Source: a bacterium
Lineage (GTDB): Bacteria; Patescibacteriota; Dojkabacteria; JAKAPS01
Direction: 5' to 3'
NCBI GenBank assembly: GCA_021806925.1
Contig: JAKAPS010000007.1
Location: 1-53,515, forward strand
DNA: 53,515 nt
The position numbers and the translations under genes are program-made. Under the pieces are notes generated by a model, which saw only the letters and a list, made by a program, of their open reading frames with translations, had not been told where the DNA came from and ran no database searches. Each line of letters opens with the position of its first letter. Position 1 is the first letter of the stretch. Shown piece by piece: positions 1 through 53,515 of the stretch.

Positions 1-128
1 CAACGCCGAAGAAAGATTCTTACAGGACACTCTGTTTACCAAATGAAGTGGAATTCCCTAAAACCATCTATTACAACCAAAATTCAATTCTATTTAAAAA
101 ATTGATCCCTCATTCGCGATACTCGTGA

Positions 129-623
129 ATGAATAAAAAACACTCACAAATAAAGAAAACTTCATGTGTTATTTACGCTAGAGCAGCTTCTCAAGATTTA
201 TCAAAAAACGCTAATTCACTTCTTGAGCAAGTAAAACGTCTTGAAGGATATGCCCAGGTAAATCATTTAAAAATAAAAGAATCTTTCCTAGAGATAGGAT
301 CAGGTGCGGTAATAAATCCAAAACTAAAAGAAATGCTTGCATACATGGAAGCAAATGGAATAGAAAATATATTAACAAATGATATAAACCGAATTGCAAG
401 AAACGATGCCATATTTACCGAGATTTGCAATCTAGCTTATGTAAAGCAAATTACAACCCCATCCTATACCTTCCATCTTGATAATAAAGGGGATGCCCTT
501 ATGCTCACTATTCTAAGGGGTATTGAGTCTACAATGCATTCGGTTAGATCAATACAGGCTAAGCAGGCATATATCCGTGCAAAAAATAATACCTTAGAGA
601 AAAATACCCATGGAAAACACTAA
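129..623 (+). CDS. Small serine recombinase/resolvase-like N-terminal domain protein
   Basis: Motifs VIYARAAS...LEEQVKRLEGYA and INRIARN typical of the resolvase catalytic domain; overlaps the next recombinase by 14 nt. Confidence 0.75.
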   Translation: MNKKHSQIKKTSCVIYARAASQDLSKNANSLLEQVKRLEGYAQVNHLKIKESFLEIGSGAVINPKLKEMLAYMEANGIENILTNDINRIARNDAIFTEICNLAYVKQITTPSYTFHLDNKGDALMLTILRGIESTMHSVRSIQAKQAYIRAKNNTLEKNTHGKH

Positions 624-2373
624 CGATATTATTTGGTATGTTTATGCAAGGAAAAGCTCGGAAGATAAGGATAAACAAGTTCAATCAATCCCAGATCAAA
701 TTGAACGGTTGGAAGAATTTGCAGCCCGGAATGGAATGATATTGAAAAAACCATATTATTCAGAGGAAAAATCAGCAAAAGCTCCATATAAGCGACCTGT
801 TTTTGCTAAGATGCTTGAAGACATCCAAAAAGAGAGCCAGAAGGGAAAGGTACGGGTCGGAATTGTAACGTGGGCCTTCAATCGCCTCTCACGCAATCCT
901 ATCGAATCGGCATTTTTGCAGTGGATGCTCCAAGAAAAAGTAATTGCAGAAATTAGAACCTATGATCGAACATATCTTCCCGATGATAATGCATTACTTA
1001 TTAATGTAGAAAGCGGATTTGCAAATCAGTTTATTCTTGATTTAAAGAAAAATACACAGCGTGGCATTGATAGGAAGTATACATTAGGTTGGAAGCCAAA
1101 CCTTGCACCTATTGGATATAAAAATGTTGGAGAGACTAAGGGTGAAAAAACGATTGAGGTTGATGAAGTACGGTTTGATCTTGTTAGAAAAATGTGGGAT
1201 ATGATGCTAACAGGAACCTACACACCAGATCAAATTCTTACTATTGCAAGCGAGGAGTGGCATCTTACAACGATAAAAAGAAGAAGAATTGGCGGAAAGC
1301 CATTGACTCGAAGCGGAATCTATCGCATGTTTAACAACATCTTTTATACCGGTCTTATTAAAAAGAAAGATGGCAGAGAGTATGAAGGTAAACACAGACC
1401 AATGATTTCTCTTGAAGAATTTGCAACAGTTCAGCAAATCTTACATAGAGGCCAGGATGGTACAGAACAAAGAGGCAATACCACCAAACATGAACATCCA
1501 TTTACCCAAATGATCCGGTGTAACGAATGTGGATGCTTATATACCGCAGAAACAAAGAAGAAGTTTATTAAATCAAAGGGGCGATATGAGTATTTCACCT
1601 ACTACCATTGTACAAGAAGGAAAAAGACAATTAATTGTACACAAAGGCAATACATTACGTCGGGGGATCTTGAATCCCAAATTGATGCATATATTAAGTC
1701 CATCACAATACTGCCTGAATTTCGACAGTGGGCATTGGAGATTATTGGAAGAAAGAATGATATGGAAATCGAAGAGCGCCAAAATATTTATGAATTAACA
1801 GACAATGAGCTTAAAACAGCCCAGCGGGAACTGGATAACCTAACTCGGATGCGTTACAAGGAACAAATCACCGAAGATTATTATGAAAGAGAAAAGCTTC
1901 TATTACAAGCAAAGATTGCCAAATGCGAAGAAGATCTACGACATACACAACACAGGGCAAAGGAATGGCTTGAATTAACCGAGGATGCTTTCAATTTTGT
2001 CACATATGCCCGTGTACACTTCCTGACAGGTGATATTCATACCAAGAAACAAATCCTTATGGATTTAGGTAAGAACCCGGTAGTAAGGGATGGAAAGATT
2101 GTCATTGAGCTAAATGAATGGCTTCGCCCCATTGAGGAAGGGTATAAATCACTGGAAGAAAGATATCTTCGGTTAGAACCAAAAGAATCCCTTGATAAAG
2201 GGGTTAATGAAGAGATCGACCAATTATGTTTACTATGGGGTTCAAGACGAGACACTATTCGAACTCGTGACTACATTTTTAAACTGTTAGAATCGTCTGG
2301 TAAAATCTTTATAGAAATGAATTTGAGTGGAACGGATAGAATGGATTTGTTATATGCTATTAAATTTGATTAG
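610..2373 (+). CDS. Large serine recombinase (resolvase + recombinase + zinc-ribbon + coiled coil)
   Basis: YARKSSEDKDKQVQSIPDQIERL, FNRLSRNP, GYKN, CNECGCLYTAETKKK...YYHCTRRKK zinc ribbon. Confidence 0.93.
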   Translation: MENTNDIIWYVYARKSSEDKDKQVQSIPDQIERLEEFAARNGMILKKPYYSEEKSAKAPYKRPVFAKMLEDIQKESQKGKVRVGIVTWAFNRLSRNPIESAFLQWMLQEKVIAEIRTYDRTYLPDDNALLINVESGFANQFILDLKKNTQRGIDRKYTLGWKPNLAPIGYKNVGETKGEKTIEVDEVRFDLVRKMWDMMLTGTYTPDQILTIASEEWHLTTIKRRRIGGKPLTRSGIYRMFNNIFYTGLIKKKDGREYEGKHRPMISLEEFATVQQILHRGQDGTEQRGNTTKHEHPFTQMIRCNECGCLYTAETKKKFIKSKGRYEYFTYYHCTRRKKTINCTQRQYITSGDLESQIDAYIKSITILPEFRQWALEIIGRKNDMEIEERQNIYELTDNELKTAQRELDNLTRMRYKEQITEDYYEREKLLLQAKIAKCEEDLRHTQHRAKEWLELTEDAFNFVTYARVHFLTGDIHTKKQILMDLGKNPVVRDGKIVIELNEWLRPIEEGYKSLEERYLRLEPKESLDKGVNEEIDQLCLLWGSRRDTIRTRDYIFKLLESSGKIFIEMNLSGTDRMDLLYAIKFD

Positions 2374-3351
2374 AAATGTTTGAAATAAGTTCATTTTTAT
2401 TTTTAAAACCCCATCTGTCGTTGGAATATATACGTAAGGAAATCGTATTTGGACCTTTTTAGACTTATTTGATTGAATAAACTCAGCGTTATCAATAAAT
2501 AACTTTCTATTTTTTAATTGTAGATAACATCGATCGAGTGGCCAAAGGTATGGATAAAGCTTCACTTTATTTTCAATGTCTCTTCCTTTCTCAATTTGAG
2601 GTGATATTTTTCTATATTTCTCATATTTATCTGTTTTAGAGGCTAGAGATTCATTTTGAATAGTAGGGTTCAGTAGCCCTGATAGATATGATATCACATC
2701 AGAAATTAAGAAAGAAGCAGTAATTTTTTCTATTTTATACTCTAAATCAATAGCATTATCCGTATTTTCTATCTTAAAAATATGTTGACTTAAAATTCTT
2801 CCCCCATCCATCGTTTTATCCAAAAGCATAAAAGTAACAGCCGATTCACAATCGTTATTTTTCAATGCCCATAAAGTGGGCAAAGATCCGCGATATTGAG
2901 GCAATTTGGAGGGGTGAATATTAATGCTTCCGAATTTAGGTGAAAGTATAATTTCTGTTGGTAATAGCCACCAATTATTGATAACATTGATGTCTATCTG
3001 ATTCGATTTTACATATTTCTGAAATTCTTTAGTGTCTTTCAAATCAATAATCTTTATATTTTGAGAGATAATATAGTAGAGATAGTTGCTATATTTATTA
3101 TAAATTGATGAAGAAGAAAAGTTTACAAAATGCCAAATCTTATATGAAATAAGTTTTAACTTTCTGAATCTATCTATATAATGCAAAAAATATACTAGTT
3201 TAAAAAGTAAATTAGCAGGGTTAAATGTATTATGATGAATAAAATCCGGAATCAAATTTACAGCTTTAATATCAACTCTTTTGTCTTCTAACAAGAGGAC
3301 GAAAGTATTTATATCTAAACCAATATATATAACAGAATATTTTCTTTCCAT
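2350..3351 (-). CDS. Formyltransferase-family protein (methionyl-tRNA formyltransferase-like fold)
   Basis: INIHPSKLPQYRGSLPTLWALKNND...TMDGGRILSQ matches the formyl transferase core (HPSxLPxYRG). Confidence 0.85.
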   Translation of the reverse strand: MERKYSVIYIGLDINTFVLLLEDKRVDIKAVNLIPDFIHHNTFNPANLLFKLVYFLHYIDRFRKLKLISYKIWHFVNFSSSSIYNKYSNYLYYIISQNIKIIDLKDTKEFQKYVKSNQIDINVINNWWLLPTEIILSPKFGSINIHPSKLPQYRGSLPTLWALKNNDCESAVTFMLLDKTMDGGRILSQHIFKIENTDNAIDLEYKIEKITASFLISDVISYLSGLLNPTIQNESLASKTDKYEKYRKISPQIEKGRDIENKVKLYPYLWPLDRCYLQLKNRKLFIDNAEFIQSNKSKKVQIRFPYVYIPTTDGVLKIKMNLFQTFLIKFNSI

Positions 3352-3353
3352 CT

Positions 3354-4601
3354 TTATCTTTCAAGATAGTCTTTTACTTTTTTAAAAGCTTCAAGAAGTT
3401 GATCTACTTCACTATCTGTGTTTGCTGCTGTGAATGTAAGTCTATGACATTCTTCTCCTTCTTTTACCATTGGAAATGGAGCAACGGTAACAAGTATTCC
3501 TTCATCAAATAGAATATTAGCCGTTTCTATTAATTTTTGTGTATCTCCAATATGCACTGAAACAATAGGATAGCCAGTTTTATTATGTAGTTTGAAACCT
3601 AACTCTTTTAATCCTATGATTGCTTTTTGAGTTACATCCCATAATTGTTTTCGATATATATCTCCTCTTTTTTCATTGATTTCTATACCAGTATATAGGG
3701 TTGCAAGTGAGGCTGTTGGGCATGGACCAGATAAATCATACGGAGTAGCAAATGCTTCTAAGAATGTCTTCATCTCATTTGAGCAGCCTATAAAGGCGGC
3801 AAGCGATGAGTACGCTTTCGAGCATCCACCAACATAAAGAATGTTATTGTAATCATATCCGAAGTATTTCACTATACCATTTCCTTTATGACCAAGAGGA
3901 GATTCCTCAGAAGGGTTTTCTCCAATTACTCCAAAACCATGTGCATCATCTATGTATAATAAAGCATCATATTTTTTAGCTAATTCAACTAATTTTGGAA
4001 TATTGGCATAATCACCTGTCATGCTATATATGCCATCAATAAGTATAACTTTTCTTGGATTATCTTTATGTAAATTCAATAACTCTTCAAGTTTCACAAA
4101 ATCATCTTGTGCAAAGCTTACTAGTGTGGCACCGCCGTCTCTGGCTATTTTTGAAGCCTCATACATTGTTTCATGTGCTGATTTGTCTAGAAAAAGAACT
4201 CCGGACTTTCCTACTAATGCTGGCAATACTCCAATAGAAATTAAAGTAACTGTTGGTAATATTAATGTCGTTTCCGTTCCGATAAGGTTAGCCAATTTTT
4301 CTTCAACTTCATTATAAATATGTGGGCTTGCCACAAGTCTGCACCAGCTTGGATGAACACCCCACTTTTCTATATTTGGTAGTACCCCATTCTCCATCTC
4401 TGGATCTAAATCTAGTCCTAAATAGTTGCAGGATGCAAAATCTATAACCCAATGGTCTGAAGAAGTTCTTATTTTTCTCCCTTTTATTTCTAAAGCAGTG
4501 ACATTATATTGTTTCATTGTTTTAAACATTTCCCTGATTAAACCCCTTCTATTCTCTTTCATGTTTATCTCTATGATCTTTTGTTGTGTTGCGTCTAACA
4601 T
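3354..4601 (-). CDS. PLP-dependent alpha-oxoamine synthase family aminotransferase (AONS/KBL-like)
   Basis: NYLGLD near the N-terminus, DDAHGFGVIGENP, GCSKAYSS PLP-lysine region; about 415 aa. Confidence 0.9.
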   Translation of the reverse strand: MLDATQQKIIEINMKENRRGLIREMFKTMKQYNVTALEIKGRKIRTSSDHWVIDFASCNYLGLDLDPEMENGVLPNIEKWGVHPSWCRLVASPHIYNEVEEKLANLIGTETTLILPTVTLISIGVLPALVGKSGVLFLDKSAHETMYEASKIARDGGATLVSFAQDDFVKLEELLNLHKDNPRKVILIDGIYSMTGDYANIPKLVELAKKYDALLYIDDAHGFGVIGENPSEESPLGHKGNGIVKYFGYDYNNILYVGGCSKAYSSLAAFIGCSNEMKTFLEAFATPYDLSGPCPTASLATLYTGIEINEKRGDIYRKQLWDVTQKAIIGLKELGFKLHNKTGYPIVSVHIGDTQKLIETANILFDEGILVTVAPFPMVKEGEECHRLTFTAANTDSEVDQLLEAFKKVKDYLER

Positions 4602-4730
4602 AACTCTGCTGTTAATATATTATCGGTTTGATTATAGCTCAAATATTTAAGAAATGGAAATGCAATATTTTCTTTATAATTGACTTGAACACTTGACATT
4701 CATGAGTTTTAAGAGTAAAAACATTCTAAA

Positions 4731-5429
4731 ATGAACATTATAATGAATATATTTAAAAGAAAGAACAAATTTACTGAAACTCCTGTTCCAGGAAGTGTTA
4801 GTGAAGAGTATTTCTATAGAATGCTTTCTCCCTATGCTTTAAAATATTCTGCGCCTTATAACATAGAGGAAGAAAGTGCACTTAAAGAATTATTATCAAA
4901 GAATAGCTTTAAGGACAATACGAGCCTTGCTGTTATAGGATGCGGAGACCTTTGGTATGTGGATTTAGCACGAAGGTATAATATGGGATATGTTGCAGTT
5001 GAACCATTAATAGACATATTTGTAAATAAATATATTCAATCATTGATTAACAGTTTTGGAAATATTTATCTTATTAAAAGTAAGTTTGGGGAGATAAATA
5101 GTAATAGTTTGCCGTCAGGGAATTTACTTTGGGTTTTTACGTTTAATATACTCGCTTATATTGAAAACCCTATAGAACATATCAATAAATATTTAAGGCA
5201 AGGAGATATTTTATTCATATCGTCCTGGTGTCAAAATAAAGAAGCAAAATATGTTAGGAAAGAGTATTTTGATTATCTAAATAGTTTTGAGCGTGAAGTT
5301 GTTATCAATCCAGAAGAAACAATTGGTTTGTGTAAGTTAGATATTTTCCCTTTTAATGAACTTAAGTACTATAAGACGCATATACGAATAAAAGGTAAAA
5401 TTACTGATGTCCTTATAATTTATACTTAA
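4731..5429 (+). CDS. Class I SAM-dependent methyltransferase-like protein
   Basis: Rossmann-like LAVIGCGDLWYVDLARRYNMGYVAVEPL motif; operon position. Confidence 0.55.
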   Translation: MNIIMNIFKRKNKFTETPVPGSVSEEYFYRMLSPYALKYSAPYNIEEESALKELLSKNSFKDNTSLAVIGCGDLWYVDLARRYNMGYVAVEPLIDIFVNKYIQSLINSFGNIYLIKSKFGEINSNSLPSGNLLWVFTFNILAYIENPIEHINKYLRQGDILFISSWCQNKEAKYVRKEYFDYLNSFEREVVINPEETIGLCKLDIFPFNELKYYKTHIRIKGKITDVLIIYT

Positions 5430-5432
5430 TAT

Positions 5433-7019
5433 ATGAGATACTTACTGCATGATGTTTTCCTCAAATCGGTTAGAAAATTCCCTAAAAATATTGCAATTTA
5501 TGAAGAAAATGGCAATGAAATAACATATACCCAACTCAATACGTTATCAAATCAATTCGCTAATTATTTAAGTCAATACAAAGGAGAGATTAGGAATAAT
5601 CCATTTGTTGGAATAATTTCTCCTGTACATATTAATAGTATTGCATCGATACTTGGAGTTTTAAAAATAGGTGGTGCATATATTCCTTTAGATGAATATT
5701 CTCCGGTTGATAGACTTGAAAAAATTATAGAAAATACAAAGTTAGACGTAGTTTTGGTAGACTCTCATTATTTTGAAAAATATACTTCATTGTTCGATAA
5801 TTCTTTGATAAAAAAAGTTATACTCTTGGATAATAATATCCCAGATTGGCATAACGAAAAAATTGTCAGTTTTGAAACAGTAAAGTCGTTTTCAGATACG
5901 GAACCTAATACATTAAATCAGGTATGCGATGATCTTGCATATATTTTACATAGTTCAGGGTCAACCGGTGTTCCAAAGGGAATTATGCTAACTCATAGAA
6001 ATGCTAGGACTTTTGTTGATTGGATGCAAAAAGAGTTCGCATTAACAGAAAGTGATGTTGTAATGTCAAGAGCACCATTTAAATTTGATTTATCTGTATT
6101 TGATATCTTTAATACACTGAATGTGGGAGCAAAGTTAGTCTGTTATGACTGGAATAATAAAAGGGAAGAAGATGAGAGGCATAAATCATATGTACGGTTA
6201 ATGTCTGCCCAAAAGGCTACAATCCTTTACACAACACCATCCACATTTATCTCTTTAATGAATAGAGGTGAGTTAGGTAAGTCAGATATTTGTTTAAGAG
6301 AAATAATGTATGCTGGAGAACCGTTTCCTACTCCACTTATAAGGAGATTGCAATCTATATTACCAAATACTAAGATTGCTAATATTTATGGGCCAACTGA
6401 AACAAATATTATTACCTATTATTGGATTGATGAAATTCCTGAAAATAATACCCCTATACCCCTAGGAAGAGAAGTTGAAGATACAGAAATCTTAATTGTA
6501 AAAGAAGAGGGTGATAGAATTTGTGATGCAAATGAACTTGGTGAAATATGGTGTAGAGGTGGGACTGTTACTTTAGGGTATTTGGGAATGGAAGAAAAAA
6601 CGAGATTATGTTTAGTTGATAGCCCTTTTCACAAATACCCAGCAAAGTTCTGGCGAACTGGTGATTATGGATTTAGGGACGAGAAAGGAATTTTGCACTA
6701 TAGAGGGAGAAAAGATCATATGGTAAAAGTAAAAGGATTTAGAATAGAGCTAGGAGAGGTTGAATCTGCTTTATCTAACATAGATGAATTGGATGAATTT
6801 GTTGTAGTGGCTATCCCTGATGAAAAATATGGTAATAGATTATATTGTTATTACGTAAATAAAAAGGGGCATTCTCTATCAGAAGAAGATATTAAATCAT
6901 TTCTTCTAACGAAGATACCAGAATATATGACTCCTTATAAATTTATTGAAAAAGAAATTCTTCCTAAAACTTCCTCTGGTAAGATTGATCGAGTGTTACT
7001 AGCAGAAACTACTATTTAA
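5433..7019 (+). CDS. Stand-alone amino-acid adenylation / AMP-binding enzyme (NRPS A-domain or DltA-like)
   Basis: AYILHSSGSTGVPKGIMLTHRN (A3), YGPTETN (A5), WRTGDYG (A7), RGRKDHMVKVKGFRIELGEVE (A8), TSSGKID (A10); no carrier domain after A10. Confidence 0.93.
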   Translation: MRYLLHDVFLKSVRKFPKNIAIYEENGNEITYTQLNTLSNQFANYLSQYKGEIRNNPFVGIISPVHINSIASILGVLKIGGAYIPLDEYSPVDRLEKIIENTKLDVVLVDSHYFEKYTSLFDNSLIKKVILLDNNIPDWHNEKIVSFETVKSFSDTEPNTLNQVCDDLAYILHSSGSTGVPKGIMLTHRNARTFVDWMQKEFALTESDVVMSRAPFKFDLSVFDIFNTLNVGAKLVCYDWNNKREEDERHKSYVRLMSAQKATILYTTPSTFISLMNRGELGKSDICLREIMYAGEPFPTPLIRRLQSILPNTKIANIYGPTETNIITYYWIDEIPENNTPIPLGREVEDTEILIVKEEGDRICDANELGEIWCRGGTVTLGYLGMEEKTRLCLVDSPFHKYPAKFWRTGDYGFRDEKGILHYRGRKDHMVKVKGFRIELGEVESALSNIDELDEFVVVAIPDEKYGNRLYCYYVNKKGHSLSEEDIKSFLLTKIPEYMTPYKFIEKEILPKTSSGKIDRVLLAETTI

Positions 7020-7506
7020 CCTATTTACTATGAAAATTGGATTAATTGTGGCAATAAAACCTGAAGCTGACAGAATTGCATTAGCACTTGGTCTTACTCA
7101 GGTTGAAGTGCAGGATTATTCATACTGTATGTATACTAATCCTGATAATAATATCATTATGCTTACTCCTGGAGCTGACCCAGCCTTTATTGCTTACGAC
7201 AATCAGCCGGTATGCCGCGCAGGAAAAGTGTCAGCAGGAATCATTACAACAATATTAATTGAAAGATATCATCCTGATGTAATTATAAACTGCGGAACTG
7301 CTGCTGGAATTGCAACGAATAATGTTCATATAGGAGATATTGTTGTTGCAAATGCTGTTGCAAATCATGATATACATATTCCTCTACCAGGCTATGATGC
7401 TTATGGCATAAGAAAGATAACTTTAAAAGGAATTGAACTGTTTGAAAGAATAACATTTCCATATAAACAAGGAACAGTATCTAGTGGAGAATCTTTTACT
7501 AGTGGA

Positions 7507-8244
7507 TCAATTCTTAAGTAAGGTAACATTGGTTAAGACATTGCCAATAAGAGTATCAATAGCTTTTGAATCAGTGATAGACCAATGGTATGGTTTTGCT
7601 AATGTGTTTGTATAATAGATAATATACTTTTCAATTTTTTCTTTTAGATCTTGTATAGAGGTAAAATTACCTCTTCTAATGACTCTTCGAGAGAATGATG
7701 AGAACCAGCATTCAATAGGATTAAGCCAAGAGCAATGTTTTGGGGTAAAGACAAATCGTATCGCATGAGTGGTGTCAGAAAGATATGCCTTACGAGTTTT
7801 CTTGTTTTGTAATATCCCACTTTTCCCTTTGATTCCTAATGCTTGTGTATCTCCCAGTCGTTTTGCAACCTCTCTGACAATACCTTCTGACATATGAGTA
7901 TTCAAATTATCTTCCATAATGATCCACCCTTTGGCATTAGGATCAGAGTCAAATAGCGTTTGCATATGCTCAACATAATCCTTTTGTGTACGGGTTTTGG
8001 CAATGGTAGGAGAAATGATATTTCCTGTGGCTACATCCATATTGGCGGTTAAACATTGTGTCCCATGTCGTATGTAATTATATTCTCCTCTTTCTACTTT
8101 TCCTTCCTGGATAGGTAATATGACACCATCTCGTTGTATCGCTTGTATCGCTTGTATTCCTGGTTTCTCATCAATACTTATCGTACGTATTCCCTTCTGT
8201 GAATATGCTATTGCCTCTTTTCTGATTTCACATATCTGCCTCAC
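7507..8244 (-). CDS. IS630-type transposase, C-terminal DDE ORF (frame extends upstream to the frameshift site near 8330)
   Basis: SIDEKPGIQAIQ, NLNTHMSEG, FTPKHCSWLNPIECWFSSFSRRVIRRG DDE signatures. Confidence 0.92.
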   Translation of the reverse strand: MRQICEIRKEAIAYSQKGIRTISIDEKPGIQAIQAIQRDGVILPIQEGKVERGEYNYIRHGTQCLTANMDVATGNIISPTIAKTRTQKDYVEHMQTLFDSDPNAKGWIIMEDNLNTHMSEGIVREVAKRLGDTQALGIKGKSGILQNKKTRKAYLSDTTHAIRFVFTPKHCSWLNPIECWFSSFSRRVIRRGNFTSIQDLKEKIEKYIIYYTNTLAKPYHWSITDSKAIDTLIGNVLTNVTLLKN

Positions 8245-8308
8245 TTCATATCTAAATGCTTCTGGATCTTCTATATGGGGATGTTCCCATAAGGCATACC
8301 CATTTGGA

Positions 8309-8797
8309 TTAATATCTGCTCTCTTTTAAAAAACGACCCACATGAGCAGGGGATATACTGACTACATACCCCAGATCACTCGCTGCCTGTGCAAGGGACA
8401 CATGTGTCCAATTTGTTATGGGGACTCCTACACTTTCTGGCCTTTGTTTTGCCAATGATCGTATTTGTTCTTTTTCTCCTTCACTAAACTTCTTTGGATG
8501 ACCTGACTTTGGTTTATCCCACAACAATCTCATTATTGCTTCTTCATATTCTTGCTCTGATAATGAGCTTAGCGCTAATCCATTTCTCTCTTCCTCTACA
8601 CTATTCCATTCTTTTACCCAATGCCATACACTTTTTCTACATATTCCTAATTCTTTTCCTATTTGAGTCGGTTTCTTCTTCTCTCCATTCTTCTTTATTA
8701 TACTCGCTCTTTGACGTATTGAATATGATATACTTCGTTTTGATGATATCTTTGTTAGAGCTTTTAACTCCTTTTCACTTATTTCTGTTTCTAACAT
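8309..8797 (-). CDS. IS630-type transposase, N-terminal (HTH) ORF
   Basis: GKELGICRKSVWHWVKEW HTH, KKFSEGEKEQIRSLAKQRPESVGVPITNWT typical of IS630 orfA. Confidence 0.88.
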   Translation of the reverse strand: MLETEISEKELKALTKISSKRSISYSIRQRASIIKKNGEKKKPTQIGKELGICRKSVWHWVKEWNSVEEERNGLALSSLSEQEYEEAIMRLLWDKPKSGHPKKFSEGEKEQIRSLAKQRPESVGVPITNWTHVSLAQAASDLGYVVSISPAHVGRFLKESRY

Positions 8798-9156
8798 ATG
8801 GGGCTTTTTTATGTATATGTATATCTCTATACTATCACACCGTTACCACTCTTGTGAATCATTCCACTAGTAATCATGATGAATGGGAAACAATGATAAA
8901 GAACAATACCTATGCAAAAGAAATGGAAGCTGCTGGAGTTATTCAAGCTACTGAAATACTGAAATTCTCTAATACTATATACATTATTAAGGCTATTACT
9001 GACCAAGAAAGTGAAGAGTCATCAAATACACAACAAGCAAGTGATTTTGTAAATAACTTTGAATTGGCTATGAAAAATTTATGTCAGTTTATACTTGAAA
9101 CGGTTAAGGTTATAAAGGAAGACTTTTGAGAATAAACCTTAGGTAATTTTATTACA

Positions 9157-9187
9157 TTGGGTTCGAAGTCCCATCTTGGGGTGTCCA
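9157..9187 (+). other. tRNA 3'-half-like remnant (T-arm plus CCA-like end)
   Basis: TTGGGTTCGAAGTCCCATCTTGGGGTGTCCA resembles a T-stem/loop and acceptor 3' strand; no 5' half present. Confidence 0.4.
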
Positions 9188-9218
9188 GAAGTGTTGATTT
9201 GAAAGGGAAGAAAAAATG

Positions 9219-9294
9219 GGTGAAAGGTGGGATTTGAACCCACGACCCTCTGTTCCACAGACAGATGCTCTAACCAAGCTGAGCTACATTCACC
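9219..9294 (-). tRNA. tRNA-His(GTG)
   Basis: Reverse complement GGTGAATGTAGCTCAGCTTGGTTAGAGCATCTGTCTGTGGAACAGAGGGTCGTGGGTTCAAATCCCACCTTTCACC; GTG anticodon, encoded G-1 opposite C73, one mismatch in the acceptor. Confidence 0.93.
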
Positions 9295-9453
9295 AAACAA
9301 ATAATATACCATCTCATTTTATCAAATTTCGGTAAAAATAGGAATTAGAAGATCAGGAGTATTTAAAATATGTAAGTACCAAGAAATATAGTAGAATTAA
9401 TTACATATCTTGTATTGACTAAAACAGATAATACAAGATATAGTTGTTTAAGA

Positions 9454-11079
9454 ATGAAAACACAAAAATTCATATTTATTTCTGGCGGAGTTATATCAGG
9501 ATTGGGAAAAGGTATTGCATCAGCTTCAATAGGAATGCTTTTAAAAAATAAAGGATATAGTGTCAACTTTATAAAATGTGATCCATATTTAAATGTTGAT
9601 GCTGGAACTATGAACCCGCTTGAACATGGTGAAGTTTTTGTAACAAAAGATGGATATGAAATGGATATGGATGCTGGACACTATGAAAGATTTGCAAATA
9701 TTGAATTGACAAGAGATTCTGGTATGACTTCAGGACAAGTATACTTAAGTGTAATAAATAAAGAAAGAAGCCTTGAATATGATGGAAAATGTGTTGATCC
9801 AGTACCATATCTTGTTAATGAAATAATACAAAAAATAGAGGAATTTGCAAAAAAAAGTAATGTCGATTTCATCCTTATAGAAATGGGAGGAACAGTAGGG
9901 GAGTACCAAAATGAAATATATTTTGAAGCTGAAAGAATGATGAAACGAAAATATGATGGAAGTATAACTCACATACATCTTGTATATTTACCAATTCCAC
10001 ATAATCTAGGTGAAATGAAAACTAAACCAGCTCAACAGAGTGTGAGAATATTAAATGGTATGGGTATTTTTCCAGACCTTATTCTTGCAAGAAGTGAAAC
10101 TCATCTTGATAAACAAAGAATAGGCAAATTAGCATTAGGTTGTGGGATACCGGAAGATTTTGTATTTAGTGCTCCTGATGTCTCTAATATTTATGAAATT
10201 CCAATAAATTTTGATAAAGAAGGAATAGTTGAGAGGATATTATCAAGATATAAAGTGAAACCCAATACAACAGAAAGTAACAAATTAAAAAAATGGAATA
10301 TAGCACTAAGAAAAGCTAAAAATGCAAAGAGGAAAATAAAGATAGGTATAGTTGGAAAATACATTGCATCGGGGGACTTTAATTTAGAAGATGCCTATGC
10401 AAGTGTTCTGGAATCAATCAAACATGCTTCATGGTATTATGATGTTTCACCTGAAATAGTGTGGGTTGATTCAGAGAAATTTGAAGAAGAAAAACAATTA
10501 AATAATATTAATTGCCTAATAGTACCAGGTGGATTTGGGTCGAGAGGTGTAGAAGGTAAAATAAAGGCAATAAAATATGCAAGAGAAAACAGAGTACCAT
10601 ATTTAGGATTATGCTATGGAATGCAACTTGCTGTAATTGAATTTGCTAGAAACGTTTGTAACATAGAGAATGCAACATCAAGTGAAATTGATAAAAATGC
10701 AAAAGATCCGATAATACACATAATGACTGATCAGGAAAAAAAGATTCTTAACAGAGATTATGGTGCATCAATGAGATTAGGGAATTGGAATTGCAAGATA
10801 ATTGACAAGAAATCTAATGCATATGATGTATATAAGTCCGACATAATTACTGAAAGGCATAGACACAGGTATGAATTCAATAATAACTACATTGATATAT
10901 TAATTAATCATGGATTAAAAATAACTGGAACCACAACCGATGGTAAACTTGTAGAAATAGTTGAATTGGATAAGAAAGTACATCCATACTTTATAGGCGT
11001 ACAATTTCATCCAGAATTTAAATCCAGCCTTATAAACCCTCATCCGTTGTTTCTAGGCCTTATAAAAGAATGTATTTGA
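9454..11079 (+). CDS. pyrG: CTP synthase
   Basis: FISGGVISGLGKGIASASIGMLLK N-terminus and GATase domain LGLCYGMQLAVIEFARN...GVQFHPEF; likely start at internal ATG 9454. Confidence 0.97.
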   Translation: MKTQKFIFISGGVISGLGKGIASASIGMLLKNKGYSVNFIKCDPYLNVDAGTMNPLEHGEVFVTKDGYEMDMDAGHYERFANIELTRDSGMTSGQVYLSVINKERSLEYDGKCVDPVPYLVNEIIQKIEEFAKKSNVDFILIEMGGTVGEYQNEIYFEAERMMKRKYDGSITHIHLVYLPIPHNLGEMKTKPAQQSVRILNGMGIFPDLILARSETHLDKQRIGKLALGCGIPEDFVFSAPDVSNIYEIPINFDKEGIVERILSRYKVKPNTTESNKLKKWNIALRKAKNAKRKIKIGIVGKYIASGDFNLEDAYASVLESIKHASWYYDVSPEIVWVDSEKFEEEKQLNNINCLIVPGGFGSRGVEGKIKAIKYARENRVPYLGLCYGMQLAVIEFARNVCNIENATSSEIDKNAKDPIIHIMTDQEKKILNRDYGASMRLGNWNCKIIDKKSNAYDVYKSDIITERHRHRYEFNNNYIDILINHGLKITGTTTDGKLVEIVELDKKVHPYFIGVQFHPEFKSSLINPHPLFLGLIKECI

Positions 11080-11102
11080 TTAAGAAATGTGTAAATTTCC
11101 CT

Positions 11103-12275
11103 TTAGAATTGTTTTTGTATAATATTTGCCTTCAAATAGAAATACGTTACAAATAGTAAAGAAAATAACTGAACTACAAATAAATATGTATATGGGAAAT
11201 TATTTCCACCAAAAAGATATTTTTCATAAGTCATTATACTTACGAACTGCAGTGAAATATATACAAGAAATCTCTTTGGAAATCTGAGAATATATATTAT
11301 TGAAAACACATCTGCAGGGAATATATATCTCTCATGCATTTTTGGAAGGAACGTAGGAACAAGAATCAAAAGCATAAGAACGATTGATAATATATTTTCA
11401 GTTGTCATTTTAACCTTCAACTTATATGAAACAAATAATAATGTTAGGATTAATATGAACGTTATAATAGTACCACCATCAACATAGTATCTAAAACCAT
11501 TTACATTTGTAGGTAACAATACATATATACTTGCTGCATTTAGTGTTAGTTGATGGTTAGATGAAGCCTGGTCTATATACACACTTATTAAATTCCATAG
11601 ATTATTTCCAACAAGAATTGATGGAATAAATGATATAAAGTATGGAGCTATAAGTAGTGGAAGAGAAAACCAGTTTAATTCTCCAGCAATAAAGAAAAAT
11701 CCATATATAGGCAAGAAGAATACTGCTTGTAACTTAAATGCAAATGCAATTCCCCAGAATAAATAACTCCATCCTAATTTCTTATTTAAAAGGAAATAAA
11801 ATGAAAACAATAAGAAAAGAACATAGGACATATCAGCCTGTCCCCAAAGTGAACCATTTAATACAACTGTAGGAGTAAATAGAAATATACTTAAACAAAT
11901 GAATATTATATATAGTAAATTTTTGCGATTACTCTTAAACATTTCTATAACTATTAAACACATTGGAATACATGCAAGATAATCAAAAATTATTGATATG
12001 TACTTTACTGCAGTTAGCGGTCTGATCTTAAAATATGAAGCAGTAACTAGAAACCACAGGTATGGAGGGTTATAGTTAGAGAAATTTGTTTTTAATGCTA
12101 ATATATGGCTGTTATTAATAATATATTCATACCATGTCCTCAAGTACACATCATAATCACCTGATTTAAAATAGAAAAAGTGAATTCTTAGAAATATTGA
12201 GAAAGCTATTATTATACTCCATATAAATACTAAATAAATATCCTTGATATTGAATTTTGGGTTTTCATCCATCAA
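11103..12275 (-). CDS. Multi-pass membrane glycosyltransferase-like protein (GT-C type)
   Basis: Many hydrophobic segments, YNPPYLWF, WGQADMSY, LPKMHERYIFPAD typical of GT-C mannosyltransferase-like proteins. Confidence 0.7.
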   Translation of the reverse strand: MMDENPKFNIKDIYLVFIWSIIIAFSIFLRIHFFYFKSGDYDVYLRTWYEYIINNSHILALKTNFSNYNPPYLWFLVTASYFKIRPLTAVKYISIIFDYLACIPMCLIVIEMFKSNRKNLLYIIFICLSIFLFTPTVVLNGSLWGQADMSYVLFLLFSFYFLLNKKLGWSYLFWGIAFAFKLQAVFFLPIYGFFFIAGELNWFSLPLLIAPYFISFIPSILVGNNLWNLISVYIDQASSNHQLTLNAASIYVLLPTNVNGFRYYVDGGTIITFILILTLLFVSYKLKVKMTTENILSIVLMLLILVPTFLPKMHERYIFPADVFSIIYILRFPKRFLVYISLQFVSIMTYEKYLFGGNNFPYTYLFVVQLFSLLFVTYFYLKANIIQKQF

Positions 12276-12369
12276 CTTGAATTATATATTACAAATATAG
12301 AATTAACAAATTATGTTTTAACTACTTTGATATTACCAATTTGTTGGTATATAATCTGAATATATATTT

Positions 12370-13785
12370 ATGAAAATAGACAAGTTTGATAAAGTAATGA
12401 GTTTGGCTAAGAGAAGATTATTCATATTTCCGGGTTCAGGAATATATGGTGGATTAACAGGTATATTTGATTTTGGTCCACTTGGAGTTGAAATGAAAAA
12501 CAACATAAAAAAACAATGGTGGAAATTCATGGTTACAAAAAGAAGAAATATCATAGGTATTGATGGAGCAATTATTACTCACAATAGAGTATGGGAAGCA
12601 TCCGGTCATATACAGAATTTTACAGATCCATTAGTTGAAGACAAAGTAACTCACAAGAGGTTTAGAGCTGATAATTTAATAAAAGATTGGCTAGAAAAGC
12701 ACGGAGATAGTAATAATACTAAAGTTGAATTAACAGACATGAATATCATTGACATGTCAGAGTTTATTGAACAAAACAATATATTAAGCCCTGATGGTAA
12801 TCCAATAACTAATGCAAAAAGTTTCAACTTGTTAATGTCTACCGAGTTAGGTGTTACTGAAGGTGGAAAAGATGTTGCATATTTAAGAGGTGAGGCATGT
12901 CAGACTATATACTTAGACTATAAATATATTATTGATTCCGGAAGATACAAACTTCCATTTGGAATATGCCAGATTGGTAAAGCATTTAGAAATGAAATAA
13001 CTCCAAAACATTCACTATATAGACAAAGAGAGTTTGAACAGATGGACTTACAATATTTCGTAGCACCAGAGGAAATGGAAAAAAGTTATGAGTATTGGAA
13101 AGGCGAAAGAGAGAATTGGTATAAAATGCTTCTAAATGATTTTGAATCAATAAGATTTAGACAACAAACAAAGAATGAATTAGCCCATTATGCAAAGGTT
13201 GCATTCGATGTAGAATACAATGCACCATTTGGATGGTCTGAACTTGAAGGTATTCACTGGAGAGGAGATTGGGACTTATCAAGACATGGTCAATACTCAG
13301 GCAATGATCTAACATATACAGATCCAGAAACTGGAAATAAATTCACTCCAAATATTGTAGAAACATCAGTCGGAGTTGATAGAACATTTTTGTTTCTATT
13401 ACTCGATGCATACAATGAAGAAATAGTAAATAACGAGACTAGAGTAATATTAAGATTACACCCATTAATTGCACCAGTTACAGTTGCAATACTTCCATTA
13501 AAGAAGAACGAAAATCAGTTAAATATTTCTCAAACAATTTTTGATGATCTAACTGATAACTTCAATGTAGAAATTGATGTTACTGGATCAATTGGAAAAA
13601 GATATAGACGACAAGATGAAATTGGAACCCCATTCGCTGTTACAATAGATGATATAACAGAAGACGATGGTACAGTAACTGTTAGAGATAGGGATACAAT
13701 GAAACAGGAAAGGGTTAAGATAAATGAATTAACTCAGTTCGTTCAAACAAAAATTAAGGAATACAGGAAATTTGTAGGGAATTGA
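12370..13785 (+). CDS. glyS: Glycyl-tRNA synthetase (dimeric, archaeal/eukaryal-like type)
   Basis: RRLFIFPGSGIYGGLTGIFDFGPLGVEMKNNIKKQWW; FRNEITPKHSLYRQREFEQMDLQYF; EIGTPFAVTIDD. Confidence 0.96.
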   Translation: MKIDKFDKVMSLAKRRLFIFPGSGIYGGLTGIFDFGPLGVEMKNNIKKQWWKFMVTKRRNIIGIDGAIITHNRVWEASGHIQNFTDPLVEDKVTHKRFRADNLIKDWLEKHGDSNNTKVELTDMNIIDMSEFIEQNNILSPDGNPITNAKSFNLLMSTELGVTEGGKDVAYLRGEACQTIYLDYKYIIDSGRYKLPFGICQIGKAFRNEITPKHSLYRQREFEQMDLQYFVAPEEMEKSYEYWKGERENWYKMLLNDFESIRFRQQTKNELAHYAKVAFDVEYNAPFGWSELEGIHWRGDWDLSRHGQYSGNDLTYTDPETGNKFTPNIVETSVGVDRTFLFLLLDAYNEEIVNNETRVILRLHPLIAPVTVAILPLKKNENQLNISQTIFDDLTDNFNVEIDVTGSIGKRYRRQDEIGTPFAVTIDDITEDDGTVTVRDRDTMKQERVKINELTQFVQTKIKEYRKFVGN

Positions 13786-13904
13786 ATTAAATCAAATACA
13801 TTCTATGTGTTGTATATGCTTATCTTTGTACTTATATAGTAACAAAATTTCCAATCATGTTTTATGTTTGTGAAACTCATATTAATTTGCAATAATGATT
13901 ATGT

Positions 13905-15077
13905 ATGAATTATGAAAAATCTTCAAAGGTAAAATTATTTAAAAAGGTCTTTGTTATTATTTTACCGATTCTTTTTGTCTTAATTCTTTTTCCATTTGCA
14001 CTTGTGAAATTTGATCCAGGTCTAGCAGGTAATTTTGCAGATAAGGTACTTAGACCAGTTATAGGGGCAAATAATACTCTTGCACTTGAAAGCACATTAT
14101 TCAATATTGAAGATAAATTTAACATTATAAAATATAAGTATGTTAAACCACAACTGCCAAGTGTGAATAATGAAAAAATATCATCACAATCACAAAATAG
14201 TAACACCATTTCACCGTCAATTGAGGATTACTCAATGCAGTTAAAACCTATAAGTATGTTCTACTTTACACCACTCTCAGGTGAAGGTGTATGGAACAAT
14301 TACCCTCTAGCACAATTTCCAAATAAAGAAGTTATGGCTACAACATTCGTACGACCGGACCCTAATAGAAACTATGCAATTGTTACACTAATTAAAATTA
14401 ATATGAAATACCTTAATATTGGTGCAGTTGCTGGAACAGTTGAACCTGGATCTAGTTTAGGAAATCCTGGACCAGGAAAAGTTCCTTTATCAATACAAAA
14501 CGCAAATACACTTGTGGCTGCATTTGCAGGTGGATTCCAGTATAGTGATGGAGCCTATGGCATGATTGTAGGGGGAAAAACTTACGTGCCACTTGAAAAT
14601 AACCTTGCAACATTTGTTGCTTACAAAAATGGTACTAATGAAATTATAGATTACATTGGACAGAATCTTGGAGACCCAACTTCAATCCTTTTTATAAGGC
14701 AAAACAACCCAATGCTTGTAGAAAATTCAATGCCTGATACAACTACACAAAGCGGTGGATATAAGGCATGGGGGAGAACTGTGACTCCAAACATGTATAC
14801 ATGGAGGTCAGCACTTGGAATTACAAAGAATGGAAACCTAATATATGCTGTAGGTCCATCTCTAGTTCCAACTACAATTGCTGAAGCCCTAAGCTGGGCA
14901 GGAGCAGTAAATGGTATGCAACTTGATATAAATCCATACTGGGTTAGATTTGTTACTTTCACACCAAAAGGCAATGGTCAATATTCATATCAATCTTTGC
15001 TAAATACAATGCAAAATGGTGGATATAGCTACTTAAACGGATATATAAAAGATTTTATGTACCTCTATGCAAAGTAA
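13905..15077 (+). CDS. Membrane-anchored protein, possible phosphodiester glycosidase (NAGPA/DUF2233)-like
   Basis: N-terminal TM; VAAFAGGFQYSDGAYGMIVGGKTYVPL and ALSWAGAVNGMQLDINPYWVRF resemble the NAGPA fold. Confidence 0.5.
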   Translation: MNYEKSSKVKLFKKVFVIILPILFVLILFPFALVKFDPGLAGNFADKVLRPVIGANNTLALESTLFNIEDKFNIIKYKYVKPQLPSVNNEKISSQSQNSNTISPSIEDYSMQLKPISMFYFTPLSGEGVWNNYPLAQFPNKEVMATTFVRPDPNRNYAIVTLIKINMKYLNIGAVAGTVEPGSSLGNPGPGKVPLSIQNANTLVAAFAGGFQYSDGAYGMIVGGKTYVPLENNLATFVAYKNGTNEIIDYIGQNLGDPTSILFIRQNNPMLVENSMPDTTTQSGGYKAWGRTVTPNMYTWRSALGITKNGNLIYAVGPSLVPTTIAEALSWAGAVNGMQLDINPYWVRFVTFTPKGNGQYSYQSLLNTMQNGGYSYLNGYIKDFMYLYAK

Positions 15078-15372
15078 TATAGAAAAAGGAGATACTATTA
15101 CAGATAGAGTTGAACAAGAACATCTAACAAATCTATATATTCAAGGAACAAAAAATAATAGGGAGGCTGATCTGGATTTTTTAATCTTGCCTAAAGAGAA
15201 AAAATCATATTTATCCACATATATTCTAAGCATTGTTTTATGCCCTATTGGTATATACTTTGCTATCAAATTGATATTTCTTGAAGATGAGACTAGAATA
15301 GGTATATATGTTATCGTAATAACTTTCCTAACTTTGTTAATTGAGTATTACTTAACAATAATATTTATATAA
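15067..15372 (+). CDS. Small membrane protein, unknown function
   Basis: Two hydrophobic C-terminal segments; overlaps the preceding CDS by 11 nt. Confidence 0.55.
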   Translation: MQSNIEKGDTITDRVEQEHLTNLYIQGTKNNREADLDFLILPKEKKSYLSTYILSIVLCPIGIYFAIKLIFLEDETRIGIYVIVITFLTLLIEYYLTIIFI

Positions 15373-15380
15373 AAAACTCT

Positions 15381-16259
15381 ATGAAAAAAATAAAAAAAGC
15401 AGTGATTGCAGCAGGTGGTTTTGGTACAAGAATGCTCCCTATAACTTCAGTAATACCAAAAGAAATGATTCCAATTGTTAACAAACCAGTTATTCAATAT
15501 ATAGTAGAAGAACTGATTGAAGCAGGAATTGAAGAAGTAGGAATTGTAACAAGCTCAAAACATAGTCTTACAGAACAATATTTTGAAGGAAATAAGAGAC
15601 TAGAGGCTCATTTGATAGAAAAGAATAAGCTCTATCTTATGGATGAGGTAAATTTAATTCATAAGAAAATTAAGATACATTTTTCTCTTCAAACTAATTT
15701 ATTTCCATATGGTAATGGCACCCCTTTATTAGTAGAAAAGGATTTTCTTGATGGAGAAGATAATTACCTTTACGTATTCTGTGATGATCTGGTTCTTTCA
15801 AATCCAGGTGCATCTAAGCAACTAATTGATTTTGCAAGTATTGTTAATTCTCCTTCTATTGCGTGTGAAGTTGTCGACGATAGTGAGGTTAGCAAGTATG
15901 GAATTATAGAGTATATTGAAGAAGGAAGTAAAAAGACAAAGAAACTCTCAAAGATAATAGAGAAGCCAAGTCCTGAAGAGACTTCGTCAAGACTAGCTTC
16001 ATATGGAAGATACGTTTTAAACAAGGATATAATTAATATATTATCCAAAAAGGGTATTGGGAAAAATAACGAACTATGGCTAACTGATTCTATTGAATCA
16101 TACGTTGCATCAGGGGGAGATGTATATACTAAAGTAATTAACGGATGGTATACAACAGGGGACTATGCTAACTTCTTAAAAACAATGATTCAATTTACTG
16201 TATCCAATACAGAATATGGCGATAAGTTTAAAGAAAGTGTCAAAGAAATATTAGAATAG
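15381..16259 (+). CDS. galU: UTP--glucose-1-phosphate uridylyltransferase
   Basis: KKAVIAAGGFGTRMLPITSVIPKEMIPIVNKPVIQYIVEE. Confidence 0.95.
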   Translation: MKKIKKAVIAAGGFGTRMLPITSVIPKEMIPIVNKPVIQYIVEELIEAGIEEVGIVTSSKHSLTEQYFEGNKRLEAHLIEKNKLYLMDEVNLIHKKIKIHFSLQTNLFPYGNGTPLLVEKDFLDGEDNYLYVFCDDLVLSNPGASKQLIDFASIVNSPSIACEVVDDSEVSKYGIIEYIEEGSKKTKKLSKIIEKPSPEETSSRLASYGRYVLNKDIINILSKKGIGKNNELWLTDSIESYVASGGDVYTKVINGWYTTGDYANFLKTMIQFTVSNTEYGDKFKESVKEILE

Positions 16260-16583
16260 TAATAAAATTAAGCTTTTGAATGCAGTTTCATTTGTCTAAA
16301 CTGATTTAATAAGGGGTAAATAACTGCACATTTTTATACAAATATATACATGAAGACGTACATATTTACAGGAAAAAGATCTATTGTATAATTTAGCAAA
16401 TGCTACAAAGCTTTTACACAGATAAACTTGAAAAATTACTTAAGGAAAATCCCAAAATAATGATATACAGAATAAAATTATATACTATATTCTGTACAGA
16501 ATGATTATATGTTTTTTTACATGGAAAGATGATTAATTCAATTATAAATCGTATAGAAGTTTTTAAGTAAGATTTAAATTATT

Positions 16584-17007
16584 TGGAGATGGGGGGAGTC
16601 GAACCCCCGTACACTAAGATAAATTCTAATAACTCTACATATGCTTAGTTTACTTAAATGTTTTAAGATAAATAATTAATAAATAAACGAAAAATATTTA
16701 TCCCCTCTAGTTTATATAATTATATAAGAATAACAGAGTAAAATCTTACGTAATACTTAATTTTGTTTTATGCTTCTAATTTCGAAAATTAAGCTAACTA
16801 GTTTTAGAAACACTGCTTGATATTTCAAGCAAAAGCGTAATTCATACTAGGAGCAAACAAATTTGCAAAAGCAAGTTTTACTCCAGCAACGAAATTACTA
16901 AATGGATTTTTTACATCTATTTTTCTCATGTATTTTAAAGAATTAACATGAATTTTCTGCATGCATATTAGTTATTACCTAAGTGGCAAAGCCATTAATA
17001 CATCCCC
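16584..17007 (-). ncRNA. ssrA: tmRNA
   Basis: 5' GGGGATG and 3' GGGGGTTCGACTCCCCCCATCTCCA form the tRNA-like domain; internal reading frame AGVKLAFANLFAPSMNYAFA followed by TGA and a hairpin. Confidence 0.93.
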
Positions 17008-17095
17008 ATATTTTAAATGAACATAAGACAAATTTACTCTGTATTGTATCACAATGTAGAATATATTCAAGAATTCATTAAATACCCCTTAACAA

Positions 17096-17518
17096 TTATG
17101 ATTTATTTAATAAACCAAAAGGGAAGTTGAAGTATATACTATTCATGTTATTTGGAAATCTATTGTCAATAATATCAACAATCCAATTGTTATTTAATTT
17201 TAAATACAATACTCTAACAGGATCACCAATGTTCAAACACATATATCTACACACGTATCCAAATTTTATTATCTTTGAATTTGAAAACATTATAAATTTA
17301 TCTGTATCTCCTGCCTGATTAACTACAGAAATATATGGAGAATCAATGCTATATATAATACCAGAGAATGACACGGTATGTCTGTTGAATGAATTATCAA
17401 ACAACAAATCTTTCCTATTAACCCCACTCAACATGTGCAAAAGTGCATAAAGTGCAAAAAGGAATATAAAAGTGCATATAGCAACAACAAAGCCTGAGAA
17501 AAAATCCTTTCCAATCAT
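17096..17518 (-). CDS. Hypothetical membrane protein (sigma-factor operon)
   Basis: N-terminal TM; start overlaps the upstream stop (ATGA). Confidence 0.6.
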   Translation of the reverse strand: MIGKDFFSGFVVAICTFIFLFALYALLHMLSGVNRKDLLFDNSFNRHTVSFSGIIYSIDSPYISVVNQAGDTDKFIMFSNSKIIKFGYVCRYMCLNIGDPVRVLYLKLNNNWIVDIIDNRFPNNMNSIYFNFPFGLLNKS

Positions 17519-17832
17519 TTTGATTTTACATACTCTCTATATGAAAGGAAGAAAATAACGGACATTATCATTGATAGAATAAAAGAACCACTTGGAAAAC
17601 TATATATTAAGATTATAAATGCATCATGAACGCTATATTTAAAAACAGACAGGTCAAACTGTGATATAAACACAGCTAGGCTATAAAAGAAACGAACAAA
17701 TGCAAATATAAATAGAAATGATACAATAAATCCAATAATGAATTCTCTTGTATTCTTGTTGTTTTCTTCAATTTCATCAATTTTATTGAATAATTTAGAA
17801 TTAAAATCAGATTCAATATTATACATAGTCAT
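17515..17832 (-). CDS. Hypothetical membrane protein, possible anti-sigma-like regulator
   Basis: Multiple TM segments; overlaps the sigma factor gene. Confidence 0.5.
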   Translation of the reverse strand: MTMYNIESDFNSKLFNKIDEIEENNKNTREFIIGFIVSFLFIFAFVRFFYSLAVFISQFDLSVFKYSVHDAFIILIYSFPSGSFILSMIMSVIFFLSYREYVKSK

Positions 17833-18397
17833 ATTCTTTTCTAATCATATCCCTTGCTCTTTTTAATCTTGTTTTTACAGTATTGACTGGAACATGAGTA
17901 ATTTCACTAATCTCTTCACATTTCAACCCCTTTATATAAAAATCATTCAAGATCTGAGAATACTTCTTTGGAAGAGATTCAATCAATTTATTCAATCTGT
18001 ATGATTGATCTTCATTTTCAATTATTCTATCCAAATTATATTTTTCTATACTAAGGTATTCTTCACTAACATCATTGAACGAATAAGTCACCCTATCTTT
18101 TTTATTTTTCTTTATTTCATTTATGGTTGTGTTATAGCATATCTTATAAAGCCAGGTAGAGAATTTACCTTTATCAGCATCATAACTAGATATATTAAAA
18201 TATACCTTTACAAATACATCCATAGTAATTTCCTCAGCAAGCTGTTTATGATTCACAAATTTGTATATATATGAAAATATTCTATTCTTATACAACTCAA
18301 CTATTTTTTCAAATGATTCCTTATTTCCTTTTTTTACTTCATCTATAAGCTTAAGTTCAATTTTATCCTTCTTAGTCATATCAATCATATTATACAA
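17819..18397 (-). CDS. RNA polymerase sigma factor, sigma-70 family (ECF-like)
   Basis: AEEITMDVFVKVYFNISSYDADKGKFSTWLYKICYNTTINEIKK (region 2); CEEISEITHVPVNTVKTRLKRARDMIRKE (region 4). Confidence 0.93.
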   Translation of the reverse strand: MYNMIDMTKKDKIELKLIDEVKKGNKESFEKIVELYKNRIFSYIYKFVNHKQLAEEITMDVFVKVYFNISSYDADKGKFSTWLYKICYNTTINEIKKNKKDRVTYSFNDVSEEYLSIEKYNLDRIIENEDQSYRLNKLIESLPKKYSQILNDFYIKGLKCEEISEITHVPVNTVKTRLKRARDMIRKEYDYV

Positions 18398-18508
18398 TGA
18401 TTATACCCTTTTTGTTTCTGTTTGGAAAAGGATTCTGCTTTAACAACTAAAATAGTAAAAGTTGCTTGTTTGCTCAAGTATGATATAATAAACTTAGATT
18501 TAGTAAGT

Positions 18509-18596
18509 GGAGAGGTACCCAAGAGGCTGAAGGGGAGGGTTTGCTAAACCCTTAGGGTGAGTAATCGCCGCGAGAGTTCGAATCTCTCTCTCTCCG
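18509..18596 (+). tRNA. tRNA-Ser(GCT)
   Basis: GGAGAGGTACCCAAGAGGCTGAAGGGGAGGGTTTGCTAAACCC plus long variable arm and GAGAGTTCGAATCTCTC T-arm. Confidence 0.95.
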
Positions 18597-18623
18597 TTTC
18601 TTTATTCTTTCCTCTTTCGGATT

Positions 18624-18692
18624 AAAATATCGGTTTTCATCCACGGGCGAATTTTTTCAAACATCTCTAAAACGGGTGGACGCCGATATTTT
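18624..18692. other. Long-range hairpin of unknown function
   Basis: Perfect 10-bp outer stem AAAATATCGG / CCGATATTTT with inner TCCAC / GTGGA pairing. Confidence 0.45.
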
Positions 18693-19078
18693 ATTCAGAA
18701 GGAGAGTGCGATAGATTGGCTTAATTTGTCTTTATACATGTCCATCTTTACCTATCTTTATAGGTTATTTAATATCAAAAAATTGTAAAGTGTTATTTAT
18801 ATGAGTGCATCTACTCGTGAATATTAAGCTACTTGAACAAGGAAAAAGCATTTAGGTAACTTAGAGATCCTAAAGAATTCTTCCTGATGAATTTATAACC
18901 ACCTAAATTCCTATAGTTGAATTCAGAAATTTCAATCGCATCACATAAAACAAACCTAATATATATGTTGGTTAGTATTTCGCCAACAATTGGAGTTGGA
19001 AAGGTGGTAATGTTTACAATTGATAGATTGTTGACAAATATATGGTTTCAAAATAGACTACTAGTATAAACGTGTTGC

Positions 19079-21184
19079 ATGAATACAAATAAGACTGCAA
19101 TTGTGATTAGTTTTATTCTTATTATTTTCTCCTTCATTTCCGCATTACTTCTTATATGGAGAATTCAGAGTCACAATACTATCACTCTATTAAAAACAAA
19201 CAGTGTTACAACAAATCAAGTGGCAGCAACAGCAATAAAAACTGGTACGAGTTATAGAAGCGTAACTTCGTATCCAACTGGCTGGTTTTCAAGTGGTCAA
19301 AATGCTGATCTAACTTTATCTGCAATTGGATTCAATAATGCAGGTGGTCCACTTACATTTAATCATTTAGGGAATATAGCTTCAGATGGGCGTCATTTAC
19401 TTGTTGCTGATAGAAATAACAATAGAATATTAATATGGAATTCTCTGCCTAAAAGCAATATCCCTCCAAATATAGTTTTGGGACAGGAAAATTTTACAAA
19501 TAATAATCCAGGAACAGGTATGAATAATTTAGATTGGCCTGTATCTGTAGCAACTGATGGAACACATGTTTTTGTAGCAGATACATATAACAATAGAATT
19601 TTAATATGGAATTCGTTTCCTACTAGAAATGATCAAAGCGCAGACATTGTATTAAATAATGTTGTGAACAACATACAGAACCCAACAAAGAATACAATAA
19701 TATGGCCATGGGCAGTGTGGACTAATGGGAAAAAACTCATAGTAACTTCAACTCAATCAGGTTCAGTTCTAATATGGAATTCAATTCCTACCAGAAATAA
19801 CCAACCTGCAGATATATTATTAAATGCTGGTGGGAATTTCGGGACCCCCCGTTCTATTGCAAGTGATGGTAAGACACTTATGATAGGAGATCATAATGCA
19901 AAATTAAACAATGGTAATCCAGGTAATTTCTTTTGGTCAACATTTCCTACAAAGGATAATGAACCATACAGTTCATTCATATCAACTCAATCAAATTCAC
20001 AATCACCTGGAAATGTAAGTGAGATATTTTGGGGTGGTGTATATACGCCAGATGGAAAATTTCTATCAATTGGTAATACACTTCTTGAATGGAACTCATT
20101 TCCACAGAATTCAAGTAGTTTTCCAAATATGATTATCGGAGGATCTAGTGGAGGAGTTATCACAGCAAATTCAAATGATTTATATCAATTTGATGCTGGT
20201 GATGGTTCAGGGGAGGTTCTAGCTGGCAACACACTATACGTATCATTATCAAACGGAAATAGGATTATTGGATTCAATTCTATTCCTACGACACAAAATG
20301 CTAAACCAGATTTCTCTATAGGTTCACCAAATATAAATACAAATACACTTCTAACAAATTATATAATGTCTAATCCAGTTCCAGCAACTAACGGAAAGAG
20401 TTTGTTTGTGAGTTCAGATTTTGATAAAAGTTTATATGTATATAAAAATCTGCCAAACCAATCAAATGCATATCCAGATTATGTTATTCCATATGGGGGC
20501 TGGTCCAATGCCTTATATGGGAATACTTTCGCAGAAGCAGATACACAAAGCATATATATATGGAATACTCTACCTACTAATGGTCAATTACCAAACGAAA
20601 TATTGACAAATCATATTGGAAATGTTCACTTACAGAGTGCGAAAGGTGTTGCAATAGATAGTCAATATTTCTATATATCTGATTCTGAAGCAAATAAAGT
20701 GTATGTGTTTAAGGGAATACCAACCTATAGCAGTAATCCAATATATACAATAAATGTTAATCAACCATACAGAATTTCAAGTGATGGGACATATTTAGTT
20801 GTTACAACTACACTTGATAATTTGACTGGACATGTAAAAGTATATATGGTTAATCAATTATCAAATAATATAAAGCCAATATGGACACTTACTGATAAAC
20901 AAATTCAAACAAACCTACCAGAAAGTGCTGTGGTCTCACATGGAAGTTTGTTTATTGCTGATACTGGTTTTAACAGAGTGTTAATATGGAAAAATATTAC
21001 AGAAGCAATTCAGGGAAAACAACCAGATACTGTTTTAGGGGAGTCTATACTATCCCCAATTCTAGTTCCGCAAATAGGAACATCAACTTTATTCTGGCCT
21101 TCCAATGTAGCGTTTGATGGAAGTTTTTTATGGGTAGGTGAATTTAAATTTTCTGAAAGACTGCTTCGTTATTCAGTTCATTAA
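19079..21184 (+). CDS. Membrane-anchored beta-propeller (NHL-like) repeat protein
   Basis: N-terminal TM; recurring ILIWNSLP / ILIWNSFPTRN / VLIWNSIPTRN / LLEWNSFP / IIGFNSIPT / IYIWNTLPT / VYVFKGIPT blades. Confidence 0.8.
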   Translation: MNTNKTAIVISFILIIFSFISALLLIWRIQSHNTITLLKTNSVTTNQVAATAIKTGTSYRSVTSYPTGWFSSGQNADLTLSAIGFNNAGGPLTFNHLGNIASDGRHLLVADRNNNRILIWNSLPKSNIPPNIVLGQENFTNNNPGTGMNNLDWPVSVATDGTHVFVADTYNNRILIWNSFPTRNDQSADIVLNNVVNNIQNPTKNTIIWPWAVWTNGKKLIVTSTQSGSVLIWNSIPTRNNQPADILLNAGGNFGTPRSIASDGKTLMIGDHNAKLNNGNPGNFFWSTFPTKDNEPYSSFISTQSNSQSPGNVSEIFWGGVYTPDGKFLSIGNTLLEWNSFPQNSSSFPNMIIGGSSGGVITANSNDLYQFDAGDGSGEVLAGNTLYVSLSNGNRIIGFNSIPTTQNAKPDFSIGSPNINTNTLLTNYIMSNPVPATNGKSLFVSSDFDKSLYVYKNLPNQSNAYPDYVIPYGGWSNALYGNTFAEADTQSIYIWNTLPTNGQLPNEILTNHIGNVHLQSAKGVAIDSQYFYISDSEANKVYVFKGIPTYSSNPIYTINVNQPYRISSDGTYLVVTTTLDNLTGHVKVYMVNQLSNNIKPIWTLTDKQIQTNLPESAVVSHGSLFIADTGFNRVLIWKNITEAIQGKQPDTVLGESILSPILVPQIGTSTLFWPSNVAFDGSFLWVGEFKFSERLLRYSVH

Positions 21185-21213
21185 TAGTAGGAGGTGAATT
21201 TATATATATAATT

Positions 21214-21477
21214 ATGGACAAATTTATAAAGATAATTAAGGATATTTCAAATATACTTTTTATTGTGAATGGTGTTATATGGTTGATTATTGGCATAGTA
21301 ATCATATTTGCAATAGTACGAGTTGGGACTTCTGGAGTTGAACAGGTTATAGGTGGTACAGTTGGAACTCAGCAACAGCAGGGTACCCAAGTTAACGGTC
21401 AACCGGTAGGAGTTCAACAACAAATGCAACCGAGTCAGGTTATTCCAAGTAATCAACAAAATGTATATCCTTCTTAA
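21214..21477 (+). CDS. Small membrane protein with Q-rich tail
   Basis: One TM segment followed by QQQQGTQVNGQPVGVQQQMQPSQ. Confidence 0.5.
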   Translation: MDKFIKIIKDISNILFIVNGVIWLIIGIVIIFAIVRVGTSGVEQVIGGTVGTQQQQGTQVNGQPVGVQQQMQPSQVIPSNQQNVYPS

Positions 21478-22011
21478 ATGGTTTTATATGGATTGCAACT
21501 GTGGGTTGTATATATCCAAGGATAAGTAACTCATAGTAATGTGATCACGAATAATACTTTTATATAGGCTTTTTTAGAGGTTCTTATTTCTTTACGACAT
21601 CACCACAGTGTGTATAAACTTGACTATAGTTTTTCCTTAAGTAGTATTCGTATGATTAAGGAATATCAATATATATGAATATCTTCGCGCCATGCAATAG
21701 GTGAGGTGGGATCCTCCAGAACACCTTGGAAGAGTTGATGACCTTTCTTCTATTTTCTATCTTTTCTTGCAACAAAGTAGGAACAGTTTTATGTTTCTGA
21801 CAACAAGTTATTCACTCTTCCTCACATCTATTTACTCCATCTGTGCTTCACTTGATCTTTTTTTTTAGTACTATTACAACTTCTATTGGTAGGAGGTGGA
21901 CATATCCAGTCGGACTTTACACAGACTCCAAGAATATCACCATTAATAATTACAGAAGGTACAACACAGTAAATATAGAGCATATTGAGATTATTTTAGC
22001 AGTAATACTTA

Positions 22012-22179
22012 ATTCACCCTTACCGATAAGATATATGTATATAAGTGCCTAAATACAGCACATACTATTCCACCTGCAAAGCCAAGTATCATATCGTTAA
22101 AATGAATTCCACTAAAAAATGAAAACATAAAGAAAGCAATTGCAGGTGAAATATATTTAAAACTTTTTTCAATAATACC
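22012..22179 (-). other. Short hydrophobic reading-frame remnant
   Basis: Translates ...SPAIAFFMFSFFSGIHFNDMILGFAGGIVCAVFRHLYTYIL; stop immediately upstream, not in the ORF track. Confidence 0.25.
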
Positions 22180-22240
22180 TTACTTGCTGATATACATATT
22201 CTATATATTAACGCATTAGAAATTTATTAGTCAACGATTA

Positions 22241-22963
22241 TTAGAGCAGTCTAAACATATTACTAATCCCAACTTTTTGATATGATAATTTTTTATACAG
22301 ATTAATAGCTTTTCCAGATGAATCTGTTCTTAAAAATATAGTTTTACCAATATACATATTCTCTAACTCATGTATAAACATTTCCATATAGCCTCTATTC
22401 CTGAATTCAGGAAGTGTTGATATTGAATATATATATATGTATTCGTTAAAATTATATGTAAGAATAATAGAAACAGGTTTACTATTAACTGTTCCTAAAA
22501 AGTATTTAAACCCAGAATTAATGTTTCTAACTAGAGCTTCATCAGAATTTATAAGTTTGTTATTTAATTTTGAATCATTGTTATAGTTATTTAACCATGT
22601 AATAGAATATATCCTTGATATTTCAAAAAGATTATTTCCTTCTAATCCGTCCTCAAGCCTTATACTTTCATCCTTTAACTTATACTCATTGTCTGGTTTG
22701 AAGAAAAACCATGTTGAACTTGATTCAAGTTTATACATATCACCTATGCAACTGCTGTAAGATGACTCTTCATTGTCCTTAATTAGTATCCTTGGATAAG
22801 TTATATATTTATCAATACTCAATTGATTATTCATCGCAAACATAAAATTTGAAGACTTTACTGGAAATATAACAAAAGCAAAATCATTCTTTTCAATCAA
22901 TACTGCATTGTTATATTTTTTTAAGAATTCTACCCAAACATATATACATTTATCTAAATCCAT
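22241..22963 (-). CDS. GNAT-family N-acetyltransferase-like protein
   Basis: ISTLPEFRNRGYMEMFIHELE...FLRTDSSGKAINLYKKLSYQKVG. Confidence 0.72.
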   Translation of the reverse strand: MDLDKCIYVWVEFLKKYNNAVLIEKNDFAFVIFPVKSSNFMFAMNNQLSIDKYITYPRILIKDNEESSYSSCIGDMYKLESSSTWFFFKPDNEYKLKDESIRLEDGLEGNNLFEISRIYSITWLNNYNNDSKLNNKLINSDEALVRNINSGFKYFLGTVNSKPVSIILTYNFNEYIYIYSISTLPEFRNRGYMEMFIHELENMYIGKTIFLRTDSSGKAINLYKKLSYQKVGISNMFRLL

Positions 22964-23040
22964 GTGTGAAATACAACACTCCCCTTATGTATATTAACCA
23001 TTAAGATTATACTAAAACAAAGAGGGGAGTAGTAGATATT

Positions 23041-23529
23041 TTAAACAACTGAATAAGCGACACTATCAACGTAATTACCATTTTCATATACCTTTATCAT
23101 GTAACTACCAGTTGGATAATCCAATCCACCTGATTTGTTCCAATTGAAATAGAAATATGGTACACCAGAGGTTCCAACAGTCGCCTGCATACTGTCAATA
23201 AAGTTATTATTATAGTATCTTACATATGTAAATACATCTGTATTTTTTGAGTTCTTTAGATCAAGGACCATGTAGATATTTCTATCTACTTTACTATTAA
23301 ATACGTATGTCTCACCATTTGCAGATGCATTTGATGCAATAGATCTGCTCATTTGGACTTTCACTACATCGTTGTAGCTTGGTACAGTAGAAGTATTAAA
23401 ATTTATTAGTTGCTTTTGCGGGAAAAAAGAATAAAGAAAAAGCATTGCTAAAAGTCCTATTGCAAAACCAGTTAATGCAAGAATCCATTTATCACCATTC
23501 TCAGTTGTTATTTTACTTAAATTAAACAT
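23041..23529 (-). CDS. Membrane-anchored protein with extracellular domain shared with 24028-25032
   Basis: N-terminal TM; VRYYNNNFIDSMQA...FNWNKSGGLDYPTGSYMIKVYENGNYVDSVAYSVV. Confidence 0.6.
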   Translation of the reverse strand: MFNLSKITTENGDKWILALTGFAIGLLAMLFLYSFFPQKQLINFNTSTVPSYNDVVKVQMSRSIASNASANGETYVFNSKVDRNIYMVLDLKNSKNTDVFTYVRYYNNNFIDSMQATVGTSGVPYFYFNWNKSGGLDYPTGSYMIKVYENGNYVDSVAYSVV

Positions 23530-23560
23530 TTTAATTTTCCTTTTCTATATATACACACAT

Positions 23561-23992
23561 TTAATCTCCCTTTGTAGGAGTTGCACTAACTGTTGTTGTA
23601 GCAGTTACACTTAAAGTAGCTGTTGGGGTAGTTGTTGATTTAGACCCATCTGTTCCATCAGTTGATTTTGAATCTGTCGCATCAGAAGATGAAGAACTAT
23701 CAGTATTTGATGAAGATGATTCACTTTCAATTTCTTTTTCAACTTCACTTCCTGTATCAGTTTCACTTATCTTTGATGAAGCAGTATCTCCAGCAGTTTG
23801 ATTTTCATTTTGAGTTACACTATTAACAATAGTACTAATTCCTGGAACTGAAGCATCAGCTTGTATCCCTTGTTTTATAGTATTCGTGTAATCACTTGCA
23901 GATGATGCAAATACTGATTTAATTGAAAAATAACTAAATATACCAAGCATAAAAAAAAGTATAAATATAGTTATTTTGGCAGTTTTACTCAT
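23561..23992 (-). CDS. Secreted/anchored Ser/Thr-rich low-complexity protein
   Basis: N-terminal TM; SSSSNTDSSSSSDATDSKSTDGTDGSKSTTTPTATLSVTATTTVSATPT. Confidence 0.6.
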   Translation of the reverse strand: MSKTAKITIFILFFMLGIFSYFSIKSVFASSASDYTNTIKQGIQADASVPGISTIVNSVTQNENQTAGDTASSKISETDTGSEVEKEIESESSSSNTDSSSSSDATDSKSTDGTDGSKSTTTPTATLSVTATTTVSATPTKGD

Positions 23993-24027
23993 ATAAAATT
24001 GTCACCCCCTTTATTAAATTCATTTTC

Positions 24028-25032
24028 TTATATAATTGTATAATAAATACTAGTATAATAGTAACCATTTATAAAAAGCTTTAATTCATAGTTTCCTGAT
24101 GGGTAATTTGAACCAGTTGGCTTCACCCAGGAAAAATCAAAATACCCATTTGAAATACTTGATGGAGGAACTGCTGCACGAGCGTCAATATAGTAATTGT
24201 TATAATATCTAACATATGATATTGCAGTGCTGGAAGTTACATTAGTAACATGCAGTGCAGCATATATACCAGATGTATTACTTGGAAATGTACTCATAGA
24301 GTTAGCAGGTGCACCACTTGCAGTTAAACTGTTTGTCATAGATACTGATACTATGTTTGGATATACTGAACCAGAACTACTTGAGACTGTGTAAGACGAA
24401 TTGTTATTTTGACTTGCTGTAGGAGTAGGTGTTACCATTGCTTTTATTGTATTTAGCATTGTCTGAGCAGATTTGTAGTTGGAATCTGCTGGTATTACAT
24501 TTGCAAGGTCTGATAACGCACAACTATAATTCTTTGAATTATAGCAACTTAATCCAGAATTATACGCAGTAACTGATTTACTAATATCACCAAGTAAAAC
24601 AGTGATTTTCAATAAATAATTTTGTGAAGAAGTATAAAGACTAGATGTAGACTGAACAGATGAAAATTGCGTTTGTGCAAGTACATAATTATTTTTGTTA
24701 TATTCACTTACTCCATTGTTAAAATCATTTATTGAATTAATCTGACCAGTTGAATAGGCAAGTCCATTGCTTGCTATACTTCTATTAAATATAGAGTACT
24801 TAAGTGCTAATTTATACATGGTATTAGCAGAATAAAAATTGCTTTTCTTTATATCATCCTGTGCATTTGAAATTATGAAATAACTGAATAAATAATCACC
24901 GAGAATAAATAAGACAACAATTATTCCAAAAGCAATTGATACGAATTTAAAAGATTTGAGATTTAAATATTTCCTTTTGAACTTAATCCACAGATTCCTT
25001 ATATCCTTCTTTAAAAAAATTAAAAATACCAT
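24028..25032 (-). CDS. Membrane-anchored protein with TPR-like middle region and shared C-terminal domain
   Basis: N-terminal TM; repeated YNxxNYxxAxxxF; C-terminus VRYYNNYYIDARAA...FSWVKPTGSNYPSGNYELKLFINGYYYTSIYYTII. Confidence 0.65.
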   Translation of the reverse strand: MVFLIFLKKDIRNLWIKFKRKYLNLKSFKFVSIAFGIIVVLFILGDYLFSYFIISNAQDDIKKSNFYSANTMYKLALKYSIFNRSIASNGLAYSTGQINSINDFNNGVSEYNKNNYVLAQTQFSSVQSTSSLYTSSQNYLLKITVLLGDISKSVTAYNSGLSCYNSKNYSCALSDLANVIPADSNYKSAQTMLNTIKAMVTPTPTASQNNNSSYTVSSSSGSVYPNIVSVSMTNSLTASGAPANSMSTFPSNTSGIYAALHVTNVTSSTAISYVRYYNNYYIDARAAVPPSSISNGYFDFSWVKPTGSNYPSGNYELKLFINGYYYTSIYYTII

Positions 25033-25096
25033 TATCTAAATATATAAAGTTATATGTTCAGTAAAAGTATAAATAATAAATTAAATATGTGTCAAA

Positions 25097-26380
25097 TTAT
25101 ATTAATTCCTTTAAGACTTGAGGAATATTAAATGAGCCATCTTCATTCTGGTTATTCTCAATAATAGCTTTAATTAACCTTCCTGTAAATCCAGTAGCAT
25201 CATTAGTATAGCAATATACTTTTTCTCCACTCTTTTCATCAATATATTTAATATTCAGTCCTCTAGATTGATAATCACCATTGAAATCAGCAGAATGTGT
25301 TTCCCTATATCTATTCTCCGAAGGCATCCATGTTTCCATATCAGTTTGAGTCAAATTAGTAAATCCCATATCACCAGTGCATAAACGCATTTCTTGAAAT
25401 GGTAAACCCAGGCTGTTAATTAAATACCTCTCAATAGCAGTCAATAATTTATGTTCTTCAATACCTTCTTCAGTGTTCGATATGCTAATCATTTCTGCTT
25501 TATCAAATTGGTGTAATCTAAGAACACCTTTTAGATCCTTTCCATAACTTCCAGATTCTCTTCTCAAGCATGTACTTATTCCAACCATTCTAATAGGTAG
25601 TTCAGACTCTTTTAGAATTCTATCCATAAACATTGGCATAAGTGTATGTTCACTACTACCAACTAAAAACAGATCATCGTTTGGAATATAATATTTATCA
25701 TCCATAGGGTCCCTCCTGCCTGTTTTTGCAAATACTTCGTTTTTAATCATAATTGGAGGAATAACAGGAACAAATGCCTTGTAATTCTTGGTGTTTATTC
25801 CATTCTTAACTATTGTATCTTTAATAAATTCTGAATCTGTCACAAGTTTAAAAAAATATCTTGTTAAAGCTAATTGAAGCATAACCGCCTCTGCTTTAAA
25901 ATATACAAACCTGCTACCTGCTACATTAACACCAGATTTAAAATCAAAATACCCCATCTTTTCACCTAAATCATGATCACTTAATGGAGTAAAGCTAAAA
26001 TCTCTTATTTTCCCGTATTTTTCGACAACAACATTCATTGTTTCATCAATACCTATTGGAACATCTTTTAATGGGACATTAGGAATTTTAGACAAATTTA
26101 AAATATACTCCTCTTCAAATTTATTCATTTCTTTTTCAAGAACAGACAGTCTTTCCTTTATTTTTCTTCCAGTTTCTATTGCCTCTTTGTTATTTCCTAT
26201 ACCATTTTGTTTTGAATTTGATTTCCTCTCAGAGTTTAATTCTTCAATTTCATTCTTTAATTTTGAGTATTCAGAATATGATTTTATACATTGTTCAACT
26301 ACTTTAGGGTCTCTTTGCCTATTTTTCATTGCATCTTCAACCGCTGATTGATTTTCTATTACAAAACGTATATTTAGCAT
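25097..26380 (-). CDS. serS: Seryl-tRNA synthetase
   Basis: MLNIRFVIENQSAVEDAMKNR; GISTCLRRESGSYGKDLKGVLRLHQFDKAEM; class II motifs. Confidence 0.96.
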   Translation of the reverse strand: MLNIRFVIENQSAVEDAMKNRQRDPKVVEQCIKSYSEYSKLKNEIEELNSERKSNSKQNGIGNNKEAIETGRKIKERLSVLEKEMNKFEEEYILNLSKIPNVPLKDVPIGIDETMNVVVEKYGKIRDFSFTPLSDHDLGEKMGYFDFKSGVNVAGSRFVYFKAEAVMLQLALTRYFFKLVTDSEFIKDTIVKNGINTKNYKAFVPVIPPIMIKNEVFAKTGRRDPMDDKYYIPNDDLFLVGSSEHTLMPMFMDRILKESELPIRMVGISTCLRRESGSYGKDLKGVLRLHQFDKAEMISISNTEEGIEEHKLLTAIERYLINSLGLPFQEMRLCTGDMGFTNLTQTDMETWMPSENRYRETHSADFNGDYQSRGLNIKYIDEKSGEKVYCYTNDATGFTGRLIKAIIENNQNEDGSFNIPQVLKELI

Positions 26381-26431
26381 ATATTTTTATGTTAATATAT
26401 ATCAGGAAATATTTCAAATATTGCGGTATAT

Positions 26432-27178
26432 ATGTTATTTGAAGGTAAAATAGATGTTCATTTATTAAATTTAATAAATGCTATAAGAAAAACAAAAAGC
26501 AAAGCTAAACTGCTTAATTTAAATTATGAGATATTAAAGGTTGAGAGATTCATAACAACACCAGACAGATTACAAAATAGTGCTGATAGTTATTTCTCAA
26601 CAATACTGGATATATACAGCAATCGACCATACAATACACCAATATTTAATGAATTGTTATGTAAAGCATATAAAGAATATGGAATTATAAAGTTATATAA
26701 CTCCAACTACATATATTCTGAAGAATTACTCAAAAAATCCCTAGATCTTTCAATACAATATAACTTTAATTCTGAACATGTATTAATACAAAGCTATATA
26801 GATTTGCTGCTTAATATAGATAAGACATTCATTTATGAATCAATTGATGAATATATAGATGTAGATAAAGCATTAATGATTGTGCGTATGAATCACGAAT
26901 ATGTGATTGAACTATTAATTAATAAAGCAATTATTCAATTAAGAAATATGAACTATGATAAAGCATACATGCTGTTAAATATGTCAGAGCAATATATATA
27001 TTCAAATCTGCTTACAAGCAGATATTTACTCTATTTATGCGAAATATATGGATTATGCTGTAAATGTAAAATTGATACAGAAACATACGCAAATAAATTT
27101 GAAACAGTATTTATTCAATTAGAAAAACCATTGAAAACATACATATTGAATAGATTAAGGATATTCTGTTATTATTAG
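26432..27178 (+). CDS. Hypothetical protein, helical (TPR-like)
   Basis: Complete ORF with helical-repeat-like composition. Confidence 0.45.
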   Translation: MLFEGKIDVHLLNLINAIRKTKSKAKLLNLNYEILKVERFITTPDRLQNSADSYFSTILDIYSNRPYNTPIFNELLCKAYKEYGIIKLYNSNYIYSEELLKKSLDLSIQYNFNSEHVLIQSYIDLLLNIDKTFIYESIDEYIDVDKALMIVRMNHEYVIELLINKAIIQLRNMNYDKAYMLLNMSEQYIYSNLLTSRYLLYLCEIYGLCCKCKIDTETYANKFETVFIQLEKPLKTYILNRLRIFCYY

Positions 27179-27267
27179 CACTCACCACCACCACTTGACA
27201 AAATAAACAAACTGATGTTTAATATTAGAAGTGAGAGGAGGTGAAGAGTGATAAAATTCGAAAACTT

Positions 27268-27672
27268 ATGAAATATATAAAACTATATAACCCAATAAGT
27301 AATATTGACCCTATTAATGACATGATTGGCTTTGATCCATTCTTCAATACTCAATCAATGCCAGCAAATATATGGGAAGATGAAACAAATGTTTATGTAG
27401 AAATTTCATTACCTGGATTCAAAAAAGAAAATATAAAGATTAATATTTCTGGTAACAAACTTTTCATTACAGCAGAGTCATCAAAAGAAGATTCTGAAAA
27501 GAAAGGTAAATATCATAAACATGAATTCAGCTATAAATCAATAACAAGAAATTTTGATTTACCTGAAACTGTTTCACAAAATGATGTTACAGCAACTTTT
27601 GAAAATGGAATACTTAATGTAAAACTTAAGAAACAAACAAGTGCAATATCAAAAGAAGTTGTAATAGAGTAA
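27268..27672 (+). CDS. Hsp20/alpha-crystallin small heat-shock protein
   Basis: ANIWEDETNVYVEISLPGFKKENIKINISGNKLFITAESS...FENGILNVKLKK; likely ATG start 27268 (GTG at 27241 possible). Confidence 0.92.
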   Translation: MKYIKLYNPISNIDPINDMIGFDPFFNTQSMPANIWEDETNVYVEISLPGFKKENIKINISGNKLFITAESSKEDSEKKGKYHKHEFSYKSITRNFDLPETVSQNDVTATFENGILNVKLKKQTSAISKEVVIE

Positions 27673-27684
27673 CAAAATACATAA

Positions 27685-27732
27685 CCCTCTACACGATTAA
27701 TATTTGCCTCAAACGTGTAGGGGGTCTATTTT
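27685..27732 (+). terminator. Rho-independent terminator after hsp20
   Basis: Stem CCCTCTACACG / CGTGTAGGGGG followed by TCTATTTT. Confidence 0.8.
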
Positions 27733-27808
27733 AAAATAGGAAAACTACTTTTACAAAGCTAAAAACAACAGCAATCGAGTATGTTTAATACAACACAATC
27801 ATAATATA

Positions 27809-28198
27809 TTATCTTCCTTCTTTTATAATTCTGAAGACTTTATCAATATCATTTTTATCTATAGGAGGTACAATTTTAAATGAAGGCTTTATGTGAATAT
27901 GCACGTGTGGAACTACTTGTCCACTTGTCTCACCGTTGTTTTGCGTAAGCTTAAATCCATCGGCATTTAGTATATTGATCAACATTTTAGAGACATGCTT
28001 TACTTCTACTATAAATACAGATAGATCCTCATCATTAAAATCCATAATTGTTCTTACATGTATTTTAGGAACTACAAGAGTATGGGCAAAGCAAGTCGGA
28101 TCAATATCCAAGAATGATATAACATTATCATTTTCATAAACTATATATGATGGTAAATCTCTTCTTATTATTTTACAAAACACGCAATTATCTTCCAT
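27809..28198 (-). CDS. HIT-family hydrolase
   Basis: CVFCKIIRRDLPSYIVYEND...GQVVPHVHIHIKP. Confidence 0.94.
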   Translation of the reverse strand: MEDNCVFCKIIRRDLPSYIVYENDNVISFLDIDPTCFAHTLVVPKIHVRTIMDFNDEDLSVFIVEVKHVSKMLINILNADGFKLTQNNGETSGQVVPHVHIHIKPSFKIVPPIDKNDIDKVFRIIKEGR

Positions 28199-29297
28199 AT
28201 ATTTTTATATTATTATACACTTCCTCATATACTTCAATAGTTCTCTTTGCAGTATTATCCCATGTAAATCTTAGGGAATTTATATGACCATTTTTTATAA
28301 GATTTTGTCTTTTTATTTCATTATCCAGTAAGCTTTTTATACTCTCATAAAGTTCATCTAATGAATTTGGATTAAAGTATATACAACACTCATCACTCCC
28401 TCCAATCTCTCTGTGGCATGAAGCATCAGATGCAATTACTGGAACAAAATGCCTTTGCCCCTCCACTATAGGAAAAGAGAATCCTTCATAAAATGAAGGC
28501 ATTACTAAACAAAATGCTTTCGATGTTAGGGCATTCTTCTCTATATCAGTTACATAATCACAATATATTGTATATTTATCTTCAATCTTCTTGTAACCAG
28601 GAAGTGTTTTTCCAATAACAACCAAGGGAATTTTCAATTTACTTGCTGCTTTAGCTAATATATCTATGTTCTTTCTTTTTTCTAAACTCCCAATATATAT
28701 TATATATTTTTCTGGGATATTAAATTTTTTGAAGACATCTTTGCTATCACTCTCACTAACATCTAATGTATCCACTCCTAAATATACCACTCTTATCTTC
28801 TCTGGATTAATTTTAAGATATTTGACAACATCGTTCCTCGTCCATTCTGAATTCGCTATCAACATACTAGAGTGCTTTATTGAAGAATACAGAAAGTGTT
28901 TCCAATAAAATTTTGAAATTGGAGTCCTGTATTCAATTGGGTATATTAAAGGAATTATATCATGAACTGTTAATATAATTTTCTTCTTAGGATAGAATAG
29001 GGGAGAAGAGAATCCAGTTATATGCACTATATCAACTTTCTTGTTTGATAATATAACAGGTCGCTCAAGTTGATCATATATAAATCTCTTTGGTGTACTT
29101 AAATCACCACTAAATATTTTTGAAGAAAATTCATTGATTGCAAATTTTTTCTTATCAGAAAACTTCTTAAGAGAATTAAATAATTCATATGAGTATACAC
29201 CTATTCCGGTTTTTTTCCCTTTACCAGGTTGTGTATCAACAAATACATTACATATCCTGCTACTTGTGTTTCCATTATTGTTTACTTTTTCATACAT
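28188..29297 (-). CDS. Glycosyltransferase family 4
   Basis: YLGVDTLD, YIGSLEKRKNIDILAKAASKL, PSFYEGFSFPIVEGQRHFVPVIASDASCHREIGG. Confidence 0.93.
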   Translation of the reverse strand: MYEKVNNNGNTSSRICNVFVDTQPGKGKKTGIGVYSYELFNSLKKFSDKKKFAINEFSSKIFSGDLSTPKRFIYDQLERPVILSNKKVDIVHITGFSSPLFYPKKKIILTVHDIIPLIYPIEYRTPISKFYWKHFLYSSIKHSSMLIANSEWTRNDVVKYLKINPEKIRVVYLGVDTLDVSESDSKDVFKKFNIPEKYIIYIGSLEKRKNIDILAKAASKLKIPLVVIGKTLPGYKKIEDKYTIYCDYVTDIEKNALTSKAFCLVMPSFYEGFSFPIVEGQRHFVPVIASDASCHREIGGSDECCIYFNPNSLDELYESIKSLLDNEIKRQNLIKNGHINSLRFTWDNTAKRTIEVYEEVYNNIKIYGR

Positions 29298-29465
29298 AAA
29301 ATTTAACTACTTGAATCATTATATATAATAAAATATATTAATGGATAATATTCTTCTAATAGTTTGAGAAATAGAAGAAAAACTGCTAAACAAAAAATTA
29401 ACTCAAATGCAAAAAAGAAAATAATAGAGTAGAGAAAAAAAGTAAAGAAGAAGAAGAAGAGAGAG

Positions 29466-29488
29466 AAAAAAAAAAAAAAAAAAAAAAA
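29466..29488 (+). repeat. A23 homopolymer within a GA-rich polypurine tract
   Basis: Uninterrupted run of 23 A preceded by AAGAAGAAGAAGAAGAGAGAG. Confidence 0.9.
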
Positions 29489-29624
29489 TAGATTTGCTTA
29501 TGTTATAATTTTTTAGATTATTTTTGAATTGATTTTGATACTTATATTTATCTTATTTGAAACAAAAATAAAGCAAATGAAGTATATATTTTATAGTTAG
29601 TAAAAATGATGTAATTAATTTGAA

Positions 29625-31025
29625 ATGAATTTCAAAAAGTTTCTAGTCAAACACAAATACATAACACTCTTTTTAATTGTTTATACACTGTTCATGTTTT
29701 ACTACAGTCTAGTAAGATATCAGAATTATTATGCAGGGGAGTTTGATCTGGGTCATATGGTACAAGTCGTATATAACACACTGCATGGACACTTTTTCAT
29801 GTTAAGCAGTCCTGAAAAATTACCAGTTCTTGTTTCAAGAGCATCAGATCACTTTGATATATCATTGCTTCTTCTTGTTCCATTTTTCTATATATATCCG
29901 CACGTATCGTTATTTCTTTTTATTCAGTCAATTGTTGTTGCCCTAGGAGGTATATTTATATATAAATTTGCACTAGATAACAAATCATCAAGATCCATTG
30001 CTGTATTTTTGACAGTAATATATCTAATTATGCCTGGTATGCTAAATGCACTTATGTTCGATTATCATCCCGAGGTACTTGCAAGCACATTTCTATTAGG
30101 TTCGTTCTATTTTCTATATAAGAGAAAAATATATTATTCCATTCCTTTTATACTCTTAGCACTAATATCAAAAGAAGACATGGGATTTATATTAGGAACC
30201 ATTGGAATATATTTCACATATGTTTATATAAGAGAATTAATAAAAGATAAGAGTAAAAGAAATCTTATAAAAGTAATATTCACGACTACATTAATATTAA
30301 TATCATTTAGTTATTCACTTATAGTAATTGGTTGTATAGTTCCACTCGCAAGAGGGGGACATGAATCAATGTACTTAGGCTCCTACGGATACCTACACGG
30401 TGGAGTAATAGCCATATTAACTCACCCCTGGATAATATTTGAACAAATTGATATAGCAAAAACAATTGGGTATACATTCGCATTAACTGCACCAGTAGGA
30501 TTTCTTAACTTTCTTTCACCAATAACATTATTGGCACTTCCAGAGTACCTTCTTGATGTATTAAGTAGCAATCATGCACTGCAGAATATACATTTTCATT
30601 ACGCAGCTACAATTGAGCCATTTATAATGCTAGGAGCAATTGATACGCTATTTAAATTAAAAGAATACTTCGAAATAAAGAAAATCAGAATAATATATAT
30701 ATTCTTCATAGCATTCTCATTTATTGCCATGTACCTTTATTCACCGGTACCAATTTCAAGATCATATACTAATTTCTTTATACCAATGTACCCAGCTAAG
30801 GATATAAATGAGCTAAATTACCTTGCAAGATCAATACCAGTTGATGCTGTAGTAAGTGCTCCTAATACAGTAGGAGTACATTTTACTCAAAGAGAAAATA
30901 TATATGTTTATCCTGTGGATGTTCCTAACGCTGATTATGTCATTACTGATACAAACCCTGTTGATATTAAAGGATATACAAATATATATTCTGGGAAAGA
31001 TATATGGGTGTATAAAAAAATATAG
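29625..31025 (+). CDS. DUF2079-like multi-pass membrane protein
   Basis: GEFDLGHMVQVVYNTLHGHFF, HFDISLLLLVPFFYIYPHVSLFLFIQS. Confidence 0.75.
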   Translation: MNFKKFLVKHKYITLFLIVYTLFMFYYSLVRYQNYYAGEFDLGHMVQVVYNTLHGHFFMLSSPEKLPVLVSRASDHFDISLLLLVPFFYIYPHVSLFLFIQSIVVALGGIFIYKFALDNKSSRSIAVFLTVIYLIMPGMLNALMFDYHPEVLASTFLLGSFYFLYKRKIYYSIPFILLALISKEDMGFILGTIGIYFTYVYIRELIKDKSKRNLIKVIFTTTLILISFSYSLIVIGCIVPLARGGHESMYLGSYGYLHGGVIAILTHPWIIFEQIDIAKTIGYTFALTAPVGFLNFLSPITLLALPEYLLDVLSSNHALQNIHFHYAATIEPFIMLGAIDTLFKLKEYFEIKKIRIIYIFFIAFSFIAMYLYSPVPISRSYTNFFIPMYPAKDINELNYLARSIPVDAVVSAPNTVGVHFTQRENIYVYPVDVPNADYVITDTNPVDIKGYTNIYSGKDIWVYKKI

Positions 31026-31038
31026 AGGATGGGTTATT

Positions 31039-31863
31039 TTATATATTTTGCTGAATAACGTTCTGTAGAACAAAAAGAGAGAGATAATCATTCTCATCAT
31101 ACTCCATTCTAACTATGCAGGTGTTTCCATCCACTGTAATTTCATATGCAATAAATCTATATTCATTATCATACTGATAAGTTTTTTTAATTTCTTTTCC
31201 TCTTTTATTAGTTACTTTTGTTATACATAATAAATCATTGTTTTTCATACAAGATAGAATCAGTTTACCTTCTTTAGAATATTTCAAGTATGACGAACTA
31301 ACTTTTACACCACTAACATATTTTTCTTCTTTAACAATATTGTAACCTCTGAATTCACTGCGTTGTACAATTCTAAGAACTTCTCCTGTACTACAAGATT
31401 CTATATTCTCATGTATCCTTTTATATAGATCATTGCTCTCAGAAAGTATTCTCATAATACTACCTCCATCAGAATTATTGATAGCTACTTTAATTGAATC
31501 CCTTCCTTTATTCACAAAAGTAAATATTGAATATATTGAATCTTCAGATGTGTATGACTCAGTAAGAGCATATCCTTTATCATTCAGTATGCTAGAGATA
31601 TTATCTACGCTTCTACTACTATATATTTCTTTCAGCAAATTACTAAAACAAGGATCAGACATACTACTGGATTCAATTTTCATCAATTCAGTAAGACCCA
31701 TAAAGCTTCCAGATACAAAAGGGTCTAAACCACGTGATTCAAGTTCTAGTACTCTATACAAATCACTACCATCATTTTCTACACGAATTTCCTCTAATTG
31801 CTCACCAATCGATCCGCAGGTGTTATGTAATCTACAAAGATATGCTTCAATTGTTTCGCTCAT
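31039..31863 (-). CDS. Hypothetical protein
   Basis: Complete 274-aa ORF without recognised motif. Confidence 0.45.
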   Translation of the reverse strand: MSETIEAYLCRLHNTCGSIGEQLEEIRVENDGSDLYRVLELESRGLDPFVSGSFMGLTELMKIESSSMSDPCFSNLLKEIYSSRSVDNISSILNDKGYALTESYTSEDSIYSIFTFVNKGRDSIKVAINNSDGGSIMRILSESNDLYKRIHENIESCSTGEVLRIVQRSEFRGYNIVKEEKYVSGVKVSSSYLKYSKEGKLILSCMKNNDLLCITKVTNKRGKEIKKTYQYDNEYRFIAYEITVDGNTCIVRMEYDENDYLSLFVLQNVIQQNI

Positions 31864-32043
31864 ATTCTATTTACACATACTTTTTGCAAGTATATATTTA
31901 AATAACATATAGGTACACATTATTGAATTAACAGCACAATAATGCATAAATTATCAACTACATACACGTTATATCTATAAATTATCCTGTAACTGAATTC
32001 ATATTTTAAAATATGCTAAAATATACACAGAATATATATTTTA

Positions 32044-33567
32044 ATGTCAAAAAATAATTTCATGTTTGGTGCAGGAACATCTCATTTCCAAATTGGGGAG
32101 AACAATAATACTAATGCAAAAGACGATTTCTACAATGCATATATTAAGAATATCAAAATATATAAAGAGGATTATGAAGCAGAATCTCCCCAAATACATA
32201 TCTCAGATGAATCAATTGATAAATTAATAGTAACTCTAAAAAAAATTGGTGCAAATTCATATAGATTCTCTGTACCTTGGGCACGTATAAATCCTAGTGA
32301 AGGTGTATTTAGTGATGATGAACTTAATAGGTATACACTACTATTAAATAAATTAAGGGAAAATGGAATAACTCCAATAGTAACCTTACACCACTACACA
32401 TCGCCTCAATGGTTTAGAGATAAAGGAGGATTCTATAATAAAAAAAATATTCAATATTTTTTGGAATTTACTAAGAAGATTGCGGAAATATCATATGATG
32501 GTGGAGTTGAGTATTTTGTTGCATTTAATGAGCTAACTAATTTGATAGGACACGAAAGACTTCTATTCTTAAACCCAAATAAACCAATACAAAATGCTGT
32601 ATCAAATGTAAAATTCTATTTAAATGTAATAAGTGCAATTAAGAGTAGTTACAATATAATTCATGATACATATAACGAAAGAAATGAAACTGCAAAAGAT
32701 GAGATTAAAATATATCCAAAAGTAGGTATTGCAAGTTCAATATGGGAATATGTAAGCTATTCAGGTCGTTTTCAAAATATATATGATATATTGAATAACT
32801 TAATCTTTTATTTACCAGAGTGGCTTCTAAGAAAACATACTGATTTCATTGGAATAAATTTTTATGGTGTAGCAAACAAACCTTTTATTGACCATTTTCC
32901 GAAATGGTTAAGACCGCTGTACAACAACATAATAGCAAAAGATGTGGAAAATATAAATAATAGCTACAGTATCTCAGAAAAACCTTTCAATTGGATTTTA
33001 AAACCAGAACATATAAAACGTATATTGGAGAGATTAAATAAAATATATGGGAAAATTGGAAAGGAGATCTTAATAACAGAGATAGGGACATATGGAGATA
33101 AAGAAGATGATGTATGTAAATTCTATGATATAATATTTAAATCACTTGAAGAATATATAATCATTCAAAAAATTCATGAATTACTTAACAATAATAATAT
33201 AAAGACTAAGAAGTTACTAGAACTAATTGGTGTAACCATATGGTCAATTGTTGATAATACAGAATGGGATATGGGTCATGTTCCACACTTTGGAATATCT
33301 TCGTATGATAATACAACGCGTATATATAAAATAAAAGAAAGAGCAGAAAATGTGGAAAATGGATTTAAAAGTATTAAAGAAATATACAATATATTTGAGG
33401 AAGTCATCAAAAAAAAAGCAACACCTTATGAATTCCTAGACACTTTACTTTCACAAGATACAGATGATAATTATATTTTATTAAAAGAAATAATCAAAGG
33501 AAATGAAGATTTGAAAAATGAACTGATAAATATGAAAAACAAAATGTTGGCAGGAAGAAGAAGATGA
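32044..33567 (+). CDS. Glycoside hydrolase family 1-like beta-glycosidase
   Basis: GTSHFQIG, RFSVPWARINPSEG, TLHHYTSPQWF, AFNELTNL (acid/base) and ILITEIGTYGD (nucleophile). Confidence 0.88.
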   Translation: MSKNNFMFGAGTSHFQIGENNNTNAKDDFYNAYIKNIKIYKEDYEAESPQIHISDESIDKLIVTLKKIGANSYRFSVPWARINPSEGVFSDDELNRYTLLLNKLRENGITPIVTLHHYTSPQWFRDKGGFYNKKNIQYFLEFTKKIAEISYDGGVEYFVAFNELTNLIGHERLLFLNPNKPIQNAVSNVKFYLNVISAIKSSYNIIHDTYNERNETAKDEIKIYPKVGIASSIWEYVSYSGRFQNIYDILNNLIFYLPEWLLRKHTDFIGINFYGVANKPFIDHFPKWLRPLYNNIIAKDVENINNSYSISEKPFNWILKPEHIKRILERLNKIYGKIGKEILITEIGTYGDKEDDVCKFYDIIFKSLEEYIIIQKIHELLNNNNIKTKKLLELIGVTIWSIVDNTEWDMGHVPHFGISSYDNTTRIYKIKERAENVENGFKSIKEIYNIFEEVIKKKATPYEFLDTLLSQDTDDNYILLKEIIKGNEDLKNELINMKNKMLAGRRR

Positions 33568-33682
33568 TGATGATAAATGCTGCTAAAAATTGTTTGATAA
33601 CTGATTGCTATAAATAGAATAGAAATTACAGGCACTATAAAAAATATCAATTAGAATATATAATATATTTAAGAAGTAATAC

Positions 33683-35212
33683 ATGTATAAACAATTCCTA
33701 TTAGCATTTTTTCCGTTTTTAGTTATATTCTTAATAATATTCGGAGCAATCAAATATCCTGAGGTAACAATAATTGGATTACTTCTATTCAATATGTTTT
33801 GGGTAACAAAACTAATAATTCAGAACTATGAAATATATAATACATCCAAGCTTATAAATTACTTCAAAAACATCAATTTATATGATGAGATATTAAACAG
33901 CAATTCACTTAAGATATTAGATGAAAAACCAGTTCCAAATTCATTTTATTCAAAATACATAAACTCACATATAAATGCGTCAATATATTTTAAATTATCA
34001 AAAATTGAGCATCTCATTGTAATTCCAGAATACAAAGAAAATAGCAAAATACTTGCAGATACACTTGAGTGTATAAAAGGGCAACAATTCCCAAGTGATA
34101 AGATTCATATATGTATTGCACAAGAGGATAGGGATTCTGAAAAAGATGAAACTTTCAATGAATTACAAAGAAAATATGGGAATTGTTTTAAATCATTCTT
34201 TAGAACTAACCATATAAAAACCGAACATGAGATAATCGGGAAAGACTCTAATCTTCATTCTGCAAATAAAGAGATACAAAAAAGATTTAGTAATGAAGAA
34301 AAAGATAATATTATGGTAACTGTACTTGATGCAGATAATAGGATTGTTAACCAAAATTATTTGGGGCAATTGGCTTTTATGGCATCTATTGAAGAAGATA
34401 ATACATATACAATGTATAAGGGTATTAATTTCTTCTATGGCAACTACAAAGATATTCCATTCTATGAGCGTGTTGTTGCATCTCAATTAAGTATGTGGAG
34501 TTGTGGAAATAGTATATATTCATATGTAGCCCCTATTTCATCATACTCATACATACTATCTAAATTAGATAATATTGCGTGGGATGGGAGAACAATAAGT
34601 GATGAACAAGAACTCTTTTTCAATGGAGTAAACAAGTATCCTGATAAATTCAAAATATTACCTATATTTCTTCCACTTTATTTATCAATGCCAAGTCAAA
34701 GCTTCTATTTTCTAAATAACTTTATTCCATTATATAAACAATTTCTTAGACAATTGTATGGTGCGGTTGTACTTGATACTAAATTAATTGAGGATATACT
34801 GAAAAACTCTAACATTGGAATATATAGAAAAATTGCATATATCTACTACATGTTGGACACACATATTATGTGGCCAGTAACTATAGTGGCACTATCATTT
34901 GGAGTTGATATGTTCTATTTATTTGATAAATCATTTGTTTCAAGTGGTATTGGACTTACAATAATAAACCTACAGAATATAATTCTAATATTTGCAGTCA
35001 TACTGTATGGAATAACGATATTATTTGATATTCGATTCAGATTTGAATACAGGGAATCACACTTTAAACCATCAAGAGAAATCTTTCTTGCTTTTGGCTG
35101 GATATACATGCCAGTTATTCAGTTCTTTATTGCTTTTGTTCCATATGTGGAAATTGCAATTAGGATACTTATAAATAAACCATTACAACACATACCAAGT
35201 GAAAAAAGATAA
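33683..35212 (+). CDS. Glycosyltransferase family 2-like membrane protein
   Basis: LIVIPEYKENSKILADTLECIKGQ...VTVLDADNRI plus C-terminal TM segments. Confidence 0.8.
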   Translation: MYKQFLLAFFPFLVIFLIIFGAIKYPEVTIIGLLLFNMFWVTKLIIQNYEIYNTSKLINYFKNINLYDEILNSNSLKILDEKPVPNSFYSKYINSHINASIYFKLSKIEHLIVIPEYKENSKILADTLECIKGQQFPSDKIHICIAQEDRDSEKDETFNELQRKYGNCFKSFFRTNHIKTEHEIIGKDSNLHSANKEIQKRFSNEEKDNIMVTVLDADNRIVNQNYLGQLAFMASIEEDNTYTMYKGINFFYGNYKDIPFYERVVASQLSMWSCGNSIYSYVAPISSYSYILSKLDNIAWDGRTISDEQELFFNGVNKYPDKFKILPIFLPLYLSMPSQSFYFLNNFIPLYKQFLRQLYGAVVLDTKLIEDILKNSNIGIYRKIAYIYYMLDTHIMWPVTIVALSFGVDMFYLFDKSFVSSGIGLTIINLQNIILIFAVILYGITILFDIRFRFEYRESHFKPSREIFLAFGWIYMPVIQFFIAFVPYVEIAIRILINKPLQHIPSEKR

Positions 35213-35289
35213 AAATAAATCTAAAAATTGTATTCACAAATACAATCCAAATATAGTATAATACAAACATATAAGAAGATAGGTATTAC

Positions 35290-35363
35290 GCTCCAATAGC
35301 TCAATAGGATAGAGCGACTCCCTTCTAAGGAGTAGGTTTACGGTTCGAGTCCGCATTGGAGCA
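35290..35363 (+). tRNA. tRNA-Arg(TCT)
   Basis: GCTCCAATAGCTCAATAGGATAGAGCGACTCCCTTCTAAGGAGTAGGTTTACGGTTCGAGTCCGCATTGGAGCA; anticodon TCT. Confidence 0.95.
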
Positions 35364-35463
35364 TATTTGTGGAATTACATACTCTACAGGTGGGAATTTT
35401 CCTTCAAAAACAGTGTTATTTGTAGATTCGATCCTGCTTTTTTCATCCAAAATCTCTTGAGTT

Positions 35464-36750
35464 CTATTTTTCAACACGAAGACCGTTTCTTCCAGGTCTA
35501 TAGTGAGTTTTTTTATCCTTTAATAAAAATTTCGATCCTAAACGGGCAAATATTTCCCTTTTAGTTTGGATATCACCATATTCAAATCTTCTTCTTGCCT
35601 TAGACCAAAAGTTCAATACATCAATAACTTCATCTGCTCCTTTGTTCTGATTTTCATTTAATTCATTAATAGCTGAAAGAATCTTGTCTTTCTCCTTTGT
35701 ATATTTAACTTTCCTTTCTCTAAATTCCTCATCAGTAAGTATATCTGGATTATTTACTTTTAAATCAATCAAAGAGTTCAATCTAGTTACTACAACCTCA
35801 TAATCCTTCTGTAGTTTATTTAATTGTGATTCTATAAGCTTTCTATCTTCGGCCACATTATCTTTAATATATTTCTCTGCCCAATCTATGTACTCCTGTG
35901 GAATATCAAGATTATTCATTAAATCTAGTGCTGTGAGTTCTATGTATTCGACTGTTGCTCCTTTCTTTTTCTGAGCACATGTAACCCCAACTTTTCTTCC
36001 AGTACAATGATAATAGACATGATCTTTTATACCACCGCTAGTTAGTAATCTTTGCTTTTCTGTAGCAGTAATCATAGCTCCGCAATCACATTTTATAACA
36101 CCTGTAAATGCAAAATCATGTGTTTTAGGTCTTGGTTTTCCTTTTCTTCCTAAAATAAGTTGTATTTTGTCATATTCTTCAGGGGGCATTAAAGGAGTAT
36201 GAGAACCTTTATACCATACACCACCATATTCAAATTCCCCATAATAGAAAGGGTTTGTAAATATTTTATAAGCAGTACTATTTTGTAGCTTTATTCCTTT
36301 TGGAGTAATGAAGTGATATTGCTCATTCATGATATTTATTATCTGTGGCACTGTATAAAGACCTGTAAGCATCATATCCACCATCTTACGAAGTAAGGGG
36401 AACCGTTCTTCATCAACAAAAACAGCTTTCTTACCTTTCTCTCCAGTAAAGTCACATTTATAGCCTAAATTCGGTAACCCTGGTTTAAATCCCTTCTCTG
36501 CTTTTGAAGTTAATCCCCGTTTTACATTCTTCGCTAGATCAACAGAACTTTGAGTTGCCATACCAAATTCTATTGTCAGAATGAGTTGGTCAGCAATTGT
36601 ATACACTCTATCATTCGTTATAATCTGCCTAAGTTTTCCTTGCATCAATAACGCTAAAATAGTACCCCCATCAATGGGATTTCTTGCAAGTCTATCTGCT
36701 TTCCAGCAAAAGATTGTATCGTACTTGCTCCTATTGACTGCCCCATCTCC
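35464..36750 (-). pseudogene. Serine recombinase lacking the catalytic-serine N-terminus (5'-truncated)
   Basis: Frame is open from 36750 (after TAG at 36751-36753): ...NRSKYDTIFCWKADRLARNPIDGGTILALLMQGKLRQIITNDRVY, then recombinase and zinc ribbon; no YARxS motif. Confidence 0.75.
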
Positions 36751-36917
36751 CTAACAACTGCGAGGTCTTTTTGTACTTTTGCGGCAAGTAATCCATATCC
36801 TAACTCAGTAGATAAAATAATAAGCTGTTGCAATGCCATTTCTCTAGCAGCTCGAGGATCCATTCGAGCCATCTCTATTTTTGCCTCTAAAGGCATGTCT
36901 CCATAATTAGTTGCCAT
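36654..36917 (-). CDS. Hypothetical ORF overlapping the truncated recombinase in another frame
   Basis: Complete 87-aa ORF; its 3' part overlaps the recombinase frame, so it may be chimeric. Confidence 0.3.
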   Translation of the reverse strand: MATNYGDMPLEAKIEMARMDPRAAREMALQQLIILSTELGYGLLAAKVQKDLAVVREMGQSIGASTIQSFAGKQIDLQEIPLMGVLF

Positions 36918-36986
36918 AATTGATAAACATCATATAAATCAACAGGAAGATTTTAACAAAATCAAATAATCACTGCAATAAGAAAA

Positions 36987-37619
36987 TTAAACAGCTATAG
37001 TGCCATCAAACTTTGCCATCTTGTTCATAAGAATGTTTGTAATACTCTTTGGCACAATCTGGTCTTGCCTCACACCTACATTTGCCAAAAAGTCCTTAAT
37101 TATTTGTTTTGAATTTTCCGCATTTTCTTGCGAAGTTATTATCTCTATTTCCGTAGCGACTCCAAAATCTTCTATATATTCCATATTTACCGTCATTTTT
37201 TTCTCTTCAATATAAAAAGATTTTCTTGTTTTCTTTAATCTAAAAAATGGTTTAAATCCAATTGCCTTAAATATCAAATAGCTCTCTTCCAATGACCCAA
37301 TATCAGTTTCATGCTCTTCCCAAGCATTATGATCACCATAATTAGTTATTACCTTTATATTTAAATAAATCTCTTTCTTTCCCTCCTTTTCTTTTTCTCT
37401 TAACCTAAGGCTATATGAGCCCACCTCATTCATCTCAATCTCAGAAAATTCTTTAACTTCATTTCTGCAAAAATATAAATCAATCAATTTTTCTTCTCCC
37501 ATATATTTCCCTTCTCCAGCTTCTAACCTTTTAAAAAGTATCTTTGCTTGTGATTCTTCTAGTATTGCACGAATTTCAACTTCAATGTTTTCGTTTGTAT
37601 TTCTTTTATGTATAATCAT
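36987..37619 (-). CDS. CYTH-domain protein (class IV adenylyl cyclase / triphosphate tunnel-like)
   Basis: IEVEIRAIL (ExExR/K), SYSLRLREKE, RLKKTRKSFYIEEKKMTVNMEYIEDFGVATEIEI. Confidence 0.85.
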   Translation of the reverse strand: MIIHKRNTNENIEVEIRAILEESQAKILFKRLEAGEGKYMGEEKLIDLYFCRNEVKEFSEIEMNEVGSYSLRLREKEKEGKKEIYLNIKVITNYGDHNAWEEHETDIGSLEESYLIFKAIGFKPFFRLKKTRKSFYIEEKKMTVNMEYIEDFGVATEIEIITSQENAENSKQIIKDFLANVGVRQDQIVPKSITNILMNKMAKFDGTIAV

Positions 37620-37664
37620 ATAAGTATTATTGGTATTTTAACCTATCATTATAATCTATTGCAA

Positions 37665-38234
37665 ATGGATAAGAGAATAGTGTTTTTAACTTTTTCGAAC
37701 AAAGAATATAGGCAAAGCCCTAGCAAATATGACAATTTAATTTCACTCATCGAAAAAGACTGTAACTGCGAGATTAGACATAAGTGGTTTGAAGAAGATC
37801 CGGGGAGGACCCCAGAACAGATCTATAATAGATCGTTAATAGCAATAAAGGCCGCTGATATATTTATAGCAGAAATATCTTCACGATCCACCAGTATAGG
37901 GTCACAAATAAGTTATGCTTTAAATTTGAAAAAACCTGTCTTTGCTCTACTCGATGAAAGTACTGAGACTTCGAAAGATTCGCTTTTTCTAAAAGGTATT
38001 CAATCTCCTTATCTAAAAATTATTTATTACAATAATCTCAACGATTTATCTCAATCTTTATGTAATGCAATCAATACTCTAAAACCTGATAAATTAGAGA
38101 AGTTCAATTTTGTGGCTACAAAGTCAATAAAAGAATCTCTTTTCAGTGAGAGTAGAAAGCGTGGTATGTCAGTATCGCAACTACTGAGGCATATCATTGA
38201 AGAATGGATTAATAATCAAAAACAAGGTGAATAG
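37665..38234 (+). CDS. Nucleoside 2-deoxyribosyltransferase-like protein with possible ribbon-helix-helix C-terminus
   Basis: IVFLTFSNKE...IKAADIFIAEISSRSTSIGSQISYALNLKKPVFALLDE (NDT-like); C-terminus VATKSIKESLFSESRKRGMSVSQLLRHIIEEWI. Confidence 0.65.
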   Translation: MDKRIVFLTFSNKEYRQSPSKYDNLISLIEKDCNCEIRHKWFEEDPGRTPEQIYNRSLIAIKAADIFIAEISSRSTSIGSQISYALNLKKPVFALLDESTETSKDSLFLKGIQSPYLKIIYYNNLNDLSQSLCNAINTLKPDKLEKFNFVATKSIKESLFSESRKRGMSVSQLLRHIIEEWINNQKQGE

Positions 38235-38285
38235 ACTCACTTCTTTTTAGTATTGCGGTTCGAACTTCGTCCACGAGAGAGCAAA
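38234..38285 (+). other. Degenerate tRNA-Arg 3'-half-like repeat (candidate att remnant)
   Basis: GACTCACTTCTTTTTAGTATTGCGGTTCGAAC versus GACTCCCTTCTAAGGAGTAGGTTTACGGTTCGAGT in tRNA-Arg(TCT). Confidence 0.5.
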
Positions 38286-38377
38286 GTTTAAATTTCCCTT
38301 ATATTAAGTTTTTTCATGGTTTTAAGGACAGAATTGCTTTCATTTATAGTGAAAACTTTTCATGATATCCTTTCAAC

Positions 38378-38602
38378 ATGGGTGAAAACAATTCTTCAAA
38401 CCAATTTGATATCAACTCCTTAAGACCACTTCTTCTGGAGCAGGTTCGAGAATTCCAACAAAATGGTATGGGGAAAAAAGGATTTACGCAGGTAGAGAAT
38501 ACTTTACAAAGAGTGAATGGCACATATTCCTCATCCAAATTGATTTTAAATGACGAGAAGACGGCTGTATTAGTTCCATTGAATTATTTATTATTGATAT
38601 AA
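38378..38602 (+). CDS. Hypothetical small protein
   Basis: Complete 74-aa ORF. Confidence 0.3.
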   Translation: MGENNSSNQFDINSLRPLLLEQVREFQQNGMGKKGFTQVENTLQRVNGTYSSSKLILNDEKTAVLVPLNYLLLI

Positions 38603-38692
38603 CACTATAACATTACTAATCCGTTATATCTCTTGTGAATTAAACTATTATTTATTTCACTTTCTGTATTATATTGATATAATATATACAAG

Positions 38693-38986
38693 ATGATACC
38701 TAATGAATTCAGAAAGTATTTATGGGATTCTAAATTTGAGTCATTAGACTTACATAAGAACAAAAGGTACATTATTTCTAGAATTCTTGAACATGGAGAT
38801 CTTACTACTGCAAAAATAATTCTTAATATATATTCACATGATGATATAGCAGATGTAATAATTTCTTCAACTGATATATCTCCAAGAACTGCATATTTTT
38901 TTAAGAATTATCTTAATATAAAGCAACCAATAAAATGTTTAACGATGCAATTAACAAAACAGCAAAGGAAGCTCTGGCCATATTAA
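38693..38986 (+). CDS. Putative antitoxin-like partner (DUF6922-like)
   Basis: FRKYLWDSKFESLDLHKNKRYIISRILEHGDLTTAKIIL; overlaps the downstream AbiEii-like gene. Confidence 0.6.
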   Translation: MIPNEFRKYLWDSKFESLDLHKNKRYIISRILEHGDLTTAKIILNIYSHDDIADVIISSTDISPRTAYFFKNYLNIKQPIKCLTMQLTKQQRKLWPY

Positions 38987-39558
38987 GTAATATAAAAGAA
39001 CTCAATTCTTTTTATCTTGCAGTCGGGACAGGATTAACTATACAGATCGGTCATAGAATATCATATGATCTTGATTTCTTTTCATTCAATACTTTTGATT
39101 TAGACTATACAATATACAGTATTACAAAAGCAATAAATTTCACAAATATAACAACTAGTGAAAACACATTGCGTGGATTCTATAATGATTGTGAAATAAG
39201 CTTTTTCCTATATAAATACCCACTACTATCAAAACAAGCAGAATTCATGAATATTAAGGTGGCATCAATTAAAGATATAGCATTAATGAAATTAATAGCA
39301 ATTGGAGGGAGGGGACTCAAAAAAGATTTTTACGATATATATTTTATAATAAAAGGATACATTCCACTCAAGGAAATAATCAACTGCTTTGATGATAAGT
39401 ATAGAGTTGGGAGATTCAATAAATTTCACTATATAAAATCATTAACATATTTTGATTTGGCTGATGAAGATGATAGTAATTTAAATCTCCTAACTGATGT
39501 TTCCTGGGATGACGTGAAATCGTATATATACACTCAATCCTTAAAGATATTAGAATAA
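38935..39558 (+). CDS. AbiEii/AbiGii-type nucleotidyltransferase toxin-like protein
   Basis: LAVGTGLTIQIGHRISYDLDFFS, IKDIALMKLIAIGGRGLKKDFYDIYFI. Confidence 0.85.
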   Translation: MFNDAINKTAKEALAILSNIKELNSFYLAVGTGLTIQIGHRISYDLDFFSFNTFDLDYTIYSITKAINFTNITTSENTLRGFYNDCEISFFLYKYPLLSKQAEFMNIKVASIKDIALMKLIAIGGRGLKKDFYDIYFIIKGYIPLKEIINCFDDKYRVGRFNKFHYIKSLTYFDLADEDDSNLNLLTDVSWDDVKSYIYTQSLKILE

Positions 39559-39686
39559 TTCAAAGCAGTTTTTTGTGTAAGTATACACAGTTATATATAG
39601 TAGTAGATTAGAATATTATGTTACTTGCATTTTCAAGCTAGTATTCGCATTATACATATATTACGAATAATATATATTGTATAACT

Positions 39687-40322
39687 ATGAGCTCTAAGAT
39701 ATATAAAAAATATGAAAAGGACACAATTAAAACATATGATTGAATATCAAAGAAATGTGGAGATGAATATAATACATGAAAATTCTGAGGCGGATGGATT
39801 TACTGAGTTTTTTTTAAACTAGTACCAGAAGGAAAAACGCTACTTGAAATAGGAATTGGAAGCGGTAGAGATGCAATTGAACTAATACCAAGATACAAAT
39901 ATACTGAAATAGATGCAAGTCAGAAATTACTGGAAATTGCAAGTGAAAAGCATCCAAGCATTCCATTCTCCTGCCAAAATGTATATGAATTAGAATTTGA
40001 AGATAACTCATTTGATTCATTTTGGGCAGTAGCCATTCTATTACATATACAAAAAAAAGATATTGATGAAGTACTAAAAGAGATTAGAAGAGTTATAAAA
40101 AATAACGGTATCGGATTTATATCTTTAAAAAGCAGTGAAGGAGAAAGATATGTTATTGAGAATAGGGAAGACGGATTCCTAGATAAAAGATTCTTTGCAT
40201 ATTACACTGCTTCAGAGTTTAGTACTATTCTTGTGAGAAATAATTTTGAAATAATCAAACAATTAAATATAGTTGACGGAAAGACAACCTGGCTTATGTT
40301 TCTAGTAAAAGTAATTAAATAG
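39687..40322 (+). pseudogene. Class I SAM-dependent methyltransferase locus with disrupted N-terminal frame
   Basis: Frame ATG 39687 to TAG 40320-40322; ...FFKLVPEGKTLLEIGIGSGRDAIELIPRYKYTEIDASQKLLEIA...; four in-frame TGA at 39741, 39777, 39786, 39804 and no TAA/TAG. Confidence 0.8.
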
Positions 40323-40339
40323 TAAATTCATAATATAAA

Positions 40340-41440
40340 TTATTGTGCAATTTCATCTATTTTATTTAAAATAATTTCTCTCTCATTTTTTAAATTCGAT
40401 TCCGATACAAAACTATGTATATTATTTATCATAATTTCAAATTCACTATTATTTAAAGGAAGTTTTGATAATAATTGTTTCATATTACCGTAGTATCCAA
40501 GTTTTTTATTTAATATAAATTCAATATTTCCTTTCTCTTGAGCACCATATGATGCAAAGATAAATGGTATTACACCTTTCTCAATTGTTTCAAAAAGCAT
40601 GCTTGGACCTGATTTTAAGAAGTGAATATATGAAAAGCTAAGTATTTCATCCATATTATCTACAAATCCTAGGATTTTTAACGAATTGTTGTTATATCTC
40701 TGAGTTAAGTATTTATATAGTTTTTCATTTTTCGCACATATTACAATCAGGTTATATTTATCTATTAAAGATGATATAAACAAATTAATATCTTTAACGT
40801 TAATATTTCCAAAACCTCCTGATGATATTACTATTATCTTTTTCTCCTTATCTAATCCATATAAATCAAAAAATTCATCTCTTGAAATACTAACATCATC
40901 AGTATATTTTGGATTTATTGGAAATGTAAGAACAGAAGTATCAGATATACTATTTCTCTTAATAACATATTCTTTTGTCTCTTCAAATGGTACAAAAATA
41001 TATTTCAGGTGTGAATTGAACCATGATGAATGAATTGTGAATGGATCTGATATATATGTAATATCTGGTATATTCAATTCAACTGAACAACTATGAATAT
41101 ATAGATTAAGAATAGAATTAAGAGAGATTATCAAATCAGGTGAATATTCTTTTATTTTTTTTATCAATATATGCTTTAAGTATATATTATATATTTTAGA
41201 AAGATATTCATGCCTATCATTAAATGTTACATTAAAAATTATTTGCCAAATATTAAGATATGATACGCTGAACGAATATATTCTCTCAAGATTATCAAAT
41301 AAGAATTTATCCCCCAAATGCGATATAACCTCAACATTATATTTATCAGATAGAATATCTTTTAAGGTCTTGCACACCGATATATGCCCTCCTCCAACAG
41401 GTAGAGCAAAAATTAATATTGTCTTCTTGTTATTCACCAA
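40340..41440 (-). CDS. Glycosyltransferase, MGDG-synthase/MurG-like (GT28)
   Basis: FALPVGGGHISVCKTLKDIL, ISSGGFGNINVKDI, KSGPSMLFETIEKGVIPFIFASYGAQEKGNIEFI. Confidence 0.82.
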   Translation of the reverse strand: MVNNKKTILIFALPVGGGHISVCKTLKDILSDKYNVEVISHLGDKFLFDNLERIYSFSVSYLNIWQIIFNVTFNDRHEYLSKIYNIYLKHILIKKIKEYSPDLIISLNSILNLYIHSCSVELNIPDITYISDPFTIHSSWFNSHLKYIFVPFEETKEYVIKRNSISDTSVLTFPINPKYTDDVSISRDEFFDLYGLDKEKKIIVISSGGFGNINVKDINLFISSLIDKYNLIVICAKNEKLYKYLTQRYNNNSLKILGFVDNMDEILSFSYIHFLKSGPSMLFETIEKGVIPFIFASYGAQEKGNIEFILNKKLGYYGNMKQLLSKLPLNNSEFEIMINNIHSFVSESNLKNEREIILNKIDEIAQ

Positions 41441-41552
41441 ATGTTATATAAATTATACATCCTTGATAACATGTATGTATATACTAAATCATCTATTTAT
41501 TAACTTGACTTTATTATGAGATTGTTATATTATAGGTCCTACTGATTGCAAA

Positions 41553-41777
41553 ATGACTATAGCATCAAATATATTTACACACAGGTCACCTTTGATTAAA
41601 AGTATTCTAGATTTAAATTATTGTAATTTGGAAATTAATGTTCAATTGTTATTGTTAGATTTTGACCTACGCAAATTAAGTGAATCTAATGAAAAAGGAA
41701 TAACAACTGATGAATTAAGGATTTTATTAAAATGGTATAATGATAAAGATACATTAAAAAATGAGGATTTGAGATAA
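41553..41777 (+). CDS. Hypothetical small protein
   Basis: Complete ORF upstream of a co-directional hypothetical gene. Confidence 0.35.
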   Translation: MTIASNIFTHRSPLIKSILDLNYCNLEINVQLLLLDFDLRKLSESNEKGITTDELRILLKWYNDKDTLKNEDLR

Positions 41778-41794
41778 ATGTAAAGGACTGTGAT

Positions 41795-42280
41795 ATGGGG
41801 TATATTATAACTACAACAATACAACAAAAACTTGTAGCACTAACAATAGGTCATGATAAGCATAGTATACTAAATGACATGGAATCAATATCATGTCAAT
41901 ATATTGATACTATAGGTACTAATTACGATATAGAATTCAAGCTAGGTTTGTTAGATATGCTCATTGCATATACCTTTAAGTATAGCGATACTTTCCATAC
42001 AATGATTCTTAAATTTTTAAATGCAAAAAAAATTATATCACAGGATATAGATAAAATGGTTAATGATACTAATTTATTAAACACTAGTAAATTATACTTC
42101 ATTATAAAAAGATATATGGCATATAGATTAATGTGCAAGAGATTCCCAAACATGTATAGTGCATTTTATAATGAGGGAAATGACAACACACTTCGATTTA
42201 ATAGCAGTAATGATGAATTCAACACATTAAAGTATATTCTACACGAAATTAATTACTTTTTAGAATGTATGCTATATTAA
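41795..42280 (+). CDS. Hypothetical protein
   Basis: Complete 161-aa ORF. Confidence 0.45.
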   Translation: MGYIITTTIQQKLVALTIGHDKHSILNDMESISCQYIDTIGTNYDIEFKLGLLDMLIAYTFKYSDTFHTMILKFLNAKKIISQDIDKMVNDTNLLNTSKLYFIIKRYMAYRLMCKRFPNMYSAFYNEGNDNTLRFNSSNDEFNTLKYILHEINYFLECMLY

Positions 42281-42484
42281 AAACAGCCCAAAAATGAAAG
42301 AAGCATTATTACAAAGATAAGCTTTTTACAATTTGGATTTATTACACATAATGAATGATTATTTTTAGCCTACTTTATTCTCATCACATAAAGTCATAAC
42401 TGTTTCATTTTACCCAATTTAATGCTAAAATACATAGTAGTTTTCCTGCATGTGTAATGGAAAAATGAAATACTAATACAATTT

Positions 42485-44317
42485 ATGGACAATAACACAT
42501 ATACAAAAATAAGGAATGTAGCTATTATAGCTCACGTTGATCATGGCAAAACTACCTTGGTGGATGGATTTCTTAAACAGACACATGTTTTTAGGGAAAA
42601 TGAGGAGAATTTTTCGGCTCAACAGATATTAGACTACAACGACTTAGAGAGAGAAAGAGGTATTACAATATTAGCGAAAACTGCATCAATAAACTATAAA
42701 GGATATAAGATAAACATAATTGATACACCAGGACACAGCGATTTTGGTGGAGAAGTTGAGAAGACTCTAAATATGGCTGATGGTTGTTTGCTAATTATAG
42801 ACGCACAAGAAGGACCAATGCCACAAACATATTTTGTCCTAAAAAAAGCCCTAGAGTTGAATAAATCGATTATACTAGTTATAAATAAAATAGATAAAAG
42901 CTTTGCAAACCCTGCAAATGCACTTGATAAGGCATATGACTTGTTCCTTAGCCTTGCAATTAATGAAAGTCAATTGGATTTTCCTGTATTTTATGCAATA
43001 GGGAAAGATGGTAAAGCATACACAACAATTCCTGCAAATTTTGATGATCCAGCAGATTTAAGTCCTATTCTTGAGAAAGTCATTGAATACTTTCCTCATC
43101 CAGAACCTAATATTGAAGGATCACTTCAACTGCAAGTTACATTAACTGATTTTGACAAACATTTAGGCACTCTTTGTATAGGTAAAGTAATAAGGGGAAC
43201 AATAGAGAAAGATAAGAACGTTGTTATATTGAAAGATAATTCAAAAGATAAAGGGCAAATCTCAAAAGTATTCGTTATGGAGGGATTAAAAAGAGTTGAA
43301 AAAGATATTTGCTATGCTGGAGATATTGTCATTATCTCAGGAATAAAAGATGTAACAATAGGTGATACTATAGCGGGAACTGATAATCCAGAAGCTCTTC
43401 CAAGAATACAGGTTCAGGAACCATCTGTAAGAATAAAAATTGAAGCGAGCACATCACCATTTTTAGGTAGAGACGGGAAATTCTTAACTTCGAGAGAAAT
43501 AGGAGTAAGATTAGAAAAAGAGGTTGAATCTAATTTGTCTATGAAGCTTGAAAAAACAGGAGATGGCGGATTCTTCGTTTCAGGTAGAGGTGAATTACAT
43601 CTTGGAATACTTATAGAAACATTAAGAAGAGAGAATTACGAATTTCAGATATCAAAACCAACCGTCGTTATAAAAGGGGAGGGGAATAATAAACTTGAAC
43701 CTCTTGAAGAAGTGTTTATTGAAGTAAATCAAGACTATTTTGGAACTGTTTCAACGATAATGACTCTTAGAAGTGCCAATCTTCTGAATATAGAGACACG
43801 AGGTAATATTTCAATGTTTCACTATGAAGCATTAACAAAAAATATGTTTGGACTAAGAACTGAGTTATTGTCACAAACTAGAGGAACAGCCACAATAAAT
43901 GTTATGTTCTCTAAATTTGTTCCATATTCACATCCATTGCCATCAACAAGAAATGGGGCATTATGTTCAACAGATACAGGTACAGCTACTTCATATGCAC
44001 TTGAAAAAATAGAGGATAGAGGAAATCTTTTCATTTCACCAGGTGATGAAGTATATACAGGAATGGTTATTGGAATTGCAAAATATGACAATGATATGAA
44101 TGTTAACCCAACACTGCAAAAACAAAAAACAAGTATACATATGTCAGTTTCTGAGATTGCAATAAAATTAAAGGAACCCATGCAACTTACTCTAGATAAC
44201 CTATTTCAGTTGCTTGAAGATGATGAGGTATTGGAGATTACTCCAAAGTTCCTTAGATTAAGGAAAAGGGTTTTAGATCCAGCAAAAAGAAGTATAAAAA
44301 GAGAAACAAGAGGGTAA
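42485..44317 (+). CDS. typA: Translational GTPase TypA/BipA
   Basis: RNVAIIAHVDHGKTTLVDGFLKQ, DYNDLERERGITILAK, IIDTPGHSDFGGEVE. Confidence 0.97.
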   Translation: MDNNTYTKIRNVAIIAHVDHGKTTLVDGFLKQTHVFRENEENFSAQQILDYNDLERERGITILAKTASINYKGYKINIIDTPGHSDFGGEVEKTLNMADGCLLIIDAQEGPMPQTYFVLKKALELNKSIILVINKIDKSFANPANALDKAYDLFLSLAINESQLDFPVFYAIGKDGKAYTTIPANFDDPADLSPILEKVIEYFPHPEPNIEGSLQLQVTLTDFDKHLGTLCIGKVIRGTIEKDKNVVILKDNSKDKGQISKVFVMEGLKRVEKDICYAGDIVIISGIKDVTIGDTIAGTDNPEALPRIQVQEPSVRIKIEASTSPFLGRDGKFLTSREIGVRLEKEVESNLSMKLEKTGDGGFFVSGRGELHLGILIETLRRENYEFQISKPTVVIKGEGNNKLEPLEEVFIEVNQDYFGTVSTIMTLRSANLLNIETRGNISMFHYEALTKNMFGLRTELLSQTRGTATINVMFSKFVPYSHPLPSTRNGALCSTDTGTATSYALEKIEDRGNLFISPGDEVYTGMVIGIAKYDNDMNVNPTLQKQKTSIHMSVSEIAIKLKEPMQLTLDNLFQLLEDDEVLEITPKFLRLRKRVLDPAKRSIKRETRG

Positions 44318-44318
44318 A

Positions 44319-45839
44319 ATGATAAAAAAAAGAATAATTTTTTCAAAATATGAAAAATTATTTCTCTTGCTTATTCTTTTAATTTCGACATTTCTTCACT
44401 TTTACCTACTAAATACTCATTTGCACTTTAATTTAGATGAAGGATATATGAGTTTCACTATAAGAAACATTATATACTTACATCATTTTCCAACTGTAGG
44501 ACCAGGTGGATCAATAGGTAATGGAATTTACCATGGAGCATTTTTTTATTATTTATTTTTGATTCCAGGTATACTTTCAAATTTCAATCCATTAGGATTT
44601 GCATACTTTGTTGTTATACTTTCAATAATATCAGATGTATTGCTTTACATTTCTATTCGTGAAGTATATGGAAAATTAGTTTCAATCCTGACCGTTATAT
44701 TTTATGTATTTTCGTATAATGTGATAGTGTATTCAAGATGGGAATGGAATCCGAACACTATTCCATTTTTTACAATATTATCACTATTTTCATTAATTTA
44801 TGGAATTAAAACATATAAAGATACAAACAATAACATAAGCAATGATATAAACAATAAAGAAAGTGTTATAGAATATTTAAGAAAGCGCAAGAGCTTAATA
44901 TATTTTTCAATTTTTTATTTTTCTATTGGAGCCATAACTCAATTACATATCGCAGGTTGGGTAATGTACCCTGTTGCTATACTCATTCTATTTGATACTA
45001 GAAAATACATTAAAAATATCCGATATTATCTTATTTATACATTATCGTTTTTGTTTCCAATGATTCCAACTATATTTCATGAATTGAAATATAAGTTCCC
45101 GATGATTAAGGGAATTCTATTATTTATATTACAGCATAAATCAGGGAATATTTTTATATCTTTGAGTAAAGGCATAGGAAATTACGCATTCTTTATAAAT
45201 GATATTTTCAAAATCCCACCAGAAATTACAGGATTTCTAACTATATTTGGAATTTTTTTAATATACCTTGAGATAAAAGAAAATAAGAAAGAAAAAATAA
45301 ATAGTAATAAGAAAAACCACACATATACAGATTCTGATACAAAGGAAATGATATCTATTTTATCAAAATACATTCTTTATATATTGTTTTTTGCATATAT
45401 TATGTACTCAGAATATCCTGGAGATATCCATCATATACATTACGCCGAATTTCTATTTCCAATATTTCCATTACTGGCATCACTTTCTATTATATTCCTG
45501 GTAAGGTTAAAACAAGAATTCGCTGTTATATGCTTAATAATTGTATCAATGTTCATATACAGTAATCTTATTTTATTTAAAGAAGGTATAGTGAATGGCA
45601 TTCAAGAATACAGAACAGAAAATATAATATGTTCAGATATAAAGAATTCTATAAAAACAAATACTGCTGACGTAAATATTAATAATACAATTAATAATCC
45701 AGTATATTTACAATACATATGTCTAATCAGCTATAATATTTCATTAAATTCAAATTCATTAGATAGATTCATTGTATATACTAATTGGATAAATAACACA
45801 AGCGTTATACAAATCAAAAATACATATATTAAAAGATAG
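44319..45839 (+). CDS. Membrane glycosyltransferase-like (GT39/ArnT-type)
   Basis: LNLDEGYMSFTIRNI..., multiple TM segments, SRWEWNPNTIPFF. Confidence 0.72.
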   Translation: MIKKRIIFSKYEKLFLLLILLISTFLHFYLLNTHLHFNLDEGYMSFTIRNIIYLHHFPTVGPGGSIGNGIYHGAFFYYLFLIPGILSNFNPLGFAYFVVILSIISDVLLYISIREVYGKLVSILTVIFYVFSYNVIVYSRWEWNPNTIPFFTILSLFSLIYGIKTYKDTNNNISNDINNKESVIEYLRKRKSLIYFSIFYFSIGAITQLHIAGWVMYPVAILILFDTRKYIKNIRYYLIYTLSFLFPMIPTIFHELKYKFPMIKGILLFILQHKSGNIFISLSKGIGNYAFFINDIFKIPPEITGFLTIFGIFLIYLEIKENKKEKINSNKKNHTYTDSDTKEMISILSKYILYILFFAYIMYSEYPGDIHHIHYAEFLFPIFPLLASLSIIFLVRLKQEFAVICLIIVSMFIYSNLILFKEGIVNGIQEYRTENIICSDIKNSIKTNTADVNINNTINNPVYLQYICLISYNISLNSNSLDRFIVYTNWINNTSVIQIKNTYIKR

Positions 45840-45888
45840 ACAAATTTGACAACATGCATATTTTTATAATATCTTTCATAAAGGAAAT

Positions 45889-46365
45889 ATGAGTAAATAT
45901 CTTAATTCAATTATACGTATACTTTTCGGTATTATATGGTTAATTGATTCATATTTCAAATGGCAAACGCCGTTCTTAACAGGATTTAGTTCATATATTG
46001 CGTCTAATAATCAGCTGCCAATTCTAAAATTATGGTATGAGTTCTGGTCAAATATAATAAATATAAATCCAAGTCTTTTTGCTTATTCAGTGGCTACACT
46101 TGAAACATTAACAGCCCTAGGCTTAATATTTGGATTTGCAAAAAAAATCGGATATGTTATAGCTTCTATTTTAGCACTTTTAATTTGGGGAGTAGCAGAA
46201 GGATTTGGTGGTCCGTACTCAGCAAGCTCAACTGATATTGGTACAGGAATAATATATTTTCTAGTATTTGTGTGCCTGTACTATATATCTACAATATCAA
46301 CAGATTACCTATCAATAGACTATATCCTATCCAAAAGAATCACATTCTGGAAAAAGATATCGTAA
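45889..46365 (+). CDS. DoxX-like membrane protein
   Basis: ETLTALGLIFGFAKKIGYVIASILALLIWGVAEGFGGPY. Confidence 0.6.
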   Translation: MSKYLNSIIRILFGIIWLIDSYFKWQTPFLTGFSSYIASNNQLPILKLWYEFWSNIININPSLFAYSVATLETLTALGLIFGFAKKIGYVIASILALLIWGVAEGFGGPYSASSTDIGTGIIYFLVFVCLYYISTISTDYLSIDYILSKRITFWKKIS

Positions 46366-46436
46366 TACTAACCTAAATAATACTCATATGCTTTCTTTCA
46401 TATTTTTTTAATTTTAATCTGCTATACTTATTATGT

Positions 46437-47360
46437 ATGGACAATAAAGTAATTTTAATAGGGCTTGGGAAAATGGGAAAAGGATTACTAACCAATTTTA
46501 TCAAGAACGGTATTGAAGTAATAGGTTATAACAGATCAAAAGAGGAATACTTAAGTATCGAGAGAAATAAAAATTTGTACTTAGCTTCTTCCTTTGATGA
46601 TATATTTACAAAAACAGATAAAAATATACCTGTACTTGTATGGTTAATGCTTTCACAGGGAAATGCTGTTGATGAAGTTATTACGAATATAAAACCATAT
46701 TTGAAGAAAGGGGATACAATCGTTGATGGTGGTAATTCCTACTATAAAGATAGTATTAGAAGAGCAGGTGAGCTTAATTCATCAGGTGTAAATTATTTGG
46801 ATATTGGTGTTTCTGGAGGTATAAATGGTGCTACCAATGGTGCATGTATGATGATTGGAGGAAGGAAAGACATATTTGATAAATATGAGCATATTTTTAA
46901 ATCAATATCATTAGATAATGGATATAAATATATGGGGACATCTGGTTGCGGTCATTATACTAAGATGGTTCACAATGCAATTGAATATGGAATGATGGAG
47001 TCAATTGCAGAGGGGTTGGATCTACTAAGAACTGGTTCAAAAAATTCAATTGGATTTGAAGTGTCATTGAAAGATGCTTTGAGTGTATGGAATCATGGTA
47101 GTATAATCTCAAGCTATTTAACTGAATTAGCTGAGGACATATTTACTGGTTCTTCAATTGAAGATATTGATGAAATTGAACCAATTATTGAGGAGAATGG
47201 AGAGGGTGCATGGAGTCTGAATGAAGCAATAACAAATAAAGTGCCTTTTTATTCACTTTCTGTTGCACTATTTGAAAGATACTCATCAAAAAGAGTTTCT
47301 TTTTCAAGGAAGGTTATATCATTACTAAGAAACAAATTTGGCGGACATAAAACATATTAG
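46437..47360 (+). CDS. gnd: 6-phosphogluconate dehydrogenase, short decarboxylating type
   Basis: IGLGKMGKGLLTNFIKNG, GDTIVDGGNSYYKDSIRRA, YLDIGVSGGINGATNGACMMIGG, GHYTKMVHNAIEYGMM. Confidence 0.95.
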   Translation: MDNKVILIGLGKMGKGLLTNFIKNGIEVIGYNRSKEEYLSIERNKNLYLASSFDDIFTKTDKNIPVLVWLMLSQGNAVDEVITNIKPYLKKGDTIVDGGNSYYKDSIRRAGELNSSGVNYLDIGVSGGINGATNGACMMIGGRKDIFDKYEHIFKSISLDNGYKYMGTSGCGHYTKMVHNAIEYGMMESIAEGLDLLRTGSKNSIGFEVSLKDALSVWNHGSIISSYLTELAEDIFTGSSIEDIDEIEPIIEENGEGAWSLNEAITNKVPFYSLSVALFERYSSKRVSFSRKVISLLRNKFGGHKTY

Positions 47361-47409
47361 AAACAAAGGAGTCAAATAAGAGGAAACTTGAATAAAATAA
47401 TTTATATAT

Positions 47410-48594
47410 ATGAAAAACATTGTATTATTTGGTGCTAGTGGAGACCTATCAAACAAAAAGGTACTACCTGCACTCAAAAATTTAAAGAAAACTCAAGACT
47501 TTAGTTTATATGGTATTGGAAGAAGTGAATCATATACTTCTGATATACTTGATGTAAACTATATAAGTATAAATTTTAATAATGTAGAAGATTTTGAAAA
47601 ATTAAAATGGGTTCTAAACCTAGACAATCCGATATATTATTTAGCAGTATCATCAGAATTCTTTTATGTAATTGCTGAGAATCTAGCAAAAAGGAAACTA
47701 AATTTTCCAAATAGTTATATATGCTTTGAAAAGCCATTTGGAAAAAATAAAGCAGAGGCGGATGAACTATACGGTAAAATTTCAAAGCTATTTAAAAACA
47801 TATGTATAATAGACCATTACTTAGCAAAGCCTCCTCTAATTGATATTGAGAATATAATTAAGGACAACTATATAATTAAATCGATAATTGAATCAAAAAA
47901 ATTAAATGAAATACAATTCACAAATTTTGAAAACGTTTTAATAGGAAAAAGAGGAGAATACTATGATAAGACTGGTGAAATTAAAGATTTCTTTCAAAGC
48001 CATACAATGCAGGTTATATCAACCAGTCTGAAAAGTTTATATAATTTCAATAAACTAGATGCGTTAAAGAACATTGACTATACAAAGAAAGGAATTTTTG
48101 GTCAATATGAAGGTTACCTGGAAGAAAAAGGAGTAAGTGAATCTAGTATAACGGAAACATATTTCGAAGGGGAATTTTCAGTTAATATACCTGCAGAAAA
48201 AAGACATATAAAAATGTTTATACGTCAAGGGAAAGCAATGAAAAGAAAAGAAACAATTTTGTCTTTTATACTAGAAGATAATAATTCATTAGTATTCTCG
48301 ATTGCTCCGGAAGAATCTATTTCCATTAACTGCTTTCTACCTAATGGAAAGGAGATACATTTAAAAAATGTTATTGCAGAGGAATATAGAGATAGCTATG
48401 AGGTCATATTCGAAAATTTACTTAATAGTGTTGATGGATTCACTTACAATGTTGATATAAAGGAGATTGAGCAATCATGGAATATATCAGAAGAGATTTT
48501 GAAGTATAAAGAACACAATGAAATATTCATATATGAAAAGGGTATAGACTCAATTGATAAAGGCCTATGGTTAACAGACTGGAAATTAATTTAA
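47410..48594 (+). CDS. zwf: Glucose-6-phosphate dehydrogenase (short)
   Basis: VLFGASGDLSNKKVLPALKNL, FEKPFGKNKAEAD, IDHYLAKPPL. Confidence 0.87.
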   Translation: MKNIVLFGASGDLSNKKVLPALKNLKKTQDFSLYGIGRSESYTSDILDVNYISINFNNVEDFEKLKWVLNLDNPIYYLAVSSEFFYVIAENLAKRKLNFPNSYICFEKPFGKNKAEADELYGKISKLFKNICIIDHYLAKPPLIDIENIIKDNYIIKSIIESKKLNEIQFTNFENVLIGKRGEYYDKTGEIKDFFQSHTMQVISTSLKSLYNFNKLDALKNIDYTKKGIFGQYEGYLEEKGVSESSITETYFEGEFSVNIPAEKRHIKMFIRQGKAMKRKETILSFILEDNNSLVFSIAPEESISINCFLPNGKEIHLKNVIAEEYRDSYEVIFENLLNSVDGFTYNVDIKEIEQSWNISEEILKYKEHNEIFIYEKGIDSIDKGLWLTDWKLI

Positions 48595-49574
48595 GAAATT
48601 AATTGTGATTTTAACTTATCCAATACTCTCTTTAAAACACCTTCATTATCCAATCTATATTTAGCAAATAAGGATAGATAGTCTCCGCTCTCACCAAAGG
48701 AATCTTCCATTCCAATTCTAATAACAGGAATATGGGACTCACATATAACTTCAAGTACGCTACTACCAAATCCACCGAACAATTGAGTATCTTCAAGTGT
48801 AATAAAAATATCAGATTCATGTTTTAGCTCAAGTATTTTTTTCTCATCAATTGGTTTAATTGATCCAAAGTTATTTAAACTAGAACAAGTAAATCTACTA
48901 TTATTCTTTTGAATATTCTCATATAGATATTCAGCAGTTTCGAGCATACAACCAGTGGATAGGATAGATATCTTAACATTCTTATCTATAGAATTATTTC
49001 TTTTAATCTCAATTGATTTTGTAAATTCAATATTATTGAAACAATATGATTTAACAGGCTGTCTTGTGAACCTTATATATACTGGAGAATCAATAGAAAG
49101 AGCATACTTTATCGCATTTTTTGCTTCGTAATAATCACATGGATTTAAGACAACTAAATTTGGAATTACTCTCATAATAGCGATATCTTCCATTGCCTGA
49201 TGTGTTGCACCATCTTCTCCAACACCAAGTCCAACATGTGTTGAAAATATCTTTATATTTCTATTTGAATAACATACGCTTGTCCTTATAAAGTCCCAAT
49301 TTCTTCCAGGTGAGAAAGCAGCAAAACTTGTTATTACTGGAATAAATCCTACTTGCTCGAGCCCTGATGCTATTTGAACAAGACTAGTTTCTGCAACACC
49401 AACATTGATAACTCTATCTGAAAATTCATCATTTATTTTAGTTAACTTTGTAGAGTCAATCAAATCAGCACTCAATGCAAATATATTTGAATTAAGTTTC
49501 ATTTGAACATAAAGCTCATCGCCAATAGCATTCCTTGTTGCTATATACTCTTCAGCGCTATTGTTATTACTCAT
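48591..49574 (-). CDS. Transketolase, C-terminal subunit
   Basis: HVGLGVGEDGATHQAMEDIAIMRVIPNLVVLNPCD. Confidence 0.95.
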   Translation of the reverse strand: MSNNNSAEEYIATRNAIGDELYVQMKLNSNIFALSADLIDSTKLTKINDEFSDRVINVGVAETSLVQIASGLEQVGFIPVITSFAAFSPGRNWDFIRTSVCYSNRNIKIFSTHVGLGVGEDGATHQAMEDIAIMRVIPNLVVLNPCDYYEAKNAIKYALSIDSPVYIRFTRQPVKSYCFNNIEFTKSIEIKRNNSIDKNVKISILSTGCMLETAEYLYENIQKNNSRFTCSSLNNFGSIKPIDEKKILELKHESDIFITLEDTQLFGGFGSSVLEVICESHIPVIRIGMEDSFGESGDYLSLFAKYRLDNEGVLKRVLDKLKSQLIS

Positions 49575-49583
49575 ATATTTATT

Positions 49584-50456
49584 TTACTTTGTATTTAATG
49601 TACTTTTCTCATATTCTTCTAATGATTTCTTAGCAAGATCAAAATCAACATCGCTTAATTGTTTTCCATGCCATATATATTTATTCTCCATGAAATCTAC
49701 ACCATATCCTAAAACAGTATGTGCAATAACTACTTTTGGTCTTCCATTATGTAGTAGTGCTGATTTTTTAACTAAATCAAATGTATATATTAAATCATCA
49801 ATATTGTTTCCATTAGCCTCAAAAGCGTCCCAACCAAATGATTCATATTTTTTTTTCAGAGGGGCTACAGGGACAATATCATCAACGAACCCATCAATTT
49901 CAATATTGTTGTTATCAATAACAAGGATAATGTTATCTAATCTCTTTGCTGATGCAAATTGAATAGTTTCCCATATTGCACCTTCTTGGTGTTCACCATC
50001 ACTTGATAAAATATATACATACCTATTTTTAATATTACGCATTATTAGTCCCAATGCAATACCAATTCCAACTCCTACTCCCTGTCCAAGGGGACCAGTT
50101 GACGCCTCAACAAACGGTAATGATATGTTATGAGGATGCCCTTGCAATCGTGAATCAATCTTCCTGAAAGTATTTAATAATTCATTCTTTTGTATTAATC
50201 CAATTTGGGATAAAGCTGCATAGTAACTCGCAACGGTATGACCATTAGAAAGTACAAAATGATCCTTATCTATTGAATTAAAATCACTTAAAGAATAATT
50301 CATTACAGAAAAAAAAAGTACTGACATAATATCAGCAATACTCAGAGATCCTCCAGGGTGACCTGATTGTGCATTTTTTATAGCTTCAAGTGAAAGCAAT
50401 CTATTCTCAAATGATTTATGAAGAATAGCCTCTATATCTAAATTAAATGGATTCAC
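49584..50456 (-). CDS. Transketolase, N-terminal (TPP-binding) subunit
   Basis: AQSGHPGGSLSIADI, GPLGQGVGVGIGIAL, SSDGEHQEGAIWETIQFA. Confidence 0.95.
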   Translation of the reverse strand: MNPFNLDIEAILHKSFENRLLSLEAIKNAQSGHPGGSLSIADIMSVLFFSVMNYSLSDFNSIDKDHFVLSNGHTVASYYAALSQIGLIQKNELLNTFRKIDSRLQGHPHNISLPFVEASTGPLGQGVGVGIGIALGLIMRNIKNRYVYILSSDGEHQEGAIWETIQFASAKRLDNIILVIDNNNIEIDGFVDDIVPVAPLKKKYESFGWDAFEANGNNIDDLIYTFDLVKKSALLHNGRPKVVIAHTVLGYGVDFMENKYIWHGKQLSDVDFDLAKKSLEEYEKSTLNTK

Positions 50457-50770
50457 AGTATGTTTTTACAATTCTATAATTTCCTATACTTTTATGCAAG
50501 AAAATATAATCCTATTATTACATAATTTAATATATAAAAATGAAGAGCTGTCATCTTCAAGGAGTTTAAAAATAACTCAAGTGTAGATATAATACAAAGT
50601 AAGAACAGCTTATAAAATATATGTAGAGTAAAATAAATGGAAAAATAATAGGGTAGGGGACACACGAAAACATATAAATATAGATAGATTGAATATATAA
50701 AGGATGTTTGAAACTCAATACAAAGTATACATATAGAGTGTATACTACAAATGAATCAATAAATAGGATT

Positions 50771-51907
50771 ATGAAAGACACAATAAAATTAGAAAAAATA
50801 GCACAGAGCGGAAAATACGCCAGAGTTTTTGAAGTTACAACAGAACATGGTAAATTTGAGACACCAGTGTTTATGCCAGTTGGAACAACTGGTTCAATAA
50901 AGTCATTAAGCTTCAGGGATATAGATGAACTTGGTGCTAGAATAATACTAGCTAACACATACCACCTTTTTTTAAAACCAGGGATTGATATTGTAAAAGA
51001 GCATGGTGGTATAAATCATTTCATGAATTACAATTCAACAATCCTTACTGATAGCGGTGGATTCCAAATAATGAGTTTGAGTAAAAATTTAAAAATTGAA
51101 AAGGACGGAGTTTGGTTTAGATCTTATCTTAATGGCGACAGATTCTTTATAAGTCCAGAACTATCTATTGATTATCAAATAGGAATTGGAAGCGATATAA
51201 TAATGGCATTTGATCACCCATCATTCATATCAGATACATTTGAAGAAGCAAAATATAAAAAGGAACATACAAAAGACTGGCTTATGAAGTCATTTGATGA
51301 ATTCAAAAAAAAAGCATCGTATCAAAATATTTTCGGAATAGTACAAGGAGGGAACTACGAACAGCTAAGAAAGGAATCCTTGGATGATATACAAAATATG
51401 CCAGTTAATGGCATTGCAATTGGTGGCGAAGCAATCGGTTATGATAAGAATCAAACCATACAAACTCTTGACTGGATCAAAGACTATATTGATCCTAATC
51501 GTTTACACTATACAATGGGAGTGGGTGATATTGATGATATATTTGAGGTCGTATCAAGGGGAATTGATATGTTTGATTGTGTTTCTCCAACAAGAATAGC
51601 AAGAAAAGGTACAGCCATTGTTTCGTTTGAAAATGGAGGAAATAAAACAAACAGATTCAGGAAAGATATAACTAAATCAATATATCTGAAAAGTTTTGAT
51701 AAAATTGACCCTTGGTGTGATTGTTTCACATGTAGAAATTATTCAATTGGTTATATATGCCATTTATTTAGAAGCCATGAACTATTAGCATATAATTTAT
51801 TATCGATTCACAATTTAAGAATGATGACAAAATTAATGGAAGAAATAAGGGAGAGTATAAAATTAAACACTTTTGAAGAGCTAAAAGCAAAATGGATGAA
51901 CTACTAA
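50771..51907 (+). CDS. tgt: tRNA-guanine (queuine) transglycosylase
   Basis: TPVFMPVGTTGSIKSLS, ILANTYHLFLKPG, LTDSGGFQIMSL, YTMGVGDIDDIFEVVSRGIDMFDCVSPTRIARKG; likely start ATG 50771. Confidence 0.95.
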   Translation: MKDTIKLEKIAQSGKYARVFEVTTEHGKFETPVFMPVGTTGSIKSLSFRDIDELGARIILANTYHLFLKPGIDIVKEHGGINHFMNYNSTILTDSGGFQIMSLSKNLKIEKDGVWFRSYLNGDRFFISPELSIDYQIGIGSDIIMAFDHPSFISDTFEEAKYKKEHTKDWLMKSFDEFKKKASYQNIFGIVQGGNYEQLRKESLDDIQNMPVNGIAIGGEAIGYDKNQTIQTLDWIKDYIDPNRLHYTMGVGDIDDIFEVVSRGIDMFDCVSPTRIARKGTAIVSFENGGNKTNRFRKDITKSIYLKSFDKIDPWCDCFTCRNYSIGYICHLFRSHELLAYNLLSIHNLRMMTKLMEEIRESIKLNTFEELKAKWMNY

Positions 51908-52773
51908 ATAAAGAATTAACTAAAATAAATCCTAAAAGATTTACGAAGAAGAAACTCACAATTCTTCTTCATCATATTCTTATGGTTAGATTTGAAGATC
52001 CTTACATATCAAGTAAGATATTAAATTTAAATGAAGATGATATTTTCTCCTATTTCTATAAAGGTGAATACCTTCAGAATAGAAAACACATTGTGTTTGA
52101 AGCAAGTTATTTATCATTTTTCTGGGAAAGATATATAAAAGGAAGGGAATATAGCTATAACACATATAAAGACACAATAGATTCAATGCTTCTCCACTTT
52201 AATGAAGAATATTTTACAGGATATATAAAAAACAGCTTAAAGATATATAACTATACCAGTCACTATAACCTATCAATAAGTAATAAATTAAATGATTATC
52301 TTGACAGTGATGTTGATGATAAATACAAGGGAACCATTAAGGAGAAAAAAAATATAAAAAGAAAATACACTTTCTATCATATTGTTCTTGTAGAAAGGTC
52401 ATGTAAATTGCAAATACTTGTACAAATTGATAAGAAAAAGCATGATGTTAATTTGATAAAATCAATGTCAGTTAATAATAAACAGTCTAAATTAAATGAA
52501 ATATTCATAAAGAAATTTCCAAATATAAAAGGATATATAGAGTCATATAGTTCAAATATATTTGGAACTGATGAATACACATATATTGTAATATATAGGT
52601 TAAATAAATTATTTACAAAAAGATTACATGATGAGTTTTTATGGCTCAATATTACAAATACAAATATATGTAGATTCAGTCCATATGAAAAAGATTTAAT
52701 TTTTTACTTATCGCAAATATATTCAACAAATGAACACATAAAGATTGGATATGATGGTGTTATATTTAAATAG
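51892..52773 (+). CDS. Hypothetical protein
   Basis: Complete 293-aa ORF overlapping the tgt 3' end. Confidence 0.5.
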   Translation: MDELLNKELTKINPKRFTKKKLTILLHHILMVRFEDPYISSKILNLNEDDIFSYFYKGEYLQNRKHIVFEASYLSFFWERYIKGREYSYNTYKDTIDSMLLHFNEEYFTGYIKNSLKIYNYTSHYNLSISNKLNDYLDSDVDDKYKGTIKEKKNIKRKYTFYHIVLVERSCKLQILVQIDKKKHDVNLIKSMSVNNKQSKLNEIFIKKFPNIKGYIESYSSNIFGTDEYTYIVIYRLNKLFTKRLHDEFLWLNITNTNICRFSPYEKDLIFYLSQIYSTNEHIKIGYDGVIFK

Positions 52774-52816
52774 ATAAATTCAATTATTATATATAATAGG
52801 GTATAATACATGTGTA

Positions 52817-53011
52817 ATGGCAATAAAAAAAAGAGTTATAGATTATACTAAGTACATGTGTAAGAAATGTGGTTTCCTATATGACCCAAAGTATGGAGAT
52901 CAAGAAAGTAATGTGAATCCATTAACAAATTTCAATGAAATACCTGATGATTGGAAGTGTCCAATATGTAATTCTGACAAGACTGATTTTGAAGTATTTA
53001 CGCACCTATAG
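52817..53011 (+). CDS. Rubredoxin
   Basis: MCKKCGFLYDPKYGD...FNEIPDDWKCPICNSDKTDFE (CxxC...CxxC). Confidence 0.95.
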   Translation: MAIKKRVIDYTKYMCKKCGFLYDPKYGDQESNVNPLTNFNEIPDDWKCPICNSDKTDFEVFTHL

Positions 53012-53078
53012 CTCAATTGGATAGAGTAGTTCGCTTCGAACGAGAAGGTTACAGGTTCGAGTCCTGTTAGGTGCACCA
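53002..53078 (+). tRNA. tRNA-Arg(TCG), CCA encoded
   Basis: GCACCTATAGCTCAATTGGATAGAGTAGTTCGCTTCGAACGAGAAGGTTACAGGTTCGAGTCCTGTTAGGTGCACCA. Confidence 0.92.
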
Positions 53079-53320
53079 ACAAGTCCTTTATCAACCTCAT
53101 AATCATAGTTATGCCTTATATATTCTGTTATTTTTAGAATTTTTAGCCTTATTTTAGATACTACATATGCTAAAGACAATCTCACAAAATTGTTAGATTT
53201 AAGGCATCAACTCCTAATTTTCTTTAAGTAACTCAAGTTAAACACTAAAGATAGAAAAAGGTTGAAATGAATGGACGAATAGAAATAGGTTAGCACCCAC
53301 GGAAGGATTAAATACTGATT

Positions 53321-53515
53321 TTAAGCTATTTTATTTAATATTTCATCAGATTTCTTTTTGTTAGATATTTGTATTGTGTTATTGATAGAAATAGAGAATT
53401 GATCTTGAGTAGATTCTATTATATTGTGAATAGAATCATTAGTTTTAATTTCAAGAATTTTAGAAACAGTAAAAGCTAGAATACAGATAAAGACATGACC
53501 CTTTACTCTAGAAGA
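53321..53515 (-). mobile_element. C-terminal fragment of an IS4/IS1634-like transposase running off the window
   Basis: Minus-strand frame SSRVKGHVFICILAFTVSKILEIKTNDS... to TAA; RVKGHVFICxLA is typical of the C-terminus of these transposases. Confidence 0.6.

Follow-up and report, generated by a model that had tools for sequence, protein, structure and literature searches.

Described systems related to the locus

DNPH1 is a sanitiser of the nucleotide pool (PMC10603095) and, like MilB and BcmB, belongs to the nucleoside-5'-monophosphate N-glycosidases. In human DNPH1 the E104Q substitution is inactivating, leaves the substrate bound and uncleaved, and has been used for crystals with intact substrate (PMC10603095), and in rat DNPH1 a Tyr to Phe change causes a 280-fold loss (PMC10483697). 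The CYTH superfamily includes the CyaB-type class IV adenylyl cyclases and archaeal triphosphate tunnel metalloenzymes such as SaTTM (Saci_0718), and three motif tests tell class IV adenylyl cyclases and thiamine triphosphatases apart from each other and from the remaining triphosphatases (PMC8233210). Here we analysed a locus in which a CYTH gene stands head-to-head with a gene for an NDT/DNPH1-like protein with a predicted C-terminal ribbon-helix-helix (RHH) tail. The pair most likely resembles regulated nucleotide housekeeping more than virus defence.

The window, that is, the whole stretch of 53,515 nucleotides that was analysed, is one contig of a 0.93-Mb genome; judged by the CYTH gene, its nearest relatives include records under the names Patescibacteria, Berkelbacteria and WS2. 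Its relevant features are as follows.

36987–37619, minus strand: CYTH gene (triphosphate tunnel metalloenzyme), 210 aa; predicted triphosphatase (Pfam, structure neighbours, AF2)
37608–38234, plus strand: NDT/DNPH1-like gene with predicted C-terminal ribbon-helix-helix tail (NDT-RHH), ORF of 208 aa; likely start 37665 (189 aa)
37569–37583, minus strand: ExExR motif E13-V-E15-I-R17, where the CYTH hallmark is ExExK (from translation)
37905–37907, plus strand: codon CAA for Gln81, aligned to the human DNPH1 nucleophile Glu104 (family alignment)
38100–38219, plus strand: predicted ribbon-helix-helix DNA-binding segment (RHH profile matches; AF2 confidence low here)
37620–37664, no strand: divergent intergenic region of 45 bp with TATAAT and an imperfect palindrome
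37650–37655: TATAAT within the intergenic gap
37632–37643: imperfect palindrome GGTATTTTAACC, weak and not significant
38693–38986: DUF6922 gene, paired with the AbiEii-like nucleotidyltransferase gene
38935–39558: AbiEii-like nucleotidyltransferase gene, downstream of the pair

Both ORFs were confirmed, and so was the head-to-head arrangement given in an earlier note on this DNA. The overlap of 5' regions that the same note described is doubtful: the 12 bp shared by the predicted 5' ends probably stem from the annotation. NDT homologues begin at the Met at position 37665, and the true layout is therefore probably one of divergent genes 45 bp apart. The TATAAT at 37650 ends about ten bases ahead of this start, a spacing from which we infer a fit to a leaderless transcript.

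The CYTH protein is most likely a triphosphatase

The assignment to the CYTH family held, with a Pfam match that scores 34.4 bits, above the cut-off of 23.2, and an AF2 model with a pLDDT of 89. The closest solved structures, by sequence and by fold, are SaTTM and PH1819; Yersinia CyaB is also near by fold, and the match to the CyaB-type model TIGR00318 lies below cut-off. The window protein thus shares superfamily and fold with the CyaB-type cyclases but departs from them at each diagnostic position. The class IV N-terminal motif HFxxxxExExK is absent, with N7-T8 at the position of HF followed by EVEIR; the gatekeeper arginine, a small residue in class IV cyclases, is kept as R72; and the second glutamate of ExE, an alanine in that class, is kept as E159. 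The W/YxRxR motif of thiamine triphosphatases reads SLRLR, so that both arginines are present with a small preceding residue, and both glutamates of ExE are present as well. The tunnel fold, xxRxR and ExE of TTM triphosphatases are all found, and ExExR replaces ExExK in 8 of 8 aligned members of this CYTH subfamily. SaTTM likewise combines xxRxR with a small first residue, a C-terminal ExE and no HF motif; the window protein differs from it in ExExR instead of ExExK, in an identity of only about 20%, and in that its activity is a predicted one.

Because HF is missing, the arginine motif reads SLRLR and ExE is intact, the window CYTH falls into the triphosphatase class and not among the class IV cyclases. 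We conclude from these motifs that the protein is most likely a triphosphatase. No match to the cNMP-binding family PF00027 was found in the window genome, which is 92.7% complete. On the motif tests together with this result we reject cyclase signalling, and the potential cyclase activity raised earlier was not borne out. Such CYTH proteins are repeatedly mis-annotated as adenylyl cyclases, which the assignment also corrects.

The NDT domain has a hydrolase fold with replaced catalytic residues

The single NDT sequence matches the Pfam family Nuc_deoxyrib_tr with E=3e-4, under the curated cut-off, and a scan of genome contigs with it gave no match; the alignment of the NDT family, for its part, contained no sufficiently conserved stretch. 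A profile built from 13 family members matches DNPH1/Rcl structures with E=1e-20, which upheld the NDT-like identity, and the best Foldseek matches of the predicted structure are MilB, BcmB and DNPH1. The domain therefore has the DNPH1-type N-hydrolase fold, and it shares with DNPH1/Rcl and MilB/BcmB the Asp80 equivalent (Asp65) and a phosphate-site Ser. The active site, for which a structural check had been suggested, does not hold an intact triad: Tyr24-Asp80-Glu104 of DNPH1 is replaced by F7-D65-Q81, and Phe-Asp-Gln occupies the same positions in the WS2 homologue. Tyr24 has thus become Phe and Glu104 has become Gln, and in further difference from DNPH1 the window protein has an extra, predicted C-terminal RHH tail and is a predicted sensor instead of an enzyme. 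With its catalytic residues gone, the pocket probably serves to sense nucleotides. Of the proposal that the protein senses or cleaves nucleotides, the nucleotide-centred logic survives and the cleaving effector does not, two of the three catalytic residues being replaced.

The RHH segment suggested at the C terminus proved weak in the window sequence (RHH_1, E=0.009) and recurrent in the tails of the family: RHH_3 matches 6 of 14 tails, with a best value of 1e-4 in sister proteins, and RHH_1 matches 4. A CopG-family match in the PDB has E=0.007, and AF2 modelled the window tail with low confidence.

A family of NDT-RHH proteins and the genes beside them

The family profile matches in 92 of 380 genomes sampled across the phylum, scattered through Patescibacteria. 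Among the family sequences examined, the RHH tail is present in 57 and absent from 42, and the catalytic Glu is kept in 19 of the former and 35 of the latter (Fisher p=7e-7). Gain or loss of the RHH accounts for no more than about three changes on the family tree, where a sign test is not significant; the difference therefore does not amount to an independent contrast. A tree of the RHH-bearing proteins joins those of the window and WS2 as sisters (support 99) inside a clade of 19 members whose support is 86, not 95. The full Y-D-E triad occurs in none of these 19, and 15 have Gln at the Glu position.

With the WS2 operon left out, 13 clade members have a divergent gene less than 200 bp upstream. 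Twelve of the 13 partners are NUDIX proteins (six), MazG or MazG-like proteins (two), a Ham1-like, a YfbR-like and a Ppx-GppA protein, and the window CYTH; the Ham1-like and YfbR-like assignments are both below cut-off. Across the entire genome of the window, by contrast, NUDIX is matched only 5 times. The neighbours of the clade would thus point to control of nucleotide-pool enzymes. Partners in other NDT-RHH clades are VOC-fold proteins, methyltransferases and endonuclease III. Among these, the genes divergent from a separate clade that keeps the Glu encode VOC-fold proteins of the glyoxalase family (L090, L092, L093, L094 and L096). At another locus (L079:4813-6069), a Ppx-GppA protein divergent from an NDT-RHH gene itself matches Nuc_deoxyrib_tr weakly at its C terminus, and at three loci (L098, L102 and L103) the NDT-RHH genes lie near a small ORF with RHH alone and a gene read by eye as PIN-like.

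Co-occurrence of the pair elsewhere, which the earlier note had asked for, was found twice. In the distantly related WS2 genome homologues of both genes, at 38% identity for NDT-RHH and 44% for CYTH, are arranged as an operon, 2 bp apart, in the order NDT-RHH then CYTH and not divergent; the divergent gene there is GreA-like. In CRAIB_MAG31, the nearest relative, the two are head-to-head as in the window, with an intact CYTH gene and an NDT gene that is frameshifted and truncated. An NDT-RHH gene adjacent to CYTH is absent in five or six other genomes of the CYTH subfamily. These absences, and a gap in which a clear operator was not found, would suit a triphosphatase gene that merely neighbours an unrelated regulator of another gene. 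We consider such a chance arrangement unlikely, for both genes are again adjacent in WS2, where the NDT protein is the tree sister of that in the window, and in the nearest relative.

The same distribution bears on a toxin-antitoxin reading, in which the RHH protein would be an autorepressing antitoxin and the CYTH triphosphatase the toxin. RHH domains are frequent in antitoxins, other TA-like genes are adjacent, and the WS2 genes follow the order antitoxin to toxin with their 2-bp gap. An intact CYTH gene nevertheless persists next to the disrupted NDT gene of the nearest relative, and several relatives have CYTH with no adjacent NDT-RHH gene, which together leave this explanation a very slim chance.

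Candidate operators and a proposed model of regulation

The palindrome TGTGTA-N5-TACACA occurs 6 times in 488 kb of fetched neighbourhoods, against 0.05 expected, and each of the six sites precedes an NDT-RHH gene by less than 200 bp. A second, ATGTGCATATTGCACAT-like palindrome marks another NDT-RHH subgroup. Clear palindromes are present at at least six sister loci, where their position upstream of the genes speaks for autorepression and for regulation of the divergent gene as well; the palindrome of the window locus is weak. The best one in its 45-bp gap is equalled by 37% of shuffles, no sequence resembling the sister operators was found in that 45-bp region, and a promoter scan gave fewer sites than shuffles. 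Any operator at the window locus is thus a putative one.

The palindromes also bear on the view that the two proteins are a pair of sanitation enzymes, in which the NDT domain would, its replaced residues notwithstanding, still hydrolyse a nucleotide and the RHH tail would only dimerise it, with no regulation. Sanitation is the role of DNPH1 itself (PMC10603095), the clade neighbours are sanitation enzymes, and Asp65 and the phosphate-site Ser are retained. Glu104 is, however, essential in DNPH1, where E104Q is inactive, and the RHH tail together with the palindromes upstream of sister genes speaks for DNA binding. We regard two-enzyme sanitation as rather improbable.

The reading that we favour, at about an even chance of being correct, is that NDT-RHH is a ligand-responsive repressor of the triphosphatase gene in nucleotide-pool housekeeping. 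It builds on what was observed of the layout of the genes, their fold families, the state of the motifs, the spread of the family, the return of the pair in other genomes and the palindromes at sister genes. The DNPH1-type domain would bind a nucleoside or deoxynucleoside 5'-monophosphate, plain or modified, with no cleavage owing to the Tyr to Phe and Glu to Gln replacements. Through its RHH tail on the short divergent promoter region, NDT-RHH would repress both the CYTH gene and its own gene; accumulation of the nucleotide would lift repression of the CYTH gene, and the triphosphate tunnel phosphatase would then hydrolyse triphosphate or (d)NTP substrates. Here the DNA binding at the window locus, the ligand, the direction of regulation and the CYTH substrate are the inferred parts.

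More broadly, and with somewhat less assurance than an even chance, we propose that NDT-RHH proteins are widespread, apparently undescribed one-component regulators of Patescibacteria derived from a DNPH1-type N-hydrolase. One clade would have become a natural substrate trap (Glu to Gln, the replacement engineered to arrest human DNPH1) joined to RHH that senses aberrant NMPs and controls a divergent NUDIX, MazG, Ham1-like, YfbR-like, Ppx-GppA or CYTH gene. In the literature searched, which comprised open-licence papers only, no description of an NDT/DNPH1-type domain fused to RHH was found. NrtR, a Nudix-fold sensor with a winged helix, shares the proposed logic, in which a nucleotide-binding domain of enzymatic origin is coupled to a DNA-binding one and nucleotide-related genes are under control; the NDT-RHH proteins differ from it in an unrelated, DNPH1-like sensor fold and an unrelated DNA-binding domain. 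Little is known of sensors for damaged or non-canonical nucleotides in the pool. If the proposal is true, the inactivated hydrolase pocket offers a direct handle, as the ligand could be found by binding or co-crystallisation and the operators are visible as palindromes, and likely roles could be assigned to many unannotated small proteins of Patescibacteria.

Mobile-element and defence context

The pair had been described as cargo of a mobile element, and this was not sustained. Only a partial recombinase lies beside it, and no convincing bounding repeats were found around the pair; in the nearest relative the pair is present with no adjacent recombinase gene. The piece in the window (35464-36917) is a CcrB-like serine recombinase lacking the N-terminal catalytic part, and an adjoining ORF of 87 aa has no Pfam match. 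The neighbouring AbiEii-like locus is real.

Defence by cyclic nucleotides or nucleotide depletion would have the CYTH protein make or degrade a signal and NDT-RHH sense it or cleave nucleotides. In its favour, the CYTH gene is accessory and patchily distributed, the NDT domain has a nucleotide-binding fold, AbiEii-like genes lie near CYTH in the window and, as fragments, in L191, and a candidate PDC-M21 pair lies near CYTH in Croceitalea (L119). The class IV cyclase motifs are, however, absent from the CYTH protein, the genome yielded no cNMP-binding protein, the NDT catalytic residues are replaced, and sister genes adjoin nucleotide hydrolases. PADLOC gave no match to CYTH, and the only defence-family match to either protein was that of NDT to Cas3b, which is weak (E=0.001) and probably spurious. 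Likeness to Pycsar and CBASS, drawn in the earlier note, goes as far as a nucleotide-enzyme gene neighbouring a gene for a nucleotide-binding protein: those systems join a cNMP cyclase or CD-NTase to a cNMP-sensing effector, and the window pair has no cyclase of known families, no effector, no cNMP receptor and no PADLOC match to them. Defence by cyclic nucleotides is poorly supported, and we judge the defence reading as a whole highly unlikely; the small probability left to it stems from the accessory CYTH gene and the AbiEii-like and PDC-M21 genes near some loci.

Distribution of the CYTH subfamily

The CYTH subfamily comprises the window protein and seven relatives. CRAIB_MAG31 is the nearest (67% identity). 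Two MAGs from the same order share 58-60% with the window protein, Berkelbacteria 49% and WS2 45%; the remaining two are a single flavobacterium, Croceitalea (42%), and a MAG that stands further off (34%). A universal housekeeping gene conserved in all relatives, which would have counted against the earlier note, is not what was found: the gene is accessory, being missing from some genomes of the same order. No CYTH of this subtype was found in 300 other genomes from the family of Croceitalea. A phage or plasmid origin was rejected, with CYTH unmatched in phages, plasmids and viral contigs and the window NDT unmatched in phages.

In WS2 and Croceitalea this CYTH subtype adjoins a class-II-like ribonucleotide reductase (RNR) that is short, at ~580 aa (L120:2356-4095 and L119:4250-5998, respectively). 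The two RNRs are 44% identical, their usual NPCxE motif reads APC[GA]E, and each genome has another, larger RNR match. RNR with CYTH as a phage-borne module was discarded, since phages, plasmids and viral contigs gave no RNR closely related to these. Finally, in two genomes of the class (L193:5607-6371 and L194:5598-6362; Pfam run on L193 only) a CYTH domain carries at its N terminus a fused HTH_17 domain of the excisionase type.
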